Source: Planctomycetaceae bacterium (lineage in GTDB: Bacteria; Planctomycetota; Planctomycetia; Planctomycetales; Planctomycetaceae). Taken from it: a stretch of 64,000 bases of DNA. Position numbers and translations under genes: made by a program. Positions 1-64,000 of this stretch are shown piece by piece. The stretch covers positions 1 through 64,000 of the forward strand of contig JAKFVC010000078.1 in NCBI GenBank assembly GCA_021732415.1, in the 5' to 3' direction. A model generated the notes under the pieces. The model had not been told where the DNA came from. It saw only the letters and a list, made by a program, of their open reading frames with translations, and ran no database searches. How positions within the stretch are numbered: the stretch's first letter is position 1; every line of letters starts with the position of its first letter.

Positions 1-7
1 CCCCCAG

Positions 8-32
8 CCCCTCTCCCCGGAGTACCAGGGCG
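8..32. repeat. Short dispersed repeat, copy 1
   Basis: A 25-base stretch beginning cccctctccccggagtac matches 32783..32807 exactly. It lies in the non-coding left edge of the window (1..141), where I see no gene. Only one arm is visible, so this may be a fragment of a longer unit cut by the window edge. Confidence 0.6.
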
Positions 33-141
33 AGGGTAGCGAATTCCCTCATTTTTTCAGCGATTTCTGCAGGTTCTACGTTGTGTAGATACCGATGCCC
101 TTACGGGACGGGGCTCACCTGTCTATTTTCTTTTCTAATCT

Positions 142-1809
142 TCATCGTCCCGCTTCTGCCGCACTGATTAAACCATCTCCATCTCGATCCCATTTCCGAA
201 ACGCGTCGTCGTTGCCGATGAACTCGCGCCGCGAAATGTCTCCATCAACGTTACGATCCATGCCGCGGAACCAAACAGGCGTGGACGATGATTGTGGACT
301 GATGATCGGCTCACCCGTCATTGCACCTTGCTGAACGATTGCGTTTTGAAATAGACGAGGTTTGACCAATTCAATCGACAGACGCAGTTTGCCCGAAAGT
401 TCACTTCGCGCCAACTGGCCGTCCTGATTGGTATCGCTGGATTTCCAGGCGGTAGTGGCCTGCAGGCATTCACGGGGTGTCAGGCGGTTGTCTTTATTGA
501 GATCCAGCAGCGAAAACAGTGAGAGCTCATTACTGTCGTAGGTGACCATGATATGTCCCTGATCGACCAGATTCTCCAGTTGCAGGAATTCTTCGATTTC
601 GTTTGTAAAAACTTGACCGTTTCCATCGGCGTCGACCGTTTCGAACGTCGCTCCCGGCAGATTCAGGGACGCAAATTCGGTCTGGTCGAGGTAACTGTTC
701 TTGTCGCGATCACTCTTGCGAAACTGCAATTTGTAGTAGTTCACATTATCCGATTGCGCCACACGGCTGGCGGACACGGCAGAGACCTGGAGTTGCAGCG
801 GTTGGCCTGCGATTGTTGTTTCGAGGCCTTTCGGGGGCAAGGACATGGGGCGAGCGCGGCGCGATTGGGGCGTGGCCGGAAGGGGCTTGGAAGTATCCGT
901 CCAGGTCAAGTTCGTCAGCCGCGTCTTCCCCGCCGGCAAGGTGACATTCAATCGATAGTGCGGCGGGACAGTCGGGAGCCACTTGCGAAGTTCTTCCAGA
1001 TTGATCGCACCGTCCTGATCGATATCTCCCGCAGTGACAAGTTTCTGTGGCAGTCCCAATTCCGCAGCGCTCAGCGCATGCGTCGGCGGCTGTTGATCAA
1101 ACCGTTTCAGCAGGATCTCGGGGGCGTTCTCGGCGATGATCCACGGGGCATCTTCCGGTGGGACCGTTGTGTTGGCGGATCGGGGGCTGAACGGATTGCG
1201 AAATGGTTCGACTTCGATGACAGAAAAGGATTCGTCTCCATCCGCATCCAGTTTCTGGAGTCGTGCGGAAAGGGCCCCGAATTCTGATTCACTGAGGACC
1301 TGGTTCTGATTGTCGTCGAGCAGATCGAACAACTCGACGGCTTGGCCGGCCCGGCGCACACCCCGTGATCGGGCCGACAACTGGACGGGCGGTCCGAACA
1401 GTTGTTCCGAGAAGGCCGTCAACTCGGCCGCCGAGATGTTCTTGTCAGCGGGGTTGTTGTCGAGTCGCGGCAGGAGTTCCGTCCATTTTTCTCGCACACC
1501 TAGCTTGCGGAGTGCCTGGGGCGCGGCGTCACGTTCCGCCTGATCGATGGCTCCATCGCCGTTGGCATCCAATTCGCTAAAGACCTGCGTAACCCGTTGC
1601 GATCGTACCGCACGCAGTTCCTGGCCATCGAGCAATACGGTCAACTCGACGAACACGGGATGTTCCGACCGCATGAAAATGATGTTCTGGGTCGCAGCCG
1701 GAGTTTCCGTAGACGCTGATTGAGCGCGAAGATCTAGCGCCGGCGTGAGATAAAGGAGAACCCCAGCCCAAACGGTCAGCCAGCGGTAGGACGCAGCAGG
1801 CCCCGGCAT
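142..1809 (-). CDS. Secreted multi-EF-hand protein
   Basis: A 555-residue exported protein, probably calcium-binding. The ATG at 1809 is preferred over an in-frame GTG at 1815. An N-terminal hydrophobic stretch (about residues 8-25) ending near LRAQS looks like a signal peptide. The rest is studded with calcium-loop motifs of the form DxDxDG or DxNxDxxxxxxE. I count about eleven, including DANGDGAIDQAE, DADGNGQVFTNE, DTNQDGQLARSE and, near the C-terminus, DRDGDGLISAAE. Some loops are degenerate (for example DDNQNQ and DRDKNS) and may not bind metal. EF-hand proteins of this style are abundant in planctomycetes, where their roles are mostly unknown. No enzymatic domain is visible. The gene stands alone, with the next gene divergent at 2404. 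Confidence 0.85.
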   Translation of the reverse strand: MPGPAASYRWLTVWAGVLLYLTPALDLRAQSASTETPAATQNIIFMRSEHPVFVELTVLLDGQELRAVRSQRVTQVFSELDANGDGAIDQAERDAAPQALRKLGVREKWTELLPRLDNNPADKNISAAELTAFSEQLFGPPVQLSARSRGVRRAGQAVELFDLLDDNQNQVLSESEFGALSARLQKLDADGDESFSVIEVEPFRNPFSPRSANTTVPPEDAPWIIAENAPEILLKRFDQQPPTHALSAAELGLPQKLVTAGDIDQDGAINLEELRKWLPTVPPHYRLNVTLPAGKTRLTNLTWTDTSKPLPATPQSRRARPMSLPPKGLETTIAGQPLQLQVSAVSASRVAQSDNVNYYKLQFRKSDRDKNSYLDQTEFASLNLPGATFETVDADGNGQVFTNEIEEFLQLENLVDQGHIMVTYDSNELSLFSLLDLNKDNRLTPRECLQATTAWKSSDTNQDGQLARSELSGKLRLSIELVKPRLFQNAIVQQGAMTGEPIISPQSSSTPVWFRGMDRNVDGDISRREFIGNDDAFRKWDRDGDGLISAAEAGR

Positions 1810-1860
1810 GAACACTTTCTGCAGTCGGTCACGATTCCATTCAGACGAAGAACTAGGATT

Positions 1861-1884
1861 ACCCGACTCGGAGAGTCAGGCTAC
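1861..1884. repeat. GACTC palindrome, family R2
   Basis: The sequence acccgactcggagagtcagg is an imperfect palindrome (gactc/gagtc arms) followed by ctac. It recurs at 13898, 27021, 28820, 29059, 32070 and 49277, always outside genes. Confidence 0.85.
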
Positions 1885-2069
1885 CAGTGAGGAACTCGCT
1901 GTAAGTCGATACGCGAGGCTGTTTTATTGTCATCGGTGATGATGGTGGAAACAAGCCCGCTGGTGGGGAGATCTGTTTGGGGGCGGGAATTGTCTAATTC
2001 GGAGGGAGTTCGCCCTTTGTCATCGGTCCTTTGTCATTAGTTCAAGGGTTCGATGGAGAGCGTGACGGC

Positions 2070-2156
2070 ATCAGCCGCTGGGCGCTAGCCCACGGTTCGG
2101 GAAACAGGCGCCTCGTTGATTCAGAAGAACCGGACGCCGGGGGCGTTCCGGCTGAT
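2070..2156. repeat. GGCGCTAGCC inverted repeat, family R6, copy 1
   Basis: The left arm cagccgctgggcgctagccc and a diverged right arm ending in ccggctgat form an imperfect inverted repeat. The left arm is almost identical to 37315..37345. Confidence 0.75.
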
Positions 2157-2403
2157 CTGGTCCGAACGTTAGCGGCTGGCAGATTTATCGGAACGAGGCC
2201 TGCGCTTGAACTTTCAACGGCTCCAATGGACGATGACGTATCGGTCCGGATTGCCGCGTGCCGGAAGTCTCTGCAAGTATTGGAATTATCGAGTCTTGGT
2301 TCGGTCGCGACTTGCCGTTTATCTTCTCTAATTCATGTTTATACGCCCTCCTGAAAATGGCGGGATCACTCCAGATTGTCTGGTATTTTCACTGAGGAAT
2401 CGA

Positions 2404-3663
2404 ATGAACATCTCTCTGCGATGCGGTGCGGGACTGGCCGTTCTGGTCGGTCTCTGCTGCGGTCTGGCTTCGACAGCCGCCGCCCAGCAGGAAAAAACCA
2501 AGGCTCCGGCGGCCCCAGCCAAGTCCAAGAAGGACAATCCTGCGCCGGCCCGCGCCCCTCAAAGTAAGGGGTTGCAGCCCATTGCCTCGTTCGAGGTGCC
2601 CGTTGACGCCGGGCCAGACCGGTTGATGAAGTTCGTCGACGACTTGATGTACAGTAAGCAGCCGGATCTCAACTCGCCCGCAGAAGCTGCGGCATACTAT
2701 GACAAGGTCACGGCGGCCGTCATGCAGGCTTCGCAAATCGTTCTCGATACCAAGGATGTGAACGAGAAACTGGCGGAGAAGGCCCTGCGAGCGCAATTCA
2801 TGTCCCTGGGATTAAAGACTCGACTGGGAGATAAGAAGGCCATTCAGCAACGTTTGGATCTCGCGCAGAAGTATCGCGCGGATCCTCGCAAGGAATTGGC
2901 CCGGATCTCGGTCGAGGAACGACTATACGCCAATCTGCAGCGGTTCGACAAATTCAATGCCAAGGAACAGGAAGATCTGTTCGCCGATGCGCTCGCTTAT
3001 ATCAAAACGACCCCCGAATTCGACGAACAATTGCTGAAACGCACCTACACGATCGGGAGTGTCTTCGAAAGGGCCAAGACCCCCGGCCTGTCGGCTCGAG
3101 TTTATGAGCAAATTGCGGAATTGATGTTGAAGTCGGGTGACTCAGATTTGATTAAGCTTTCCAAGCAGTTTCAGCGAATGGCGAACCGCATGCGCCTGGT
3201 CGGGCAACCGTTTGAGGTGGAAGGTCAATTGGTTTCCCAAAAGCCCATCGATTGGGCCTCCTACCGTGGCAAGGTTGTGCTGGTCTACTTCTGGGCCACG
3301 TCGAGCGTGCCTGCCGTGACCGATTTGCCGAATTTGAAGAGCCTGTATCAAGGCTATTCGTCCAAGGGTTTCGATATCATTGGGGTGAGCAAAGATACGA
3401 ACAAGGCCGCGCTGGATAATTTCCTGGCCAAGAATCAGATCGCGTGGAACAATCTGTTCAAATTCGAAGGAGATCTGACGGACGAGGGAGAGCAACAACC
3501 GGTGATCGAGAAGTACGGAATTGTGGCGATTCCCTACCGGATCCTGGTGGGTAAGGATGGAAAAGTCCTCAAGTTGGATCCCTCGAACGAAGAACTGCGT
3601 GCCACGCTAAAAGACCTGCTGGGGCCTCCGGTTGACGGGGAAAACAAGGCTGGAGGCAAATAG
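2404..3663 (+). CDS. Exported thioredoxin-fold protein lacking active-site cysteines
   Basis: A 419-residue protein with a clear signal peptide (hydrophobic residues about 8-22, cleavage near STAAAQQ). I chose the ATG at 2404 over 2335 because it places the signal sequence at the N-terminus. Residues about 60-275 are mostly helical and unrecognised. Residues about 280-410 form a TlpA/AhpC-type redoxin domain, with KVVLVYFWATSS, the GVSKD segment and a cis-Pro motif (VAIPYRILV). The usual CxxC site (WATWCxPC) is SSVP here, and no cysteine remains in the mature protein. It therefore cannot act as an ordinary thiol-disulfide oxidoreductase and may be structural or a binding protein. The family is planctomycete-typical; the exact role is unknown. 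Confidence 0.82.
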   Translation: MNISLRCGAGLAVLVGLCCGLASTAAAQQEKTKAPAAPAKSKKDNPAPARAPQSKGLQPIASFEVPVDAGPDRLMKFVDDLMYSKQPDLNSPAEAAAYYDKVTAAVMQASQIVLDTKDVNEKLAEKALRAQFMSLGLKTRLGDKKAIQQRLDLAQKYRADPRKELARISVEERLYANLQRFDKFNAKEQEDLFADALAYIKTTPEFDEQLLKRTYTIGSVFERAKTPGLSARVYEQIAELMLKSGDSDLIKLSKQFQRMANRMRLVGQPFEVEGQLVSQKPIDWASYRGKVVLVYFWATSSVPAVTDLPNLKSLYQGYSSKGFDIIGVSKDTNKAALDNFLAKNQIAWNNLFKFEGDLTDEGEQQPVIEKYGIVAIPYRILVGKDGKVLKLDPSNEELRATLKDLLGPPVDGENKAGGK

Positions 3664-4125
3664 GGAATAGGCCGGGCCGAAAGGATCGGGAGGCTCCTGC
3701 TGAGCAATCTTATCTGCGATTTGGGTACCGCAAATCTGGTAAAAGAAGAAAAAGATCTCACGCAAAGGCGCCAAGGCGCAAAGAAATCATCTCTTCGTAC
3801 TTTGCGCCTTGGCGCCTTTGCGTGAGATCCTTCTTCTTCAATTCCCGAACACAGTACAAATCAAGAATCAGTCAGCCTCCACCCTCGACCGCGCATAGCT
3901 ACAGATAGCCGGTACGCGAGATCAGACCCGGCTGGTTTTTTCCACGTAAGTCTTGAATTGCTCTAGAATTGGCGATACCACCAGTGTCACAATAGAGCGT
4001 TGTCCGATTTTTCGCCCCGCTGGATGACGCGCCACGCTCTTGATGATTTGCGAAATGGGACCTGCCTTCGCTGCCGCCAAATTGCTTTGACTGCCAGACA
4101 CACTCCCTGCCCTGTTGAGGCTGTT
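3664..4125. other. Intergenic region with one inverted repeat
   Basis: This 462-base gap holds the R1 inverted repeat (3745..3838). The remainder shows no gene I can support. Short open frames here, such as one on the minus strand at 3922..4137, lack a recognisable domain. Confidence 0.55.
3745..3838. repeat. CTCACGCAAAGGCG inverted repeat, family R1, copy 1
   Basis: The arms ctcacgcaaaggcgccaagg and its reverse complement are separated by a short variable spacer, giving a near-perfect long hairpin. Copies with the same arms but different spacers lie at 21048..21143 and 49709..49810. Confidence 0.92.
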
Positions 4126-6573
4126 ATGTTGCGTCAATTCGCGTATTTCACTGTGCTCTATCTTGCTGCGGTCTGTTTCACGCCGTCGGGTTTGCTATTC
4201 GCTGAGGACGCTGTACCGGCAGCACCCAAGGCTGCAGCGCCCGCGGCGGCGACACCTGCAGCTGTTCCCGCGACGCCGGCTGTTGCTCCACCAGTGATCC
4301 AGCCCGGGCATTCACTGCATGGTGAAGCATTTGATGAAGGGCCGCGGCAAAAGGCCTATCTGATGGCCAATACCGGCAAGATCAGCTTTCCTGTGACAAC
4401 AAAGGTCCCTGAGTGCCAGCAATTCATCAATCAAGGGGTCGGTCAGCTGCATGGATTCTGGTATTTCGAAGCCGAACGCTCATTCCGCCAGGCAGCGGCC
4501 CTCGATCCGAACTGCGCGATTGCCTATTGGGGCATGGCGATGGCCAATATCAATAATCAGAAGCGGGCGAAGGTCTTCATCGCCGAAGCCGTGAAGCGGA
4601 AGAAGGAATTGACGCCTCGTGAAGATCGATACATCGAAGCTCTGGAAAACTTCTACAAAGAGGACGCCAAGAAAGGCAAAGACAAAGGGGAAAAGGAGAA
4701 GTACGAGAAATACACCAAGGCCCTGGAACGGATCTATCTGGATCACCCGGAGGACCTCGAGGCGAAGGCGTTCTTGTGCCACCAACTGTGGGACGATCGC
4801 AGCCATAGCGTGCCGATCACCAGCAACCTGGCAATCAGCGCGTTAATCAACGAAGTGCTGGCCGTCGAACCGCTGCATCCCGTCCATCATTACAAGATCC
4901 ACCTGTGGGATTATGAAAAAGCCGAACTGGCAATTCCCTCCGCCGCAAAGTGTGGTCAGTCAGCTCCCTCGATCGCCCATATGTGGCACATGTCGGGGCA
5001 TATTTTTTCCCGAGTGGAACGCTACGGGGATGCCGCCTGGCAGCAGGAAGCTTCGGCACGAGTGGACCATGCTTACATGCAGCGGGATCGCGTGTTGCCC
5101 GACCAGATCCACAATTTCGCCCATAACAATGAATGGTTGATTCGTGATCTGAGTTTCGTGGGGCGTGTGCGGGATGCGGTTGACCTGGCCAAGAACATGT
5201 CGGAACTGCCGCGGCATCCTAAGTACAACACAATGCAGAAACACGGCAGCAGCTACTACGGGCGGCTGCGGCTGTTCGAGGAACTGAATCGATACGAGCT
5301 GTGGGATGAACTGGCCGCGTTGTGTGAGACCAGCTATCTCGAGCCGACGGAGGTGGTTCTCGAACAGTACAAACGCCTGCGTTATCTGGGAGTCGCCAAA
5401 GTTCGCCGCGGTGATGTGGAAGGTGGCAAGGTGCAGCTGGCGGCTTTGGAAGAGAAGCTGAAAGAAGAGTGTCGCAAGCAGTCTGAAACCGATGCAGTGA
5501 AAACCAAGAAGGAAGCCGAAGACAAGGCCAAGGCGGAAGCGGCCAAGCCCGCACCGTTGATTGCCCCCGCCCCGGCACTACCGGAGGCCGATCCGATGAC
5601 TCCGGAAAAGAAGCCGACGAATCCGCAGATTCAGGCGTTGGAAAAGGCGATGGCGGAAATTCAAGGACACATCGCTGTGGCTGGCCAGGATTTCAAGACG
5701 GCCCTGGTCAAGTTGCGCGAAGCGGGCGATGTTGATCCCATTTACATTGCCAAGGTCCAGTTTCAGGCGGGTGAAAAAGATGCCGCCTTGAAGGCCGGAC
5801 GCGATGCAGCCAGTTCTCGAAAGAATCAGACGCATCCACTGGCGTCACTGGTTGATTTGCTGATTCTGGCTGGTGAACCGAAAGAAGCCAAGGAGACCTT
5901 CGACAAGCTGCGCGCGATGTCGACGCACATCGATATCAAAGCGTCCCCGGTCTTCTCGCGATTGACGCCGTTTGCCGTGCAACATGGCCTGCCGGAAGAC
6001 TGGCGTGACATCAAGCCGCCGGAAAAAGATGTGGGCGAACGCCCTGCACTGGACACGTTGGGACCCTTCCGCTGGCAGCCGCAGGCGGCCCCGGAATGGA
6101 TTGCTGAGAATGCCACCGGTGAAAAGGTCGGGCTGGCTCAGTTGCGGGGCAAGCCGTTGGTCCTGATCTTCTTCCTAGGTCACGGTTGCCTGCATTGCAG
6201 CGAGCAATTGCAGGCGTTTGCTCCGAAGACCGCAGATTTCGCGAAGCAGGGAATTACGTTGGTGGGAATCAGCACGGACGGCCGTGAAGGGTTGGAGAAA
6301 TCGCTGAAATCGTATGGAGATCAGCCCTTCCCATTTGCATTGCTGAGCAATCCGCCAATGGATGCCTTCAAAGCCAATCGGGCCTTCGATGACTTCGAAA
6401 ACCGTCCCCTGCATGCGACGTTTTTGATTGACGCCCAGGGGCTGGTTCGCTGGCAGGACATCAGCCATGAACCGTTCAAAGACATCGATTTCCTGCTGCA
6501 GGAATCAAAGCGGTTGTTGCCGATGTCGCCAGCTTCCCCGGGAGCTTCGCCCGCAGTGGCAGCGAAACCGTAA
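4126..6573 (+). CDS. Exported TPR-rich protein with C-terminal redoxin domain
   Basis: An 815-residue protein. I chose the ATG at 4126 because it begins a signal peptide (MLRQFAYFTVLYLAAVCF...) ending near LLFAEDA. An Ala/Pro-rich linker follows, then a long helical region (residues about 95-640) with TPR-like repeats (AERSFRQAAALDPNCAIAYW). It includes two charged Lys/Glu-rich helices and an Ala/Pro linker near residues 480-510. The last 140 residues form a peroxiredoxin/TlpA-like domain with FFLGHGCLHC, so a CxxC pair is present, unlike the preceding redoxin gene. Probably periplasmic. A tetratricopeptide scaffold carrying a thiol-redox domain fits the sequence, but substrate and partner are unknown. 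Confidence 0.82.
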   Translation: MLRQFAYFTVLYLAAVCFTPSGLLFAEDAVPAAPKAAAPAAATPAAVPATPAVAPPVIQPGHSLHGEAFDEGPRQKAYLMANTGKISFPVTTKVPECQQFINQGVGQLHGFWYFEAERSFRQAAALDPNCAIAYWGMAMANINNQKRAKVFIAEAVKRKKELTPREDRYIEALENFYKEDAKKGKDKGEKEKYEKYTKALERIYLDHPEDLEAKAFLCHQLWDDRSHSVPITSNLAISALINEVLAVEPLHPVHHYKIHLWDYEKAELAIPSAAKCGQSAPSIAHMWHMSGHIFSRVERYGDAAWQQEASARVDHAYMQRDRVLPDQIHNFAHNNEWLIRDLSFVGRVRDAVDLAKNMSELPRHPKYNTMQKHGSSYYGRLRLFEELNRYELWDELAALCETSYLEPTEVVLEQYKRLRYLGVAKVRRGDVEGGKVQLAALEEKLKEECRKQSETDAVKTKKEAEDKAKAEAAKPAPLIAPAPALPEADPMTPEKKPTNPQIQALEKAMAEIQGHIAVAGQDFKTALVKLREAGDVDPIYIAKVQFQAGEKDAALKAGRDAASSRKNQTHPLASLVDLLILAGEPKEAKETFDKLRAMSTHIDIKASPVFSRLTPFAVQHGLPEDWRDIKPPEKDVGERPALDTLGPFRWQPQAAPEWIAENATGEKVGLAQLRGKPLVLIFFLGHGCLHCSEQLQAFAPKTADFAKQGITLVGISTDGREGLEKSLKSYGDQPFPFALLSNPPMDAFKANRAFDDFENRPLHATFLIDAQGLVRWQDISHEPFKDIDFLLQESKRLLPMSPASPGASPAVAAKP

Positions 6574-6632
6574 CAACGCTGGCCATGCGAAGTTCGCGAG
6601 GTCGGTTGTCTGCCACGTCGAATGTGACGCGC

Positions 6633-6660
6633 CTCAGACGGGTCGGAGATCCGTCCCACG
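6633..6660. repeat. Half-copy of GGGACGGGTCTCC repeat, family R8
   Basis: The sequence ctcagacgggtcggagatcc followed by gtcccacg resembles one arm of the R8 inverted repeats at 11076..11299 and 25777..25881. It lies in the short gap between two convergent genes. Confidence 0.6.
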
Positions 6661-6671
6661 TGTTCAAGGCA

Positions 6672-7664
6672 CTACCGACGGAATCGGTATTGGCCATTCG
6701 ATGGCTCGAATTCGTTTTCTGCCAATCGCGACTGATAGCGAAGCCCGGTGAAGGCGTAGAACTCGATCAGCGTGTCTTCCGTCAGCTTGTCGTTGGCCGA
6801 TTCGGGGGCTCCGCAGCGATCTGACCAGCCGTAGTTCTTCACGCACAGCGGGAGCGCGGTCACCTTGTCGGCGAAGATCAACGACGTGCGGTAGTCCGGA
6901 TCGACCTCGGCACAATCGTAGTCGGTGCGGATGACATAACACATCCGGCCGTCGATCTTCTGGTCGGGCAGGAACTGGACGGCGACCCCTTCTTCGAGCT
7001 TGGCGTCACGATTGCCGAAGTCGATGATCTTGTCGACCAGCTTCAAGAGTCCGGACGTTGTAACGGGGTAGCGTGATTCCTTCATGGCCAGCTCGCCACT
7101 GGGGTCCACTTTGAACGTCGGCAACATTTCGCCGACCTGGCCACCCTTTTTGACCAGCATGCGATTGTCGTTCAGCCCTTCGACGAACAGCAGCTCGCGT
7201 CCGATGTCGCCCCCTTCATTCCATTTCATATAGACACTGAATGGGGCATGGCGGACCTTCAGTTCTGTCGATTCTCGCGCCAGCAACTTGCCGCCGACGC
7301 GTTCTTGGCGGGTGAATGTCGCGGCGTAATCCGGAATCGTCTGCAATTTGGACCGGGCGTCCAGCATCAAGGCTTGTTTCAACCGCAGCGCCAATTTGCC
7401 ATCGATCTTGGGACCTGTCGAGACGGCTGCAGCTTGCGGTGCGTGGGGGTTTCCTCCGGCAGGGACCGGAGCGTGAGTTGCGACATCCCCGATTTGCGGG
7501 GGCACGGCACCGCGATAGGCGCCCGCTGATTTGGCGTGGGTATTCCAGTTGATGACACCCAGCGTCACGGCGAACAGTCCAATGACCCATCCGTTGGCCT
7601 TGGTGCAAGGCGACACGCATGGCAACGCGATCCGCAGGCGAGGAAGTCGAGGTAGCCGCATCAA
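6672..7664 (-). CDS. DUF1571 family protein
   Basis: A 330-residue protein with one N-terminal membrane segment (about residues 26-40, GWVIGLFAVTLGV), a Pro/Gly/Ala-rich linker, and a C-terminal domain from about residue 90. The domain has the hallmarks of DUF1571: YAATFTRQERVGGKLL, FSVYMKW, GMEGLN-like segments and a TDYDCAEVDPDY stretch. DUF1571 proteins have a fold related to outer-membrane lipoprotein carriers and are common in planctomycetes, where none has an assigned function that I can name with confidence. It is probably anchored in the inner membrane with the domain outside. The gene converges with the TPR-redoxin gene. Confidence 0.85.
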   Translation of the reverse strand: MMRLPRLPRLRIALPCVSPCTKANGWVIGLFAVTLGVINWNTHAKSAGAYRGAVPPQIGDVATHAPVPAGGNPHAPQAAAVSTGPKIDGKLALRLKQALMLDARSKLQTIPDYAATFTRQERVGGKLLARESTELKVRHAPFSVYMKWNEGGDIGRELLFVEGLNDNRMLVKKGGQVGEMLPTFKVDPSGELAMKESRYPVTTSGLLKLVDKIIDFGNRDAKLEEGVAVQFLPDQKIDGRMCYVIRTDYDCAEVDPDYRTSLIFADKVTALPLCVKNYGWSDRCGAPESANDKLTEDTLIEFYAFTGLRYQSRLAENEFEPSNGQYRFRR

Positions 7665-8213
7665 AACCCTCAGTCCAGCGAAAAATGGCGTTGCCGGCTG
7701 GCGACGCTGAGAATCCTGGGTAGACTTTTCCGATTCGAATCGACGAAGCGCCTGATTGCCGGCTGCATCGAGCTGTGCAAGAGGCAGAAAATTCTGCGCA
7801 GCTTCCCACAGCGTGGCATCCGGACAGAGAACCAGTCGGCTAAGATATTTTCGGCATCCTCACCCCGGTCGTTTCATTCTTCCTGATCTGGTCGGTGTAG
7901 CTCGCATGACCGAGTCATCAGGTCAGAATGTCAAAGTCTCTGCGGTGTGCCAGAGCAGGCTAATCGGTCTGAATTACCAGAATTGGACCCTTCGCATGCG
8001 AAGTTTGGGAAAGGCTGAGCGGTAAATCCTGCGCGGTCAGCATCGCGTCCAGTCCCCGATTCTCGGTATGCTAAGGGACTGAAATTTGGACTGCGGTGAT
8101 TCATCACCGCTTTCCAATTTTGTTTGAGTTGAAATGCCGTTCGGCCCTTAAGTCCGAATGGGAAAGCGGTAATGAATCACCGCAGTCCAAAGAGTTGAGA
8201 AGCGAGCGCTCCA
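7665..8213. other. Intergenic region with one inverted repeat
   Basis: This 549-base gap between divergent genes contains the R5 inverted repeat (8087..8190) just upstream of the next gene. The rest shows no supported gene. Confidence 0.5.
8087..8190. repeat. GGACTGCGGTGATTCATC inverted repeat, family R5, copy 1
   Basis: The arms ttggactgcggtgattcatc and its near-complement gaatcaccgcagtcc flank a roughly 60-base spacer. A degenerate relative occurs at 54841..54945. It lies 24 bases before the start of the PPC-domain gene, so it may fall within its leader. Confidence 0.85.
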
Positions 8214-10355
8214 ATGAAGTTCCATCTGAGAAAAAACCTGATCGCGATGATCGGGGCCGTCTGCCTGACCAGTCCGCAGTTTGCCGCGGCCGAACTCCCC
8301 TCCATTCGGTTTGACCGGATTCAGCCTTTGGGGCTGGGGGCGGGAACTTCTCTTGAGGTGGAAGTCCTGGGACGCGATACCGAAGACGTAAAAGCCCTGC
8401 GATTTGATCATGCCGGATTGTCTGCCGAACTGGTCAAGCCGGGGCGTTTTAAGGTGACGGCGCAAGCCAATGTTCCCGCCGGAACTTACGACGTCCGCAT
8501 GGTCGGAAAATACGGAGCCAGCAACCCCCGGATTCTATCGATCACGCATGGTCTCACCGATGTGCCGGAGACCGAACCCAATAATGAAGCCGCGCAAGCC
8601 CAAGTGGTGTCACTGAACTCGGCGATCAACGGGACGTCCGACGGGAACGGCCAGGATGTGTTCAAATTCAGCTTGAAGAAGGGGCAACGAATTGTCATCG
8701 ATTGCCAGGCGATGAAGCTGGAATCACAACTCGATGCCAATCTCATTCTCAACAGTGCGACCGGCCAAAGCTTGGCATCCAGCGGTGATTACCACGGACG
8801 TGATCCATTTATTGACTTTGCCGCCCCGGCCGACGGTGAGTATTTCGCCGTGGTTCACGATTTGATCTATCGCGGTGGCCTGCCCTACCGGCTGGTGATT
8901 ACCACGTTGCCGCATGTGGAAAACCTTTTTCCCCGCGCAGTCCAGGCAGGTCAGACGGTGAACATGACCGCGTATGGCCGCTCGCTCAAGGAAGGCGCGG
9001 CAACGTTACCTCCGCAACTGGACGAATTCACTTTCCCGCTCAGCGTTCCCTCGGATTTGGCCCGGGCTCGCCAGTTTTCCTTTCTTGAGCATCCGGTTGA
9101 TCACACCGTGGCGCCCACTGCGGCGACTTTCGCCCTGAATGGATATCAAGTCCGAGTCCCCGTCGGAGCGGGTGCTCTGCATCCGGCCTGTGTGATGGTG
9201 ACCGATTTGCCCGTGACTCTCGATATCGAGCCGAACGATGAACGGACTCAGCCGCAGAAGTTGACCTTACCGGCGATTGTCAGCGGGCGGTTTGATAAGC
9301 TGCGCGATGCGGACTGGTTTGAAGTCGACATCCCGGAAAATGGAGGGGGCGAATACACATTTGAAGTCTATTCCGAGCGGATCAGCGGCCAATCGGACCC
9401 GTATGTCAGCGTCTATGATGACAAAGACATGACCTTGGGCGAACTGGATGATTCCGGACCGCGTACCAATGCTTTCGACGCGCATATTCGCGATCCGATC
9501 GGGATCTTCAACCTCCAGGCCAAGCGGAAGTACCACATCGTCGTGCAGGATCGCTACAGTCGAGGCGGACCGCGGTATCAGTATGTTCTAGCCGTTCGTA
9601 AACCGGTCCCCGATTTTGATATCGCCGCGATTCACGCCGAGAATCCTGGCCCCTCGGGAAACACGGTATGGGCGGGCGGGTCCGTTTTCATGGATGTGAT
9701 TGCCTATCGCCATCAAGGTTTTTCCGGAGCCATTACGTTGACGGCTGAAGGGCTACCGCCTGGAGTTCACGCGGCTCCGACCAGTCTGTTCAACAACGAT
9801 CGCACGACGTTTGTCTTCTGGGCGGATGAAAATGCTCCGGTGGCAGATGCCGCCGTGAAACTGATTGCTACGGCAACGGTGGAAGGCCAGACATTGCGGC
9901 ACGAAGTCCGGCCCTACACCCGTGTCTGGTCCGATGCCAATCCCGGCAGCAGTGCGCCGATGCGGGAATTGATTGTGGGTGTTCGCGAGAAGGCTCCATA
10001 TGTGCTTAAGGTACAGCCGGAAAAGGTGACGGTCGAAGCGGGCAAAGAGGTCTCGGTGAAAGTCATCGCCACGCGCTACTGGCCCGACTTCAAAGATAAG
10101 ATCACCGTAATTCCGCTGGCGTTTCCGGGCCCCATCCAGATGCCGACTGCGGAAATCCCTGCCGGGGCCAATGAAACGATGGTGAAATTCACCATCCAGA
10201 ACGGCACACGACCTGGCGACTATACCATTTCCGTACTAGGTCAGGGGCAAGTTCCCTTCAACAAGGATCCGCAGGCTAAAGATCGCCCAAATACACTGGT
10301 TTCCAGTCCGAGTCTGCCAGTGACCATTACGGTCACCGAACCGCCGAAGAAGTAG
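8214..10355 (+). CDS. Exported PPC-domain protein
   Basis: A 713-residue protein with a signal peptide (residues 1-26, ending FAAAE). An IPT/TIG-like N-terminal region (residues about 30-110) is followed by two bacterial pre-peptidase C-terminal (PPC) domains. These are marked by the openers ETEPNNEAAQAQ (about residue 120) and DIEPNDERTQPQ (about residue 340), and by phrases such as GQDVFKFSLKKG and DADWFEVDIP. Ig-like beta domains follow. No protease or other catalytic domain is visible, although PPC domains usually accompany secreted peptidases. A role in cell-surface or extracellular binding is an inference. The start is supported by the signal peptide, with no alternative needed. Confidence 0.85.
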   Translation: MKFHLRKNLIAMIGAVCLTSPQFAAAELPSIRFDRIQPLGLGAGTSLEVEVLGRDTEDVKALRFDHAGLSAELVKPGRFKVTAQANVPAGTYDVRMVGKYGASNPRILSITHGLTDVPETEPNNEAAQAQVVSLNSAINGTSDGNGQDVFKFSLKKGQRIVIDCQAMKLESQLDANLILNSATGQSLASSGDYHGRDPFIDFAAPADGEYFAVVHDLIYRGGLPYRLVITTLPHVENLFPRAVQAGQTVNMTAYGRSLKEGAATLPPQLDEFTFPLSVPSDLARARQFSFLEHPVDHTVAPTAATFALNGYQVRVPVGAGALHPACVMVTDLPVTLDIEPNDERTQPQKLTLPAIVSGRFDKLRDADWFEVDIPENGGGEYTFEVYSERISGQSDPYVSVYDDKDMTLGELDDSGPRTNAFDAHIRDPIGIFNLQAKRKYHIVVQDRYSRGGPRYQYVLAVRKPVPDFDIAAIHAENPGPSGNTVWAGGSVFMDVIAYRHQGFSGAITLTAEGLPPGVHAAPTSLFNNDRTTFVFWADENAPVADAAVKLIATATVEGQTLRHEVRPYTRVWSDANPGSSAPMRELIVGVREKAPYVLKVQPEKVTVEAGKEVSVKVIATRYWPDFKDKITVIPLAFPGPIQMPTAEIPAGANETMVKFTIQNGTRPGDYTISVLGQGQVPFNKDPQAKDRPNTLVSSPSLPVTITVTEPPKK

Positions 10356-10370
10356 AGCAATTCCTCTAAT

Positions 10371-10524
10371 GTTGCGCATTGAGGCGTTCGAGAGTATGAG
10401 GGTGTGAGAGTAACGGAGTGAGAGGGTATGAGAATTCCACTGGACTCTTCCTTTACTCTCAAACCCTCACACACTGTCACTCTCACACATTCCGTTGCGC
10501 AAGCTTTTTGTTGAAGCGCTACAG
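10371..10524. repeat. MITE-like inverted repeat, family R3, copy 1
   Basis: An imperfect inverted repeat with arms rich in gagagtatgagggtgtgag and ctcacacactgtcactctc. It closely matches 33279..33430, including the outer ends (gttgcgca... and ...ttgaagcgctacag). A more diverged relative is at 28670..28790. Confidence 0.85.
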
Positions 10525-10559
10525 CTGCTGTCGGTTAGGAAATTCGACCGAACAGGAAT

Positions 10560-10690
10560 TCAGATTTTTGGAACACTAATCTCCGCTAATCATCACTGAT
10601 CTAAATGCAGATGATCGGATTTGATTTCCTTCATTTGTGTTTCTGAGATGAGTGCAGATTAGCGAAGATCAGTGTTCCAAAATCCGATTC
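10560..10690. repeat. GGAACACTAATC inverted repeat, family R4
   Basis: The left arm tttttggaacactaatctcc pairs with the right arm agattagcgaagatcagtgt followed by tccaaaatc. The central bases also show partial pairing. Single copy in this window. Confidence 0.8.
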
Positions 10691-10745
10691 TTCCGCTTTG
10701 TATTCAATGTAACTATTTACAAATCAGTGCTTTAGGAGAAATCCG

Positions 10746-11069
10746 TTGTCCGCAGAACCACCCGCCTCGTTTTCTTTGGCCGACCTTCAAGCCCTGATCG
10801 CCAAGATGTATTCGTCCAAAGACGAAGCGCGCGGCGTCGATGGAACTTTCATGTGGTTGATGGAGGAAATCGGGGAGCTGGCCGCCGCCTTGCGCGAAGG
10901 GACTCCGGAAGAACTCGCCTTGGAGTTTGCCGATGTTCTGGCCTGGTTGGCGACGATCGCCAACATTGCGAAGGTGGATCTCCAGGCTGCGGTTCTCAAG
11001 AAGTATGGTCAGGGCTGCCCCGGTTGCGGGCAACTGGTGTGTGCGTGTGATCTCAGCGAAAAACCGTAA
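10746..11069 (+). CDS. MazG-like nucleotide pyrophosphohydrolase
   Basis: A 107-residue protein starting with TTG at 10746. The start is fixed by an AGGAGA ribosome binding site seven bases upstream. The MazG fold is indicated by the metal-binding pattern MWLMEEIGELAAAL (EExxE) and the second helix motif LEFADVLAWLATIAN (ExxD). These residues hydrolyse NTPs or dNTPs to NMP plus pyrophosphate in the family, probably as house-cleaning of damaged nucleotides. After the catalytic helices the chain ends with a cysteine-rich tail, CPGCGQLVCAC, which may bind zinc. The gene stands alone between repeats. The specific nucleotide substrate cannot be told from sequence. Confidence 0.88.
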   Translation: MSAEPPASFSLADLQALIAKMYSSKDEARGVDGTFMWLMEEIGELAAALREGTPEELALEFADVLAWLATIANIAKVDLQAAVLKKYGQGCPGCGQLVCACDLSEKP

Positions 11070-11529
11070 GCTTTCGTGGGATGGGTCTCCGACCCGTCTG
11101 AGCCCGTAACTTATGGCGTTAAACACCTTCAAACGCCCGCGAGCTTCGCGCAGCGCACAGGTTGCTTTGCTGTTGAAGCACCGAAAACAATCTCCCCTGA
11201 ATTCTCAAAGCACGCGTGCGCTCCGCGAAGCTCGCGAGGGATTAAACCCTTACCAGGTCAATTGTTACGGGCTCGGACGGGCCTGGAGACCCATCCCACG
11301 GATGTCACTGGAATTTCCTCACATTGGGGACCTATTTGACGTACTAGAGTGGCGATCTGGTAAGGACCCGGGGCTGATTGTACCACCACACGGAATCCTG
11401 TAGAGTATCTGCACTCTACTGACTTGTCACAGGTCTTTAGCGGGTTTCGCTTTAGGATGTTACGGCGGAACGGGAAGCAGGCATCAGGTGGGTGGAGTGA
11501 TCCGCCACAGGCGATAGGCTGAGTCGAAA
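11070..11529. other. Intergenic region with nested inverted repeats
   Basis: About half of this 460-base gap is the nested R8 unit (11076..11299). The other half, 11300..11529, shows no recognisable feature beyond being the leader of the next gene. Confidence 0.6.
11076..11299. repeat. Nested inverted repeat, family R8, copy 1
   Basis: The outer arms gtgggatgggtctccgaccc and ggcctggagacccatcccac belong to the family seen at 25777..25881. Inside lies a second inverted repeat with arms cgcccgcgagcttcgcgcag and ctccgcgaagctcgcgaggg, unlike the outer one. The layout suggests one palindromic element inserted into another. Confidence 0.85.
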
Positions 11530-13887
11530 TTGGCTTTGTTCGGAATCACTTTGAATCGGCATTTCGCACATCTGCGAATCTGGGGTCTGATCGTCGCGAT
11601 TTATCTCGGCGCTCATCCCGTCTGGGCTGCCGCGCCTGCACTTCTGGAAATTCAGCGTGTCCGGGTCGGGCTGGCCGGTCGCTTTCAGGCGGGAAGTTGG
11701 ACGCCGGTGACCGTCTCGGTGGTTGCCAGCGGTAGCGCCCCTGTCCCGACCAAGCTGATCATTATTGCTGCCGATCCCGATGGCCAACTGGTTCATACGG
11801 CGAGTGCCGAACAGGTTTTGACTCCCGGCCAGTCGCAGATTCTGCGTACGCGATTTATGCCCGGTCGCATGACGGGTGAATTCGTCGTACGGGTGGAAGC
11901 TCGGGACGGCGGATATGTGGAACAGAAAGTTCGGCCAGTCAGCACTCCCGGTGGCGAGGCGGATCTCAAAGTTGGATTTCGGCAGGACGTTCCCTTCTGG
12001 GGGCTAAGTGGTGTCGCGGTCGATGTCTTCAAGACTCCTGAGACGCCCGTGCCCACTGGCGAATCGGCACCGGCCGCTGTGGTCGAGGTGGACGAACAAC
12101 CGCCCGAACTGATTCCGCTTGCTCCTGCGGATTTGCCGGCAGACGTCGACGATTATGCCTCACTGGATGTTTTGATTCTCGCGGCCAACGCCGAAGTGCC
12201 CGGGACCTCGAAGTCGATACTTTCGCAACTGACGGCTCAACAGCAATCGGCCCTGCGCGAATGGGTGGAAGTTCGCGGCGGGCACTTAGTGCTCGCGGTG
12301 GGAAGTCAGCTCGCGGAATTTGAAAAGACCGAACTCGCGAATTGGCTGAAGCTACCCTTGCAGGAAGAGACGGCAATTCGTCAGTTGGATGGCTTGGAGA
12401 GTTTTTCGCCGCACCCTTCCGAGTTGCGTGTGGACGGGACGGTCTCGTCCATTCGCATGGGAGCCACCACCGGGAATATCCTGGCTCGATCTTTGGATGG
12501 CCCGCTGATTGTTCAACAGCCCTACGGCTTCGGACGAGTCTCCTTCATTGCGTTGAACATTGATCAGCCCCCCCTCAAGAATTGGGAAGGGCTGGGCCAT
12601 TTGTTGCGTAAATTGCTGAGCACCGAGCGGGATATCATCCGCGGAGTTCGCGTGAAAAGTGCGCAACTGGCGAAGTCGACGATCAACGACTTGTCATCGC
12701 AAATGTTTGCTTCGCTGGAAGTGTTCCCTCAGGTCTTCCGACTGTCTTTATGGTCGGTGATGGGGTTGCTGGGCGTTTATATCCTGATTGTCGGACCTCT
12801 TGATTACCTGCTGGTTCATCGTTGGCTGAAACGTCCGCACTGGACCTGGATCACCCTTTCGATCTGGGTGTTTGGAGGTTCCGCATTGATTATTGCGGTC
12901 TCCAATTCTCTGAACGGGACGCAGATGCGTGCTACGCAACTGGAGATCGTCGACCTCGACCAAACATCGAAATTGCTGCGTGGCCAAAGCTGGCTGACGC
13001 TCTACAGTCCGCGCACCGCGAAGACGGCCGTCGAGTTGTCGAGCGTCGTGCCCGCCTGGTCCTCCAGCGGCAAAATCGAATCCACGACACCGTTGGTTTC
13101 CTGGGCGGCGCCCGCGGAAAATCGCGTCGGTGGCTTGTACCGTGAAGGTGGCGTGCAACTGACTCAGCGCGATTACCATGCTCTGCTTGCGACATCCGCG
13201 ACACATAACGCGGGCTACGCCGATTACCCGCTGCAAGTCTGGTCGACGGGGCACTTGTGCGGGGAATGGTCGGGGAAAACTCCTGTGTTGGTCGAGTCAG
13301 AACTGGTCAGCTCGGGGCTCGGACGGATCAGCGGCACGGTGTCACATCATTTGCCCGACACCTTGGAAGACTGCCTGCTGGCCTACGCCAATCGGGTTTA
13401 CTTCCCCATCGTGAAACGCGGTCAGGGACCGAGCCGGCCGGACTTGGCGCCCGATTTTACGTGGGTGATTGGTGGCAATGTGCCGGTCGAACAACGCGAC
13501 TTACGAGGCTTCCTGACTCAGGTCTACATGAAAGAGATTCGTCGTGACACCACGAAGACGAGTCCCGAGTTGCTCGATATGCAAACACCGTACGATCCGG
13601 CGCGGCGCGATCAAGCCTACATCATTCGGATGCTGACATTCCACCACGCGGCAGGCGGGCGCGACTATACCGGTATGCGCCATGATGTGCTCGGGAATTT
13701 CGATTTGTCCTCACACTTGCGACTCGGCCGAGCCGTCCTGATGGGCCGGTTAAAGAAGTCGTCGGCCGAGTGGAAGGTCAACGGTTCCGCGATCGTGGCT
13801 CCCGATTCGCAGACGTTTGTGCGAATTGTGCTCCCGGTCGATCGAGCTCGTGAAGATGAAGTCAAACCTCTGCCTAAGATTGATTAG
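11530..13887 (+). CDS. Membrane protein with GATase-like domain, next to ABC ATPase
   Basis: A 785-residue protein with a TTG start; no good ATG lies upstream and the ribosome binding site is weak. An N-terminal signal or anchor (residues about 15-35) precedes an Ig-like beta region. A class I glutamine-amidotransferase-like segment follows near residues 205-260 (SLDVLILAANAEVPG, WVEVRGGHLVLAVG). Two strong membrane segments lie near residues 400-425 (LLGVYILIVGPLDYLLV) and 438-460. The rest is a large external domain. No catalytic Cys-His pair is evident in the GATase-like part. Proteins of this layout accompany ABC-2 ATPases in planctomycetes, and the ATPase gene follows 153 bases downstream on the same strand. 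The function is unknown. Confidence 0.75.
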   Translation: MALFGITLNRHFAHLRIWGLIVAIYLGAHPVWAAAPALLEIQRVRVGLAGRFQAGSWTPVTVSVVASGSAPVPTKLIIIAADPDGQLVHTASAEQVLTPGQSQILRTRFMPGRMTGEFVVRVEARDGGYVEQKVRPVSTPGGEADLKVGFRQDVPFWGLSGVAVDVFKTPETPVPTGESAPAAVVEVDEQPPELIPLAPADLPADVDDYASLDVLILAANAEVPGTSKSILSQLTAQQQSALREWVEVRGGHLVLAVGSQLAEFEKTELANWLKLPLQEETAIRQLDGLESFSPHPSELRVDGTVSSIRMGATTGNILARSLDGPLIVQQPYGFGRVSFIALNIDQPPLKNWEGLGHLLRKLLSTERDIIRGVRVKSAQLAKSTINDLSSQMFASLEVFPQVFRLSLWSVMGLLGVYILIVGPLDYLLVHRWLKRPHWTWITLSIWVFGGSALIIAVSNSLNGTQMRATQLEIVDLDQTSKLLRGQSWLTLYSPRTAKTAVELSSVVPAWSSSGKIESTTPLVSWAAPAENRVGGLYREGGVQLTQRDYHALLATSATHNAGYADYPLQVWSTGHLCGEWSGKTPVLVESELVSSGLGRISGTVSHHLPDTLEDCLLAYANRVYFPIVKRGQGPSRPDLAPDFTWVIGGNVPVEQRDLRGFLTQVYMKEIRRDTTKTSPELLDMQTPYDPARRDQAYIIRMLTFHHAAGGRDYTGMRHDVLGNFDLSSHLRLGRAVLMGRLKKSSAEWKVNGSAIVAPDSQTFVRIVLPVDRAREDEVKPLPKID

Positions 13888-13897
13888 CAATCACATC

Positions 13898-13962
13898 GTA
13901 GCCCGACTCTCCGAGTCGGTTTTAACGAAACAAGGACGACCCGACTCAGAGAGTCGGGCTAC
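13898..13962. repeat. Pair of GACTC palindromes, family R2
   Basis: Two R2 palindromes in opposite orientation (gtagcccgactctccgagtc and cccgactcagagagtcgggc) lie 18 bases apart, between the membrane-protein gene and the ABC ATPase. Confidence 0.85.
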
Positions 13963-13963
13963 A

Positions 13964-13993
13964 GGTTCGGCGGGAGCCTCACCCTCCCGCGGT
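13964..13993. repeat. Half-copy of GGCGGGAGCCTC repeat, family R9
   Basis: The sequence ggttcggcgggagcctcacc followed by ctcccgc matches one arm of the long inverted repeat at 60305..60443. It abuts the R2 pair. Confidence 0.65.
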
Positions 13994-14040
13994 ACCGAAT
14001 TTGAAATGCTGCGAAGCCACATAGAAGCGGTAGGCCGACA

Positions 14041-14967
14041 GTGATTGAAACGAACAAACTGACAAAGCGATACGGCGATCTGATCGCCGCCAACGAGATC
14101 ACCCTCCAGCTCAACGAGGGCGACGTGTTTGGGTTCATCGGACCGAATGGTTCCGGTAAGACAACCACGATGCGCATGCTGGCGACCTTGCTGAACCCCG
14201 ACTACGGTGAGGCCTACGTCTGCGGCAAATCGATCTATACGCATCCGCAAGAGATCCGCCGCCTGGTTGGATTTATGCCCGACTTCTTTGGCGTCTACGA
14301 TGACATGAAGGTCATCGAATACCTCGAATTCTTCGCGGCCGCATATCGCATTGATGGTCCCGCCCGTCGCAAGGTGTGCGAGGAAAAGCTGGAACTCGTC
14401 GATATGACCTACAAGCGCGACGCGATGGTCAATCAACTGTCGCGTGGTCAAACGCAGCGTATCGGGCTGGCTCGTGTGTTGCTGCACGAACCGCAAGTCC
14501 TGCTCCTCGACGAACCAGCCAGCGGTCTCGATCCTCGCGTCCGCATCGAAATCCGTAATCTGTTGAAGCGGCTGGGCCAGTTGAAGAAGACGATTATTGT
14601 CTCCAGCCATATTCTGCCGGAATTGGCCGACGTGTGTAACAAAGTCGGGATCATCGAAAAAGGGGTTCTATTCGCCAACGGCCACGTGAGTGACGTGATG
14701 AAACAGGTCCGTCAGGCGATCATTCTCAACATTCGAGTGCAAGCGGAACTCGACCGTGCAGCGAAAATGTTGGAGCAGCACGATCAAGTGGCCAGCCTGA
14801 AGATCGACGATGGCACGATGATCGTGACGTTGAAGCCAGGGATCCTGGATTACAGCGATATTCCAACGCAAATCATCGCGGCGAATTTCAAGCTGACGTT
14901 GTTCCGGGAAGAAGAGCTCAATCTGGAGACGGCGTTCATGGAGTTGACCAAGGGGTTGGTGCAGTAG
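14041..14967 (+). CDS. ABC-2 type ATP-binding protein
   Basis: A 308-residue ATPase starting with GTG. Walker A is at residues 34-41 (GPNGSGKT). The signature is LSRGQ (133-137, Arg in place of the usual Gly) and Walker B is VLLLDEPASGLD (153-164). A switch His lies in VSSHILPEL. The C-terminal third (from about 215) resembles the extension of ABC-2 exporters of the GldA/NatA kind. It would energise a membrane permease, but none is encoded next to it. Upstream is a large membrane protein on the same strand; downstream is the REP-transposase unit at 15022..15725. The permease may be the upstream protein's partner elsewhere, or may have been separated by insertion and rearrangement. Confidence 0.9.
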   Translation: MIETNKLTKRYGDLIAANEITLQLNEGDVFGFIGPNGSGKTTTMRMLATLLNPDYGEAYVCGKSIYTHPQEIRRLVGFMPDFFGVYDDMKVIEYLEFFAAAYRIDGPARRKVCEEKLELVDMTYKRDAMVNQLSRGQTQRIGLARVLLHEPQVLLLDEPASGLDPRVRIEIRNLLKRLGQLKKTIIVSSHILPELADVCNKVGIIEKGVLFANGHVSDVMKQVRQAIILNIRVQAELDRAAKMLEQHDQVASLKIDDGTMIVTLKPGILDYSDIPTQIIAANFKLTLFREEELNLETAFMELTKGLVQ

Positions 14968-15021
14968 CCGAGTTCGTTGACCGAATGCAGATCAAGCGGT
15001 GCGGGCAGATTCGGCCGTATT

Positions 15022-15725
15022 TGACTCCGGAGGAGTCACAGAGGGTAGCCGGTGGTTGAGCGAAGCGACACCACCGGACAGCAATCCGTGATGAACCGCA
15101 CCCTGAAGGGGTGCCAGAAAACGGTGTTGATTCGAAATTTAAATTCCGTTCCCTCTTACGGAGTCATTTCGTTATGGGCTCGACGTTTGTCAGTCTCACC
15201 TATCACGCCGTATTCAGCACAAAGGATCGTCAGCTCTCCATCAATAAAGAATGGCAAGCGCGCCTTCATGAATACATGGCTGGAACAATCTTTGGTTTGC
15301 AAGGGGTTCCTCACAATATTGGTGGAGTCGCCGATCACGTCCATTTGTTGTTCGGATTAAAAGCTACGCATTGCCTTGCCGATGTGATGAGGGATATCAA
15401 GAAATCCTCATCCGCATGGATCCACGACGTCTTGAAGGTGCCCGATTTCGCATGGCAAGAAGGATACGCGGCATTCAGCGTAAGCCCAACAGCCCGGAGA
15501 TCGGTGAGTGGGTATATTGGACGTCAAGAAAGTCATCACCGACGATTGTCGTTTCGAGATGAGCTCAAGCGGTTGTTGATGCGAGCAGAAATAGCATTCG
15601 AAGAGCGGTTCTTGGATTGACGGTCGGCTCTTGCACCCCTTCAGGGTGCGGTATTTGATTGGATCTTTTCCGGTGGTGTCGCTGCGCTCAACCACCGGCT
15701 ACCATCTGTGACTCCTCCGGAGTCA
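15022..15725. mobile_element. REP-transposase unit with inverted ends
   Basis: A 704-base unit made of one tyrosine transposase gene between two near-identical inverted ends. Each end begins with the palindrome tgactccggaggagtca and continues with the hairpin ccggtggttgagcgaagcga plus caccaccgg. Read outward-in, the two ends agree over about 58 bases with two mismatches. After a variable stretch, both ends carry a third hairpin, gcaccctgaaggggtgc. This is the architecture of REP-associated tyrosine transposase (RAYT) units, sometimes called REPtrons, and not of a classical IS with target duplication. Confidence 0.85.
15174..15620 (+). CDS. REP-associated / IS200-like tyrosine transposase
   Basis: A 148-residue Y1 transposase, full length for the family. 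I chose the ATG at 15174; an upstream in-frame start at 15111 would add residues unlike the family. The HUH motif is His55-Val-His57 in GVADHVHLLF. The candidate catalytic Tyr114 lies in SGYIGRQESHHRR, the usual context. It nicks single-stranded DNA at hairpins through a 5'-phosphotyrosine link in studied relatives. The flanking inverted hairpins (15022-15113 and 15632-15725) are its likely substrates. No TnpB partner is present. All key residues are intact, so the protein may be active. Confidence 0.9.
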   Translation: MGSTFVSLTYHAVFSTKDRQLSINKEWQARLHEYMAGTIFGLQGVPHNIGGVADHVHLLFGLKATHCLADVMRDIKKSSSAWIHDVLKVPDFAWQEGYAAFSVSPTARRSVSGYIGRQESHHRRLSFRDELKRLLMRAEIAFEERFLD

Positions 15726-15935
15726 TTTTCACGCAAAATCCTACGGATTTCTCCACGCAGTCTCAAATTCCCGCAATCCGGTGTCGCTCACTGCTCTGTA
15801 TGCTTGGGTCTCTCCCCGCGATCGGGTAAAATCGCCCTACGACCGTCGGGTCAGCCCATTGCTTATGGCAGCGAAAATCTTCGCCCCAAGGCTGATCTGT
15901 GACTGAGGGACCGGCCGCAAAGGATGGAATTGGTC
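15621..15935. other. Right end of REP unit and dnaE leader
   Basis: The first 105 bases of this gap are the inverted right end of the REP unit. The rest, 15726..15935, is the leader of dnaE and shows no other feature I recognise, apart from the ribosome binding site aaaggatgg just before the dnaE start. Confidence 0.55.
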
Positions 15936-18900
15936 ATGGCTGAAGCTGTTGCTCGCCCGTTTACTCACCTGCACTGTCATACTCAATATAGCCTGCTCGA
16001 CGGAGCCAACCGTATTCCCGATCTGGTCAAGAAGACCAAAGAATTGGGGATGAATTCGCTGGCGATTACCGATCACGGGAATCTCTACGGGGCGCTGGAA
16101 TTCTACTCCAAGTGCAAAGAGGGCGGGATCAATCCGATCCTCGGTTATGAGGCCTACATCGCCCCCGGCAGCCGGTTTGATAAGGGGGGAGCCTCGCGCC
16201 AGAAGGAGGCCAGTTTCCACCTCACATTGCTGGCCAAGAACCGTGTCGGCTTTCAGAATCTGATCAAGCTGGCCTCACAGGCTTACCTGGAAGGTTTTTA
16301 CTATAAGCCGCGGATCGACAAGGAAATTCTCGAGAAATACCACGAGGGAATCATCTGTCTCTCCGGATGTTGTTCGGCCGAGTTGTCGACGATGATCCTC
16401 GAAGAAAAAATGGACGATGCGCGGCGCGTCATCGGGTGGTACCGCAAGCTCTTCGGCGAAGATTATTACCTTGAGATCCAGAACTGTGGTCTGGAGATTC
16501 AGCGTCTGTGCGCCGAGGGAACGATTGATCTTTCGTATCAACTTGGCGTGCCACTGGTGGCGACCAGCGATACCCATTATCTCACCCAGGAAGACGCCGC
16601 AGCGCATGATGTCTTGCTGTGCGTCAATACGCATACCAGCCGCGCGGACACCAAACGCATGCGGATGGATACAGATCAGTTCTTCCTGCGATCTCCCGAG
16701 CAAATGTATGACGCCTTTCCGGGCCATGCCGAGGCTGTGGCCCGCAGCCAGGAGATCGCCAATAAGATCGACATTCAGCTCGATCTGAAGACGCGGCACT
16801 TCCCCGTCTTCGCCCCGCCCCCTGGTCGGACCGATATCGAATATCTCTCCGAGTTGTGTGACGAAGGTCTGATCTGGCGCTATGGCAAAGATGGCATTCA
16901 AGAGAAGCACCGCGAGCGGTTGAAGTTCGAATTGAGCGTCATCGGCAAGATGGGCTTTTCGAGCTATTTCCTGATCGTTTGGGACTTCGCCCGGTTCGCT
17001 CGCGAGAATGGAATTCCCTGCCTGGCTCGTGGTTCGGCTTGTGGTGCGTTGGTCGCTTATTGCCTGGGTTTGAGCAATGTTTGTCCGCTGGAGTATGACC
17101 TGCTCTTCGAACGCTTCCTCGATCCGAATCGTGCGGAAGCGCCCGATATCGATATCGACTTCTGCCGCGATCGTCGCGAAATGGTCATCAACTATGTGAA
17201 GCAGAAATACGGCAGCGAAAACGTCGCACAGATCGGTACGTTCGGGACCTTGAAGGCCCGCGCTGTGATCCGCGACGTGGCGCGTGCGCTGCAAATTCCG
17301 CTGGATCGCGTCGACGAAATTGCGAAGGCTGTGCCTGAGACTCTCAACATCAAGTTGAAGGATGCCATTCAGGAAAGTGCCGATCTACTGGAAGCGTATA
17401 ACAACGATCCGCAGATCCACGAGGTGCTGGACATCGGCATGAAGCTGGAAGGTCTGGCCCGCAGTTGTGGTACGCATGCGGCGGGTGTCGTGATCGGCGA
17501 TCGACCGCTCGTGGAGTATGTGCCGCTGCAGCGCATCACGGGCAAAGAGGAAATCATCACGCAGTGGACCGAGGTCGAAAAGGCCGGTCTGCTGAAGATG
17601 GACTTTCTCGGGCTGCGCAATCTGACGATCCTTGATAAGGCGGTGCACAATGTGAAGCGGCATCGCGGCAAGGATATCGATCCGGCCAAGTTCCCGATGG
17701 ATGACAAAGCGACCTTCGCCCTGCTCCAGCGCGGTGAGACGAAGGGCATCTTCCAGTTGGAAAGTGGCGGTATGCGCGATCTGCTGCAAAAGATGCGGCC
17801 GGATAGCTTTTTAGACATTATCGCGACGTCTGCCCTCTATCGTCCCGGTCCGCTTGAGGGCGGTATGGTGATGACGTATGTCAACGTCAAGAACAAGAAG
17901 GAACCACATCCCAAGGTCCACCCCATCATCGACGAAGTCTTGAATGAGACTTACGGCGTGATGGTGTACCAGGAACAGGTGATGCGGATTCTCAATCGCT
18001 TGGGGGGAATTGAACTCTCGTCTTCTTACGCCTGTATTAAGGCCATCAGTAAGAAGAAGATCGAGATCATGACCAAGTTCAAAGAGCAGTTCCTCGCGGG
18101 GTCGCAAACCCAGGGATTGCAGGCAGAACAGGCCATCGATCTGTGGAACATGATCGAGAAGTTCGCGGGCTATGGCTTCAACAAGTCGCACTCGACGGCG
18201 TACGGGGCTATTGCCTATCAAACCGCATTCTTGAAAGCCCACTTCCCCGCCGAGTTCATGGCCGCCTTGCTCTCTTGCGAGATGGAAGATACCGAGCGCA
18301 TCAACGAACATGTCGACGACGCGCGACGAATGAAGTTGACTCTGTTGCCGCCCGACGTGAATCGGTCGGACGTCGAATTCAGCGTGCTAAGCGATAAAGA
18401 GATCACGTTTGGACTGTCGGCGATCAAGGGCTTAGGCGGACCAGTGGTGAAGGCCCTGGTGGCAGAGCGTGCCTCGCGCGGGCCGTTTAAGAACGTGTTC
18501 GATCTGGCTGAGCGTCTCGACCCGAAGGTATTAGGTAAGGGGTCGCTGGAAATCCTGATCAAGGCCGGTGCGCTCGATTCGTTCAAGGCCACGCGGTCCC
18601 AGCATCTGGCCGTTGTCGAGCGGGCCATTCAAGGGGCCGCGTCTAAACATCGTGACCGTTTAAGCGGTCAGAAGAGCCTGTTCGGTGATGATGATCCCAA
18701 GCCGACCAAGGCCGGTGAAGCACCCGCGCCGTTGACTCTGCCCGATGTCGCCGAGCTCACTCATAGCCAGGTGCTGGCGTTTGAGAAGGAAGTCATCGGC
18801 TTCTATCTGACGTCTCATCCGCTGAGTGAGCACTCCACGAAGCTGACGGCGTATGCCTCGCACCAGATCAAAGACGTCGCGGTGATGGAGGATAAGGCCG

Positions 18901-19466
18901 AGGTCATGGTCGGAGGGATGATCGGATCGATCAAGAAGGCCGCGACGAAGAAGCCCAGCAAGAACGGGCACTCCAAGTACGTGAATTTCGATCTGGAAGA
19001 CGTGACCGGAATCATTCGCTGCATCATGTGGCCGGAAGACTTCAACCGGCAGGGAGAACTGGTGAAGTCGGAAGAAATTGTCTTCGTCCGCGGCCGAGTC
19101 GACCGCCGCAGTCGCGAGCCGAACTTGATCGTCCAGGAAATCATCACCCTGGAAGCGGCCGACAAGAAGTTCACCGAGAAGGTGATCTTGCGCTTTCAAA
19201 AGGGTATGCACACCGAAGGCGATTTCGTCCAGGCCCGCACCATTCTGATGAATTACCCAGGCAAGTGCGACGTGATGGTGATCGTGGAATCCTTCGACGA
19301 CGCGAACCCCGACAAGAAATTCAAGTTCCCTCTATCGAGCGATCTGCGGGTGACTGCTGACGCTCAGATGGAACGTGAACTGCAAGAATTGCTGGGCAAA
19401 CAGAACGTCCGCTACCACGGCGAGCCGAAAAAAAAGGCGCGTCAGATGGCTTATTCGGGTGAATAA
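15936..19466 (+). CDS. dnaE: DNA polymerase III alpha subunit
   Basis: The replicative polymerase, about 1176 residues (E. coli DnaE has 1160). I prefer the ATG at 15936 because AAGGATGG lies eight or so bases before it; an in-frame ATG at 15924 would add four residues. The N-terminal PHP domain begins HLHCHTQYSLLDG, with AITDHGNLYGALEFY following. The catalytic palm carries PDIDIDFCRDRRE (residues about 408-420). The helix-hairpin-helix region and an OB-fold (VMVGGMIGSIKKA) lie near the C-terminus. FNKSHSTAYGAIAYQTAF is a DnaE signature. The PHP histidines appear largely kept, so residual phosphoesterase or proofreading activity is possible but not shown. It is single and complete. Confidence 0.97.
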   Translation: MAEAVARPFTHLHCHTQYSLLDGANRIPDLVKKTKELGMNSLAITDHGNLYGALEFYSKCKEGGINPILGYEAYIAPGSRFDKGGASRQKEASFHLTLLAKNRVGFQNLIKLASQAYLEGFYYKPRIDKEILEKYHEGIICLSGCCSAELSTMILEEKMDDARRVIGWYRKLFGEDYYLEIQNCGLEIQRLCAEGTIDLSYQLGVPLVATSDTHYLTQEDAAAHDVLLCVNTHTSRADTKRMRMDTDQFFLRSPEQMYDAFPGHAEAVARSQEIANKIDIQLDLKTRHFPVFAPPPGRTDIEYLSELCDEGLIWRYGKDGIQEKHRERLKFELSVIGKMGFSSYFLIVWDFARFARENGIPCLARGSACGALVAYCLGLSNVCPLEYDLLFERFLDPNRAEAPDIDIDFCRDRREMVINYVKQKYGSENVAQIGTFGTLKARAVIRDVARALQIPLDRVDEIAKAVPETLNIKLKDAIQESADLLEAYNNDPQIHEVLDIGMKLEGLARSCGTHAAGVVIGDRPLVEYVPLQRITGKEEIITQWTEVEKAGLLKMDFLGLRNLTILDKAVHNVKRHRGKDIDPAKFPMDDKATFALLQRGETKGIFQLESGGMRDLLQKMRPDSFLDIIATSALYRPGPLEGGMVMTYVNVKNKKEPHPKVHPIIDEVLNETYGVMVYQEQVMRILNRLGGIELSSSYACIKAISKKKIEIMTKFKEQFLAGSQTQGLQAEQAIDLWNMIEKFAGYGFNKSHSTAYGAIAYQTAFLKAHFPAEFMAALLSCEMEDTERINEHVDDARRMKLTLLPPDVNRSDVEFSVLSDKEITFGLSAIKGLGGPVVKALVAERASRGPFKNVFDLAERLDPKVLGKGSLEILIKAGALDSFKATRSQHLAVVERAIQGAASKHRDRLSGQKSLFGDDDPKPTKAGEAPAPLTLPDVAELTHSQVLAFEKEVIGFYLTSHPLSEHSTKLTAYASHQIKDVAVMEDKAEVMVGGMIGSIKKAATKKPSKNGHSKYVNFDLEDVTGIIRCIMWPEDFNRQGELVKSEEIVFVRGRVDRRSREPNLIVQEIITLEAADKKFTEKVILRFQKGMHTEGDFVQARTILMNYPGKCDVMVIVESFDDANPDKKFKFPLSSDLRVTADAQMERELQELLGKQNVRYHGEPKKKARQMAYSGE

Positions 19467-19590
19467 TCTCGTGGGACGGGTCTAACCTTTCCTTAATAAG
19501 CGGCCTCCCTTCAAAATCCGCAACTTCCTACAATTCGATCCGCGAGTTGAATCCTCGGCCATTTGACGGAATTCACCAAAAGGATCTCCA

Positions 19591-19839
19591 ATGCATTTCT
19601 TGTACTTTCTGCTGATCGGTTTGTTTGCCGGCTGGATCGCCGGATTGATTCTCAAGGGCAAAGGCTTCGGAATCATCGGCGACCTGATCATTGGTTGTAT
19701 CGGCTCGTTCTTCGGCGGGTTTCTGTTTAGCCTGCTGAATATTCCTGTGGGGGGAACACTCGGCCAGTTGGTCTGTGCCACGATTGGCGCGATCGCCTTC
19801 ATCTATCTGGTCCGCTTTCTGCGAAACAATCCGCTGTGA
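19591..19839 (+). CDS. GlsB/YeaQ/YmgE family membrane protein
   Basis: An 82-residue protein consisting of three hydrophobic helices with the family's small-residue pattern (GLFAGWIAGLILKGKGFG, GCIGSFFGGFLF, LVCATIGAIAFIYL). The family, also called transglycosylase-associated proteins, is found in the inner membrane of many bacteria and is linked to general stress, with no known biochemical activity. A GGAT-rich site (aaaaggatctcc) precedes the ATG. It follows dnaE by 124 bases on the same strand; a functional link is not implied. Confidence 0.9.
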   Translation: MHFLYFLLIGLFAGWIAGLILKGKGFGIIGDLIIGCIGSFFGGFLFSLLNIPVGGTLGQLVCATIGAIAFIYLVRFLRNNPL

Positions 19840-19913
19840 AGAGTTCTCCTGGATTCTCTCGGGCAGACTCGTAAAACATCGACCTTCGCCAATTACTGAC
19901 TGGAAAGCTCATT

Positions 19914-21002
19914 GTGCCGGAAGTTTCGATCATTGTTCCGACTTATCGCGAAGCGGAAAACCTGGGTGTCTTGATTCCGCGAGTTTGCAGTGCGTTAAGC
20001 GGCGCGGCGATATCGGCTGAGATCATCGTCGTGGATGACAACAGCCCGGACGGAACTCCTGAAGTCTGTCGGGTGCTGGCGGAAACCTATCCGCTGAGAC
20101 TTCTGGTCCGCACGACCGAGCGTGGCTTGTCGAGTGCCGTGCTGGCTGGAATGAATATTGCCCAGGGTGACCTGTTGCTGGTGATGGATGCCGACCTGTC
20201 GCATCCTCCCGAGAAGATCCCTGAGATCGTGGCGGCGATGCGCGACCCCAAGACCGATTTCGTCATCGGCAGTCGTTATGTGGCGGGTGGCTCGACGGCG
20301 GAAGACTGGGGATTGTTTCGCTGGATCAATTCAAAGGGCGCGACCCTCTTGGCCTGGCCGCTGACGTCGACCAAAGATCCCATGGCGGGTTTCTTTGCAT
20401 TGCGTCGTGCGGACTATTTGCAGGCGGTCGATCGTCTCGATCCGATTGGTTACAAGATCGGGCTCGAACTACTGGTGAAGTGCGGATGCCGGCGAGTCGC
20501 CGAAGTGCCGATCACCTTTCAGGATCGTTTGCATGGCGAGAGCAAGCTGACCCTCAAAGAGCAGCTCAATTACCTGCGGCATTTGCGGCGGTTGTACAAC
20601 TTTCGGTTCGGGATCTGGGCGTACTTGGCGCAGTTTATTCTCGTGGGTGCGTCGGGGATGGTCGTCGACTTGTCAATGTTCGCATTGTTGCTGTTGCAGG
20701 GGTGTCCGTTAGCAGCCGCTCGTGGGTTGGCCATCTGGACGGCGATGACGTGGAATTTCTGGCTGAATCGCACGGTCACGTTCTCATTCGCGAAGACCGA
20801 GCCGTGGTGGCGACAGTACGTCGCCTTCTGCGGAAGTTGCTCGGTGGGAGCCCTCGTGAACTGGGGAGCCAGTCTGTGGCTGACTCAATCGGTCCCGTTC
20901 TTTGCGGCTCACAAATTGACGGCCGCGGCCGTGGGTGTTGTGGCCGGAACTGCGTTCAACTTCATCCTCTGCAGAGTCGTAGTGTTTCAAAAGCGGTCAT
21001 AA
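19914..21002 (+). CDS. GT2 polyprenol-phosphate glycosyltransferase fused to GtrA domain
   Basis: A 362-residue two-domain protein starting with GTG. Residues 1-230 are a dolichol-phosphate mannosyltransferase (DPM1)-like family 2 glycosyltransferase: VSIIVPTYREAENL, VVDDNSPDGTPEV and the metal-binding MDADLSHPPE. Residues about 235-360 form a GtrA-like domain with four membrane helices (YLAQFILVGASGMVVDL, NFWLNRTVTF). Such fusions make polyprenyl-phosphate sugars on the cytoplasmic face and may help flip them for glycan or protein glycosylation. The sugar cannot be told from sequence. Preceding gene: a small membrane protein 74 bases upstream. Confidence 0.93.
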   Translation: MPEVSIIVPTYREAENLGVLIPRVCSALSGAAISAEIIVVDDNSPDGTPEVCRVLAETYPLRLLVRTTERGLSSAVLAGMNIAQGDLLLVMDADLSHPPEKIPEIVAAMRDPKTDFVIGSRYVAGGSTAEDWGLFRWINSKGATLLAWPLTSTKDPMAGFFALRRADYLQAVDRLDPIGYKIGLELLVKCGCRRVAEVPITFQDRLHGESKLTLKEQLNYLRHLRRLYNFRFGIWAYLAQFILVGASGMVVDLSMFALLLLQGCPLAAARGLAIWTAMTWNFWLNRTVTFSFAKTEPWWRQYVAFCGSCSVGALVNWGASLWLTQSVPFFAAHKLTAAAVGVVAGTAFNFILCRVVVFQKRS

Positions 21003-21322
21003 CCCTGAGGAGAATCCAAGTATTCCAGCCTCCAGATGACATGAATTTGAATCTCACGCAAAGGCGCCAAGGCGCAAAGAAAAGAGGGAAACTGGCATCT
21101 GTTCTTACACCTTTGCGCCTTGGCGCCTTTGCGTGAGATTCAATGTCTTCACCCAATTCCGACTGCTACAACAGTTTGAGTCATGGATCGTCGACGAGTT
21201 GGCGCCTCCTGCCCCGGAATCGTTAATCGTGAGATAGAGTTATCTGTCCGAAGCCCCTCGGGGTCCGGCTGACCAACACAATCTCGGGATGCAATAATCG
21301 ACACCAGCGGTGTATTCGGAAC
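21003..21322. other. Intergenic region with one inverted repeat
   Basis: This 320-base gap holds the R1 inverted repeat (21048..21143). The remaining 180 bases lead into the ABC ATPase gene and show no further feature I can support. Confidence 0.55.
21048..21143. repeat. CTCACGCAAAGGCG inverted repeat, family R1, copy 2
   Basis: Same arms as 3745..3838 and 49709..49810, with a different spacer of about 35 bases. The long perfect stem lies just after the glycosyltransferase gene and could also act as a 3' stabilising hairpin. Confidence 0.92.
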
Positions 21323-22186
21323 ATGACTGATAACCCCGCCATTCAGATCGAGAACCTCGTTGTCCGTTACGGGTATTTTACGGCGGTCGATGGTCTGAAT
21401 CTGACCGTGCGGCCGGGGGAATTGTTTGGCTTCCTTGGTCCGAATGGGGCAGGCAAGTCCACGACCATCCGAGTGCTGATTGGCGTCTGCCATCCCTCGC
21501 TGGGTGCGGTCCATGTCGCGGGGTTTTCGATCCCGTCGCAATTGAGCCGTGTCAAACCGCTATTCGGTTATGTTCCCGATTCTGAAAATCATATCGAGGA
21601 ATTCACGGGGCGTGAGAATCTCGATCTGTTCGCCAAATTGTATGGAGTCGATAAGTCGGCGGTGAATGCGGCGTTGAAGCGTCTCGAACTGGAAGAGGCT
21701 GCTGACTTGCCCGTGCGGACTTATTCCAAGGGGATGCGCCGCAAGTTGCTCATCGCGCGAGAAATCCTGCATCGACCGCGGATTCTCTACCTTGATGAAC
21801 CGACCGCGAATCTGGATGCACATTCCACGGTCGTCGTCCGGCGACTATTGCGCGATCTGGCTGCCGATGGGGTCACGGTGTTTCTCACGACGCATGACAT
21901 GGAAGAGGTCGAAGAGATCTGCGACCGCGTGGCGATCATCGCCAAGGGGAAGCTCGTCGATTGCGATACGCCGTCGAACTTTGTGCTGCGACATGCCGAA
22001 CGTAAGGTGGAAGTTCAGTTCGAACGGGACGCGGAGTTGTTTCGCGAGATCCTTGATCTGGAGATTCCTGCGGAACGCGAGCGTCTGGCTGAGGTGATTC
22101 GCACAGAGCGTTGTTCGCATCTGCACACGCAAGAGTTTCATTTCGAAGAAGTCTTCGTGAAGTTGACCGGGCAGGTGTATGCATGA
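21323..22186 (+). CDS. ABC-2 type ATP-binding protein
   Basis: A 287-residue ATPase. Walker A is at residues 39-46 (GPNGAGKS). A degenerate signature YSKGMRRKL lies about 135-143, and Walker B is RILYLDEPTANLD. TTHDMEEVEEICDR holds the switch His. The signature SKGM is usual for ABC-2 drug, antibiotic or sodium exporters. It overlaps the permease gene by four bases (ATGA at 22183-22186), so the two are translationally coupled and form one exporter. The substrate is unknown. Confidence 0.93.
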   Translation: MTDNPAIQIENLVVRYGYFTAVDGLNLTVRPGELFGFLGPNGAGKSTTIRVLIGVCHPSLGAVHVAGFSIPSQLSRVKPLFGYVPDSENHIEEFTGRENLDLFAKLYGVDKSAVNAALKRLELEEAADLPVRTYSKGMRRKLLIAREILHRPRILYLDEPTANLDAHSTVVVRRLLRDLAADGVTVFLTTHDMEEVEEICDRVAIIAKGKLVDCDTPSNFVLRHAERKVEVQFERDAELFREILDLEIPAERERLAEVIRTERCSHLHTQEFHFEEVFVKLTGQVYA

Positions 22187-23289
22187 TATTTCGCCCGGCG
22201 ATGCTGCGTGTCTTGTGGTGCAAAGAGTGGCTGAGGTTGCGCAAGCAGCCGACCGCCCTGCTCTTGTTGGGCTTGCTGACCGCAGTTTCGATTTTGATTG
22301 CCACCGGCGGGCCGCAACTGACTCGCTCTGGCGTCGAAGCCAAACTGCCGACCTGCTGGTTGGTCTATGACTCGGACAATGCCTGGGTGACTTATCTCAA
22401 GGAGCGTATTCCCACCCATCCTCCGATCAAGATGGTCGCAGCAGCCGACATGCCGCGACGGGGAAATGGATACGTCTACCCCAGCGGTGACTGTGGCATG
22501 GAACTCTACACCGCGGACAAGAAACATCCGCGGTTGGTCTTTCGCTATCCCGGTACCCAGCCGAATTTGTTCTTCCCGTATACCCAATGGTTCTGGGGTG
22601 AGACCGTCGCGTTCATTGGTGAAACGCCGGCGTTTCATCAAGTCGTGGTGCCGATGGGACGCAGCAGTCCTCAAGCCCCGGGCGATGTCCTGAAGCAGAC
22701 TGCCTTGTCAGACCTGATGACGATTGAGATGGTCGGGAGCCTGCTGCTGTATGGAGTGCAGTTTTTCTGCTGTGCCTACTTATTGATCTCTTTGACGAGC
22801 CAGGAACGGGAACGGGGAACGATGCTGGCCCTGGCCTTAACGCCGGCGTCGACATTGGAAATCCTGCTGGCGAAGTGCCTGTTTCATGGCAGCTTGTCGG
22901 TGACGATGTGTGGAATCATCGTTGCCATCCTGATGCCGGCGGCACTCGCGCAACCCTTGTTGTGGGCGACGCTATTTGTCTCCTCGGTGGGGTTCTTGTC
23001 CTTGGGCATCATCCTGTCATCGCTCGCGAAAACACAGGCGACCGCGGCATTGCTGACGTTGTGTTACATGCTGGGCGTGGCATTGGTCTTTCACCTGTCG
23101 CGCGGTTGGGCCGGGTTCGCGATGATCCGGGAATTGATGTTCGAGCATCGAGGATTTCTGCTCGTGTTTGCGAGTTTGAAATCGGGAGGGAGTGTAATCG
23201 CGTGGATGCGGTTAGGAAGTTTGGCGGTGGTCGTGCTGGGATGGGCGACCTTGGCGACGCAGGTTTTTAGGCGATACGGTTGGCGCTGA
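22183..23289 (+). CDS. ABC-2 type permease
   Basis: A 368-residue membrane protein that begins in the ATGA overlap with the ATPase stop. I chose this start over an upstream one at 22111 because of that overlap and because it begins the first membrane helix region (LRKQPTALLLLGLLTAVSI). A soluble loop of about 120 residues follows. Five or so helices then cluster at residues 180-365, with the ABC-2 hallmark SQERERGTMLALALTPASTLEILLAK. It should form the membrane half of the exporter with the upstream ATPase. Nothing in the sequence identifies the substrate. Confidence 0.9.
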   Translation: MIFRPAMLRVLWCKEWLRLRKQPTALLLLGLLTAVSILIATGGPQLTRSGVEAKLPTCWLVYDSDNAWVTYLKERIPTHPPIKMVAAADMPRRGNGYVYPSGDCGMELYTADKKHPRLVFRYPGTQPNLFFPYTQWFWGETVAFIGETPAFHQVVVPMGRSSPQAPGDVLKQTALSDLMTIEMVGSLLLYGVQFFCCAYLLISLTSQERERGTMLALALTPASTLEILLAKCLFHGSLSVTMCGIIVAILMPAALAQPLLWATLFVSSVGFLSLGIILSSLAKTQATAALLTLCYMLGVALVFHLSRGWAGFAMIRELMFEHRGFLLVFASLKSGGSVIAWMRLGSLAVVVLGWATLATQVFRRYGWR

Positions 23290-23329
23290 GGCGTTGCAAG
23301 AACAGTCCTTGAACCCGGAGGGGTGATGA

Positions 23330-23752
23330 CTATGTCCCGCCGCCATCGCGTTTCAGTCGATTCACCGACGAGGCAAAAATCCGTTGGCGGCGTTCGATCG
23401 TCTCGGGCGTCGCGGCCTGTGATTGCTGCAGGTCTTCGAAGCTCGCGAGGCACTTCCGACAGCCAATCGTTTCGAGATGAAACCGAATGTAGTCGGAGTG
23501 GCCCGTTTCCAGCGCTTGCAATAGATAGCTGCCAAGCTCGTGCCGCGTGGGGCAACTTAGCCGATTCCGTCGCCAGACTTCGCCGACCGTTAAGGCTCCG
23601 TGATCGCGCTCCGAGATTAACCCCGAGACGCGCCGCTGTAGCTCGGTGCCGTCGCGGAGTTGTTGCTCGATGTCACTCATACGCGCTGATGGCAGGTCTT
23701 CGTCCAGCCAGGCGAGGAGTTCAGCATCGGAGATTGGGGTTGATTCGGTCAT
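23330..23752 (-). CDS. Zinc-finger-like protein, possible anti-sigma factor
   Basis: A 140-residue acidic protein. ATG 23752 is preferred over an in-frame TTG at 23767. It has a charged N-terminal helical part (SDAELLAWLDEDLPSARM) and a motif CPTRHELGSYLLQAL followed by FHLETIGCRKCLASFEDL. The Cys-His-Cys-Cys arrangement resembles the anti-sigma zinc domain seen in many planctomycete proteins that follow ECF sigma genes. No sigma gene adjoins it, and the nearest in this window is at 30834. No membrane helix is visible. The anti-sigma role is an inference; it could be an unrelated zinc-binding protein. It converges with the ABC permease. Confidence 0.6.
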   Translation of the reverse strand: MTESTPISDAELLAWLDEDLPSARMSDIEQQLRDGTELQRRVSGLISERDHGALTVGEVWRRNRLSCPTRHELGSYLLQALETGHSDYIRFHLETIGCRKCLASFEDLQQSQAATPETIERRQRIFASSVNRLKRDGGGT

Positions 23753-23784
23753 ATTTCGGTCGAGCAAATGATACTGGTTGGCGT

Positions 23785-23845
23785 GCCCGTGGCGGACGCT
23801 GCTAGCGTCCGTAATACGCGGACGCTAGCAGCGTCCGCCACGGGG
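23785..23845. repeat. GCTGCTAGCGTCC inverted repeat, family R7, copy 1
   Basis: The arms cccgtggcggacgctgctag and ctagcagcgtccgccacggg form an almost perfect palindrome around gtaatacgcg. The same element is at 44971..45037, and one arm at 32686..32712. Confidence 0.92.
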
Positions 23846-23855
23846 GTGGGGGGCG

Positions 23856-24962
23856 TTACGCGAGTTTCAACAACGGATGTTCGCGATCCTTCAACGGGAA
23901 TGTTACTGGCCCTTGTGTCCGGTGCGATTCGAAGATCGACATGATCATCTCGACGATCGCCCGGCCTTCGTACACGCTGCAGAGGGGTTGTCCGTCGGTC
24001 TCGATGCACTGGATCAGGTTCTTCACTGCCATGATGTTTCCGCCGTCCAGGCCGCCGTCTTTTAAACTCTCGGGTTTGGCGGGACCGTTGGATGAGACGT
24101 TTTCCCAGGCAATGCCACTGCGCAGGGGCGACCATGTCGGATCGGGGAGATACTTGACGCTCGGTAGCGAACCCGTGACGACTTCCACGATTCCCTTGGA
24201 CCCGTAAATCTGAATGCCGAAACGACTCTTGCCGCCCCCTTGTCCGCGGTGAGATCCGAAGTACCCCGTCGCCCCGCTGCTCAAGGTAAACATGGCATTC
24301 ACACCATCACCCGCAAGCGGTCCCAAGCCTTCCTTGCCGGGGACGATATCAGCTTTGGTCGCCGGCTTGCCGTCTTTCGTCACGATCGTGGCATAACACG
24401 ACTTCGCATCACCACCGAAGAACCGCATGAGGTCCAGAACGTGCGAACCGAGCACCCACAGATCCTCCAGGCCACCACGTTGATCTTCCTTGCCACGAGC
24501 TCGGATCTCAAGGATTTTTCCCAGCTTGTCCTCGGCGATCATCTTCTGGACGACCGGCAACATCGGGCTGTAACGCGTCTGATGCGCGAGGGCGAGTTTG
24601 ACATGCTTGCGTTCGACCGCGGCGACGATCTGGTCGGCCTCGGTCAGGGTCCGGCAGAAGGGCTTTTCCATATAGATATGGCAGCCGTGTTCGACGCAGG
24701 CCATGACCATGTCGAAGTGTTGATCGATCCACCGCGGGCCAATGGCGACGATCTGCGGTTGGGCTTTGTCCAGCATCTCGCGATAGTCGGCATAGCCAGT
24801 TGTCGCGCCAGTGAGCGCGACCATCTTGGTTCGGCCGGCCTCGTTGTCATCGGCCAGAGCGACGACTTCGACATCCGGGATGGCCTTCCACACTGTGGCC
24901 AGGCCGTGCCCGTAATCCCCTTTGCCCGTACTGCCGATAATCCCCACGCGGTACTTCGCCAT
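23856..24962 (-). CDS. Gfo/Idh/MocA family oxidoreductase
   Basis: A 368-residue NAD(P)-dependent oxidoreductase. I chose the ATG at 24962 because it starts directly at the Rossmann strand (MAKYRVGIIGSTGKGDYG); longer starts add unrelated residues. The conserved EKP motif (IYMEKPFCRTLTEAD) and the GIVEVVTGS strand of the C-terminal domain fit the family. Members oxidise or epimerise sugars, inositols and related polyols, and planctomycetes carry dozens of them. The substrate is not identifiable. The next genes on the same strand are a hydrolase 58 bases upstream and HisC beyond it, but there is no sign of a shared pathway. Confidence 0.92.
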   Translation of the reverse strand: MAKYRVGIIGSTGKGDYGHGLATVWKAIPDVEVVALADDNEAGRTKMVALTGATTGYADYREMLDKAQPQIVAIGPRWIDQHFDMVMACVEHGCHIYMEKPFCRTLTEADQIVAAVERKHVKLALAHQTRYSPMLPVVQKMIAEDKLGKILEIRARGKEDQRGGLEDLWVLGSHVLDLMRFFGGDAKSCYATIVTKDGKPATKADIVPGKEGLGPLAGDGVNAMFTLSSGATGYFGSHRGQGGGKSRFGIQIYGSKGIVEVVTGSLPSVKYLPDPTWSPLRSGIAWENVSSNGPAKPESLKDGGLDGGNIMAVKNLIQCIETDGQPLCSVYEGRAIVEMIMSIFESHRTQGPVTFPLKDREHPLLKLA

Positions 24963-25020
24963 GTCGAGTCTCCATAGTGTTGAACAGCTCGGGTGCAGAC
25001 CGTGATTGTTGAAAAGTATT

Positions 25021-25755
25021 CTACTCGCGCAGGCTCTCCACGCGAAGTCGGTCGGCCAGCCAGGGGACGACTTGTGAGGCCATGTGATTGAAGTATTCCC
25101 AGCTATGACCACCGTGCGAGGTCTCAACATCGCGGTCGTAGGGAATGCCCGTCGATGAGAGTTTACTGGTCAGCCGGACGAGCGTTTCCATGCCTTCCTG
25201 GTCGGCCGGGTCGCACGCCACGAATTGATTTCGCGGCCAGTTGAGGGGGTGAATTTGGAGGGTCGCAGTTTCCTGGCGGGCCGCTTCGGCGTTCTCGTAC
25301 ATGGCATCGAGCGGCAGGCCCTGACCGAACATCATTTGAAAATCGACGATCGGAGACAGTGCGGCCACGACGGGGAATTTTCTGGCATTGCGATAGGCAA
25401 TTCTGAGGGCCCCCTGCCCTCCCATGCTGACTCCGAACAGGGCGATTTGCGGGGGTTTCAGTTCCCAGTTGAGTTCTATCCACGGCAGGACTTCATCGAC
25501 GATATGTTGCTCGGGAGTGATAACGGGATCGAACTCCGTGCAGACTCGATTGAGCCACCAGGAGCGCTGACCATGCGGGCAGATGACTCTTAAACCGTGC
25601 TGATCGAACAGGCGTGAATAGATCGCGTTGCCGTTGAGCGTGATCAGGCCGTGCCCGTGCAGGAACACAACCGCGCCCGGACCATTCGCATTGATGGGTT
25701 GGTAGACGTCCGCTGTTTTGCCGGCAATGGAAACGGGGCGCCAGATGCCTGGCAT
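25021..25755 (-). CDS. Alpha/beta hydrolase
   Basis: A 244-residue single-domain hydrolase. The oxyanion region is VVFLHGHGLIT and the nucleophile elbow is GVSMGGQG (Ser at about 115 within GxSxG). The likely catalytic His lies in SHGGHSWEYF near residue 222, with an Asp before it. The fold matches the dienelactone hydrolase/esterase D/prolyl-oligopeptidase-like superfamily. Substrates range from esters to S-formylglutathione, and this one is unassigned. No signal peptide is visible. It sits 58 bases upstream of the oxidoreductase gene on the same strand and could be cotranscribed with it. Confidence 0.85.
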   Translation of the reverse strand: MPGIWRPVSIAGKTADVYQPINANGPGAVVFLHGHGLITLNGNAIYSRLFDQHGLRVICPHGQRSWWLNRVCTEFDPVITPEQHIVDEVLPWIELNWELKPPQIALFGVSMGGQGALRIAYRNARKFPVVAALSPIVDFQMMFGQGLPLDAMYENAEAARQETATLQIHPLNWPRNQFVACDPADQEGMETLVRLTSKLSSTGIPYDRDVETSHGGHSWEYFNHMASQVVPWLADRLRVESLRE

Positions 25756-25776
25756 AGTTTGGTCCTTGGATGAAAC

Positions 25777-25881
25777 CGTGGGACGGGTCTCCAGGCCCGT
25801 CCGTCCAGTGCCTTCGTAACTTAAAGCTCAATCAAGAAGCCATATTTCGCAGGACGGACGGGCCTGGAGACCCGTCCCACG
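25777..25881. repeat. GGGACGGGTCTCCAGG inverted repeat, family R8, copy 2
   Basis: The arms gtgggacgggtctccaggcc and ggcctggagacccgtcccac flank a 40-base spacer, forming a long stem. A nested relative is at 11076..11299 and a half-copy at 6633..6660. It lies between hisC and the hydrolase gene. Confidence 0.9.
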
Positions 25882-25885
25882 ATAC

Positions 25886-26962
25886 TTACACAATCTCTTT
25901 TAAGGCGGCTAACAACTGATCGATTTCTGGGTCTGTTCCGACGGTGATTCTCAGGCCGCTGACTTCTCCTGTGGGAGAATGAGCGTAGTTCGGGAAGACC
26001 ATGAAACGGACCAGGATCTTGCGTTCTTTCAGCCGCTCATAAAGCTGTTTGTGGGGGATCGTGGCATGGGTGGTCCAGACAAAATTTGCCTGGCTGGGAA
26101 CGACATTAAAGCCGAGTTGCTGTAACGCAGCACTCAGTCGCCCGCGAGTGGCCCGGATCTTGGCCGTGTTAGACAGCATCCACTCCTGGTCTTCGATCGC
26201 CGCAGTGCCTCCCGCCAGTGACAGCTTGTCGCAGTTGTAGCTGTCCTTCATCTTGCGCATCCCGGAGATCAAGTCCGGATGAGCGAGGGCAAAGCCGACT
26301 CGCAGGCCTGCAAGACTGTAGGATTTACTGAGGCTGCGGGTGACGACGATCTGTTTGCCGCGTGAGCTTTTCAGAAGCTCGCCCTTGTGCGGCTGATCGG
26401 CGAAGTCCCCATAGGCTTCATCCAGGACTAGCAAGCCTCGGGGCGGGACCAGACTCTCGATGTCTTTGTCGCTCCAACGATTGCCCGTGGGGGAATTGGG
26501 ATTCGGCAGGATCACCATCTTGGCCTTCGCCGCTGCGGCTTGAGCCGTAGGCATGTCCCAGGACCAGTCAGGTTTCAGTTGGAGGCGTTCATGCCTGCCA
26601 CCCTGCAGGTCGACGAGGGTCTCATAGAGGATATAGCTGGGATAGGGATAGACGACGAGATCGTCCGCGTTGATGAAACACCGCATCAGGATTGTCAGAT
26701 TCTCGTCGCTGCCGTTGGCGGGCAAGACCCAGTCGGGATCGACCTGAAACAACTTTCCGACGGCCTCGCGGAACTTGGTGCTCAACGGATCGGGATAGAG
26801 ATTCAAGCGATCCCGGATCACCCGTTCGAGGGCCTCGAGGACGCGCGGCGATGGCGGATAGGGGTTCTCGTTGGTGTTGAGTTTGACCCAGCCGGTATCC
26901 TGGGGTTGCTCACCGGGGACGTAACCATGGATGGCATCAACATTGGGACGGAAGAAACTCAT
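25886..26962 (-). CDS. hisC: Histidinol-phosphate aminotransferase
   Basis: A 358-residue PLP enzyme of aminotransferase class I/II, usual length for HisC (about 350-370). It interconverts histidinol phosphate and imidazole-acetol phosphate with glutamate/2-oxoglutarate in histidine synthesis. KLNTNENPYPPSPRV is the HisC N-terminal signature. LDEAYGDF carries the Asp that contacts the PLP nitrogen (181) and TRSLSKSYSLAGLR the Schiff-base Lys213. RITVG near the C-terminus fits the substrate-binding Arg. The rest of the his pathway is not in this window, so the gene is isolated. An aromatic aminotransferase role cannot be excluded, since HisC-like enzymes are sometimes broad. Confidence 0.92.
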   Translation of the reverse strand: MSFFRPNVDAIHGYVPGEQPQDTGWVKLNTNENPYPPSPRVLEALERVIRDRLNLYPDPLSTKFREAVGKLFQVDPDWVLPANGSDENLTILMRCFINADDLVVYPYPSYILYETLVDLQGGRHERLQLKPDWSWDMPTAQAAAAKAKMVILPNPNSPTGNRWSDKDIESLVPPRGLLVLDEAYGDFADQPHKGELLKSSRGKQIVVTRSLSKSYSLAGLRVGFALAHPDLISGMRKMKDSYNCDKLSLAGGTAAIEDQEWMLSNTAKIRATRGRLSAALQQLGFNVVPSQANFVWTTHATIPHKQLYERLKERKILVRFMVFPNYAHSPTGEVSGLRITVGTDPEIDQLLAALKEIV

Positions 26963-27020
26963 GCGGAGGGCTCAAAAGCAAAGGGGGAAAGTAGTACTGC
27001 GAGGCTCCAGCGGAGCCGTC

Positions 27021-27085
27021 GTCGCCCGACTCTCCGAGTCGGGTATCTGCAGTTCAAAGCACCCGACTCGGAGAGTCGGGCTACA
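27021..27085. repeat. Pair of GACTC palindromes, family R2
   Basis: Two facing R2 palindromes (gtcgcccgactctccgagtc and acccgactcggagagtcggg) form a large inverted repeat between hisC and the M81 gene. Its right end touches the stop codon of the M81 gene. Confidence 0.88.
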
Positions 27086-27086
27086 G

Positions 27087-28595
27087 TTAAGACTGACACC
27101 AGGCGGCATCCTCGGGGTTCGCGATTTCTTGCAGCGGCCACAACGGTTTGCTGATGTGGTCGAACTTGAGGCGTGGAAAGTTCGGGGTGGCACAGCCGGG
27201 ACCGTCGGCGAGCAGGATCGCTTTGCAGAACGGTTCGTAGTCGGCCCGAAAGCCCGCCGGTGATTTGGCGACGACCATGCCGCAAGTACGGGGATCCAAG
27301 CCAGCCGTTTCATAGAGCAGCGGCGTGCTCCCCGGGCCGGTCCGTTCCGTCAAGACGATGGAGACATCGCCCGACTTGATGACGGCGGCGCGGCCCATGT
27401 CGATGGGCATTTGTTTGCCGCCGTGACCGTTCAGGATGAACTTCATTGGTAGGACTCGTTCGACGGTCCCCTGTACGCGGACGGGGTTTGAGTACTCGGG
27501 CGAGAAGGTGGCTCCGACGTGCAGGTCGAACTTTCCGCCGACTCCTGCTTCATAGGCGGCCGCGACGGCATCGGGATCGACGACGAATGTGAGCGCACCA
27601 TGCGGGATGGGCTGTTGCTTGAGGAACTCGCGGAGCAGCGCCGTGGAATCGCCCGGGCAACCACTGTTTGTCGCGTCGGCACCGTCGCCAATCGCGATGG
27701 GGTGGCCACCGTGGGCCTTCGCCTTGGCGACGACTTCCTCGGGCGAGAAGCGTTCAATCTCGCACATGGCGGGGCGCAGACTCCAGCACTGATCGGCGAG
27801 ATCCTGCACGACCTTGTCGAATTCCCCATCCGGTTTGTCGGTGTGCAGCGTGATCGTCCACCCGAGCTTTGGGCAGTCCAGCCAGGGCATTACCATATAG
27901 AGACCGGCTGACAGCACGCGCGGGTCGCGTTCCAGGGCTTCCAGCTTGCGATACAGCGGTGCGGGGACTCCGGTGAAGGAGTTGTGGCTTTCGGCCGGAG
28001 TCATCATCGGGATCTTGCGATAATACTTGTGCGGGCGGGTACCGGATTCAATCATCCGTCGCAAGCCGCGGACGCCACGCTGGCCCGTTTCGAAATGGTC
28101 CAGATGGGGTGACGTGTGATATCCGACGAGCAGATCGGCGGAGTTCATCATCTTGGGAGTGATGTTCGCGTGCAGGTCGAGCGTCCCCACAATCGGCACC
28201 TTGGGGCCGACGATTTCACGGGTCAGTTGCAACAGGGCTCCCGTGACATCGAACTCATTTTCGGCACACAAGGCTCCGTGCAGTGCGAGAAATACACCGT
28301 CCACTTGCCCGGCAGCTTGCAGACCTTCGATGAAAGTCTGGCGGATCCGTTGCCAGGTCGGGACATCAATCGAACCCCACGGCCAGCACACCATGCGGGC
28401 TAGACCGACGAACTCGATGTCGGGATTCCACTGGGCACATTCGGCGACGAACCCACCGAGTTCCCCGGTTTCTCCATACTTGCCGAGGACATCGGGACCG
28501 GTCGCAATGCCCCAGTCCTTGAAATCTGAGAGAGTCGTCGGGTTACGATTGAACGTGTTCGTCTCTTGCCACAATTGGCCGACAGCAATCCGCAT
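27087..28595 (-). CDS. M81 family metallopeptidase (MlrC-like)
   Basis: A 502-residue protein of the peptidase M81 family, named for the microcystin-degrading MlrC but common in bacteria that do not degrade microcystin. MRIAVGQLWQETNTF is the family N-terminus. Metal ligands are likely in TLDLHANIT, GYHTSPHLDHFETG and HGALCAENEFD; a C-terminal part contains IGDGADATNSGCPGDST. It probably hydrolyses a peptide or amide bond in the cytoplasm, with an unknown substrate. No signal peptide is seen. HisC precedes it in gene order but is separated by a repeat, so I infer separate regulation. Confidence 0.9.
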   Translation of the reverse strand: MRIAVGQLWQETNTFNRNPTTLSDFKDWGIATGPDVLGKYGETGELGGFVAECAQWNPDIEFVGLARMVCWPWGSIDVPTWQRIRQTFIEGLQAAGQVDGVFLALHGALCAENEFDVTGALLQLTREIVGPKVPIVGTLDLHANITPKMMNSADLLVGYHTSPHLDHFETGQRGVRGLRRMIESGTRPHKYYRKIPMMTPAESHNSFTGVPAPLYRKLEALERDPRVLSAGLYMVMPWLDCPKLGWTITLHTDKPDGEFDKVVQDLADQCWSLRPAMCEIERFSPEEVVAKAKAHGGHPIAIGDGADATNSGCPGDSTALLREFLKQQPIPHGALTFVVDPDAVAAAYEAGVGGKFDLHVGATFSPEYSNPVRVQGTVERVLPMKFILNGHGGKQMPIDMGRAAVIKSGDVSIVLTERTGPGSTPLLYETAGLDPRTCGMVVAKSPAGFRADYEPFCKAILLADGPGCATPNFPRLKFDHISKPLWPLQEIANPEDAAWCQS

Positions 28596-28669
28596 GGCAG
28601 CAGTTCTCTCTTCAGAAAGTCAATCGGGAAAATGGTTTGTTGCGTTTTGGCTAGAGGTCTGCGCTGAGT

Positions 28670-28790
28670 AAAAGTATGAGGGTACCAGAGTGTGAGCGTA
28701 TGAGGGTGAAGACAGCTCCCACTAGATTCAAGACTGCACTATCGCTCCGATACACACACTCTCTCCCTATCTCTCAATCCCTTGTCGAAC
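28670..28790. repeat. Diverged R3-type inverted repeat
   Basis: The stretch contains agtatgagggtaccagagtg and gagcgtatgagggtgaag, then complementary ctctctccctatctctc-type sequence. It is clearly related to 10371..10524 and 33279..33430 but less conserved. Confidence 0.6.
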
Positions 28791-28819
28791 TCCTCAACAT
28801 TAAGTGAAATCGATGTCAT

Positions 28820-28846
28820 TCGCCCGACTCTGGAGAGTCAGGCTAC
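28820..28846. repeat. GACTC palindrome, family R2 (CTGGAGAG variant)
   Basis: The sequence cgcccgactctggagagtca followed by ggctac is the same variant as at 32070..32096, differing from the GGAGAG form elsewhere by an altered loop. Confidence 0.85.
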
Positions 28847-29058
28847 GGCGAGGGGCTTGACTTCGCTCTCTAAAATAGAGACGCACCGACTACCCCTACC
28901 GGCACCAAGGTGATTTTACAGGGATCATCGAGAAAGTGCGATTAACGCATCGATCTCCACCAACGGAAGCCGCTCGCTGGCCGTTGGCGAGGTGATTCCG
29001 TATTCTAAGTTGATACACCAACTTGTATTACGCGCTCCGTACTGTGTTTGGCGAGAGC

Positions 29059-29082
29059 TCCGACTCAGAGAGTCGGGCTACC
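29059..29082. repeat. GACTC palindrome, family R2
   Basis: The sequence tccgactcagagagtcgggc followed by tac is another R2 palindrome, 48 bases upstream of the next gene's start. Confidence 0.85.
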
Positions 29083-29129
29083 GATTGAAGTTACGAGCCG
29101 TCGCCCAAGTGTGACAGAAGTCTGACCCA

Positions 29130-30782
29130 ATGGAAACCGAGTCGCCCCCCGTGCTGAGTTTCGATTCTGGACAGGCTGACACACGCCATCTCAAGGTTCC
29201 ACGAACCGATCGTGCGTGGCTGATGCTGCCCTCGGCGGTCGAGGCGGTTGACCTTGTTCAACAGAATTTGCAGGCTCTCACAGAAGTCGATCAGGACGTT
29301 CAAGGCTGCACCCTGTCACGCTTGCGGGCGTGGACCCGCGAGGCGGTCTTTAAAGCGGCGTGTGCTTACACTGGCACATGGACGTCATCGCTGCCGATAC
29401 AAGCAGAGAATCCCGACTGGTTCAAGGAGGCACCGTGGATTGTCGGCGGACATCAACCGACGCTGTTTCATCCGGGTGTGTGGGGCAAGAATTTTGCACT
29501 CGGTCGATTGGCGCGAAAACTGTCGGGTGTCAGTCTGAATCTGGTCGTGGATAATGACACCATGGCGTCGCAGAGCATCAAGGTTCCGGTGGGAACCGTT
29601 GCGGCTCCGCGAGTTGTTCCGGTGGCCTTCGACAGTTCACAGCTGAAACAGCCGTGGGAGGACGTCACAGTCCAGGACCGGCAGTTGTTTGAGTCGTTCG
29701 GTCAACGTGCGGCGGAGACCCTGCGCAGTTGGAATTATGAGCCACTGATTACGGAATTCTGGCCGCGAGTGGTCGCACATCAGCAGGTTTCTCGACGCGT
29801 GGCTGACGGTTTCACTGCGGCCCGCAATCAGTGTGAGCGTGACTGGGGTGTGGAGAATCTCGAACTGCCGCTGAGCCACCTGTGCCAACTGCCACCGTTC
29901 TTGTGGTTTGTCAGTCATATTCTCGCTCAGTTGCCGCGTTTCTGGACGATTTACAACACGTCAGTCCGCGCCTACCGCCAGCGAAATGGCATCCACAGTA
30001 CCAGCCATCCAGTGCCCGAACTGACGCAGATTGGTGATTGGTTGGAGTCACCGTTCTGGGTCTGGCGGGCGGGAGACCAGCGCCGATCGAGGTTATATGC
30101 GCGACGCAAGGGGGATCTCGTCGAGTTGGCGGTGGATGCCCAGGAATCGCTGGGACAATTGCCGCTGGATGGGGGCTGCGATGCCCAACAGGGCGTGGCT
30201 CGGTTACAGGAATTGCAGGCCGCGGGGCTGCATCTTCGGACACGAGCATTGACGACGACTCTCTTTAGTCGCGTCTGTCTGGCCGATTTGTTTGTGCATG
30301 GCATCGGTGGGGCGAAATACGACGAAATCACTGATGACTTGATTGAGCAGTTCTGGGAATTGCCGGTCCCCCGCTATTGGACCGTCTCGGGGACGTTGCA
30401 ATTGCCGTTGGGATCGCAGCCGGTGACTCAGGCGGACCTCGATCAACAACGCCGAAATCTGTGGGATCTGGAATGGAATCCGGCTCGTGCTCTGGCGGGA
30501 TCAGAGAAGCCAACCGTTCGCCGTCTGTGTGCGGAATTCCAATCAGCCCTGGCGGTGCCGGCGAAAGACCTGTCGGCGCGGCGTTCGAAACATCGCGAAT
30601 TGTCTCGTATCAAGTCTGAGTTGGCCGAGGATGCTCGGGAGCTTATTCCCTTGGTCAAAGCCCAGATTGAGGAGATCACTCGGCAACTTGCGGCCAATCG
30701 CATTTTGCAGGATCGCGAATATTCGTATGTGCTGTTTCCTGCGGAGAAGCTGCGAGATTTCTTGACGACCGATGAGCGTTAG
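29130..30782 (+). CDS. BshC-like protein of unknown function
   Basis: A 550-residue soluble protein I cannot assign firmly. Around residues 100-150, WIVGGHQPTLFHPGVWGKNFA and the following LNLVVDNDTM resemble the N-terminal nucleotide-binding-like region of BshC, the cysteine-adding enzyme of bacillithiol synthesis. There the motif is VTGQQPGLLTGP...AIRLA followed by PVFWIA. Around residue 385, DLFVHGIGGAKYDEITD is comparable to the family's GGPAEIAYF segment. The C-terminus (about 480-540) is a charged coiled coil, as in BshC. No bshA or bshB gene is nearby. Either a BshC relative with another substrate or a remote homolog is possible. Confidence 0.5.
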   Translation: METESPPVLSFDSGQADTRHLKVPRTDRAWLMLPSAVEAVDLVQQNLQALTEVDQDVQGCTLSRLRAWTREAVFKAACAYTGTWTSSLPIQAENPDWFKEAPWIVGGHQPTLFHPGVWGKNFALGRLARKLSGVSLNLVVDNDTMASQSIKVPVGTVAAPRVVPVAFDSSQLKQPWEDVTVQDRQLFESFGQRAAETLRSWNYEPLITEFWPRVVAHQQVSRRVADGFTAARNQCERDWGVENLELPLSHLCQLPPFLWFVSHILAQLPRFWTIYNTSVRAYRQRNGIHSTSHPVPELTQIGDWLESPFWVWRAGDQRRSRLYARRKGDLVELAVDAQESLGQLPLDGGCDAQQGVARLQELQAAGLHLRTRALTTTLFSRVCLADLFVHGIGGAKYDEITDDLIEQFWELPVPRYWTVSGTLQLPLGSQPVTQADLDQQRRNLWDLEWNPARALAGSEKPTVRRLCAEFQSALAVPAKDLSARRSKHRELSRIKSELAEDARELIPLVKAQIEEITRQLAANRILQDREYSYVLFPAEKLRDFLTTDER

Positions 30783-30833
30783 AGTTGGTCGAATTGGCAT
30801 GCACAGAATTCAAGATCAACCGTTTTGAAATCA

Positions 30834-31448
30834 TCAACCGATGCTAGTGTCGGTCTGATCCTTCCACGCGTCACGGACCAGATTGAGCATCCGCTGAATC
30901 GTCCGTCGCGTGTATCCGAGTCGCTCGGCGATTTCGTCGTTGGTGTAGCCCTCGAGCTTTAACATCACGAGCGATTCCAACTCCGGGTCGTTAAGAAGAG
31001 ACAGCAGTCGAGTACACTCTTCGGCCATCAAGGCGGCCGATTCAGGGCCCAGTTCCTTCGTGGGCATTTTATCCAATCGCGAATCGGCGCCCCCGAGGTA
31101 CGTGTGAACGTCGTGCGGAGTCTCTTGATTTCCGCCCCGTTTTTCGGCGGCTTCAATCTTCAGCCGGTCATTCGCCTTCCGCAGGGTAAACGTCGCCAGC
31201 AAGTGCCACAGGCCTTCGCTGCCGTCGAGTTCGCTATAGCGACCGTCCTGAATGGCGCGACAGAAATTCTCGAAGGCACTGAGTGTGACGTCCTCTTCAT
31301 CGAACCCGCCATGTTTGGCCGTTCGCAGGCGGGCTTTGGCGAGTTGATTCATCCGGCGGGAATAGCGGTCCCACAGGGCATTGGCCGCGTTGCGGTTGCC
31401 CTGCTTCAGTTCCTGCAGCCACAGAACGACGGATTCTGAATTTGTCAC
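30834..31448 (-). CDS. ECF-type RNA polymerase sigma factor
   Basis: A 204-residue sigma-70-family factor of the planctomycete ECF type (Pfam Sigma70_ECF style). Region 2 lies about residues 20-75 (GNRNAANALWDRYSRRMNQLA, DEEDVTLSAFENF). Region 4 is at about 150-195, with the helix-turn-helix LEGYTNDEIAERLGYTRRTIQRML. It directs RNA polymerase to an unknown regulon. Anti-sigma partners commonly adjoin such genes; none does here, although an anti-sigma-like gene lies at 23330..23752. The start ATG at 31448 fits the family N-terminus. The 0.9 kb upstream of it is gene-free. Confidence 0.9.
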   Translation of the reverse strand: MTNSESVVLWLQELKQGNRNAANALWDRYSRRMNQLAKARLRTAKHGGFDEEDVTLSAFENFCRAIQDGRYSELDGSEGLWHLLATFTLRKANDRLKIEAAEKRGGNQETPHDVHTYLGGADSRLDKMPTKELGPESAALMAEECTRLLSLLNDPELESLVMLKLEGYTNDEIAERLGYTRRTIQRMLNLVRDAWKDQTDTSIG

Positions 31449-31837
31449 AACTCGTTCCAGGGGAATAGGTTAACTGCGGATTAAGGGGCCTTCTCGATTT
31501 CGCTGTAAAAAATAATCCAGATTTCTTGGCGAAGTTTGTCACATCCGAAGGCGGTTCTTCCTTGAATCCGTATGAGTTGAACCAACCCTGACCACAGTCA
31601 CAAAGTTGCGGATGGAGTTTCCATCTGACGCTGACCATACAGGGGAGTCAATCGGAAAATCGAAATGCCTAGTATCCCTGAGGAGAGACGCTGGGCGTGA
31701 GATGGTCTAATCGACATGTTCCCTACACGAGGTCCCGAATCGAGAACGAAAAGGCCAGTTACGATCGTCAGTTCGTCCTTTCACTCCGCTGATTCCGGGT
31801 TGCATTGAGAGACCGGAATCACTGGAGGGGCATCAGA

Positions 31838-31861
31838 ATGAAGCCGGAGCGAGCCGCTTGA
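31838..31861 (+). CDS. Possible leader peptide MKPERAA
   Basis: A seven-codon ORF (ATG to TGA) preceded by GGAGGGG with seven bases of spacing, an unusually good ribosome binding site for this window. It lies inside the candidate RNA, about 35 bases before the terminator stem. It may be a translated leader that influences the downstream terminator, or chance. Low confidence. Confidence 0.2.
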   Translation: MKPERAA

Positions 31862-31892
31862 GATGCGAGAAACAACCTGAGGAGGTGGCAGA

Positions 31893-31937
31893 GACCGTCC
31901 AATTTTTATTGGACGGCTCTGTTTGTTTTTTGATACA
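31893..31937 (+). terminator. Intrinsic terminator
   Basis: The stem agagaccgtccaat/attggacggctct pairs 13 bases with one bulged A, closes with a four-T loop, and is followed by gtttgttttttg. This is the clearest rho-independent terminator in the window, yet no gene precedes it on this strand. Confidence 0.85.
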
Positions 31938-32069
31938 TCACGGCCATAGCCCGGACCTTTCACGACGCGACCTACAATGCTTGACTCTCCAGAGTCGAAC
32001 GAATTTCGAAGATCACCGACTCACAATTTCCCATAGGTGAGTGAACGAAGTTGATCGAATGATAGGAAT

Positions 32070-32096
32070 TCGCCCGACTCTGGAGAGTCAGGCTAC
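32070..32096. repeat. GACTC palindrome, family R2 (CTGGAGAG variant)
   Basis: Matches 28820..28846 base for base over cgcccgactctggagagtca and ggctacg. Confidence 0.85.
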
Positions 32097-32374
32097 GCGT
32101 CGGCCATCACCGTGTGAAAAACGGATTATGCGAGTTCCGCGTCGTGTAGTAGAAGCAGCGGGAGAATCTTGGTCCCGCTTTTGAGTCGCATTCGTTAAAG
32201 GTCTTGTTGTTGGCAGGAGGCAATGCCTCATTCGCAAAAGCCCGGCATTACAAAATGGACTTGTGATGGTCCGGGGTCACAATAGAGTGCGTTGCTGCCG
32301 GCGGAGAGTATGCAGGTGCTGCAGTTCGATATCGGAAATCATTGACCAGCTTGAATGAACCGGAGTCCGTTCTG

Positions 32375-32674
32375 ATGAGACATCGCCAGGCGCTAGTCAT
32401 CGTTGATTTCCTCGATGCTCATCAGACGTTGCGCAACGTTTTTGCCGAGCAGATCTACGCCCAGGATTGGCGGCGTTATCCGGGTGTGGCCAATGCGTAC
32501 TGCACGACCTTCCTCAGCGACGCTGCCGACGAAGAACTGGTCGCCCAGACCGAGGCCGATTTGTTGCAGGCTGCCGAAAACGCCGGAATTGAGGAATGGG
32601 ACGCCGTCTGTCTGCTGGACGACGAGGTCGTGGTGATTTCAGAAACCGGCAAGTCGCACTCGACGGCTTCGTGA
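32375..32674 (+). CDS. Hypothetical acidic protein
   Basis: A 99-residue protein without recognisable domain. ATG 32375 follows CCGGAG with about eight bases spacing; an in-frame TTG at 32342 would add eleven residues. It begins MRHRQALVIVDFLDAHQTL, then a helical acidic stretch (DAADEELVAQTEADLLQAAENAG) and ends VVVISETGKSHSTAS. It is soluble and has no signal peptide. Codon use looks like that of neighbours, which supports a real gene, but conservation cannot be judged here. Confidence 0.55.
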   Translation: MRHRQALVIVDFLDAHQTLRNVFAEQIYAQDWRRYPGVANAYCTTFLSDAADEELVAQTEADLLQAAENAGIEEWDAVCLLDDEVVVISETGKSHSTAS

Positions 32675-32685
32675 TTGAACACGCT

Positions 32686-32712
32686 TCCGTGGCCGACGCT
32701 GCTAGCGTTGGT
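32686..32712. repeat. Half-copy of R7 repeat
   Basis: The sequence cttccgtggccgacgctgct followed by agcgtt matches one arm of the R7 palindromes at 23785 and 44971, with one change (ggcc for ggcg). Confidence 0.6.
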
Positions 32713-32782
32713 GTCGATGGCAGGGAGTGTCTGATGAATCTCGGTGCGAAGATAGCAACGAGATTCTTGCGTTGATCTCGCT

Positions 32783-32807
32783 CCCCTCTCCCCGGAGTAC
32801 CAGGGCG
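32783..32807. repeat. Short dispersed repeat, copy 2
   Basis: Exact 25-base match to 8..32 at the left window edge. Confidence 0.6.
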
Positions 32808-32883
32808 TTGGGAGCCAGAATCATTCTCATTTCGACGTGAAATTGACCTCAAACGGTTCGCACACAAGTTAGCAGATCCGGCC

Positions 32884-33063
32884 TTACGCTTCCGTCTGGG
32901 CCTTCGCCATGCGTGCCTGGCAGGCGGCGATTTCCTCCTGCAGCCGTTGCACTTCGCGAATATCGTCCATCTGCTGCTTGGCACCGGACAATTGCTGTTG
33001 CAATAGTGTGAGCTTCTTCTTTTCGACCTCGATCTGCTTCTTTTGTTTCTTGTTGAGCGTCAT
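32884..33063 (-). CDS. Small coiled-coil protein (59 residues)
   Basis: An ORF of 59 residues from ATG at 33063 to TAA at 32884. The sequence MTLNKKQKKQIEVEKKKL continues through LLQQQLSGAKQQMDDIREV and LQEEIAACQARMAKAQTEA. The heptad-like hydrophobics, Gln/Lys/Glu richness and absence of glycine beyond one suggest a continuous coiled coil. No membrane helix or known domain is seen. The upstream segment (cgccacg) shows no strong ribosome binding site. It is the kind of small basic-to-acidic helical protein seen in planctomycete genomes, but the function is unknown. It was missed by length-limited ORF calling. Confidence 0.6.
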   Translation of the reverse strand: MTLNKKQKKQIEVEKKKLTLLQQQLSGAKQQMDDIREVQRLQEEIAACQARMAKAQTEA

Positions 33064-33464
33064 CGTGGCGAACTTGCATCCAGAGTTGTGGGTTCGGTGA
33101 ATCTGCGCGGCAACATTGCCGAACGGGCTGCGTGGCGTCTATCCTATTTGAGACCATGTCCAAGATGCTTTTCGCAGAGGTCTGCGAGCAATCATCTCGT
33201 CAATGGTCGTGCATGGTATAGAATAAGGTTCGGCTCGCGAAAAAGAAATGCGCGCCCGCGAGCGGTTTTAATAGATGTTTGCGCAATTGAAAGCGTTTGA
33301 GAGTATGAGGGTGCGAGAGTGTCGGAGCACGGGAACTGAATTCGAGTGGACTCTTCTTTGCTCTCACACCCTCACACACTGGCACTCTCACACTTTTTTC
33401 CGACGCAAACCTTTTATTGAATCGCTATAGCCCGATTCCAATTGATCCCTCACCGCGACACCTG
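33064..33464. other. Intergenic region with one MITE-like repeat
   Basis: This 401-base gap between divergent genes holds an R3 unit at 33279..33430. The remainder has a TATAGAAT box near 33217 that could be a promoter element, though no matching upstream box is clear. Confidence 0.45.
33279..33430. repeat. MITE-like inverted repeat, family R3, copy 2
   Basis: Shares both ends and most of its arms with 10371..10524 (gagagtatgagggtgcgaga, ctcacacactggcactctca). The right end lies 35 bases before the ATG of the next gene, so the element forms much of that gene's leader. Confidence 0.85.
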
Positions 33465-34097
33465 ATGTCATCCTACTTTTTGTGTTCTCACTGCTATAAC
33501 TGGGTTCGCCCCTACAACGGGCACTGCCCGGAATGCGCCGCGGGAATCGACGTGGATCAACCCGATCCCCCGCTGGACCAATTGCAGTCAGACATCGGTG
33601 ATCTGATTTCGCCACTCGGACCGGTCCGGATTCCGCGCAGAAATCTGCCGGGACAGGGCCTGCTTTATGCGACGACGCGGGGGCTGTTTTTTCTGCCCCA
33701 TCGCCTGGAACATGTGACGCGGTTCGAAGAGCGTCATGTCGGGCCACCCCTCTTATGGCGGATTGCCGCGCTCATGTGGTCGCCGCTGTACTTCGCATTG
33801 TTCTTCTTCCGCAGCCGCGAAGTTCGAGAAGTCCAAGTGGCCGAACACCGTCCCCAACTGCTGGAATCGCACGAGGGAGAACTGCTGCCAGAGTTGCTGA
33901 TGGACAATCCCGGGGCTTTCTTCCTGCCGCTGAATTCCATTCGCGGCATCGAACGTCGTCGCGATCGATGGGTCATCGACCGAATCTACGGCGGCCGAGT
34001 CACCGTGCAAGCCGACGCCGACAAGAAGCTGTTCGACGATCGCATGTGCGACCATCTCGATTCGCCGGAATGGCGCCACATAGTCAGCCGTTGTTGA
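33465..34097 (+). CDS. Hypothetical protein with N-terminal zinc ribbon
   Basis: A 210-residue protein. ATG 33465 is preferred over an upstream start at 33417 because it begins directly at the cysteine motif. Residues 1-30 contain CSHCYNWVRPYNGHCPEC, a two-CxxC zinc ribbon. A hydrophobic segment near residues 90-110 (WRIAALMWSPLYFALFFF) suggests one membrane anchor. The C-terminal half is charged with no recognised domain (LNSIRGIERRRDRWVIDRIY). It converges with the LptF/G gene 23 bases away. I do not recognise the family. Confidence 0.65.
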   Translation: MSSYFLCSHCYNWVRPYNGHCPECAAGIDVDQPDPPLDQLQSDIGDLISPLGPVRIPRRNLPGQGLLYATTRGLFFLPHRLEHVTRFEERHVGPPLLWRIAALMWSPLYFALFFFRSREVREVQVAEHRPQLLESHEGELLPELLMDNPGAFFLPLNSIRGIERRRDRWVIDRIYGGRVTVQADADKKLFDDRMCDHLDSPEWRHIVSRC

Positions 34098-34120
34098 GGA
34101 CTCGAGCCCTCGTCAAGGCA

Positions 34121-35239
34121 CTACGTTCGAATAAAGCCGGAAAACCACGCACCCAAGATTCCACTGACGATCACTGGCAGCCATGCGGCCAGATCCAGTC
34201 GGATGATGCCGCCCTGGGCCAGGTAGGAACAACCTTGCTGCAATCCCAACGCGAAGGTCATGGCGCCCAGGCTAAAAGCTAAGTTGACGACCAGGCCCCG
34301 ACTTTCTTTGCGAATGATGACCGGGACAATCATCAGCACCACCAGCAGATTGAACAGCGGGCGAGTCATACGCGAGTGTAAATGGACAGTCTGCGCTCGT
34401 AGCGACAAGATCCCGAACGAGGGGTTACGGGCATTTTCGAGCAGTTCGCGTGTCGATAAGTTCTCGAAGAACTTGTTGCGGTTCACAATCTGGTCGAAGC
34501 TCACGTTGCTGACGATGAACACCTCGTTGGCGCCATCACCCGGTAGGACGATCTCGCGACCTCGCTCTGTGAGGCTCAGTGCGGAGAAGCTGGGGCTGAT
34601 GTCCGTCAGATACCAGCCCGAGACCGCTTGTTGGGCCGATTTGGGACGATAGATTGCAGTCCCCGCATGGATCGTCGTCAGCTTGGTGACCAACTCGGGG
34701 GCCGGCAACACGAAATCTGTTTCGCTCAACTTGCGGGCTTTTAAGAACAACTTTCCGCTCAGAATTCGGACGTGAGTCGCAAAGTCCAACACCGGTCGGA
34801 TCTTGTCGGCGGAATCCCCCTGCCCTGGCCGGGCCTGCAATTGTTCGGCCACGCGTGGGATGAGCAGTTCCTGATTGGCAACCAGTAACATGCTGACGAA
34901 GACATTGCCGAACATCAGCGGCACTGCCAGCCGATAACTGGGGATTCCTGCTGAGAGAATCGGGTTCAGTTCGCCGTGCCGGATCAGCAATGACAATGCC
35001 ATCAACGCCGACATCACCGAGACAAAGCTGCCGACCGATTCAAAGAAGGCACAGGCGCGGAACAAATAGTATTTGCTCATCTCGGCCAGTACTTGCCCGA
35101 CTCCTGGGGAGTTACGGGTGAACTCATCGAGATTGGTGAAGACGTCCAGGATGACGAACAGCCCGAACAACGCCAGAAAGCAGACCGCAAAGGCCTGCCA
35201 GTAGCGTTGCAGCAGATAGCGGTCGAGTAACGTCATCAT
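34121..35239 (-). CDS. LptF/LptG family permease
   Basis: A 372-residue integral membrane protein of the YjgP/YjgQ (LptF/LptG) family. With LptB and LptC-type partners it extracts lipopolysaccharide from the inner membrane. TM helices lie near residues 10-35 (YWQAFAVCFLALFGLFVILDV), 60-80, 100-125 and 290-370. Between them is a large periplasmic beta-rich region (about 130-285). The first helix and VLAEMSKYYLFRACAF match the family N-terminus. The glycosyltransferase gene begins 17 bases upstream on the same strand, which fits envelope glycolipid synthesis and export. A partner permease (F versus G) cannot be told apart here. Confidence 0.88.
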   Translation of the reverse strand: MMTLLDRYLLQRYWQAFAVCFLALFGLFVILDVFTNLDEFTRNSPGVGQVLAEMSKYYLFRACAFFESVGSFVSVMSALMALSLLIRHGELNPILSAGIPSYRLAVPLMFGNVFVSMLLVANQELLIPRVAEQLQARPGQGDSADKIRPVLDFATHVRILSGKLFLKARKLSETDFVLPAPELVTKLTTIHAGTAIYRPKSAQQAVSGWYLTDISPSFSALSLTERGREIVLPGDGANEVFIVSNVSFDQIVNRNKFFENLSTRELLENARNPSFGILSLRAQTVHLHSRMTRPLFNLLVVLMIVPVIIRKESRGLVVNLAFSLGAMTFALGLQQGCSYLAQGGIIRLDLAAWLPVIVSGILGAWFSGFIRT

Positions 35240-35255
35240 GGGATTACGGATCTAA

Positions 35256-36350
35256 CTAAGCAGCCCGAATTCGCTGGCGTTGAATTTCCGACCAGGTTTG
35301 CACGACACCCTGCCAGACTCGATCCGGGGTCAATTCTTTGAAGCATGCCAAGTGGGCGGTGCCTTGATTGGGGCATTGTTTGCAGTAACTCGCGGCACAG
35401 GAGACTTGCGTAGCCACCATGTGACGAAATGCCGCCGGTGCCGGACCTGATCGAACGGGACTGGTACAAGTAAAAACCCCCACGACTGGCGTTCCCAGCC
35501 CCGCCGCGAGATGCAGCGGTCCCGAGTCATTCGACAAAACAATGTCTGCCTGTTGCAGCAGCGCGGCGAGTTGCTTAATTGTCGTCTGGCCGGCCAGGCT
35601 GTGGATCTCTCCGTGCGGAACCGCGTGCTGAACCAAATCGACCAGTTCCTCGGCTGCTGCACACTCGCTGCGGCTGCCGATTACGATGGCCGACATGCCG
35701 AACTCACGCAGCGCACGTCGGGTGACCTCGGCATATTGCCGGATGGGCCATTGCTTGGTCTGCCAGCGAGTTCCCGGCTGAATCACCAGCAGCGGTCCGG
35801 AAAGGCTGGCTCGCAGCTTCTCGGCCCAGATGCGGTCATAATCGGGGATCACAATCTCACTTGTCGCGCGGAGTTCACCCAATCCCAATTCCTCGGCGAT
35901 GCGCCAGGCTCGACGATAGGCGGGGACTTGAATTCCGGAGTCAGGCAGCAGTTGGTGGCAGGTCAGATGAGAGCCTTCCCGCGCGGTCTGCAAGCCGATA
36001 CGGATCGGGGCACCTGTCGCGAGCGTCATGATGCCCGTTCGGAACAGGCCCTGCAGATCGAAGACGAGATCGAACTGCGAGCTTCGCAACCGCTTGAGCA
36101 GCTTCCACCATGCCGCGAGCCCGCCGCGACGGTCAAACGGGATCAACTCGTTGATGCAGGAATTCCCTGTCAGCAGTTCGGACAACTCCCGATTGATGAC
36201 CCAGGAGATGTGGCTGTCCGGAAACCGCTGGCGGAGGACAGGCAGAATCGGCAGCGATTGCACGACATCACCCAGTGCGCTGGGCTTAATCACACAGATT
36301 TTCCGAATCGTGCGATGGGCCAGTCGAGTACTCAGGCTGCCGGCATCCAT
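35256..36350 (-). CDS. Family 9 glycosyltransferase (heptosyltransferase-like)
   Basis: A 364-residue GT9-type enzyme. IKPSALGDVVQSLPILPVLR is the typical N-terminal motif, and PGTRWQTKQWP with LSNDSGPLHLAAGLGTPVVGVF is the nucleotide-sugar-binding region. GT9 enzymes such as WaaC/WaaF transfer ADP-heptose to lipid A core. In planctomycetes the acceptor and donor are less certain. It lies 17 bases upstream of the LptF/G permease gene and is probably cotranscribed, consistent with a role in lipopolysaccharide core or related glycolipid. Start: the ATG at 36350 has a plausible but weak ribosome binding site. Confidence 0.9.
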   Translation of the reverse strand: MDAGSLSTRLAHRTIRKICVIKPSALGDVVQSLPILPVLRQRFPDSHISWVINRELSELLTGNSCINELIPFDRRGGLAAWWKLLKRLRSSQFDLVFDLQGLFRTGIMTLATGAPIRIGLQTAREGSHLTCHQLLPDSGIQVPAYRRAWRIAEELGLGELRATSEIVIPDYDRIWAEKLRASLSGPLLVIQPGTRWQTKQWPIRQYAEVTRRALREFGMSAIVIGSRSECAAAEELVDLVQHAVPHGEIHSLAGQTTIKQLAALLQQADIVLSNDSGPLHLAAGLGTPVVGVFTCTSPVRSGPAPAAFRHMVATQVSCAASYCKQCPNQGTAHLACFKELTPDRVWQGVVQTWSEIQRQRIRAA

Positions 36351-36767
36351 GCCTTAAACCAATCCGATCACAAGTTTTGTAGCAGAACTCGCCCAGAGTT
36401 CCGGTCGCGTACGTAAACGGTGTCTCCCCGAAGTCTTGGCGACTTCGGCGACGGGGGTTCGTCGAACGCGGGATGTTATCGCGACTGCCGGTATGACCTC
36501 AAGACCAGTCCCGGAATCTGGGCGTTTTAGGGTGATTGCAGAGACCTCTTTCATAAGTCCCATTGGTCCCATCCGTCCCATAAGTCCCATGCATTGTATG
36601 AAGCGATAGGACCGATGGGACCTATGACATGTGTCCGCCGAATGCTTGCAACCGGGGAACAAGTCGCCATACTGCAGCCAGTGGCGGGTTTTGGCCCCCA
36701 GCGGCTCATTCGTCAGCCGTTCGTTTCACAATCGATTGCAACACTTTACTCCCCTTTCAGGAGCAAC
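36351..36767. other. Intergenic region with one inverted repeat
   Basis: This 417-base gap between divergent genes contains the R12 inverted repeat (36551..36627). No gene is supported; the bases just before 36768 carry the AGGAG site of tpx. Confidence 0.55.
36551..36627. repeat. GGTCCCATAAGTCCC inverted repeat, family R12
   Basis: The left arm tcataagtcccattggtccc pairs with the right arm ggaccgatgggacctatga. The unit also contains an internal direct repeat of cataagtcccat. Confidence 0.8.
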
Positions 36768-37289
36768 ATGATGGCGGATATTCGCAAAGCAGCAGTGACG
36801 TTAAAGGGTGGTCCCGTGGATCTGGCTGGCCCGGCCCTCAAGGCGGGAGATACCGCCCCCGACTTCAAGTTGCAGGACGTTTCGCTGGGCGACGTGACAC
36901 TCGCGAATTCCGCCGGGAAGACGCGGATCATCGTGACGATTCCGTCGTTGGACACTTCGACCTGCCACCTGGAAACGAAGAATTTCAACGAGTCGATCAA
37001 GGGGCTCCCCGAGGCCGTGTGCCTGGTGGTCAGCATGGATCTACCGTTTGGCCAGAAACGCTGGTGCGGTGCCGAAGGCGTCCAGAATGTGATCACGCTC
37101 AGCGGACATCGCTGCAAGCAGTTCGGCGAGGACTACGGCGTATTGATCTCCGGCGGTCCGCTGGATCGTTGCCTGGCTCGCGCCGTGTTTGTCGTGAATC
37201 CGGCCGGCAAGATCACCTACTCCGAATACGTTTCGGAAATCGCCAACCACCCGAATTACGAGGCGATTCTGGCCGCAGCCAAGGCGTAG
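36768..37289 (+). CDS. tpx: Thiol peroxidase, Tpx family
   Basis: A 173-residue atypical two-Cys peroxiredoxin that reduces hydroperoxides at the expense of thioredoxin. Residues DTSTCHLETKNFNE contain the peroxidatic Cys, and RWCGAEGVQN the resolving Cys, both characteristic of Tpx. VVSMDLPFGQKR and GVLISGGPLDRCLARAVFV also match. ATG 36768 or 36771 follows the AGGAG site at 36759-36763; the first is chosen. Length matches the family (about 165-175). An alternative start upstream at 36594 adds a non-conserved tail and is rejected. The neighbour is a convergent ACT-domain gene. Confidence 0.95.
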   Translation: MMADIRKAAVTLKGGPVDLAGPALKAGDTAPDFKLQDVSLGDVTLANSAGKTRIIVTIPSLDTSTCHLETKNFNESIKGLPEAVCLVVSMDLPFGQKRWCGAEGVQNVITLSGHRCKQFGEDYGVLISGGPLDRCLARAVFVVNPAGKITYSEYVSEIANHPNYEAILAAAKA

Positions 37290-37311
37290 GGTGCGTATCG
37301 TCTATTCGCCA

Positions 37312-37402
37312 AATCAGCCGCTGGGCGCTAGCCCACGGTTCGGAACAACAATCGACTCGATTGGCTTAACCGAACCGGACGTTAGCGCGTGCCGGCTGAT
37401 TT
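37312..37402. repeat. GGCGCTAGCC inverted repeat, family R6, copy 2
   Basis: The left arm atcagccgctgggcgctagc and right arm ttagcgcgtgccggctgatt are related to 2070..2156. The unit lies between two convergent genes (tpx and the ACT protein). Confidence 0.85.
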
Positions 37403-37433
37403 GCGGTGGACTGGCAAGCGTGCTCAGATCCCC

Positions 37434-37934
37434 TTAAAAGAACTCGTCGTCATCTTCCAGGCTGGTCTCGGTGATGACGGTCAGACCCTGCTCTGTCAGA
37501 ATTTGCAGGGCCATTTCCACATCGTCGACATACATGGCGATGGCGCCGCGTCCGTGTCGTCGATAGAGCAGCGGATACGTGTAGGAAATATTGATCTCGG
37601 CGGCCAGCAGCGCCATACAGATCTTAAGGTACGGCTGGGGATCGTCGGGCAGTTCGACTCCAACCAGATCGCTTTCCGAGAACGCGAATTTCGACAGTTG
37701 AAAGACTTCCCGGGCCCGGTCGGTATTGTTGACCATGACGCGGACGATGGCACAGTCGACGGAGTTTGCGATGCTCAACGCGACCACGCGGATTTCGTTG
37801 CGTTCGAGGTGCCGTAACAGGTCGTACAAGCCGCCGACCCGGTTCTCCATGAACACGCAAAACTGTCGCAAGCTGGGCCAGTCGCGGCCTCGCATAGTCG
37901 CGGCGTCGATGTGTTCATCATTCCCAAAGCTCAT
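37434..37934 (-). CDS. Tandem ACT-domain protein
   Basis: A 166-residue soluble protein made of two ACT-type repeats. The first is residues about 20-85 (RQFCVFMENRVGGLYDLLRHLERNEIRVVAL), the second about 90-155 (YLKICMALLAAEINISYTYPLL). ACT domains bind amino acids or other small ligands and regulate enzymes. No enzymatic domain is attached, so this is probably a free-standing sensor or regulatory subunit. It may resemble the small subunit of acetolactate synthase or a glycine-cleavage regulator, but no partner gene adjoins it. The C-terminus is acidic (SLEDDDEFF). Confidence 0.8.
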   Translation of the reverse strand: MSFGNDEHIDAATMRGRDWPSLRQFCVFMENRVGGLYDLLRHLERNEIRVVALSIANSVDCAIVRVMVNNTDRAREVFQLSKFAFSESDLVGVELPDDPQPYLKICMALLAAEINISYTYPLLYRRHGRGAIAMYVDDVEMALQILTEQGLTVITETSLEDDDEFF

Positions 37935-38261
37935 TCCAGAATCCTCATGTCAGTTCGGATCAATACTACGGTGCCGCATCAAGCCATAAACTTCGATGGG
38001 TCCGCAGCTTATTTGATGATGGTTGAGTCTTATGCGAATCGTCCCGGTCCGTCAATTGGGGTTAGCTGGAGAACGCGGAATTCTTATTAGACGCCGATTG
38101 TCTGTAAGGTATGGCCCCAAGTTAATCGAGGCGAGCCCGGTGGCGTAAGTCCCGGGATTCCGTGATCGACGGTGCCAGCATCGGTTCTTGTTTAATTTTG
38201 ACGCAGCACAACGAAGAATCCGGCGGCTTACGCCGCCGGGCTCGCCTAGAAGTTCAATGTC
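37935..38261. other. Intergenic region with one inverted repeat
   Basis: This 327-base gap holds the R11 inverted repeat (38126..38246), which ends 16 bases before the next start codon. No gene is supported. Confidence 0.55.
38126..38246. repeat. GAGCCCGGCGGCGTAAG inverted repeat, family R11
   Basis: The left arm aggcgagcccggtggcgtaa pairs with the right arm ttacgccgccgggctcgcct. The right arm is itself a tight hairpin (ccggcggcttacgccgccgg). Single copy here. Confidence 0.85.
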
Positions 38262-38870
38262 ATGATTGATACGTTCCTGTTCGATATGGGCAATGTACTG
38301 GTGCATTTCTCCCATCCTCTGATGTGTCAGCAAATCGCAGAAGTTTGCGGCAGTTCCGAAGAAGAAATCCGGCAGCTTCTATTTGATCAAGGCTGGGAAA
38401 ACGAATTCGAACGCGGGGCACTCACCGAAGCGCAGTTTCGAACTCGGCTGGAGAACCATTTTCAGCGACCGATCGATCTGCCGGCATTGGTTCTTGCCGC
38501 TTCCGACATTTTTACCTTGAATGCTCCCATGGTGCCGATCCTGCAGTCGCTGCGTCGACAGGGGAAGCGGCTGGTACTCCTGTCGAATACCAGCATTTCT
38601 CATATCGAGTTTGTGCGGCGTGAATTCGAAGTGTTGAACGAGTTCGATGACTTCGTGCTCTCTTATGAAGTCGGGGCGATGAAACCTCAGCCGGCGATCT
38701 TTGAATCGGCGTTAAAAAAAATCCTCTGTCCGCCCGAGCGTTGCTTTTATACCGACGACATCCCGGCCTATATCGAGGCTGCACGTCAACACGGACTGCA
38801 GGCCGATGTCTTCACGACGCCCGAATTGTTGATAGCGCAACTTGGTCGTCTGGGAGTGGTTGTGTATTAG
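38262..38870 (+). CDS. HAD-superfamily hydrolase
   Basis: A 202-residue haloacid-dehalogenase-like hydrolase of the subfamily with a helical cap (HAD-IA). Motif I is MIDTFLFDMGNVL, where the catalytic Asp pair should be; the second position is Gly-Asn, so the acid may not be kept in the usual place. Motif II is VLLSNTS, motif III lies around GAMKPQPAIFESALKK, and motif IV is CFYTDDIPAYIEAARQHG. Such enzymes dephosphorylate small metabolites. The substrate is unknown. It is alone after an intergenic inverted repeat. Confidence 0.85.
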   Translation: MIDTFLFDMGNVLVHFSHPLMCQQIAEVCGSSEEEIRQLLFDQGWENEFERGALTEAQFRTRLENHFQRPIDLPALVLAASDIFTLNAPMVPILQSLRRQGKRLVLLSNTSISHIEFVRREFEVLNEFDDFVLSYEVGAMKPQPAIFESALKKILCPPERCFYTDDIPAYIEAARQHGLQADVFTTPELLIAQLGRLGVVVY

Positions 38871-39115
38871 TTGTCTTTGGTTCATAATCGCGACTGCTGC
38901 GGGTCGATGGAAGGTGACAGGAATGATTGTCTGGAGGGAGTTGACCTCCATTTGACAAGGGCCACGCTGGGAATTACCCAGATTATCTCTTGCTCGAACT
39001 CTTTTTTTGCAGGGTCTCTTGCTCTTGAAAATGGTTGGCAATTGACTGATAACAGCAAACAGTGGCGGCGCTGATTTGCCGTGCGCGACTTCCGAGTCTC
39101 ATGCAGGAGTCGAAT

Positions 39116-40162
39116 ATGTTGTCTGATCGTTGTCCTGATTGTGAATCCCAGAACGAGAATACGAGCGACGTTTCGCGTCGTCGTTTCTTGAAGACCGCTG
39201 CCGCTACGGCTGCTGTGGCGACGTTGCCGCGCATCATCGTGGCGGGCGATGAGCCGAAGCCGACTTCAGAGAACCTCGTCAAGAAGTTGTACGATTCGCT
39301 CACGCCAGAACAGAAGTCGGAAGTCTGTTTCGATTGGGATTACAAGGACGACCGCGGTGTGCTCCGCACGCACGTGTCCAACAACTGGAATATTACTGAC
39401 ACCGCGTGGAATGTCGGTGGCAAGCACTTCACGTCGGACCAGCAAGGGATCATCGAGGCCCTCTTCTGGGGACTCTACAATCCTGAATGGCATGATCGTC
39501 TCCGCAAGCAATTGCAGGACGATGCCGGTGGATACGGCAAGGCCCAGACTATCGCTCTGTTCGGCACGCCGGGCAGCGACAAGTTTGAGTTTGTCATGAC
39601 GGGTCGCCATCTGACCATTCGCTGTGATGGCAACACCACCAGCAATGTGGCCTTCGGCGGACCGATCTTCTACGGTCACGCGGCCAGTGGATTCAACGAG
39701 CCCGCCGATCATACGGGGAATGTTTACTGGCATCAGGCATTGAAGGCCAACGGCCTCTTCAAGATGCTGGATGGCAAGCAGCGCGACAAGGCGTTGATCG
39801 CGACTGCCCCTCATGAGAGTCAAGTTGGTTTTCGTGGCAAGGCGGAAGACATCCCCGGCTTGCCAGTCAGCGAACTCACCGCTGACCAGAAGACTCATGC
39901 TCAGGACATTCTGAAGACGTTGCTCGAGCCCTATCGCAGTTCCGATCAGGACGAGGCTCGCAAATGTCTGGAGGCCAAGGGGGGGCTCGATCAATGTCGT
40001 CTCGCCTTCTACAAGTCTGGCGATTTGGGTAATGACGGGGTGTGGGACAACTGGCGTCTGGAAGGTCCCGCGTTCGTCTGGCATTACCGCGGTACCCCGC
40101 ACGTTCATGTGTGGGTGAATATTGCCGATGACTCAACGTTGCCGTTGAACGCCAAGGGTTAG
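39116..40162 (+). CDS. Tat-exported DUF3500 protein
   Basis: A 348-residue protein. ATG 39116 is supported by AGGAG six bases upstream. Residues about 15-35 carry a twin-arginine-type signal (SRRRFLKTAAATAAVATL), so the protein is probably folded before export. The rest matches DUF3500: VCFDWDYKDDRGVLRTHVSNNW, FGGPIFYGHAASGFNE and FVWHYRGTPHVHVWVN. Its biochemical role is not known. An N-terminal CPDC pair precedes the Tat motif. A strong stem-loop follows the stop codon (40181..40220). Confidence 0.9.
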   Translation: MLSDRCPDCESQNENTSDVSRRRFLKTAAATAAVATLPRIIVAGDEPKPTSENLVKKLYDSLTPEQKSEVCFDWDYKDDRGVLRTHVSNNWNITDTAWNVGGKHFTSDQQGIIEALFWGLYNPEWHDRLRKQLQDDAGGYGKAQTIALFGTPGSDKFEFVMTGRHLTIRCDGNTTSNVAFGGPIFYGHAASGFNEPADHTGNVYWHQALKANGLFKMLDGKQRDKALIATAPHESQVGFRGKAEDIPGLPVSELTADQKTHAQDILKTLLEPYRSSDQDEARKCLEAKGGLDQCRLAFYKSGDLGNDGVWDNWRLEGPAFVWHYRGTPHVHVWVNIADDSTLPLNAKG

Positions 40163-40644
40163 TTGTTTTTAGTGTGATCTCGTTCATCAGGCAGGCTTGG
40201 GGAAGTCTGCTTGATGAACGTGTCTGGTGTTGTGTCGAGCGAGCTGCCAGATCTGCTGGCAGCCTGAAGTCAACTGCTGATGTGCTGGGAAAGTTGACTG
40301 AGCCATTTTCCAGGGGCCGCGTTCCATCAGTGTTTAAGCCTCATAGCCTGATTGAGAATTCGGTGTTTCGAAGAATTCAGAAACAGTGGCACGGCATTCG
40401 CGAATTGCGTGTCAGACCAACTCTGCCTGATATCACGTGATAGTGCTGCAATTGGTTTTGGTACCGGTTGCGGCGCAGGCAGCAGTGGGCTTGGGGGTAG
40501 TGGCCGAATTGCAGGGGTGCTGGTTTCAAGCCAGGCCTGCAGGATGAAAACTGGCCAAACGCTCGAAACTTGGATCAATTCCTTCAGCACAGTGAGACCA
40601 TCTTGGCTCGAGATAAACGTTCGCTCGTTAACCGCAAATCGTTC
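40163..40644. other. Intergenic region with hairpin only
   Basis: Apart from the stem-loop at 40181..40220, this 482-base gap shows no supported gene; frames within it, such as 40174..40440, have no recognised domain and atypical codon use. Confidence 0.5.
40181..40220 (+). terminator. Stem-loop after DUF3500 gene
   Basis: The arms cgttcatcaggcaggctt and aagtctgcttgatgaacg pair over 18 positions (two G-U type) around a gggg loop. It follows the stop codon by 18 bases. There is no clear T-run after it, so it may be a stabilising hairpin and not an intrinsic terminator. Confidence 0.6.
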
Positions 40645-41496
40645 ATGCCGTCACAAGTGAAACCGATTTGCGAAACCTGGCCCCTTCTCGAACGACTGGC
40701 TTATCATCAAACCACCACTCGACGACTGAGTTTCAAACACGATATTGAGGCCTACAGCCTGTTTGGAGTGCGGGCCTTCGGTGCCTGGCGTTTCAAGGTT
40801 GAGGACTTCGGCGAGTTTCGCTCGGTTGATCTGGTGAAAGAACGGGAGCTCACGATCTCCAGCCTCTCTTGGGCTGGCGGCTTCGCTTACTCTGATGGGG
40901 AAGCGCACGAAGCGGCGATCGCCGATGCACTCGAAGCCGTGAAGACCGCCCAGGCTTTGGAAGCCTCGTGTTTGGTTGTGCTGCCCGGAACCCGCGGTTC
41001 TTACACGGTGAATCATGGTCGCCGAATGATCATTGAAGCACTGCAGCGAGTCGCGGATGTGGCGGGTGAATCGGGCGTGCAGATTGCTCTGCAGCCGGTC
41101 GACAAAGCGTTTGCCGGGGATGGCTGCTTCCTCGATTCGCTCGACAAGATGCTCGACTTTCTCGCCGACTGCAAGCATCCTCAGATTGGTTTGAACCTCG
41201 ATTTATTCCATCTGCGGAATACGCCGCGACTGCTGGAACGGATCCCCGAATTGCTGCCGTGGATTCGCCTGGTGCAGCTTGGTGACTGCCATCAGCAGCC
41301 GACCAGCGGCATGGACCGCTGTCTGTTGGGGACCGGTTCACTGCCCGTTGCGGAAACGGTCGCAGCTCTGGAAGCATTCGGATATCGCGGATTCTACGAA
41401 GCTCCCTTGATGTCAGGCCTGGCCCGGAATGGCAGCTATGCCCAACTCCTGCAAGCGACTCGGCAAACCTTCGAAGAGTTGGCTGCGATGCGCTAA
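40645..41496 (+). CDS. Sugar phosphate isomerase/epimerase family protein
   Basis: A 283-residue TIM-barrel protein of the xylose-isomerase-like family (IolE/Hfq-like barrels). ATG 40645 is used; an upstream start adds unrelated residues. Recognisable strands include LTISSLSWAGGFAYSDG, LVVLPGTRG, VQIALQPVDKAFAGDG, GLNLDLFHLRN and WIRLVQLGDC. Metal ligands typically come from Glu, Asp, His and Glu, and the Asp-His pair (NLDLFHL) fits. Family members isomerise or epimerise sugars and inositols. The substrate is not identifiable. The HTH-EIIA gene follows on the same strand 105 bases downstream. Confidence 0.85.
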   Translation: MPSQVKPICETWPLLERLAYHQTTTRRLSFKHDIEAYSLFGVRAFGAWRFKVEDFGEFRSVDLVKERELTISSLSWAGGFAYSDGEAHEAAIADALEAVKTAQALEASCLVVLPGTRGSYTVNHGRRMIIEALQRVADVAGESGVQIALQPVDKAFAGDGCFLDSLDKMLDFLADCKHPQIGLNLDLFHLRNTPRLLERIPELLPWIRLVQLGDCHQQPTSGMDRCLLGTGSLPVAETVAALEAFGYRGFYEAPLMSGLARNGSYAQLLQATRQTFEELAAMR

Positions 41497-41601
41497 CCGA
41501 GTAAACTCCTGGAGTCGAATCTCCGTTTGGGGTTCGATTTCAAGCATCCCGAGATGACTTGAGGTGACCACCGCGGAGCCATCTAATTCCAGGAGAGCAT
41601 T

Positions 41602-42303
41602 ATGGATCATCAACTGCTCAACCTGGATGAGCTGGCCTTGCGGCTTGGTCGAGATCGCCGAGAAGTCGAACGGTTGGTGCAGCGTGGAAATCTGCCAGGC
41701 CGGAAGATTAATGACCAGTGGCAGTTTCATCCCGCCGAGGTCACCCAGTGGCTGGAGCAGGAGATCCGCGGTTACAGTGATGCTGAACTCTTACAACTGG
41801 AAGGAGCTCAGCGGTCCACCGAACTGGATCCACAGCTCCCCGTCACGAGTCTGCTAAAACCGGACCTCGTTCAAGTGCCGCTCGAAGCCCGGACCAAGCG
41901 TTCGGTGCTGGAGTCATTGCTGGAAGTCGCAGGTCGCACCTGGCAGGTATGGGAACCGTCGTCGATCTTGAAGGCGATGTTGGAACGTGAGGCCGCGTGC
42001 TCGACGGGATTTGAAAACGGCGTCGCCATCCCCCACACGCGGACCCCGATGCCGGACGCCCTCGGTGAATCGCTGATCGCATTCGGCCGGACGTTTTCAG
42101 GCATTCCCTTCGGAGCGCCCAAACGTGCGTTGTCCGATATTTATTTTCTGGTGCTCTGCCGCGATTCCAGAACGCATTTGCAAGTCCTGGCACGCCTCGG
42201 GCGGATGATCCAGTTGCCCGGATTCTTAGATGAGCTGCGTGCGACGGAAGACCCGCGCGCCACGTACGATATTATCGTGGCTGCAGATCAAAAGCTGTCG
42301 TGA
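41602..42303 (+). CDS. HTH-EIIA (PtsN-like) fusion
   Basis: A 233-residue protein. Residues 1-55 are an excisionase-like helix-turn-helix (LNLDELALRLGRDRREVERLV). Residues about 90-225 are a PTS EIIA domain of the mannitol/fructose (PtsN) type, with the phosphorylatable His in VAIPHTRTP (about residue 146). ATG follows AGGAGAG at 41591. The combination of a DNA-binding domain with a phosphoacceptor domain suggests a regulator whose activity may follow phosphorylation, though no EI, HPr or EIIBC genes are here. PtsN regulates nitrogen and potassium use in other bacteria. Confidence 0.88.
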   Translation: MDHQLLNLDELALRLGRDRREVERLVQRGNLPGRKINDQWQFHPAEVTQWLEQEIRGYSDAELLQLEGAQRSTELDPQLPVTSLLKPDLVQVPLEARTKRSVLESLLEVAGRTWQVWEPSSILKAMLEREAACSTGFENGVAIPHTRTPMPDALGESLIAFGRTFSGIPFGAPKRALSDIYFLVLCRDSRTHLQVLARLGRMIQLPGFLDELRATEDPRATYDIIVAADQKLS

Positions 42304-42422
42304 AACTGGCCGTAGAAGAATTCGTAAGAATTCTTACGATTAGCTGTGACGGTTGCTTGAGGACGACGAAAAATCAAAGTCGATGGTAATGCGGCGGAAG
42401 TCTGACGACGTTCCGCTACACA

Positions 42423-43826
42423 TCATCCCCGTTTGCGGGTTTGCCCCGACCGCTTCTTGCCTTGCTTCTCTGGTCGAAACTGTTTTTCCCGGGGCGGCTG
42501 CCGGCGAGGTTTAATGTCCTGCCCCACTGCTGATCGTGGCGCGGTGGTCTCTTTGTTTTCTTTGGCGACTTCCTTTTTGGATCGGCCGCGACGATGGCGG
42601 GTTTTCGCGCGATCGCTCGGGGCTTCACGCTGCAACTCAGGGGCCCGCGTCGGGGCTGGGGGATACTCCGGATGATCTGTTTCCACGAGCAGAACGCAGC
42701 GAATAAAACGCTCGATGGCTCGCAGGGCGTCCTCATCCTCAGGCTCGCAGAAGGTGACCGCGATCCCGCGATTACCCGCGCGTGCCGTGCGCCCGATGCG
42801 ATGCACGTAGGTCTCGCAATCGCGCGGAACATCGTAATTCACGACGTGCGTGATACCGTCGACATCAATTCCTCGTGCTGCGATATCCGTAGCGACGAGG
42901 ACATTCACCCGATTGGCTTTGAAATCGGCCAGGGCCTTTTCACGCATCAACTGAGTCTTGTCGCTGTGAATGGCGTCGGCCTTGATGTCATGCCGAACCA
43001 GTTGCCCGGCGACTCGGTCTGCATGATGCTTCATCTTGACGAACACCAGCACGCGGCTGGCTTGGCGCGACATCAAGAAATGCATCAACAGTTGCAGCTT
43101 GTTGTGCTTTTCGACATGATAGACGTATTGGTCGACCGCTTCGACCGTGGGATGTTCAGGGGCCACATGGATCTCGGCCGGATCCTGCAGGATGCTCGAT
43201 GCGAGATCGACGATGTCCGGCGGCATGGTGGCTGAAAAGAACAACGTCTGCCGTGCGGTCGGCAGTTCGCGGATCAGTTCGGTGACATCGGGCAGGAAGC
43301 CCATATCGAGCATCCGGTCGGCTTCATCGAGTACCAGGATCTCGACATATCCCAAGTCGACGTGCTCTTGCTTCAACAGATCCAGTAAGCGACCCGGTGT
43401 GGCCACCAGAATGTCGACACCCGGCTTGAGCGTCTTGATCTGTCGCGTGGCGCCGACGCCGCCGAAGACTAATGCGTGTCGCAGCGGACTATGCTTGCCG
43501 TAGGTCCGAAAGCTTTCGTCAACCTGTGCGGCCAGTTCCCGAGTCGGCGTCAGGACGAGGGCTCGGACCTTGCGAATCTGGTTCTTCGGGGGCTGGCGGC
43601 ACTGAGTCAACCGATGGATCACGGGGAGAGCGAAGGCGGCCGTCTTGCCGGTTCCTGTTTGAGCGCAGCCCAAAACATCCCTCCCTTCCATGATGAGCGG
43701 AATCGCCTGCACCTGGATGGGGGTAGGGACGGAGTAGCCCGTCTCGCGAATCGCCTTCACGATCGGTTCGGCCAGATCAAACTCGTAGAACGAGTGTTCC
43801 GATTCTTCTTCCTGCTCGTGATCCAT
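42423..43826 (-). CDS. DEAD-box RNA helicase (RhlE-like)
   Basis: A 467-residue ATP-dependent RNA helicase. Motifs seen in order: Q-motif (VPTPIQVQAIPLI), I (AQTGTGKT), Ia (PTRELAAQ), II (LDEADRMLDMGF), III (FSATMP), IV-V (VLVATDIAARGID) and VI (HRIGRTARAG). The C-terminal 100 residues are basic and low complexity (REAPSDRAKTRHRRGRSK...), as in RhlE, and probably bind RNA. Likely roles are cold-shock, ribosome assembly or mRNA decay. Start: the ATG at 43826 precedes an acidic N-terminus (MDHEQEEESEHSFYEFD). The neighbouring gene diverges. Confidence 0.95.
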   Translation of the reverse strand: MDHEQEEESEHSFYEFDLAEPIVKAIRETGYSVPTPIQVQAIPLIMEGRDVLGCAQTGTGKTAAFALPVIHRLTQCRQPPKNQIRKVRALVLTPTRELAAQVDESFRTYGKHSPLRHALVFGGVGATRQIKTLKPGVDILVATPGRLLDLLKQEHVDLGYVEILVLDEADRMLDMGFLPDVTELIRELPTARQTLFFSATMPPDIVDLASSILQDPAEIHVAPEHPTVEAVDQYVYHVEKHNKLQLLMHFLMSRQASRVLVFVKMKHHADRVAGQLVRHDIKADAIHSDKTQLMREKALADFKANRVNVLVATDIAARGIDVDGITHVVNYDVPRDCETYVHRIGRTARAGNRGIAVTFCEPEDEDALRAIERFIRCVLLVETDHPEYPPAPTRAPELQREAPSDRAKTRHRRGRSKKEVAKENKETTAPRSAVGQDIKPRRQPPREKQFRPEKQGKKRSGQTRKRG

Positions 43827-43956
43827 ACAGCGCTGTCCGAACCTTTCCGATGAAATCGCTTCTCATTTTCCCTGTGATTTGCAATCGGGTATTGTAACGC
43901 ACTCACTGATGGTAAGGAATTGACGATATTTCGCAGTCCAAATCTGGGAACACGTT

Positions 43957-44970
43957 ATGCCGATCCGGTTGGGAATTCTGGGAATGTGGCACGTCCACAC
44001 CGCCGGACTGGTCGCGCAGATTGCCAAATACCCTGACGAATTTCAGCTCATCGGGGGTTTCGATCCTGAGCCGCAGGTCGTCTTACAGCGTCAGCAAGCT
44101 TGGAAGACGCTGCAGCCTCAATTCGTGTGGCATGCCTCAGCAGAAGATTTATTGCACGAAAAACTTGACGGTGTCATCGTTGAGGGGCGGGTCCACGAGA
44201 ACCTCAAGTGGGCCGCGATGGCTATCGACAGTGGTCGCCCCGTCTTGCTCGAAAAACCCGCCGGAGACCGCTTTCAACCGTTTAAAATGCTGCTGGAATC
44301 GGCACATCAAAAACATCTGCATGTGCAGATGATTTATCTGTTTCGCTATATGTCAGCGGTTCAGGAACTGCTGGCACGCGTTAAACGGGGGGAGCTCGGT
44401 CAGATCTACGAATTTCGTGGCCGGCTGCCCAAAGATCTGTCGAGCTACGATGAATATGTGCGCGAATTGAGCGGCTATCCGGGCGGTATCTTCTTCGAGA
44501 TGGCTGGACATCTGGTGGACCTGATCGTGGCCACGATGGGGAAACCCGTCGCGATTTCGCCCTTCCTCGCACATCATCACACGGTCTGTGACCCCGCGGC
44601 CACACGGCAGTTCGTCGATAATGGAGTCGCAGTCTTCACCCAGCAGCAGGGCTGGGGAATCATTGAGGTTCCCGCATTGGAAGTCGCGCCTCTCTCGCGG
44701 CGGATCGAAGTTTACGGGACCGAAGGAGCGTGCGTTATCCCACATTTGGGCAGCGGACACCTCGGCAACCGCCAGATACAACCCATTGATATCTTCCGTC
44801 GCGGCCAGGCGGATTGGGAGCGCATCGAGCTCCCCGCCGCCACGCTCCAGATCAGCGATCTTCGAGAATTCGCGGCCGTCATCACCGGGAAGAAATCGCC
44901 CGATTTTACTCCCGAACATGACCTCATAGTCCACGAGGCCCTGTTGCGAGCCAGCGGCATGTGGGAGTAA
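43957..44970 (+). CDS. Gfo/Idh/MocA family oxidoreductase (second)
   Basis: A 337-residue NAD(P)-dependent oxidoreductase. The N-terminal Rossmann strand is MPIRLGILGMWHVH, the EKP motif is VLLEKPAGDR and the C-terminal beta domain includes RRIEVYGTEGACVIPHLG. The family oxidises sugar-like substrates. It is only distantly like the copy at 23856..24962. The substrate is unknown. The gene is flanked by a divergent helicase and by an R7 repeat that starts immediately after its stop codon. Confidence 0.9.
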   Translation: MPIRLGILGMWHVHTAGLVAQIAKYPDEFQLIGGFDPEPQVVLQRQQAWKTLQPQFVWHASAEDLLHEKLDGVIVEGRVHENLKWAAMAIDSGRPVLLEKPAGDRFQPFKMLLESAHQKHLHVQMIYLFRYMSAVQELLARVKRGELGQIYEFRGRLPKDLSSYDEYVRELSGYPGGIFFEMAGHLVDLIVATMGKPVAISPFLAHHHTVCDPAATRQFVDNGVAVFTQQQGWGIIEVPALEVAPLSRRIEVYGTEGACVIPHLGSGHLGNRQIQPIDIFRRGQADWERIELPAATLQISDLREFAAVITGKKSPDFTPEHDLIVHEALLRASGMWE

Positions 44971-45037
44971 TGCCCCGTGGCGGACGCTGCTAGCGTCCGT
45001 GATACTCGGACGCTAGCAGCGTCCGCCACGGGGCATT
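44971..45037. repeat. GCTGCTAGCGTCC inverted repeat, family R7, copy 2
   Basis: The arms tgccccgtggcggacgctgc and gcagcgtccgccacggggca make a near-perfect hairpin around gtgatactcg. Identical in its core to 23785..23845. It sits directly after the oxidoreductase stop codon. Confidence 0.92.
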
Positions 45038-45288
45038 TAGGGCATGTGCTTTGCAGCAAATATCTGTTGTGCTGCCGAATTTCCTTAACAGCACTCACTG
45101 ACGGTCAAAATCTGTCATTATCTGCCATTAAATACCTGTAATCAGAACAACTTACGTCGATTTTGAGCTGCCTTTCTCAAGCTTTATCTTGGCAGTTTCG
45201 AGAACGCCCAGCATTGTGTAGGATGAATCGTTCGCACAAGTATGTGGTCTTTTGAAAAATGCCTGTTCTGAGAGGAAAGTATTGCGGT

Positions 45289-46569
45289 ATGCCGGATGTT
45301 ATCGAGGTGATCCCTGTTGCGGGCCCCGTTCAGGGGCGAATTCGTCCTCCGGGATCCAAGAGTCTCACCAACCGGGCCCTCATTGTGGCTGCGCTGGCGC
45401 AGGGGGCATCGCGTTTACAGGGAGTCCTCGACAGCCAGGATACTCGCGTGATGATCGACAGCCTGCGGCGATTGGGCTTGCAGGTTCAGCATGATGCGGT
45501 GGCGTGTACCGTCGACATCACGGGTTGCGGGGGGCAGATTCCCAATCAACAGGCCGACTTGTGGCTCGAGAACAGCGGCACCAGTATCCGGTTTTTGACC
45601 GCGATGTGTGCCTTGGGTCACGGAACGTATCGGCTCGATGGCAATGAGCGGATGCGGGAACGGCCGATCGGGGAATTGGTCAAAGGGCTCCAGCAACTCG
45701 GCGTGGATCTAGATTGCGAGCTCGGTACCGACTGTCCTCCTGTCGTCGTGCGAGCATCTGGATTGCAGGGTGGAATTACGCACGTTCCGGGCAGCGTCTC
45801 CAGCCAGTTTCTGAGTGCGCTGTTGATGGCGGCGCCGGCGGCGAATGGTCCGCTGGATATTCAGATTGACGGGCATCTCGTTTCGGAACCGTACATTGAC
45901 ATGACGATGGGGGTCATGGCCAAGTTCGGGGTTCAGGTGCAGACACCGCAACCCGGCCTCTATTGCATTCAGCCGCAAGCCTACAAAGCCAATCAATACG
46001 ACATCGAACCCGATGCCTCGGCGGCCAGCTATTTCTTCGCGATGGCGGCGATCACCGGGGGTGAGATTACTGTCGAAGGCTTGTCGAGATGGTCCCTGCA
46101 AGGTGACATCCATTTCGTCGAAGCCCTCGAACAGATGGGCTGCGCGATTCACTACGATCAAGATTCGGTGACCGTTCGCGGCAAGCCTCTACGAGGTATC
46201 GAAATCGACATGAATGCGATCAGCGACACAGCCCAGACCCTGGCGGTTGTGGCTCCGTTCGCGCAAGGTCCGACCCGGATCTATAACGTGAAACACATGC
46301 GGTTCAAAGAGACCGACCGCATCACCGCTTTAGTGACCGAACTGCGTCGACTCGGTCTACAGGTGGATGAAACGGACGACGGCCTGACGATTCATCCCGG
46401 CCCGATGAACCCGACGACAATCGCCACCTACGACGATCACCGCATGGCGATGAGTTTCGCATTGATCGGCTTGAAAACTCCCGGAATCCACATCGCGGAT
46501 CCGGGATGTACGGCCAAGACGTACCCTCGGTACTTTGAAGATTTGGCAGCATTGACGAAGTCAAAGTAG
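45289..46569 (+). CDS. aroA: 3-phosphoshikimate 1-carboxyvinyltransferase
   Basis: The EPSP synthase of the shikimate pathway, 426 residues (family about 427). ATG 45289 is preferred over 45259 because GAGGAAAG lies ten or so bases upstream and the family N-terminus starts there. It transfers enolpyruvyl from PEP to shikimate 3-phosphate. Motifs: [16 protein letters not shown] (substrate-binding Lys), [38 protein letters not shown] and [17 protein letters not shown] together with the RERPIGELV segment is typical. No other aro gene is nearby. It converges on the YdjY gene with eight bases between stops. Confidence 0.95.
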
Positions 46570-46577
46570 CCATCACG

Positions 46578-47564
46578 CTACTTAGCGGGGGCCTTCTTCT
46601 CCCCTTCGGGCTTCTCAGCCTTGGGCGACTCCGTAGCTTTGGGTTTGCCAAAGACCGGGATCAGTTCGATCGTCACGGCCGTATCCACGTCCGGCAAGCG
46701 TTCGGTCCAGGCTTCGAACAGCAGTTCTTCGGCACCGTTTCCACTGCGAGAAGCGATGTCCAAGGTCGCGCTGCCGAAGTTGGCCACACAGATCAAATCG
46801 CCGTCTTCCGCGCGATAGTATTTCTCTTTAGTCTGCTCATCCAGGTAGTATCCGCTGCCGCCGAAGACCCAATGGGCATCCATCTGCCGCGGTTGCGTGC
46901 GAGCGTAAAAACTCTCAATGCATTTGCGGAAGGCCTTGTCCTGCGTCATCGCCAGATAGCGTTTCTTGGCTTCATCGGTCATCGGTCCGTACCAGAGCAA
47001 TTCCTTGTTCTTGGTATCGAATCGCATCTCATCGAGGCGTTCGGTGATCTTCACATCGGGCGGTAATTTCTCGAGTTTTTCCGAATAGAAGCGATACGTG
47101 ACATAGCGAATCAGTTCCTGGGCCGGTACGCGGTGAGCCTTGCCTTTGGGGTCCGTCCAGTTGACGAAGATATCGATCTGCTGCCCGGTGGGAGGTTTGA
47201 ACGCCGGATCGAATTGCACCGGAGTGCCCTGCTCTGCCCCGAGTGCCAACAGACCGGCATGTACGACGTAGGCCTTGGTGTCGACGCTGAGAATGGCTTC
47301 ATGCTCTTTGGTCTGCTTCAAGCAGCACAGGAGTTCCAGCGCCCCCTTCTTCAGACAGACGCGGCCTTTCAACACCAGACGCTTGTTGGCCACATCCAGG
47401 AGCACCGTTTCCTGTTTATTCAGCGGCTGGAGCTTGGCCGCGGCTGCCGGCTTGTCGCCAGCCGGTGCGGCAGGAGTCTTCTTTGCTGGAGCGGGATCTG
47501 CACCCAGACCGACACACAGCATTACCGCGCCTGTCCAGGCTCGCCATTGATGCGGAATTTTCAT
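46578..47564 (-). CDS. Exported YdjY-domain protein
   Basis: A 328-residue protein. ATG 47564 starts a signal sequence (MKIPHQWRAWTGAVMLCV...), three codons inside a possible start at 47573. The YdjY domain covers about residues 50-175, with VLKGRVCLKKGALELLCC, HEAILSVDTKAYVVHAGLLALGA and a PVQFDPAFKPPTG stretch. The C-terminal 150 residues hold RTQPRQMDAHWVFGGSGYYLDEQT. YdjY is named after an E. coli ferredoxin-like gene product and its role is unknown. The protein is probably periplasmic. An Ala/Pro linker follows the signal. It converges with aroA and diverges from the metallo-beta-lactamase gene. Confidence 0.85.
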   Translation of the reverse strand: MKIPHQWRAWTGAVMLCVGLGADPAPAKKTPAAPAGDKPAAAAKLQPLNKQETVLLDVANKRLVLKGRVCLKKGALELLCCLKQTKEHEAILSVDTKAYVVHAGLLALGAEQGTPVQFDPAFKPPTGQQIDIFVNWTDPKGKAHRVPAQELIRYVTYRFYSEKLEKLPPDVKITERLDEMRFDTKNKELLWYGPMTDEAKKRYLAMTQDKAFRKCIESFYARTQPRQMDAHWVFGGSGYYLDEQTKEKYYRAEDGDLICVANFGSATLDIASRSGNGAEELLFEAWTERLPDVDTAVTIELIPVFGKPKATESPKAEKPEGEKKAPAK

Positions 47565-47871
47565 TGCAGCCATCCTTATTTGCCGGGCGACAGCGTTTCA
47601 CCGCTGGTGAGCGGAATGGCGCTAGCCACCGGTGTTTTAGTATCAAACTTTATTGAATCACCGGCGGCTAGCGCCGTGCCGCTCATGAATCTCAAACCAT
47701 GTTCATTCCGGCATTGTACGGCGCCAAATCATTGTCAACGAGTCTGAATGGGATCGGAATCGCCGAACCCGGTTGCTAAAGTAAAGTACTCGGTCCGTTC
47801 GACGACCACGAACACAGACAACGGTGCGCCATTCAGCCTGCCGCTAATCTCCATGAAAGTACGATCCTCAT
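47565..47871. other. Intergenic region with one inverted repeat
   Basis: This 307-base gap between divergent genes contains the R10 inverted repeat (47606..47689). No other feature is recognised. Confidence 0.55.
47606..47689. repeat. GGCGCTAGCC inverted repeat, family R10
   Basis: The left arm gagcggaatggcgctagcca pairs with the right arm ggctagcgccgtgccgctca. Its core resembles R6 at 2070 and 37312 (GGCGCTAGCC followed by an acggt-like motif), so R6 and R10 may be one superfamily. Confidence 0.85.
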
Positions 47872-49266
47872 ATGAAAATCACCTTCCTGGGTGCCGCCGG
47901 AGAAGTCACTGGCAGTCAGCACTTGATCGAATGCGGTAAGCTGCGAGTGTTGCTCGATTGTGGTTTGTTTCAGGGGCATCGCACGGAATGCCGCCATAAG
48001 AATGAGACCTTCGCGTGCATCCCAACGGAACTTGACGCGGTGATCCTCTCGCACGCTCACGTCGATCACTGCGGTAATCTGCCGGGACTCTTTAAGGCTG
48101 GCTATCGTGGTCCGATCTTTTGTACCGCGGCCACGGCGGATGTTGCCGATCTCATGATGCTGGATTGCGCCAAGATTCAGGAAGAAGATTCACGCTACCT
48201 GATGCGGCATCGGGCGACGAATCTCCCACCGATCCTGCCCCTCTACACGATCGAAGACGCCGAACACGTGGCCCGGTTATTTGAACCGCTGTCGTACGGC
48301 GAATGGCACGAACTGGCTCCCGAACTGCGGATTCGGTTCCGCGATGCGGGGCATATTCTCGGCTCGGCGATTACCGAGATGGAGTTTCGCGAAAAGGGCG
48401 ACATTCGGCGAGTCGTTTTCACCGGTGACCTGGGCCGTCGCAAGCTGCCCGTGTTACGTGATCCGGAACTCATCGATGATTGCGAGATCCTGATCACCGA
48501 ATCAACCTATGCGAACCGAATTCATCCCGATCCCGGCGATTTGAAAGCCGCACTCTTAAAGATTATCCGCGAAGTCCACGGAACGGGCGGCAAGGTCATC
48601 ATTCCCGCCTTCGCCCTGGGACGCACCCAGAACGTCGTCTACTTTCTGAATGAGCTGTATAACTCTGGTGAACTGCCGAAAGTTCCTGTCTATGTCGACA
48701 GTCCACTCTCGCGCAAGCTGACCGCAGTCCATAGTCAGCACGTGGATATCCTGGATGACGACGCGCAGAAAATGCTGCATGAGGACGAAGACCCGTTCAT
48801 GTTTCCTGGCCTGCGTTACATCGGCAATCAGCAGGAAAGCATCGCGCTCAACAAGCAGCCGGGGTCGATGGTGATCATCGCGTCGAGCGGCATGTGCGAA
48901 AACGGTCGCGTGGTTCATCATTTGAAGCATGGGATCTCAGACCCGAAGAACATTGTCCTGATCATCGGCTTCCAGGCAGAAAATACTCTGGGCCGGCGCC
49001 TGGTGGAACATCGTCCGTATGTCCGCATTTTCAATCAGGAGTATCCACTGAAGGCACGCGTCGAAACATTAAACGGACTTTCAGCCCACGCCGACTCGGA
49101 AGATTTTCGCTGGTGGTGCGGGCACCTGGGCCGGAGTTCAGGAATCAGCCAGGCGTTTATCGTTCACGGCGAAGGCGAAGCGGCCCAGGCGATGGCGGGG
49201 ATTCTGCACGATTTCTGCGATCATGATCCGATTGTGGTGAAGAGATTCCAGACGGTGGAAGTGTAG
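47872..49266 (+). CDS. MBL-fold beta-CASP RNA-processing hydrolase
   Basis: A 464-residue metallo-beta-lactamase-fold enzyme of the RNA-metabolising group (Ysh1/RNase J relatives). The metal-binding motif is LSHAHVDHCGNLPGL. The beta-CASP insertion follows, with VIIPAFALGRTQNVVYFL and the MVIIASSGMCENGRVV and HLKHGISDPKNIVLI segments. The conserved His in LNGLSAHADSEDF is the RMMBL motif. It should cleave RNA endo- or exonucleolytically in the cytoplasm. It differs from RNase J in size and order. It could also act on other phosphodiesters. It diverges from the YdjY gene. Confidence 0.93.
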   Translation: MKITFLGAAGEVTGSQHLIECGKLRVLLDCGLFQGHRTECRHKNETFACIPTELDAVILSHAHVDHCGNLPGLFKAGYRGPIFCTAATADVADLMMLDCAKIQEEDSRYLMRHRATNLPPILPLYTIEDAEHVARLFEPLSYGEWHELAPELRIRFRDAGHILGSAITEMEFREKGDIRRVVFTGDLGRRKLPVLRDPELIDDCEILITESTYANRIHPDPGDLKAALLKIIREVHGTGGKVIIPAFALGRTQNVVYFLNELYNSGELPKVPVYVDSPLSRKLTAVHSQHVDILDDDAQKMLHEDEDPFMFPGLRYIGNQQESIALNKQPGSMVIIASSGMCENGRVVHHLKHGISDPKNIVLIIGFQAENTLGRRLVEHRPYVRIFNQEYPLKARVETLNGLSAHADSEDFRWWCGHLGRSSGISQAFIVHGEGEAAQAMAGILHDFCDHDPIVVKRFQTVEV

Positions 49267-49276
49267 GTTGTCCAGA

Positions 49277-49364
49277 ACCCGACTCGCAGAGTCGGGAATT
49301 TCCGTAGCCCGACTCTCCGAGTCGGGTGGTCTCTGAGGAGTACCCGACTCAGAGACTCGGGCAA
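49277..49364. repeat. Cluster of three GACTC palindromes, family R2
   Basis: Three R2 palindromes (acccgactcgcagagtcggg, gcccgactctccgagtcggg, acccgactcagagactcggg) lie in a row with short spacers. It is the densest array in the window. The spacers are too short and the units too palindromic for CRISPR. Confidence 0.88.
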
Positions 49365-49445
49365 CGGAGAGCGCGAACCTCATCGAAATTCGGTTGTCAT
49401 AGTACGTGATATCGCCCATTTCAATCTCGTGAAAGGAGACGGATC

Positions 49446-49505
49446 ATGTCACACAACCACTTCGAAGAACAGTCCTGCTTTCGAGCCCATGAGCAAACGT
49501 CGTAA
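49446..49505 (+). CDS. Possible 19-residue upstream ORF
   Basis: An ATG at 49446 preceded by GAAAGGAG with a seven-base gap opens a 19-codon ORF ([19 protein letters not shown]) that ends at 49505. Its end overlaps the SEC-C start codon at 49489 in another frame. The strong ribosome binding site serves this ORF and not the SEC-C gene, which suggests translational coupling. Alternatively the strong site is simply ill-placed for a GTG start at 49429. Confidence 0.35.
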
Positions 49506-49674
49506 GGGCTTCCCCTCGGAAACGCACGTCAAACGGGGCGAACGCCTCGTTCACGGCGATAAGCAACTCGAAGAAAAATTGGGCCGCAACGACCTCTGTC
49601 CGTGCGGCTCGAGCAAGCTCTTTAAACACTGTTGTCTCACGACGGGCCGGTTTCGACGGCAGTCGTCGGAATGA
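49489..49674 (+). CDS. SEC-C motif protein
   Basis: A 61-residue basic protein with a C-terminal SEC-C zinc motif, [19 protein letters not shown]. This motif in SecA binds zinc and mediates SecB and ribosome contact; in free small proteins its role is unclear. ATG 49489 begins [20 protein letters not shown]. The start itself has no good ribosome binding site, and an overlapping upstream ORF does. Small free-standing SEC-C proteins of about 60 residues are common in planctomycetes. Confidence 0.8.
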
Positions 49675-49971
49675 CTACTTTTAGAGAGTAATCTGGCGTA
49701 GCCATTGAAGAATAATCTCACGCAAAGGCGCCAAGGCGCAAAGTTCTAATGCTCAACTGGGCGAACGCTTTTTCTTCTTTGCGCCTTGGCGCCTTTGCGT
49801 GAGATATTCTGAATTCTTCCATTTGAGACAAGCAGATCCAGCGCAACTTCGAAATAGGCGTTTCGAGCTTGAATTGCCTGCACGGTGTCGCGATCTGCCT
49901 CGAATTCAGATACAAGTCTCGTACAGAGTTTTAGTCCTCCCAGTCTTCCTGGAAAACTCGCCGAGGCTGCT
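49675..49971. other. Intergenic region with one inverted repeat
   Basis: Nearly 300 bases with the R1 inverted repeat (49709..49810). The following 160 bases lead to the deacylase gene and hold no recognised feature beyond its GAGG ribosome binding site. Confidence 0.5.
49709..49810. repeat. CTCACGCAAAGGCG inverted repeat, family R1, copy 3
   Basis: Same arms as the copies at 3745..3838 and 21048..21143 with a third distinct spacer. Arms extend further here (agaataatctcacgcaaagg). Confidence 0.92.
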
Positions 49972-51660
49972 ATGCGATGGTTCATCAATGGTGTCGTAGG
50001 TCTGTGTCTGGCGATGGTATTGGGAGTGCCCTGCGCACTGGCGCAGGATGCGGCACCGACCCGCTATGACCTCATCATTCGCAATGGCCGGGTTGTCGAT
50101 GGGACGGGAAATCCCTGGTTTATTGGTGATGTGGGAGTGCAGGCCGATCGGATCACGGCGGTGGGTCGCATTCCGGCCGGTGCGGGGATTCGTGAGATTG
50201 ATGCCGCGGGGATGATCGTCTCGCCGGGGTTCATCGATATTCATTCCCACTCCGACATTTTGTTGTTAGAAGACGGTCTGGCCGAGAGCAAGATTCGTCA
50301 GGGAGTCACCACCGAAGTCCTGGGTGAATCAGATTCCGCGGCTCCTTCCCAAGGCAAGTTGGCTCCTCAAAAATTGTCCGTTCGCGGGAAGACACTTCGC
50401 TGGACGACCTTCGACGAGTACTTCAAGACCCTCGAACAAGAAGGCTCTGCGGTAAATGTCGCGTCGTATGTGGGGATGGGGCGAGTCTGGCGCTGTGTCA
50501 TGGGAGACTCGTTCGAACGTCCGACTGCCGAGCAACGCCAACAGATGCACGAACTGATCCGGCAGGCGATGGCCGATGGTGCGATGGGAATGTCGAACAT
50601 GCTGGCCACTCCTCCCGGGTTGCTGGCCACGACTGACGACATCGTGGAACTCTGCCGCGAAGTGAAAAAAGCGGGCGGGATTTATTCCTCGCACATCCGG
50701 AATGAAGGCTCGGGTGTGTTTGAAGCGATAACGGAAGCCATTGATATCGGCCAGCGCGCCGGCATTCCGGTCGACATCATTCATCTGAAGATTGCCGATC
50801 AAAAGTACTGGGGGCGAATGGGGCAGATCGTCGGTCTGATCGACGCAGCCCGAGCGAAAGGTGTTAATGTGCAGGCCAACGTCTATCCTTACACGCGGGG
50901 GAATAACGATCTTGCGAGCATCGTTCCACCGTGGGTTCATGAAGGGGGAACGGAAAAACTTCTGGAGCGACTTAAAGATCCGGCACAACGTCCGCGACTC
51001 AAGCGAGAAATCAAAGAGGGACTTCCCGACTGGTATAACCATTACACGGCGGTCGGCAGCGACTGGAGCCGCATGTTGATCAGCAAGGAGACCACCTACA
51101 AGGGGCTCACCATGGATCGAGTGCTGGCGTCGCGGGTCAAGGGAAAGACGCCGCCGCCCGATCTGGTGGACGAGTTTCTCGACTACTTGATCCAGGAGGG
51201 AGGCAGCGTCAGCACGGTCTACGCACATCACACCGAAGAGGATATGACGACCGCTTTGATGCAACCGTGGTGCTCAGTTGGATCGGATGGATCGGCCTAT
51301 GCCATTGATGGACCGCTACGACGCGGCAATCCGCACCCTCGCAACTTTGGGACCTTTCCACGTGTCCTGGGAGCCTATGTTCGCGAGCTAAAGGTGCTCA
51401 AGCTGGAAGATGCCATCCGCAAGATGACATCTCTCAATGCCAGCAAACTCGGCATTCGCGACCGAGGCTTGATCCGGGCTGGGAACTTCGCCGATCTGGT
51501 GATTTTCGACCCGGCCACCATCATCGACAAAGCCGCCTACACCGAGCCGTTTCAATATTCCGAGGGCATTCAGTTCGTGGTGGTCAACGGAGTGATCGTA
51601 CTCGAACGAGGAACTCATTCTGGCAAGAAGCCGGGTAAGGCCCTGCGGCATTCAAATTAG
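49972..51660 (+). CDS. Exported N-acyl-D-amino-acid deacylase-like amidohydrolase
   Basis: A 562-residue amidohydrolase. ATG 49972 gives a signal peptide (MRWFINGVVGLCLAMVLGV...) and follows a GAGG site. The amidohydrolase metal motif is GFIDIHSHSD (residues about 85-94). Lys and His ligands later lie around SSHIRNEG (about 240) and VDIIHLKIADQK. The C-terminal part carries VGSDGSAYAIDGP and the D-aminoacylase signature HPRNFGTFPRVLGAY. The family hydrolyses N-acyl-D-amino acids or hydantoin-like substrates. The exported location suggests scavenging of D-amino-acid derivatives, such as from peptidoglycan, which is an inference. Confidence 0.9.
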   Translation: MRWFINGVVGLCLAMVLGVPCALAQDAAPTRYDLIIRNGRVVDGTGNPWFIGDVGVQADRITAVGRIPAGAGIREIDAAGMIVSPGFIDIHSHSDILLLEDGLAESKIRQGVTTEVLGESDSAAPSQGKLAPQKLSVRGKTLRWTTFDEYFKTLEQEGSAVNVASYVGMGRVWRCVMGDSFERPTAEQRQQMHELIRQAMADGAMGMSNMLATPPGLLATTDDIVELCREVKKAGGIYSSHIRNEGSGVFEAITEAIDIGQRAGIPVDIIHLKIADQKYWGRMGQIVGLIDAARAKGVNVQANVYPYTRGNNDLASIVPPWVHEGGTEKLLERLKDPAQRPRLKREIKEGLPDWYNHYTAVGSDWSRMLISKETTYKGLTMDRVLASRVKGKTPPPDLVDEFLDYLIQEGGSVSTVYAHHTEEDMTTALMQPWCSVGSDGSAYAIDGPLRRGNPHPRNFGTFPRVLGAYVRELKVLKLEDAIRKMTSLNASKLGIRDRGLIRAGNFADLVIFDPATIIDKAAYTEPFQYSEGIQFVVVNGVIVLERGTHSGKKPGKALRHSN

Positions 51661-51729
51661 AGCGTTTAACGATTTCATTTGTGGCGAGATCGGGCAGGCC
51701 AGATTCAAGAATCTGGGCTGCCCATCGCA

Positions 51730-54486
51730 CTAAAACAAGTCTTGGAAAATCTCGTCGAGAACTGAGCCGGATGTAGATTCAGTTTGAGCGTGATGCGACG
51801 CTCGATGGGCGCGGTGACCGTGATGCTTCCGGCCTGTGTTACCGGAATCGTCCCCCCCGGTCGTCCAGGAAATCGAGCCGCTACCTGAATCTCCAGCGAC
51901 ATCGTCCGTTGTCGAGGAATCGATTCCCCCGATCGTTGTGCCGGATGTACTCGTCGTCGGTTGCGTCCCCGAAGTGTTGGAGAGGTTGAGCACTTGCACG
52001 GACTGCTGTTTCGCGAGGGTGTTCACTCCGGTCGCGGCTTGAACGGTGTCCCAGTTGGCCGTTCCGCCATAGGTCCTGAAGGCGATTCCCCCCGACTTGA
52101 TTGCCGTGTTGGTCCCGGCAACCGACTGCAATTGTGTGGTGCCGTTGGTGTCGTAAACCTTGCCGACGATACTACCGGTTGCGCCCCAGTTGACCTCGAG
52201 GCGATACCAATGGTTGGCTTGCCAAACCTCGCTCGATGCGGCGATCGTTGACGCGCCATAGCCGGAGTTGTTCACTAACAGCAATTGATTCGTGGAGGCG
52301 GATGCCACGATCGAGAGTGTCCCGTTCACTGTGGCGCCAAATCCAAACGCAGCTGTTCCGGTCGCGCTGCCGACGAACCTGACCCACACCGAAATGGTGT
52401 CTCCCTGCTTGACCTGCGTGGACGAGTCGTTGCGGAAGACCCAGTCGGTACCGCTGTAGTCCCGCAGGCCGTAACTGCCATCGTGTGCGGCGGAAGTTGT
52501 CGTCTCGAGTGACGAATAGCGGCTGCCCAGGTAATAGTAGTTGTTCAAACTCCAGTAATCGAACGCTTCGAGTACCTTGCTGGCCGAGGCGACATTGAAA
52601 GTGCTCGATGTCACGGCACTCAAAGTTCCCGAACGAGCTGTCAGCGTGTAGCCGTTCCCCAACTGATTGAGCGAGAGATTGTTGAAAGTGGCCACCCCGC
52701 CCGCGACGGTGAGCGAGGTCGTGCCGCTGAGTGTTGCGCCGCTGGGATTGGTGCCAATCGCGATCGTCACCACGTCCAAGTAGTCGCTGGTCAGTACATT
52801 GTTATAGGCATCGAGAATCCGCACGGTGACCGCCGGGCTGATGGTCGCGTTCAACGTGGTGTTGGCCGGGCCTTGACTGAAGGCGAGATGATTGGCTGCT
52901 GCGGGTGTCACCAGGATGTTGGCGGTACCGGTCAGTGAACTGCTCGCCGTGTCGGTGGCCTTCACGTTCTGGCTGCCCGCTGTCTTGAGCGTCACTCCGC
53001 TGAAGGTGTGGACTCCGTTGTCCGCGGTCGTGAACGTGTAGTTACCGGGGATGATTCCCGCCCCATCGGAACTGGTGAAATGGACGGTTCCGCGGTAACC
53101 CGTCACCACATTGTTCGAGGCATCCAGGGCCTTGACGACAATACTGAAACCAGTGCCAGCCGTACTGGCGGCCGTGGCCGTGATGACAAAATGCGTCGCT
53201 ACAGGGGTCGTCGGGGGCGGCGGTGTGGTGGAGCTTGTTCCCACCAATCCGCTCACCACAAGGTTGGCAATCGGCGAACCTCGTCCGGACACCAGGTCAT
53301 AGCCTGCCGAGGCGGTATAATGAGGGCTGCCTGTGCTCGAACCGCTTGTCACATCGTGGAAATAGGCCGCGGGCAGCGTGTACAGTTTGGGCAGCGTCTG
53401 GGTGATTCCATCCAGCGAACCCAATCCGGCCAGGGCCCGGCCTTGATCGGCGATGGCAATCAGACCCGCCCATTGGGGTGCTGCGGCGCTCGTTCCACCA
53501 TATTGGCTCCATGGTCTGGCTGCCGTGTTTCCATAGGAATCGTAGACCGAGACGCCCGTGTTGGGATCTGCATCGTACGAAACATCCGGTCCGGTGCGAG
53601 CCGTCGTCGATTGAGTCACCACGCCCTTCTGATAAGAGGGCTGCAATTCGTACTTGCTCGGACCGCCACCGCTGCCGCCCCAACCCGTTTCGCTCTGGTA
53701 GGTGCCGTTACTGGAGACGTTCAGTGTCGTGCCGCCTACCGAGACCACATTGGGAGAGGAGGCGGGGTATTCGGCGGGCGCACCGTTATCACCACTGGAG
53801 ACGAAAAACGTGACACCCGTATGGCCGGCGGGAGTGGTGAAATAGCTGTCATAGCTGGTTTCGCCAGCATATTCGCTGCCCCCCCAGCTCATGGAAACGG
53901 CAACCACGCCAGGAGCGTGCCGGGCATAGTCCACGGCAGCCATCAAGTCCGACATGGAGTTGCTTTTGGCCTCGACCAGCAGGATTTTGGCCCCCGGCGC
54001 GACGGCATGAGCCCACTCGACGTCCAGGGCAATCTCACCGGCCCACCCGACATCTGCCCTGGGAAGCGTCGTTCCGCCAGTTTGATTCACCTTGGTAAAG
54101 ACAGGATCGGGCAGTCCGTATTGCAGGTCGAACTGATGCAGATCGCTGGCGATATTCGGATTGTCGTAGGCATCAACAATCGCGATCGTTGTTCCCGTTC
54201 CATCCCCCACGATGGTTCCGTTCGCGAACGTGATACTATTAAATCCATAGGCCTGACGAATCTGAGCTGGAGACAAGCCGGTCGGACCGGAAGTCGCATT
54301 GGGTGACACCGCATCCGTCAGCACCTCATAGTTGGGGTGGACGAACATTTCCTGATCACCCGTTGTCGCCGACAACAAAACGCGTGATTCCAGTGATTCG
54401 ACCGCGGTGGTCCGGTCAAATTCCCAGTTTCGACGACTGTTTTTCCCCAAGGGATGTGAGATCCGCCCCAGCCAGGAACGCAACAT
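51730..54486 (-). CDS. Exported sedolisin-like peptidase with Ig-like and LamG-like domains
   Basis: A 918-residue secreted protease. ATG 54486 is preferred over an earlier 54681, because MLRSWLGRISHPLGKN precedes the export motif TAVESLESRVLLSA, the planctomycete type of surface or secretion signal. The S53/sedolisin catalytic module (residues about 60-430) contains GEIALDVEWAHAVAPGAK (catalytic Glu and Asp), SSGDNGAPAEYP (oxyanion Asp) and GGTSAAAPQWAGL (nucleophile Ser). Two Ig-like beta domains follow, then a LamG-like region (GSYGLRDYSG, WYRLEVNWG). The C-terminus has a His-rich stretch (RKHHGHRAHRASHHAQTES). It should digest proteins outside the cell, probably at acidic pH like sedolisins. 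Confidence 0.9.
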   Translation of the reverse strand: MLRSWLGRISHPLGKNSRRNWEFDRTTAVESLESRVLLSATTGDQEMFVHPNYEVLTDAVSPNATSGPTGLSPAQIRQAYGFNSITFANGTIVGDGTGTTIAIVDAYDNPNIASDLHQFDLQYGLPDPVFTKVNQTGGTTLPRADVGWAGEIALDVEWAHAVAPGAKILLVEAKSNSMSDLMAAVDYARHAPGVVAVSMSWGGSEYAGETSYDSYFTTPAGHTGVTFFVSSGDNGAPAEYPASSPNVVSVGGTTLNVSSNGTYQSETGWGGSGGGPSKYELQPSYQKGVVTQSTTARTGPDVSYDADPNTGVSVYDSYGNTAARPWSQYGGTSAAAPQWAGLIAIADQGRALAGLGSLDGITQTLPKLYTLPAAYFHDVTSGSSTGSPHYTASAGYDLVSGRGSPIANLVVSGLVGTSSTTPPPPTTPVATHFVITATAASTAGTGFSIVVKALDASNNVVTGYRGTVHFTSSDGAGIIPGNYTFTTADNGVHTFSGVTLKTAGSQNVKATDTASSSLTGTANILVTPAAANHLAFSQGPANTTLNATISPAVTVRILDAYNNVLTSDYLDVVTIAIGTNPSGATLSGTTSLTVAGGVATFNNLSLNQLGNGYTLTARSGTLSAVTSSTFNVASASKVLEAFDYWSLNNYYYLGSRYSSLETTTSAAHDGSYGLRDYSGTDWVFRNDSSTQVKQGDTISVWVRFVGSATGTAAFGFGATVNGTLSIVASASTNQLLLVNNSGYGASTIAASSEVWQANHWYRLEVNWGATGSIVGKVYDTNGTTQLQSVAGTNTAIKSGGIAFRTYGGTANWDTVQAATGVNTLAKQQSVQVLNLSNTSGTQPTTSTSGTTIGGIDSSTTDDVAGDSGSGSISWTTGGDDSGNTGRKHHGHRAHRASHHAQTESTSGSVLDEIFQDLF

Positions 54487-54956
54487 AAACGTGTTCTCGA
54501 TAGCAAAATTCGAATGATCAGCGGCCCGCGCGCAGACTATCCGTCCTTGTCCGCACACTTTTTCGAGTACCAGCGATGAAGAGATCTCGCACTGCATCTT
54601 GCGTGCGATCGTGCTAGTGAGAAAGTTCGCTACAATCGACACGGTCCCCGCCACCGTGGAATGCGAAACAGTCTGCTCCACCCTACTTCGCCGAAATTAT
54701 AGCATTAAATTTTTCGATGGGAAGAAATTTTTGGTGCAATAACTTGATGAGTTAAACGCAAGCGGCGCTTGAAGATGGACAAAATTGGTCCAGAATTACG
54801 ACAATTTCATCTATTCTCGTGGCGCATTCGGTGAATTTGGGCTTGCGGTGATTCTTCACACTTTTTCATCCAGATCCATCCGCAGGACGTGATTGGCGCA
54901 TGCGGAGAAGGGACTGGATTGGGAAAGCGGTGATGAATTACCCGTAGCCCCCATTT
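54487..54956. other. Intergenic region with one inverted repeat
   Basis: This 470-base gap between a gene and the divergent-looking cluster end contains the R5 relative at 54841..54945. An open extension of the sedolisin frame (54487..54681) is treated as leader, because the export motif fits the later start. Confidence 0.5.
54841..54945. repeat. Diverged R5 inverted repeat
   Basis: The arms gcttgcggtgattcttcaca and gggaaagcggtgatgaatta are related to 8087..8190 but more degenerate, with a different spacer. Confidence 0.6.
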
Positions 54957-55769
54957 CTAGACATACTGTCGGCTCAGCATTTCCGACGCCGTTTCATCGA
55001 GTTGCTCGGAACAGCGGACCTCTTCGAACCGTGCCAGAAGATCCTCAGGCGAGAGGCGTTGCTTTTCCGCACCCTGGAAATCGTGCAGCACCCGGCCCTG
55101 CACCATCATGATCAACCTGTCGCCGAGATTCGCGGCCTGATGCATGGAGTGGGTGACCATCATCGTCGTCAGTTTGTCTCGACGAATCATCTCTTCCGTC
55201 AGTCGGATGACCTGATCTGCACTCTTCGGATCCAGCGCCGCAGTGTGTTCATCGAGCAACAACAGATCGGGTTTGAGGAGTCCTGCCATGAGGAGCGTCA
55301 ATGATTGTCGCTGCCCGCCCGACAGGCTGCCGATGGCATTATCCAGGCGGTCTTCCAGTCCCAATCCCATCGCCCGGACGCGTTCGTACAGATCGGTTTT
55401 GACGGAGGAACCCAGCGCCCAACCCAGGCCACGCGCCCGCCCACGTTTCGCCGCGAGGGCCAGGTTCTCCGCAATTGTCATCGAGGGAGCTGTCCCGCTG
55501 AAGGGGTTCTGAAAAACGCGTCCGATGAACTGGGCTCGCCGGTGTTCGGGCCAGCGCGTGATCTCATGCCCCTTCAGCTTCAGCCGGCCGGTATCCACGA
55601 TAAAACTGCCCGCAACGGCGTTTAATAAGGTCGATTTCCCCGAGCCGTTCGTGCCGATGACGATCACAAACGAACCGGGCTCAATTTTCAGACTGACCCC
55701 TCGCAACGCACGTACCTCGTTCGGGGTGCCAGCGTGAAAGGTCTTCGCGATGTTTTCGAGTTCCAGCAT
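54957..55769 (-). CDS. ABC importer ATPase, COG1101-like
   Basis: A 270-residue ATPase. ATG 55769 is preferred over 55913, because the family starts at MLELENIAKTFHAG. Walker A is at residues 39-46 (GTNGSGKS), the signature LSGGQ at 149-153 and Walker B LLLLDEHTAALD at about 169-180. The EHTAALD ending, with His in place of the usual Pro, is characteristic of the ATPases that work with ABC_sub_bind proteins (COG1101/COG2984/COG4120), a group that includes the TrpXYZ tryptophan importer. It is the last gene of the four-gene cluster, 32 bases after the permease stop. Confidence 0.93.
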   Translation of the reverse strand: MLELENIAKTFHAGTPNEVRALRGVSLKIEPGSFVIVIGTNGSGKSTLLNAVAGSFIVDTGRLKLKGHEITRWPEHRRAQFIGRVFQNPFSGTAPSMTIAENLALAAKRGRARGLGWALGSSVKTDLYERVRAMGLGLEDRLDNAIGSLSGGQRQSLTLLMAGLLKPDLLLLDEHTAALDPKSADQVIRLTEEMIRRDKLTTMMVTHSMHQAANLGDRLIMMVQGRVLHDFQGAEKQRLSPEDLLARFEEVRCSEQLDETASEMLSRQYV

Positions 55770-55801
55770 GAGGACGATCTCTTTGTAGGGCCGACAACCC
55801 C

Positions 55802-56719
55802 TTACGTTGATGCCATTCGTTTTCGCAAATGGGTGATTGCATCCGGCAGGACCAAAGCCGCAAACACAAACACCGCCGTGACCAGTTTGAGATCGTTCGG
55901 ATTGAGTCCCCACCGCAGTGCGATCGCCACGAGCAGCCGGAACAAGATCGACCCCATCACGGCTCCGACCAGCAACAATCCGATCTGCCTGGACCCGACC
56001 AGCGATTCGCCGATGATGACGCTCGCAAACCCCCAGACGACCATGCCGATTCCCATCTGAACGTCGGCAAAGCCTTGGTATTGCACGAGTAGTGCCCCTG
56101 CCAGTGCGACCAGTGCGTTCGACAGTGCCAGCCCGAACGTCATCATCCAGCCGACCTCGACGCCGAGTGCTCGAATCATTTGGTCGTTGTCGCCGGTCGC
56201 CCGCATGGCCAGGCCGAGATTGGTGCGGAAGAAGGCATACATCAGCAACGCCACGCTACTGATCAGTCCGGCCACCATCACGACGACGCAGATATCCTGG
56301 ACCGAAACTTCCCAGCGGCCAAACGACCACTTGGCCTCGGACGAGGCAAAACTTTGCGCAAACGTGACCAGCGTTGTTTCTTTCATCAGAGGGAGATTGC
56401 TCTTCCCCATGACTCGCAGGTTGACCGAGTACAGGCCGGTCATGACCAGAATTCCGGCGAGCAAGCCGTTGATCTGAAAGCGTGTCGCCAGGATGCCGGT
56501 CGTCGTGCCGGCGATGGCCCCCGCGAAGAAGGCAATCAGGGTCGCGAGCCACGGGTTCCAGCCCGACGCCAGCAAAATGGCGGCTACCGAACCACCCAGC
56601 GTGATCGAGCCGTCGACAGTCAGATCGCGGAAGGAGAGGACGCGGAAGCTGATCAATACCCCGAGGGCCAGCAGGGATAAGATCAACCCCATCGTGAAGG
56701 AACCAACGAGCAACGTCAT
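55802..56719 (-). CDS. ABC importer permease, COG4120-like
   Basis: A 305-residue membrane protein. ATG 56719 follows GGAGGG and lies one base after the stop codon of the STAS gene, so translation is coupled. Eight or so helices are visible (MTLLVGSFTMGLILSLLAL..., LASGWNPWLATLIAFFAGAIAG). The family resembles branched-chain amino acid permeases, and VDGSITLGGSVAAILLAS fits COG4120. It forms the transmembrane half with the following ATPase and should import the solute caught by the substrate-binding protein three genes upstream. Confidence 0.92.
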   Translation of the reverse strand: MTLLVGSFTMGLILSLLALGVLISFRVLSFRDLTVDGSITLGGSVAAILLASGWNPWLATLIAFFAGAIAGTTTGILATRFQINGLLAGILVMTGLYSVNLRVMGKSNLPLMKETTLVTFAQSFASSEAKWSFGRWEVSVQDICVVVMVAGLISSVALLMYAFFRTNLGLAMRATGDNDQMIRALGVEVGWMMTFGLALSNALVALAGALLVQYQGFADVQMGIGMVVWGFASVIIGESLVGSRQIGLLLVGAVMGSILFRLLVAIALRWGLNPNDLKLVTAVFVFAALVLPDAITHLRKRMAST

Positions 56720-56720
56720 G

Positions 56721-57995
56721 TTACGCTCCCTCCTGCTGTACCGTCGCCACGGGGCTGATCCAGCAGGCTCCGCGAACAAACTCGCTCTCGCCGCAACCGA
56801 TAATCGGCCGGTCGTCGTGCAGCAAATGCAGCACGCCTTGCAGGTCTTCGGATTCAAACAAAGTCGTCACCGTTTCTTCCAGGTTGAGCTTCCGCTTCTT
56901 GAAGGGACGATAGGAAAACACGGCCGCATGAAAGTGTCCGGATATCACTGATTGCGGGCTCAGTGGTCGTAACAACGAAGCGAGTCGATCCTGTTGAGTC
57001 GGTGCACCTCGCGCGGCCACACCCACGATCAGAGCCAGCGAGTGCGGATAGACTCGTTCGGGGCTGAAGGAGAGCCACCGGCGCACTTCGGGATGAGCAA
57101 ACTTGTCGGTGGAACCCTCGTCGGCAACCGCGGGCGAACGTCGCAACGAGGCCCCGACAAGTCCCGCCGTTTCGGCCAGGAAGACCATGCCGGCGAGATT
57201 GCTCTTCGAGAGATTCAACGATTGCTCGACCAGCTTGGAAAAGGTGATTTTCTCCGTCGGATCGTGGGGTTCAAACCGATGTTGGAGGGCGAAATTTCCC
57301 TCGCACCGTAAGCCATACAACATCTGCACCGTGGGGACAAAATCCCCCGTGCCCCGTTGATAGTCGGGCTTGCCGGTTCCGTTCGTCGGCAATTGAGCGG
57401 CGGAACCTCCCACTGCAAGAAACTCGCCGAAGCGATTCGCGCAGTCGGCGAAATCACTCCCGAAAGCCCCCTGCCCCAGGCCAAAACTATTCTCCGGAAA
57501 GGCATACGGATGGCATTGCGGGCTGCCATACGTCGAGCGTGCCAGACGGTCGGGATTGCCAATCAATTGGGCCGTTAATGTGGCCTTAGGTTCGATGTCG
57601 TAGACCTCGAACAGCATCCCCCCGAATGCCGCAAATCGAAACTCGGGCATGACCGTGCTTTGAAAACGGGGCGCCGCCTTAGGGAGTTTGGCCGGATCAA
57701 TCAGGAGCATCTTGGAGAGGCCCGTCAGGCGGATGACCTCGGAGACCTGAGGAGCCGCCGTCCCAATTCCGAAGAAACCATGGATCGCCTGGAACTGTTT
57801 GTGGGCCCGCACGAGTGCCCCGATGCCGGCCGAACTGAGGTACTCGACCTCGGTCAAATCCATGATGATCGAATGCGACCCATTGCGAATCGCCTCGTCC
57901 AGGGCCTTCGACAGGTGCGCAGACCACTCGTTGTCGAGCCGTCCGACGACTCGCATTTGCAGGTACTCACCATTCGCTTCCGTACTGATCTGCAT
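56721..57995 (-). CDS. STAS-domain protein with novel C-terminal domain
   Basis: A 424-residue soluble protein. Residues about 1-105 form a STAS (anti-anti-sigma) domain, with MDLTEVEYLSSAGIGALVRA, where the second Ser is the usual phosphorylation site of SpoIIAA-like proteins. Residues about 115-415 are one unassigned domain (FRFAAFGGMLFEVYDIEPKATL, GGSAAQLPTNGTGKPDYQRGTGDF, GSFVRGACWISP). The gene sits between the substrate-binding protein and the permease and is coupled to the latter, so the protein is likely linked to this importer, perhaps as a regulator or sensor. No kinase or phosphatase gene is nearby. Confidence 0.7.
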   Translation of the reverse strand: MQISTEANGEYLQMRVVGRLDNEWSAHLSKALDEAIRNGSHSIIMDLTEVEYLSSAGIGALVRAHKQFQAIHGFFGIGTAAPQVSEVIRLTGLSKMLLIDPAKLPKAAPRFQSTVMPEFRFAAFGGMLFEVYDIEPKATLTAQLIGNPDRLARSTYGSPQCHPYAFPENSFGLGQGAFGSDFADCANRFGEFLAVGGSAAQLPTNGTGKPDYQRGTGDFVPTVQMLYGLRCEGNFALQHRFEPHDPTEKITFSKLVEQSLNLSKSNLAGMVFLAETAGLVGASLRRSPAVADEGSTDKFAHPEVRRWLSFSPERVYPHSLALIVGVAARGAPTQQDRLASLLRPLSPQSVISGHFHAAVFSYRPFKKRKLNLEETVTTLFESEDLQGVLHLLHDDRPIIGCGESEFVRGACWISPVATVQQEGA

Positions 57996-58052
57996 AGTCT
58001 GGCGTACTTTCGAGTATCTCTTTAGCCGATTGACGGCAATGGGATTCCACCT

Positions 58053-58147
58053 TTCCCTTCTTCACACTTCTTCGTGTCCTTTGTGACCTTCTGTTCAAAT
58101 CATTTTTTAAACAGAAGGTCACAAAGGTCACGAAGAGTTAAGAAGGG
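58053..58147. repeat. Inverted repeat inside the ABC cluster, family R13
   Basis: The arms ttcttcgtgtcctttgtgac plus cttctgtt and aacagaaggtcacaaaggtc plus acgaag pair over about 28 bases around a T-rich loop, with further outer pairing. It lies in the 210-base gap between the substrate-binding and STAS genes and could attenuate downstream expression. Confidence 0.85.
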
Positions 58148-58205
58148 CATTTTTAAGTGGAAACTATTTCTACTTCATTTCGCTGCACTGATACGCTTTG
58201 GAAAA

Positions 58206-60224
58206 TTACTCCTCAATCACGCGATCGGCTGATTTCAGGAACTCGGGGGATAGCGTGATGCCGCACACTTTCGCCGCGGCTTTGTTGATGATCAGTTTGC
58301 TGGTGCGCGCTTGATGGAAGGGGATGTCGGCGGTTTTCTCACCCCGCATCACGCGGGCCGCGATCAATCCCGATTCGACTCCCATGTCGTAGTAGTCTCG
58401 CGCCAAGACGACCAGCGCACCCTGCGACGCACTGCCTCCAAAGAACCCAAACACGGGGACTTTGGCCTTGTTTGTCGCTTGAATTACCGTGGGAAAGCTC
58501 GATCCCAACAGGTTGGAATTCGCCAGGCAAATCAGATCGACCTGGTCAGCCATCAGTGACTGGGTCACCTCCGAGACATCCGACGACGAGTTGACCCCCA
58601 ACGCCAGCAATTCATAGTTCGCCTTCTTGGCGGCGTCGACCAGCAGGCTGTGATTGAAGACGGAGTTCACCTCGGCGGGAGCGAAGATGGCTCCCACCCG
58701 TTTGGCCTGCGGAACCAGCTTGCGAATGATCGGCATCATGGCCTCCACGTCGTTCGCACCATAGCAGCCGGTGAGGTTCGCCAGATGAGCATGGTCGCTG
58801 GTGCCGACTCCCGCAGAAAACGGATTGGCGACCATCGTGAAGACAATTGGCGTCCCCTTCGATCGCTGCACGCAACTCTGCAGAGCCTGGGTAGAAACCG
58901 TCAACAACAAATCCGCATGATCCGCGAGCGCCGCGTCCACCATTCCATTAAGCGCCGACATGTCCCCCAGCGCATTTGAGGGTTTCAAAACATAATCACG
59001 CCCCTCAACCAATTGGGCCTTCTTGAGCCCATCGCGCAGCCCTCGTTCGGCTTCTTCGGCATCAGGCGAAACCACATAGCTGAGGCTCCGCAGTTGCCAG
59101 GTACGATCCAACGGCGGCAGCTTCTTGGCAGCCGGCGGAGGCGCGGATTTCGTGGGATGCTTTTCGTGCAACCCCTGTGCATCAATGTAAGCATCCGCTT
59201 TGGCCAGCACTTCCGCGGGTATCGCCCAACCCTCCTGCAGGCCTTTCAGCGCCACCGTATTCACGATGAGTTTCGGCGGGATGGCGAGCTCGACCGGCAG
59301 CTTTGCAATGGGTTCGCCTGAAATCACGCGCGAGGCCAGTTTTCCCGTACTCCGCCCGACCTCGTAGTAGTTCGCCCCCACATCAAACAAGGCCCCTTTG
59401 GACGCATTGCCCGGCATGCAAGTGCAAACAGGAATGCGAGCGGTTTGGGCCACTTTCATCACCGTGTCGATCGCCGCCAGGACCGTCACGTCACCGCCGA
59501 TCCAAAGCGTATCGACCCGATCAACGATGGACGCGGCGGCTTCTTTAACACCCGCCGTATTCTCGACCGTGACTTCGATCAACTCGAAATTCAGGTCTTT
59601 ACAGGCCTTGCGAGCCAGCACGGTACAGATTTCCGAATTGATCTCGGCCGGATTCCAGATGACCCCTATCCGCTTCAAATTGGGATTCAACTGCCTGGCC
59701 ATTTGCAGCGATTGAGCAACCGGCTGCAGTGTCCCGATCCCCACCATATAAGGGGGATGATCCAGAGGATCCTGCCCCACCCCGACACCCGCCTTGGTCG
59801 GATCAGAAACGCCTCCAAAAATATGCGGCACATGCCGTTGCCGATTGGCATTGGCCACCGCCTGCAGCGACGTGGTCGTCAGCGTAATAATATATTGATA
59901 CTGCCCGCCGGTCAGTTCCTGAGCCATCGCGTTCGCAGTGGCCATATCCCCTTCGGCATTGAACCGCTTCAAATGCAGATTCTGCCCGTCGGCATAGCCG
60001 TTTTCGGCCAGTCCATCAATGATGCCCGCGGCGGCCTCATCCAGAATTGGTTGCGACGCCATCTGCATCAAGGCGACCGGAATGGGTGCCTCATACGCGG
60101 CCGCTTTTGAGGATCCGGCAGGCTTGCGCGCGGGGTTTCGCGGCGCATCGGAGAACAGGAGGATGGCTGACGCCACCGCGATAAGAGACACACCCAATGA
60201 CAGCCGTTTGATCGTATGACCCAT
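58206..60224 (-). CDS. Double-domain ABC substrate-binding protein
   Basis: A 672-residue exported protein. ATG 60224 begins a hydrophobic signal sequence (MGHTIKRLSLGVSLIAVASA). Two consecutive ABC_sub_bind (COG2984-like) domains follow. The first is about residues 45-330 (IPVALMQMASQPILDEAAAG, LNPNLKRIGVIWNPAEINSE), the second about 375-665 (LSYVVSPDAEEAERGLRDG, LVPQAKRVGAIFAPAEVNSV). Both have the two-lobe pattern and the shared motif KRIGVIWNPAEINS / KRVGAIFAPAEVNS. Single-domain relatives bind tryptophan or other amino acids. The fusion could bind two ligands or form a built-in dimer. It is first in the four-gene cluster. Confidence 0.9.
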   Translation of the reverse strand: MGHTIKRLSLGVSLIAVASAILLFSDAPRNPARKPAGSSKAAAYEAPIPVALMQMASQPILDEAAAGIIDGLAENGYADGQNLHLKRFNAEGDMATANAMAQELTGGQYQYIITLTTTSLQAVANANRQRHVPHIFGGVSDPTKAGVGVGQDPLDHPPYMVGIGTLQPVAQSLQMARQLNPNLKRIGVIWNPAEINSEICTVLARKACKDLNFELIEVTVENTAGVKEAAASIVDRVDTLWIGGDVTVLAAIDTVMKVAQTARIPVCTCMPGNASKGALFDVGANYYEVGRSTGKLASRVISGEPIAKLPVELAIPPKLIVNTVALKGLQEGWAIPAEVLAKADAYIDAQGLHEKHPTKSAPPPAAKKLPPLDRTWQLRSLSYVVSPDAEEAERGLRDGLKKAQLVEGRDYVLKPSNALGDMSALNGMVDAALADHADLLLTVSTQALQSCVQRSKGTPIVFTMVANPFSAGVGTSDHAHLANLTGCYGANDVEAMMPIIRKLVPQAKRVGAIFAPAEVNSVFNHSLLVDAAKKANYELLALGVNSSSDVSEVTQSLMADQVDLICLANSNLLGSSFPTVIQATNKAKVPVFGFFGGSASQGALVVLARDYYDMGVESGLIAARVMRGEKTADIPFHQARTSKLIINKAAAKVCGITLSPEFLKSADRVIEE

Positions 60225-60304
60225 CTCGCCAATCCTCCGTGGCGGCATGGTACGTGGGGAAGCGTCTTGCTTTCAATGGAGAGTCGCGGATCACATTGCG
60301 GCCG

Positions 60305-60443
60305 ATGGGAGGGCGAGGCTCCCGCCGAGCCTAATACGAGCTTTAGCTCGGCGACCGCCGGAGGCGGCACCCCCACAACGCGGCCTCCGGCGGACGCCGA
60401 CCTGGCGGTCGTATTAGGCTCGGCGGGAGCCTCGCCCTCCCAT
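60305..60443. repeat. GGCGGGAGCCTCGCC inverted repeat, family R9
   Basis: The arms atgggagggcgaggctcccg and cgggagcctcgccctcccat are near-perfect complements, with a second internal repeat (cgaccgccggaggcgg/ccgcctccgg-type). A half-copy is at 13964..13993. Confidence 0.9.
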
Positions 60444-60471
60444 TAACTGGATTCCCCAGTCCCCCTAATCG

Positions 60472-63400
60472 TTATTTCCCCTCAACCGGACTCAGTCGCT
60501 GATTGAGTAAAAAGGTCAACAACGCCCGCAGATCCGCCTCGTTCAACTGTTCGGCCACATTCGACGGCATGGGAGACAAGTTCGACAGCCGAGACTCTTC
60601 AATATCGTCCAGCGGGATGCGGACTTCCTTGCCCTGATTATCTCCCAGAATCAGGGCCTTCCCTTCCTCCCGCAGCTTGAGTCCCGTGACGACGACGCCA
60701 TCAGTCTTAGCGATGATCGTCGCGCGAAACGCGGCGTCCACGTTGCGATTGGGGTCGAGGACATCTTCAATCAATCGTTCGAGACCGCGGTTGCCGACCC
60801 CGTCCAATTGCGGCCCCACCTTGCCCCCTTCGTTATTGATTCGATGGCAGCCAGCACAGGTCTTCTTGAACACGGCCGCCCCTGCTTCAGGTGACGACTT
60901 GTTTGCGATGAAACTGCTCGCAAGCTTAGCCGTCAACTGTTTGAGACGTTCGTCGGCGGCCGGAATGCCTTGAGTCAGCTCTTTGATCCGTTCTTCACGT
61001 TTGGCAATCGGGAGGTTGGTCAAACGGTCCAGCACCGGCTTATCCTGCAACAGCCGAGCCGACGCCCTGCCCTGAGAAATCATGCTGAACAGCATCTCGC
61101 CTCCTTGAGGCGTGCTCGTCATGGCCAAAGCAATCGGCTGTTGCAAAGGTCCGGGTGCCGTTCCCAAAGCAGTCGCCAAAGCCAGCAGCGACGGTTGAGT
61201 ATTGATCGGCCCCAGCAACTGGGCCGCAACGGTTCGCAGTGCCGCCGGTTCGTTGGCGTTTTGTACGACGCCGATCAGAGCGGCCACTGCGCCCGTGCGA
61301 TCCAGATTGATTCCAGCCTGGGCCGCCGCAATTCTCACCGGAGTGTCCGACCGAGTATTTTTCAACTGGGCGACCATCGGCCCGGCGAGTTCCTTCAACT
61401 GGAGTTGGCCCGCGACTTGAATCGCCGTTACCAGCGACCGATCGACGAAGGCAAACCCCTCGACCGGATTGGCCACGACCTCGGGTTCGAACCGGCCGAC
61501 TGCCAGCCAGGCGTACCCAGAAGCCGTACCGGCGTCGACGGCTTCGAATACGCCTTGCTGCCCGGCCCATTTCTGCAAGTCCCAGGTAAACTTCTGAGCC
61601 ACATCATTCCGCGGTGGAAGTTCCTTCGCGACGATTTCGCCCGATTCCAATAAACGCAACCGGACATGATTGACGGGTTCTGGATTCGTTCCCGGTGTTC
61701 CATTATGTCCACACATCCAGTAAGTGAGCTTGGCCGGGATGACAAATGGTGCCGACGTCAGCACACCGGTCAATTGTTCTCCATTGGCGATACTATCGTA
61801 GTAGCGAGCATCCCCATTTCCATCGGTCGAGTTGCGGTGAGTGACACCCCACGGGCTGCCGGTGTTCGGATTCGTCAGCCCCGGAACTGGTCGATTCTCC
61901 CAGGCGATGGGAGCCGTACGCTGCGGATCGAGCAACGTCTTTGCCAGGTGAGTTGCCCACTTGCCGAGTGCGGATTCTGCGGACAGCTTGGCTCCGCGTT
62001 GAGTCAGGCCTTCAAACAACGACTGAAACAGCACCGCCTGACGTTGCACATCCTTGGGGAATTTCTGCTGCACGAACGCCGCCACTTCGTCCAGTCGCTC
62101 ATTCCCGACATGCCGAGCGACATGCTGCAGGCAACGTTCCACCATTGGCTGATCGACTTCATGCTGGCGAATATAGTCGAACGTAAACCACGCCGCGGAT
62201 TCACTGGGAACTGCGAGTGCAATGTCAACGACCTTGGCCAGTTCGTCGCGTTCCAGTTTCACCTTGGCGATTTGATCGACGGCAGCCGCAGGACGCAGTT
62301 GGTCTCGAATGGCGATCCGAGTGGCGTGAACCAATTGCGCGTCACCGGAGGGCGTCGTGTTCCACAGGCGCACTAGCGGTTGCAAGTTGGCGGCAGCGGG
62401 ATGACGGCCAATAGCTTCCGCGGCGGCTCGTTGCACGAACGGGTCCGAGTCCGCGAGTTTTACTCGGACCAGTTCGGCGATAGCCGCAGTCCAGGGATTC
62501 GTTTCCCCCAGCGCTCGCATGAGATGGATCCGGACAAGCGCTTCTGAGTCCTTGGAGAGGCTTTGAATCAACGCCTCATCAAGTTGGCCCAGGCGAAACA
62601 ACAGCCACAGTGCTTCAACGCGTTCCGCTGCCCGCTGAGCCGATTCAGGTGCCGCATCGCCCTTCTGCAGGAGTGCTCGTGCTCGGACGGGTGCCTCGTT
62701 TTCAAATCGCTCCTGAAGGTCCTGGCTCGCCAGATCGCGAACTGCCGTGTTAGAGTCGTTCAGGCGTTCGACCAGTTTGTCAATTGGCAGTGCATGCAGA
62801 TTGGGAACCGCCGGCGCTGGGACCTTTTTATCAGTGCCCGTATAAACAATGCGCCAGATACGACCCCGATGACGATCGCGGCGGGGATGCTTCAGATCGA
62901 CTTCATAGTGTCCAATGATCGAGTTATAAAAATCGGAGACATAAAGCGCCCCGTCCGGCCCCAGTTGTAAATCTACCGGATGGAACCACCAGTCATCGCA
63001 CGTGACGAAATCCTCGACCTTTTCCACCCACGGCGACGAACCGCGCCATTCAATCGTGTCGCGATGAATGATGTTGGTGACCACGTTGCCGACAAACATC
63101 GAGCCTGTGTATTCAGCGGGGAAATGACTCCCTGCGTACGCCACGACACCGGCGATTCCAGTCGAACCGTGATCATTCGAAGTCGTAATCGGGGCGTATC
63201 CTAATCCATCATCCTTCTTGCCAAAACTGTCGTAGTAGCCGCCTCGCAAAATCATCGTGATGGGCTTCGAGTGGCAGTCGGCGGTGAACCGGTCGCCGCG
63301 GGCATCGATGCACATGCCGAACGGATTAACTTGGCCCCACGAAAGCTGCTCGATGGCCGAACCGTCCGCTTTGAACCGGTACGTGTTCCCCGATTGCATC

Positions 63401-64000
63401 TCCAGGACGACCGGCCCTTCTCCCTTCAACTTGACCTTAGAAGAGTTGCGAAAACCGTGGCAGGCATAAATCCAACCGTCGTTCCCTAGGCGAAATGCAT
63501 TCTGGTCGCCGTGCGTATCCACGAAATCGAACGGCCCGTAGAGGATCTCGCGTTTGTCGGCTTTGCCATCCTCGTCCGAGTCGGTCAGTTTCCAGATGTA
63601 GGGAATTGACCAGACGATCGCTTCATTCCCGCTGGGGAGCGGCAGGACTCCAATCGGGATGTTCAACTTGTCGGCGAACTTGGTGATTTTCCTAGCTCGT
63701 CCGTCGGGACCGATGCCGTCGAGAACGGTCAATCCATCACGAGACTGTTCGGAATCCGCGGCGGCAAACGGATATTCGATCGAATGGGTCACCCACAGGC
63801 GGCCCCGCGCATCGAAATTCAGGTTCATCGGCTTCTGAATATCGGGTTCCGCGGCGACGAGTTGGATCTCAAACCCCGGTCGCAGTTTGAATTTGGTCCG
63901 TTCCTGCTCCGGAGGAAGCGGTTCCGTGGGCGCCACAGGAGGTCCGGCCAACAGGTCCGAAGTGACCAGCGACAGGACGGACAGGCAGACAAACGCAAAC
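60472..64000 (-). CDS. PVC-type heme-binding membrane-bound dehydrogenase, partial
   Basis: A large exported dehydrogenase-cytochrome of which about 1175 residues are in the window. The N-terminal end lies beyond base 64000; the last in-window residues, FAFVCLSVLSLVTSDLLAG, are the end of a signal peptide. The N-terminal half (about 30-370) is a beta-propeller of the PVC-type dehydrogenase family (FEIQLVAAEPDIQKPMNL, ARGRLWVTHSIEYPF). A HEAT-like helical region (about 400-870) follows, and the C-terminus is a class I cytochrome c with CAGCHRINNEGGKVGP (CxxCH). Family members are thought to oxidise sugars or related substrates at the membrane, feeding electrons through the heme. A TTG at 63951 is not the start. 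Confidence 0.92.
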   Translation of the reverse strand, partial: FAFVCLSVLSLVTSDLLAGPPVAPTEPLPPEQERTKFKLRPGFEIQLVAAEPDIQKPMNLNFDARGRLWVTHSIEYPFAAADSEQSRDGLTVLDGIGPDGRARKITKFADKLNIPIGVLPLPSGNEAIVWSIPYIWKLTDSDEDGKADKREILYGPFDFVDTHGDQNAFRLGNDGWIYACHGFRNSSKVKLKGEGPVVLEMQSGNTYRFKADGSAIEQLSWGQVNPFGMCIDARGDRFTADCHSKPITMILRGGYYDSFGKKDDGLGYAPITTSNDHGSTGIAGVVAYAGSHFPAEYTGSMFVGNVVTNIIHRDTIEWRGSSPWVEKVEDFVTCDDWWFHPVDLQLGPDGALYVSDFYNSIIGHYEVDLKHPRRDRHRGRIWRIVYTGTDKKVPAPAVPNLHALPIDKLVERLNDSNTAVRDLASQDLQERFENEAPVRARALLQKGDAAPESAQRAAERVEALWLLFRLGQLDEALIQSLSKDSEALVRIHLMRALGETNPWTAAIAELVRVKLADSDPFVQRAAAEAIGRHPAAANLQPLVRLWNTTPSGDAQLVHATRIAIRDQLRPAAAVDQIAKVKLERDELAKVVDIALAVPSESAAWFTFDYIRQHEVDQPMVERCLQHVARHVGNERLDEVAAFVQQKFPKDVQRQAVLFQSLFEGLTQRGAKLSAESALGKWATHLAKTLLDPQRTAPIAWENRPVPGLTNPNTGSPWGVTHRNSTDGNGDARYYDSIANGEQLTGVLTSAPFVIPAKLTYWMCGHNGTPGTNPEPVNHVRLRLLESGEIVAKELPPRNDVAQKFTWDLQKWAGQQGVFEAVDAGTASGYAWLAVGRFEPEVVANPVEGFAFVDRSLVTAIQVAGQLQLKELAGPMVAQLKNTRSDTPVRIAAAQAGINLDRTGAVAALIGVVQNANEPAALRTVAAQLLGPINTQPSLLALATALGTAPGPLQQPIALAMTSTPQGGEMLFSMISQGRASARLLQDKPVLDRLTNLPIAKREERIKELTQGIPAADERLKQLTAKLASSFIANKSSPEAGAAVFKKTCAGCHRINNEGGKVGPQLDGVGNRGLERLIEDVLDPNRNVDAAFRATIIAKTDGVVVTGLKLREEGKALILGDNQGKEVRIPLDDIEESRLSNLSPMPSNVAEQLNEADLRALLTFLLNQRLSPVEGK

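Follow-up and report, generated by a model that had tools for sequence, protein, structure and literature searches.

The window analysed here is a stretch of 64,000 nucleotides from a genome of 9.87 Mb (G000) of a Planctomycetaceae bacterium. Near its middle, a gene of an ECF-type sigma factor and a gene of a small acidic protein are separated by a gap of 926 bp (from the ECF start at 31448 to the small-protein start at 32375), in agreement with the 0.9 kb given in a preliminary description of the locus. The genes and the features found in the gap are as follows.

30834-31448, minus strand: gene of an ECF-type sigma factor (PF07638, E 1.3e-31), divergent from the putative RNA
31537-31569, plus strand: element TGTCAC-N17-CC-N4-ATCC, a candidate promoter or binding site lying between the ECF gene and the putative RNA
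31554-31582, plus strand: 29 bases invariant in the three-genome alignment, a possible transcription start region
31641-31724, plus strand: 5' hairpin domain, from the consensus fold and paired changes
31784-31827, plus strand: local hairpin (CTCC, TGATTCCGGG / CCGGAATCA, GGAG), from a pair check in three genomes
31838-31861, plus strand: seven-codon ORF, MKPERAA
31875-31886, plus strand: small hairpin with a GAGG loop in the 3' domain, from alignment and fold
31889-31931, plus strand: intrinsic terminator, a 14-pair stem with a bulged A (31889-31921) and the T-tail TTTGTTTTTT (31922-31931)
32112-32340, plus strand: second conserved non-coding block, upstream of the small-protein gene, unstructured beyond chance
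32375-32674, plus strand: gene of a 99-aa acidic protein with no Pfam family, adjoining an ECF relative in genomes G001, G002, G003 and G073

Homologues of the small protein are encoded in 12 of 170 genomes of the family, and in five of these, the window's own included, they lie beside an ECF relative. Close relatives of the ECF factor (E at most 1e-45) are found in 6 of the 170 genomes; the G001 gene is cut by a contig end. A sequence search of solved structures at E up to 1 found nothing similar to the small protein. The model predicted for it (mean pLDDT 86) has an alpha/beta fold with weak structural matches only, headed by Cas2 and DUF77-like chains, and none of them reaches E ≤ 0.001.

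Conservation and fold of the gap

The comparative set consists of G000 and the congeneric genomes G003 and G002; all belong to one genus, and two of the three are metagenome-assembled. A DNA search with 31640-31960 gave matches in two of three congeners (93% over 298 bases and 85% over 291). In all three genomes of the set the stretch lies between the same two genes. Positions 31535-31932 are 92.5% identical to G003 and 83.4% to G002. The corresponding values (G003 first, here and below) are 87.6% and 82.0% for the whole ECF gene, 62.9% and 43.8% for its four-fold sites (n=105), and 79.2% and 66.7% for the four-fold sites of the small-protein gene (n=48). Thus the non-coding stretch evolves more slowly than the adjacent silent sites. 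In the alignment of the three genomes its conservation breaks off no more than about five bases from the T-run, and between the conserved block and the ECF gene (31480-31519) identity is 55% and 38%.

The spacer that follows (31940-32110) is 31.6% and 16.4% identical, and its lengths differ. It contains an inverted repeat at 31979-32093, with 27-base arms (31979-32005 and 32067-32093) that are 89% alike and hold GACTCTCCAGAGTC; this part of the spacer is unconserved and unaligned in G003 and G002. Identity is high again in the second block (90.5% and 79.4% over 32112-32300). The plus-strand structure of this block does not exceed that of shuffles (z 0.0 for 32112-32270 and -0.9 for 32112-32340), and it is probably the promoter and 5' UTR of the small-protein gene. 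A conserved GTCACA stands inside it at 32276.

In the consensus structure that RNAalifold gives for the three sequences, the 5' hairpin (31641-31724) is followed by a central region, which contains the hairpin 31784-31827, and then by a 3' domain with the terminator, where the T-tail is additionally paired with an A-rich strand. The consensus energy of 31641-31932, -95.7 kcal/mol, is lower than in any of 100 column-shuffled alignments, which average -72.7 (sd 4.5; z -5.2). The 5' domain alone has z -3.9 (0/200 shuffles as good), and the upstream part 31535-31640 has z -2.9, beyond all 200 shuffles. Structure in the middle, 31725-31888, is not beyond chance: z is -1.3 to -1.6, and at z -1.3 as many as 25 of 200 shuffles are as good. 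The region 31740-31940 folds at -77.4 kcal/mol, 4.35 sd below its shuffles (-58.1, sd 4.4; 0/200 as good).

The preliminary description had proposed a check for compensatory changes in relatives, and pairs changed on both sides are indeed found, in three sequences. Among the eight pairs that join 31666-31673 with 31690-31697, two have changed on both sides, three on one side and three never; none is broken. In the whole model, 4 of 103 pairs have changed on both sides, a number equalled in 6 of 500 shuffles. When the partners are slid by 1-3 columns, the share of paired cells falls from 95.8% to 39-47%. In shuffles that ignore the structure 94.5% of cells are still paired, and 54 of 500 shuffles show as many extra pair types as the alignment. 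The covariation is thin, since there are three sequences from one genus, and it supports the fold without proving it.

Local hairpins had been noted upstream of the terminator, and the one at 31784-31827 is present: 11 of its 14 pairs are invariant, three are broken in one genome each, and none has changed on both sides. The interval originally marked, 31791-31937, is too short, because it starts within this hairpin and omits the 5' domain. The 9-mer CCTGAGGAG of the small hairpin 31875-31886 also caps the 5' domain (31677-31685) in two of the three genomes and differs in G002.

The terminator is built of the arms CAGAG-(A)-CCGTCCAAT and ATTGGACGG-CTCTG around a TTTT loop. Its earlier description as a stem with one bulge and a T-run is borne out, except that the pairs number 14 and not 13. 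In a consensus scan of 30600-33600 there are 3 terminator-like sites against 2.8 in shuffles, an ordinary count; the stem at 31889-31921 has nine uninterrupted pairs and the other two sites have five each. A relaxed home-made scan of the whole 64 kb gave nine plus-strand and four minus-strand candidates. Among these 13 the terminator is third by energy (-17.3), after those at 2501 (minus strand) and 38999 (plus strand), and only one other plus-strand candidate is likewise a short compact hairpin. As site counts are not in excess, the case for the terminator rests on its tight stem and its conservation.

Folding alone is silent on the strand, because the minus strand also folds beyond shuffles (consensus z -5.8). 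The strand of the RNA is therefore given by the T-tail, which is present on the plus strand only.

Distribution among related genomes

The class of the putative RNA had been left to a search against known families. None of the 4227 Rfam families matches the 64-kb window at gathering level, and the six sub-threshold matches in 31440-32400 are weak (E 2.4-8). 6S RNA (RF00013), likewise a structured non-coding RNA present in planctomycetes, has its one match in the genome elsewhere (G000:C151:6867-7062) and none in the window. The Rhodopirellula-1 motif, listed in a table for Proteobacteria and Planctomycetes, is similar in being a candidate structured RNA of planctomycetes (PMC2864571). None of the open-access titles and abstract openings that were listed concerns a planctomycete RNA at such a locus. 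Planctomycete regulatory RNAs seem to be little described: the table of a review gives 8 for the whole PVC group and 345 for Proteobacteria (PMC9029176).

A DNA search found matches in 3 of 59 genomes, including the window's own. A covariance model of 31632-31932 was built from G000, G003 and G002. In the 170 genomes of the family, under strict filters that lose weak matches, it found only its three building sequences, with E below 1e-92 as expected; a match in G063 (E 0.275) was taken as chance. At 13 loci around small-protein homologues the model had no match up to E 10. In the congener G001 the ECF and small-protein genes are kept, with a gap of 359 bp, and the RNA is absent (no match).

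In G073, which belongs to another genus, the gene pair is kept and a 311-nt stretch has no detectable similarity to the window RNA. This stretch folds beyond shuffles (z -3.3, 0/100). It holds a hairpin of 14 pairs with a 34-nt loop and a T-run (L009, 1368-1438), whose end is about 45 nt upstream of the small-protein gene; the divergent ECF gene lies alongside. The consensus scan reported no terminator there because it was limited to loops of 3-8 nt. Thus a terminator in the gap recurs in a second lineage, while the RNAs share no detectable similarity. Among 30 genomes the G073 gap sequence was found only in G073 itself; none of the others carries its genus label.

The candidate element next to the ECF gene

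The exact element at 31537-31569 has one match in each of the three genomes. A looser form, TGTCAC-N17-CC-N3/4-A[T/C]CC, occurs in the same orientation near the ECF relatives of G003, G002, G001, G073 and G151, and G101 has the TGTCAC half only. In G151 the element stands without a small-protein homologue alongside. The pattern was composed after most sites had been seen, and its complete absence from the shuffles of four gaps (G001, G073, G151 and G101; 2000 for each) should be read with this in mind; TGTCAC alone, in the same orientation, appears in 7-25% of shuffles of these gaps. Allowing one mismatch at most, the three genomes hold 25 sites, compared with 5 for the reversed pattern. Flanks match across genomes only for the three sites at the window locus and for one further pair. 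That pair, with one mismatch and resembling TGTCACA-N16-CC-N4-ATCC, lies at G002:C201:3339-3371 and G003:C917:12671-12703. A scan of 31449-31640 found no sigma-70-like promoter.

ECF41 factors recognize target promoters of the form TGTCACA-n16-CGTC, and the neighbouring gene was the sole target detected (PMC3426412). The element at 31537 has the same first box, TGTCACA, and a second box at equal spacing, but this second box is CCTT here and CGTC in ECF41. In the forward reading the element would place the RNA start near 31575; in the backward reading the ECF gene would be the one served. Perhaps it lets the adjacent ECF factor drive the RNA.

Nature of the putative transcript

A stand-alone, lineage-specific structured regulatory RNA gene appears to us the likeliest reading, and we hold it with moderate confidence. 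The stretch probably encodes a non-coding RNA that belongs to no class catalogued so far. It shares with intrinsically terminated sRNAs a Rho-independent 3' terminator and a conserved fold with compensatory change, the latter in three sequences only. The spacer behind the terminator is unconserved and variable in length, and block 2 is conserved separately in the window lineage, which favours an RNA that stands alone. Transcription of the stretch, its start site, the direction of the promoter, ECF control and a regulatory action, all of which we infer from sequence, would combine as follows. RNA polymerase would start at about 31570-31640, heading away from the ECF sigma gene, and stop at about 31930. 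The product would measure about 290-360 nt and carry three hairpins, a long one at the 5' end, a central one and the terminator at the 3' end; most likely it would act as a regulator in the response that the neighbouring ECF sigma factor controls. ECF control is a plausible further step beyond the stand-alone RNA. Several observations count against an RNA gene: the thin covariation, the fold of the minus strand, the unstructured middle and the lack of a sigma-70-like promoter in the scan, as well as G001, which keeps both genes without the RNA, and G151, which has the element without the small-protein homologue.

Such an RNA would be three to four times longer than MicA and RybB, sRNAs of Escherichia coli that depend on sigma-E (RpoE). 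It would differ from them also in adjoining the sigma gene, and sigma control is here a guess; the likeness would be that of a terminated RNA arm of an ECF sigma response (PMC8103513). The locus offers a concrete place for testing RNA arms of planctomycete ECF factors, comparable to that of sigma-E in enteric bacteria.

The preliminary description had suggested a non-coding or a leader-peptide RNA ending at the terminator. Conservation and paired changes support the structured RNA. The leader-peptide version is unsupported, apart from the seven-codon ORF having retained its start, frame and stop in each of the three genomes. This ORF and its ribosome binding site are present as described (ATG at 31838, TGA at 31859-31861, GGAGG upstream). 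Its peptides in the three genomes are MKPERAA, MKSERTA and MKSERTA, with two amino-acid-changing changes and one silent change, and none holds a codon run of a ribosome-mediated attenuator; we see no firm sign of coding. Nor is there a long conserved ORF inside the gap, although mechanical ORFs do reach into it. Of the ORFs contained wholly within the gap in each of the three genomes, five on the plus strand (of five or more codons) have their start and stop at equal columns; the seven-codon ORF is one of them, and none exceeds 18 codons. On the minus strand (eight or more codons) the longest has 27 codons (31902-31819), with start and stop kept in all three. A short coding gene, either the seven-codon ORF with its kept frame and upstream GGAG or another small ORF, is for these reasons the least credible of the readings. 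Second in rank to the stand-alone RNA, and unlikely in our opinion, is a terminating 5' leader (attenuator) of the 99-aa protein gene, in which most transcripts would stop at 31930 and a signal would permit read-through to the gene 445 bases on. The arrangement in G073, with its hairpin and T-run close before the homologous gene, favours such a leader. So does the pairing of the terminator's 5' arm with upstream sequence (mean probability 0.13-0.53) in RNAs cut before the 3' arm, but with the 3' arm complete its probability is 0.00 in each of the three sequences. A leader is further opposed by the poorly conserved spacer of differing length, by the unstructured block 2 that resembles the gene's own promoter and 5' UTR, and by the absence of matches to riboswitch or leader families of Rfam in the region.

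The conserved stretch could instead act as DNA, bearing sites to which the ECF factor and other proteins bind, with the terminator merely insulating two units. Positions 31535-31640 hold an inverted repeat, GGATGGA-N3-TCCATCT, in addition to the TGTCAC element, and the 926-bp gap has three copies of GTCACA where shuffles have 0.18. About 400 conserved bases are, however, long for binding sites alone, and RNA is indicated by the two-sided pair changes and by conservation ending at the T-run, so we regard this reading as improbable. A structured 5' UTR of the ECF transcript on the minus strand, or an antisense RNA, is very improbable. The consensus fold of the minus strand is as far from shuffles as that of the plus strand, and the 27-codon ORF is there. 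Yet that strand has no T-run, its single-sequence fold over 31560-31940 is weaker (z -2.1 against -3.3 for the plus strand), and the sequence next to the ECF gene, 31480-31519, is little conserved.

For the stand-alone RNA, possible partners were compared with shuffles. Its pairing with the start of the small-protein mRNA was equalled by 16, 33 and 29 of 100 shuffles in the three genomes; in the window, pairing with the ECF mRNA was equalled by 93 of 100 and pairing with block 2 by 41 of 100. These results are weak because the program ignores internal pairing. A more specific version is rather improbable: the ECF factor would be dedicated to the RNA through its sole exactly conserved site in the genome (31537), the RNA would carry out the response, and its two CCUGAGGAG caps, alike in two of the three genomes, would possibly be offered to one of the genome's several CsrA proteins. 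An RNA that sequesters CsrA was rejected, as GGA motifs are not in excess (AGGA 2 against 2.6 in shuffles). GGA lies in loops 2, 2 and 1 times in the three genomes, equalled by 35, 26 and 112 of 200 shuffles, and AGG 3, 2 and 2 times, equalled by 5, 12 and 24. CsrA itself (PF02599) has 5-12 matches per genome in six Planctomycetaceae genomes; the eight in G000 include C253:375-530, C120:19751-19903 and C152:7327-7479.
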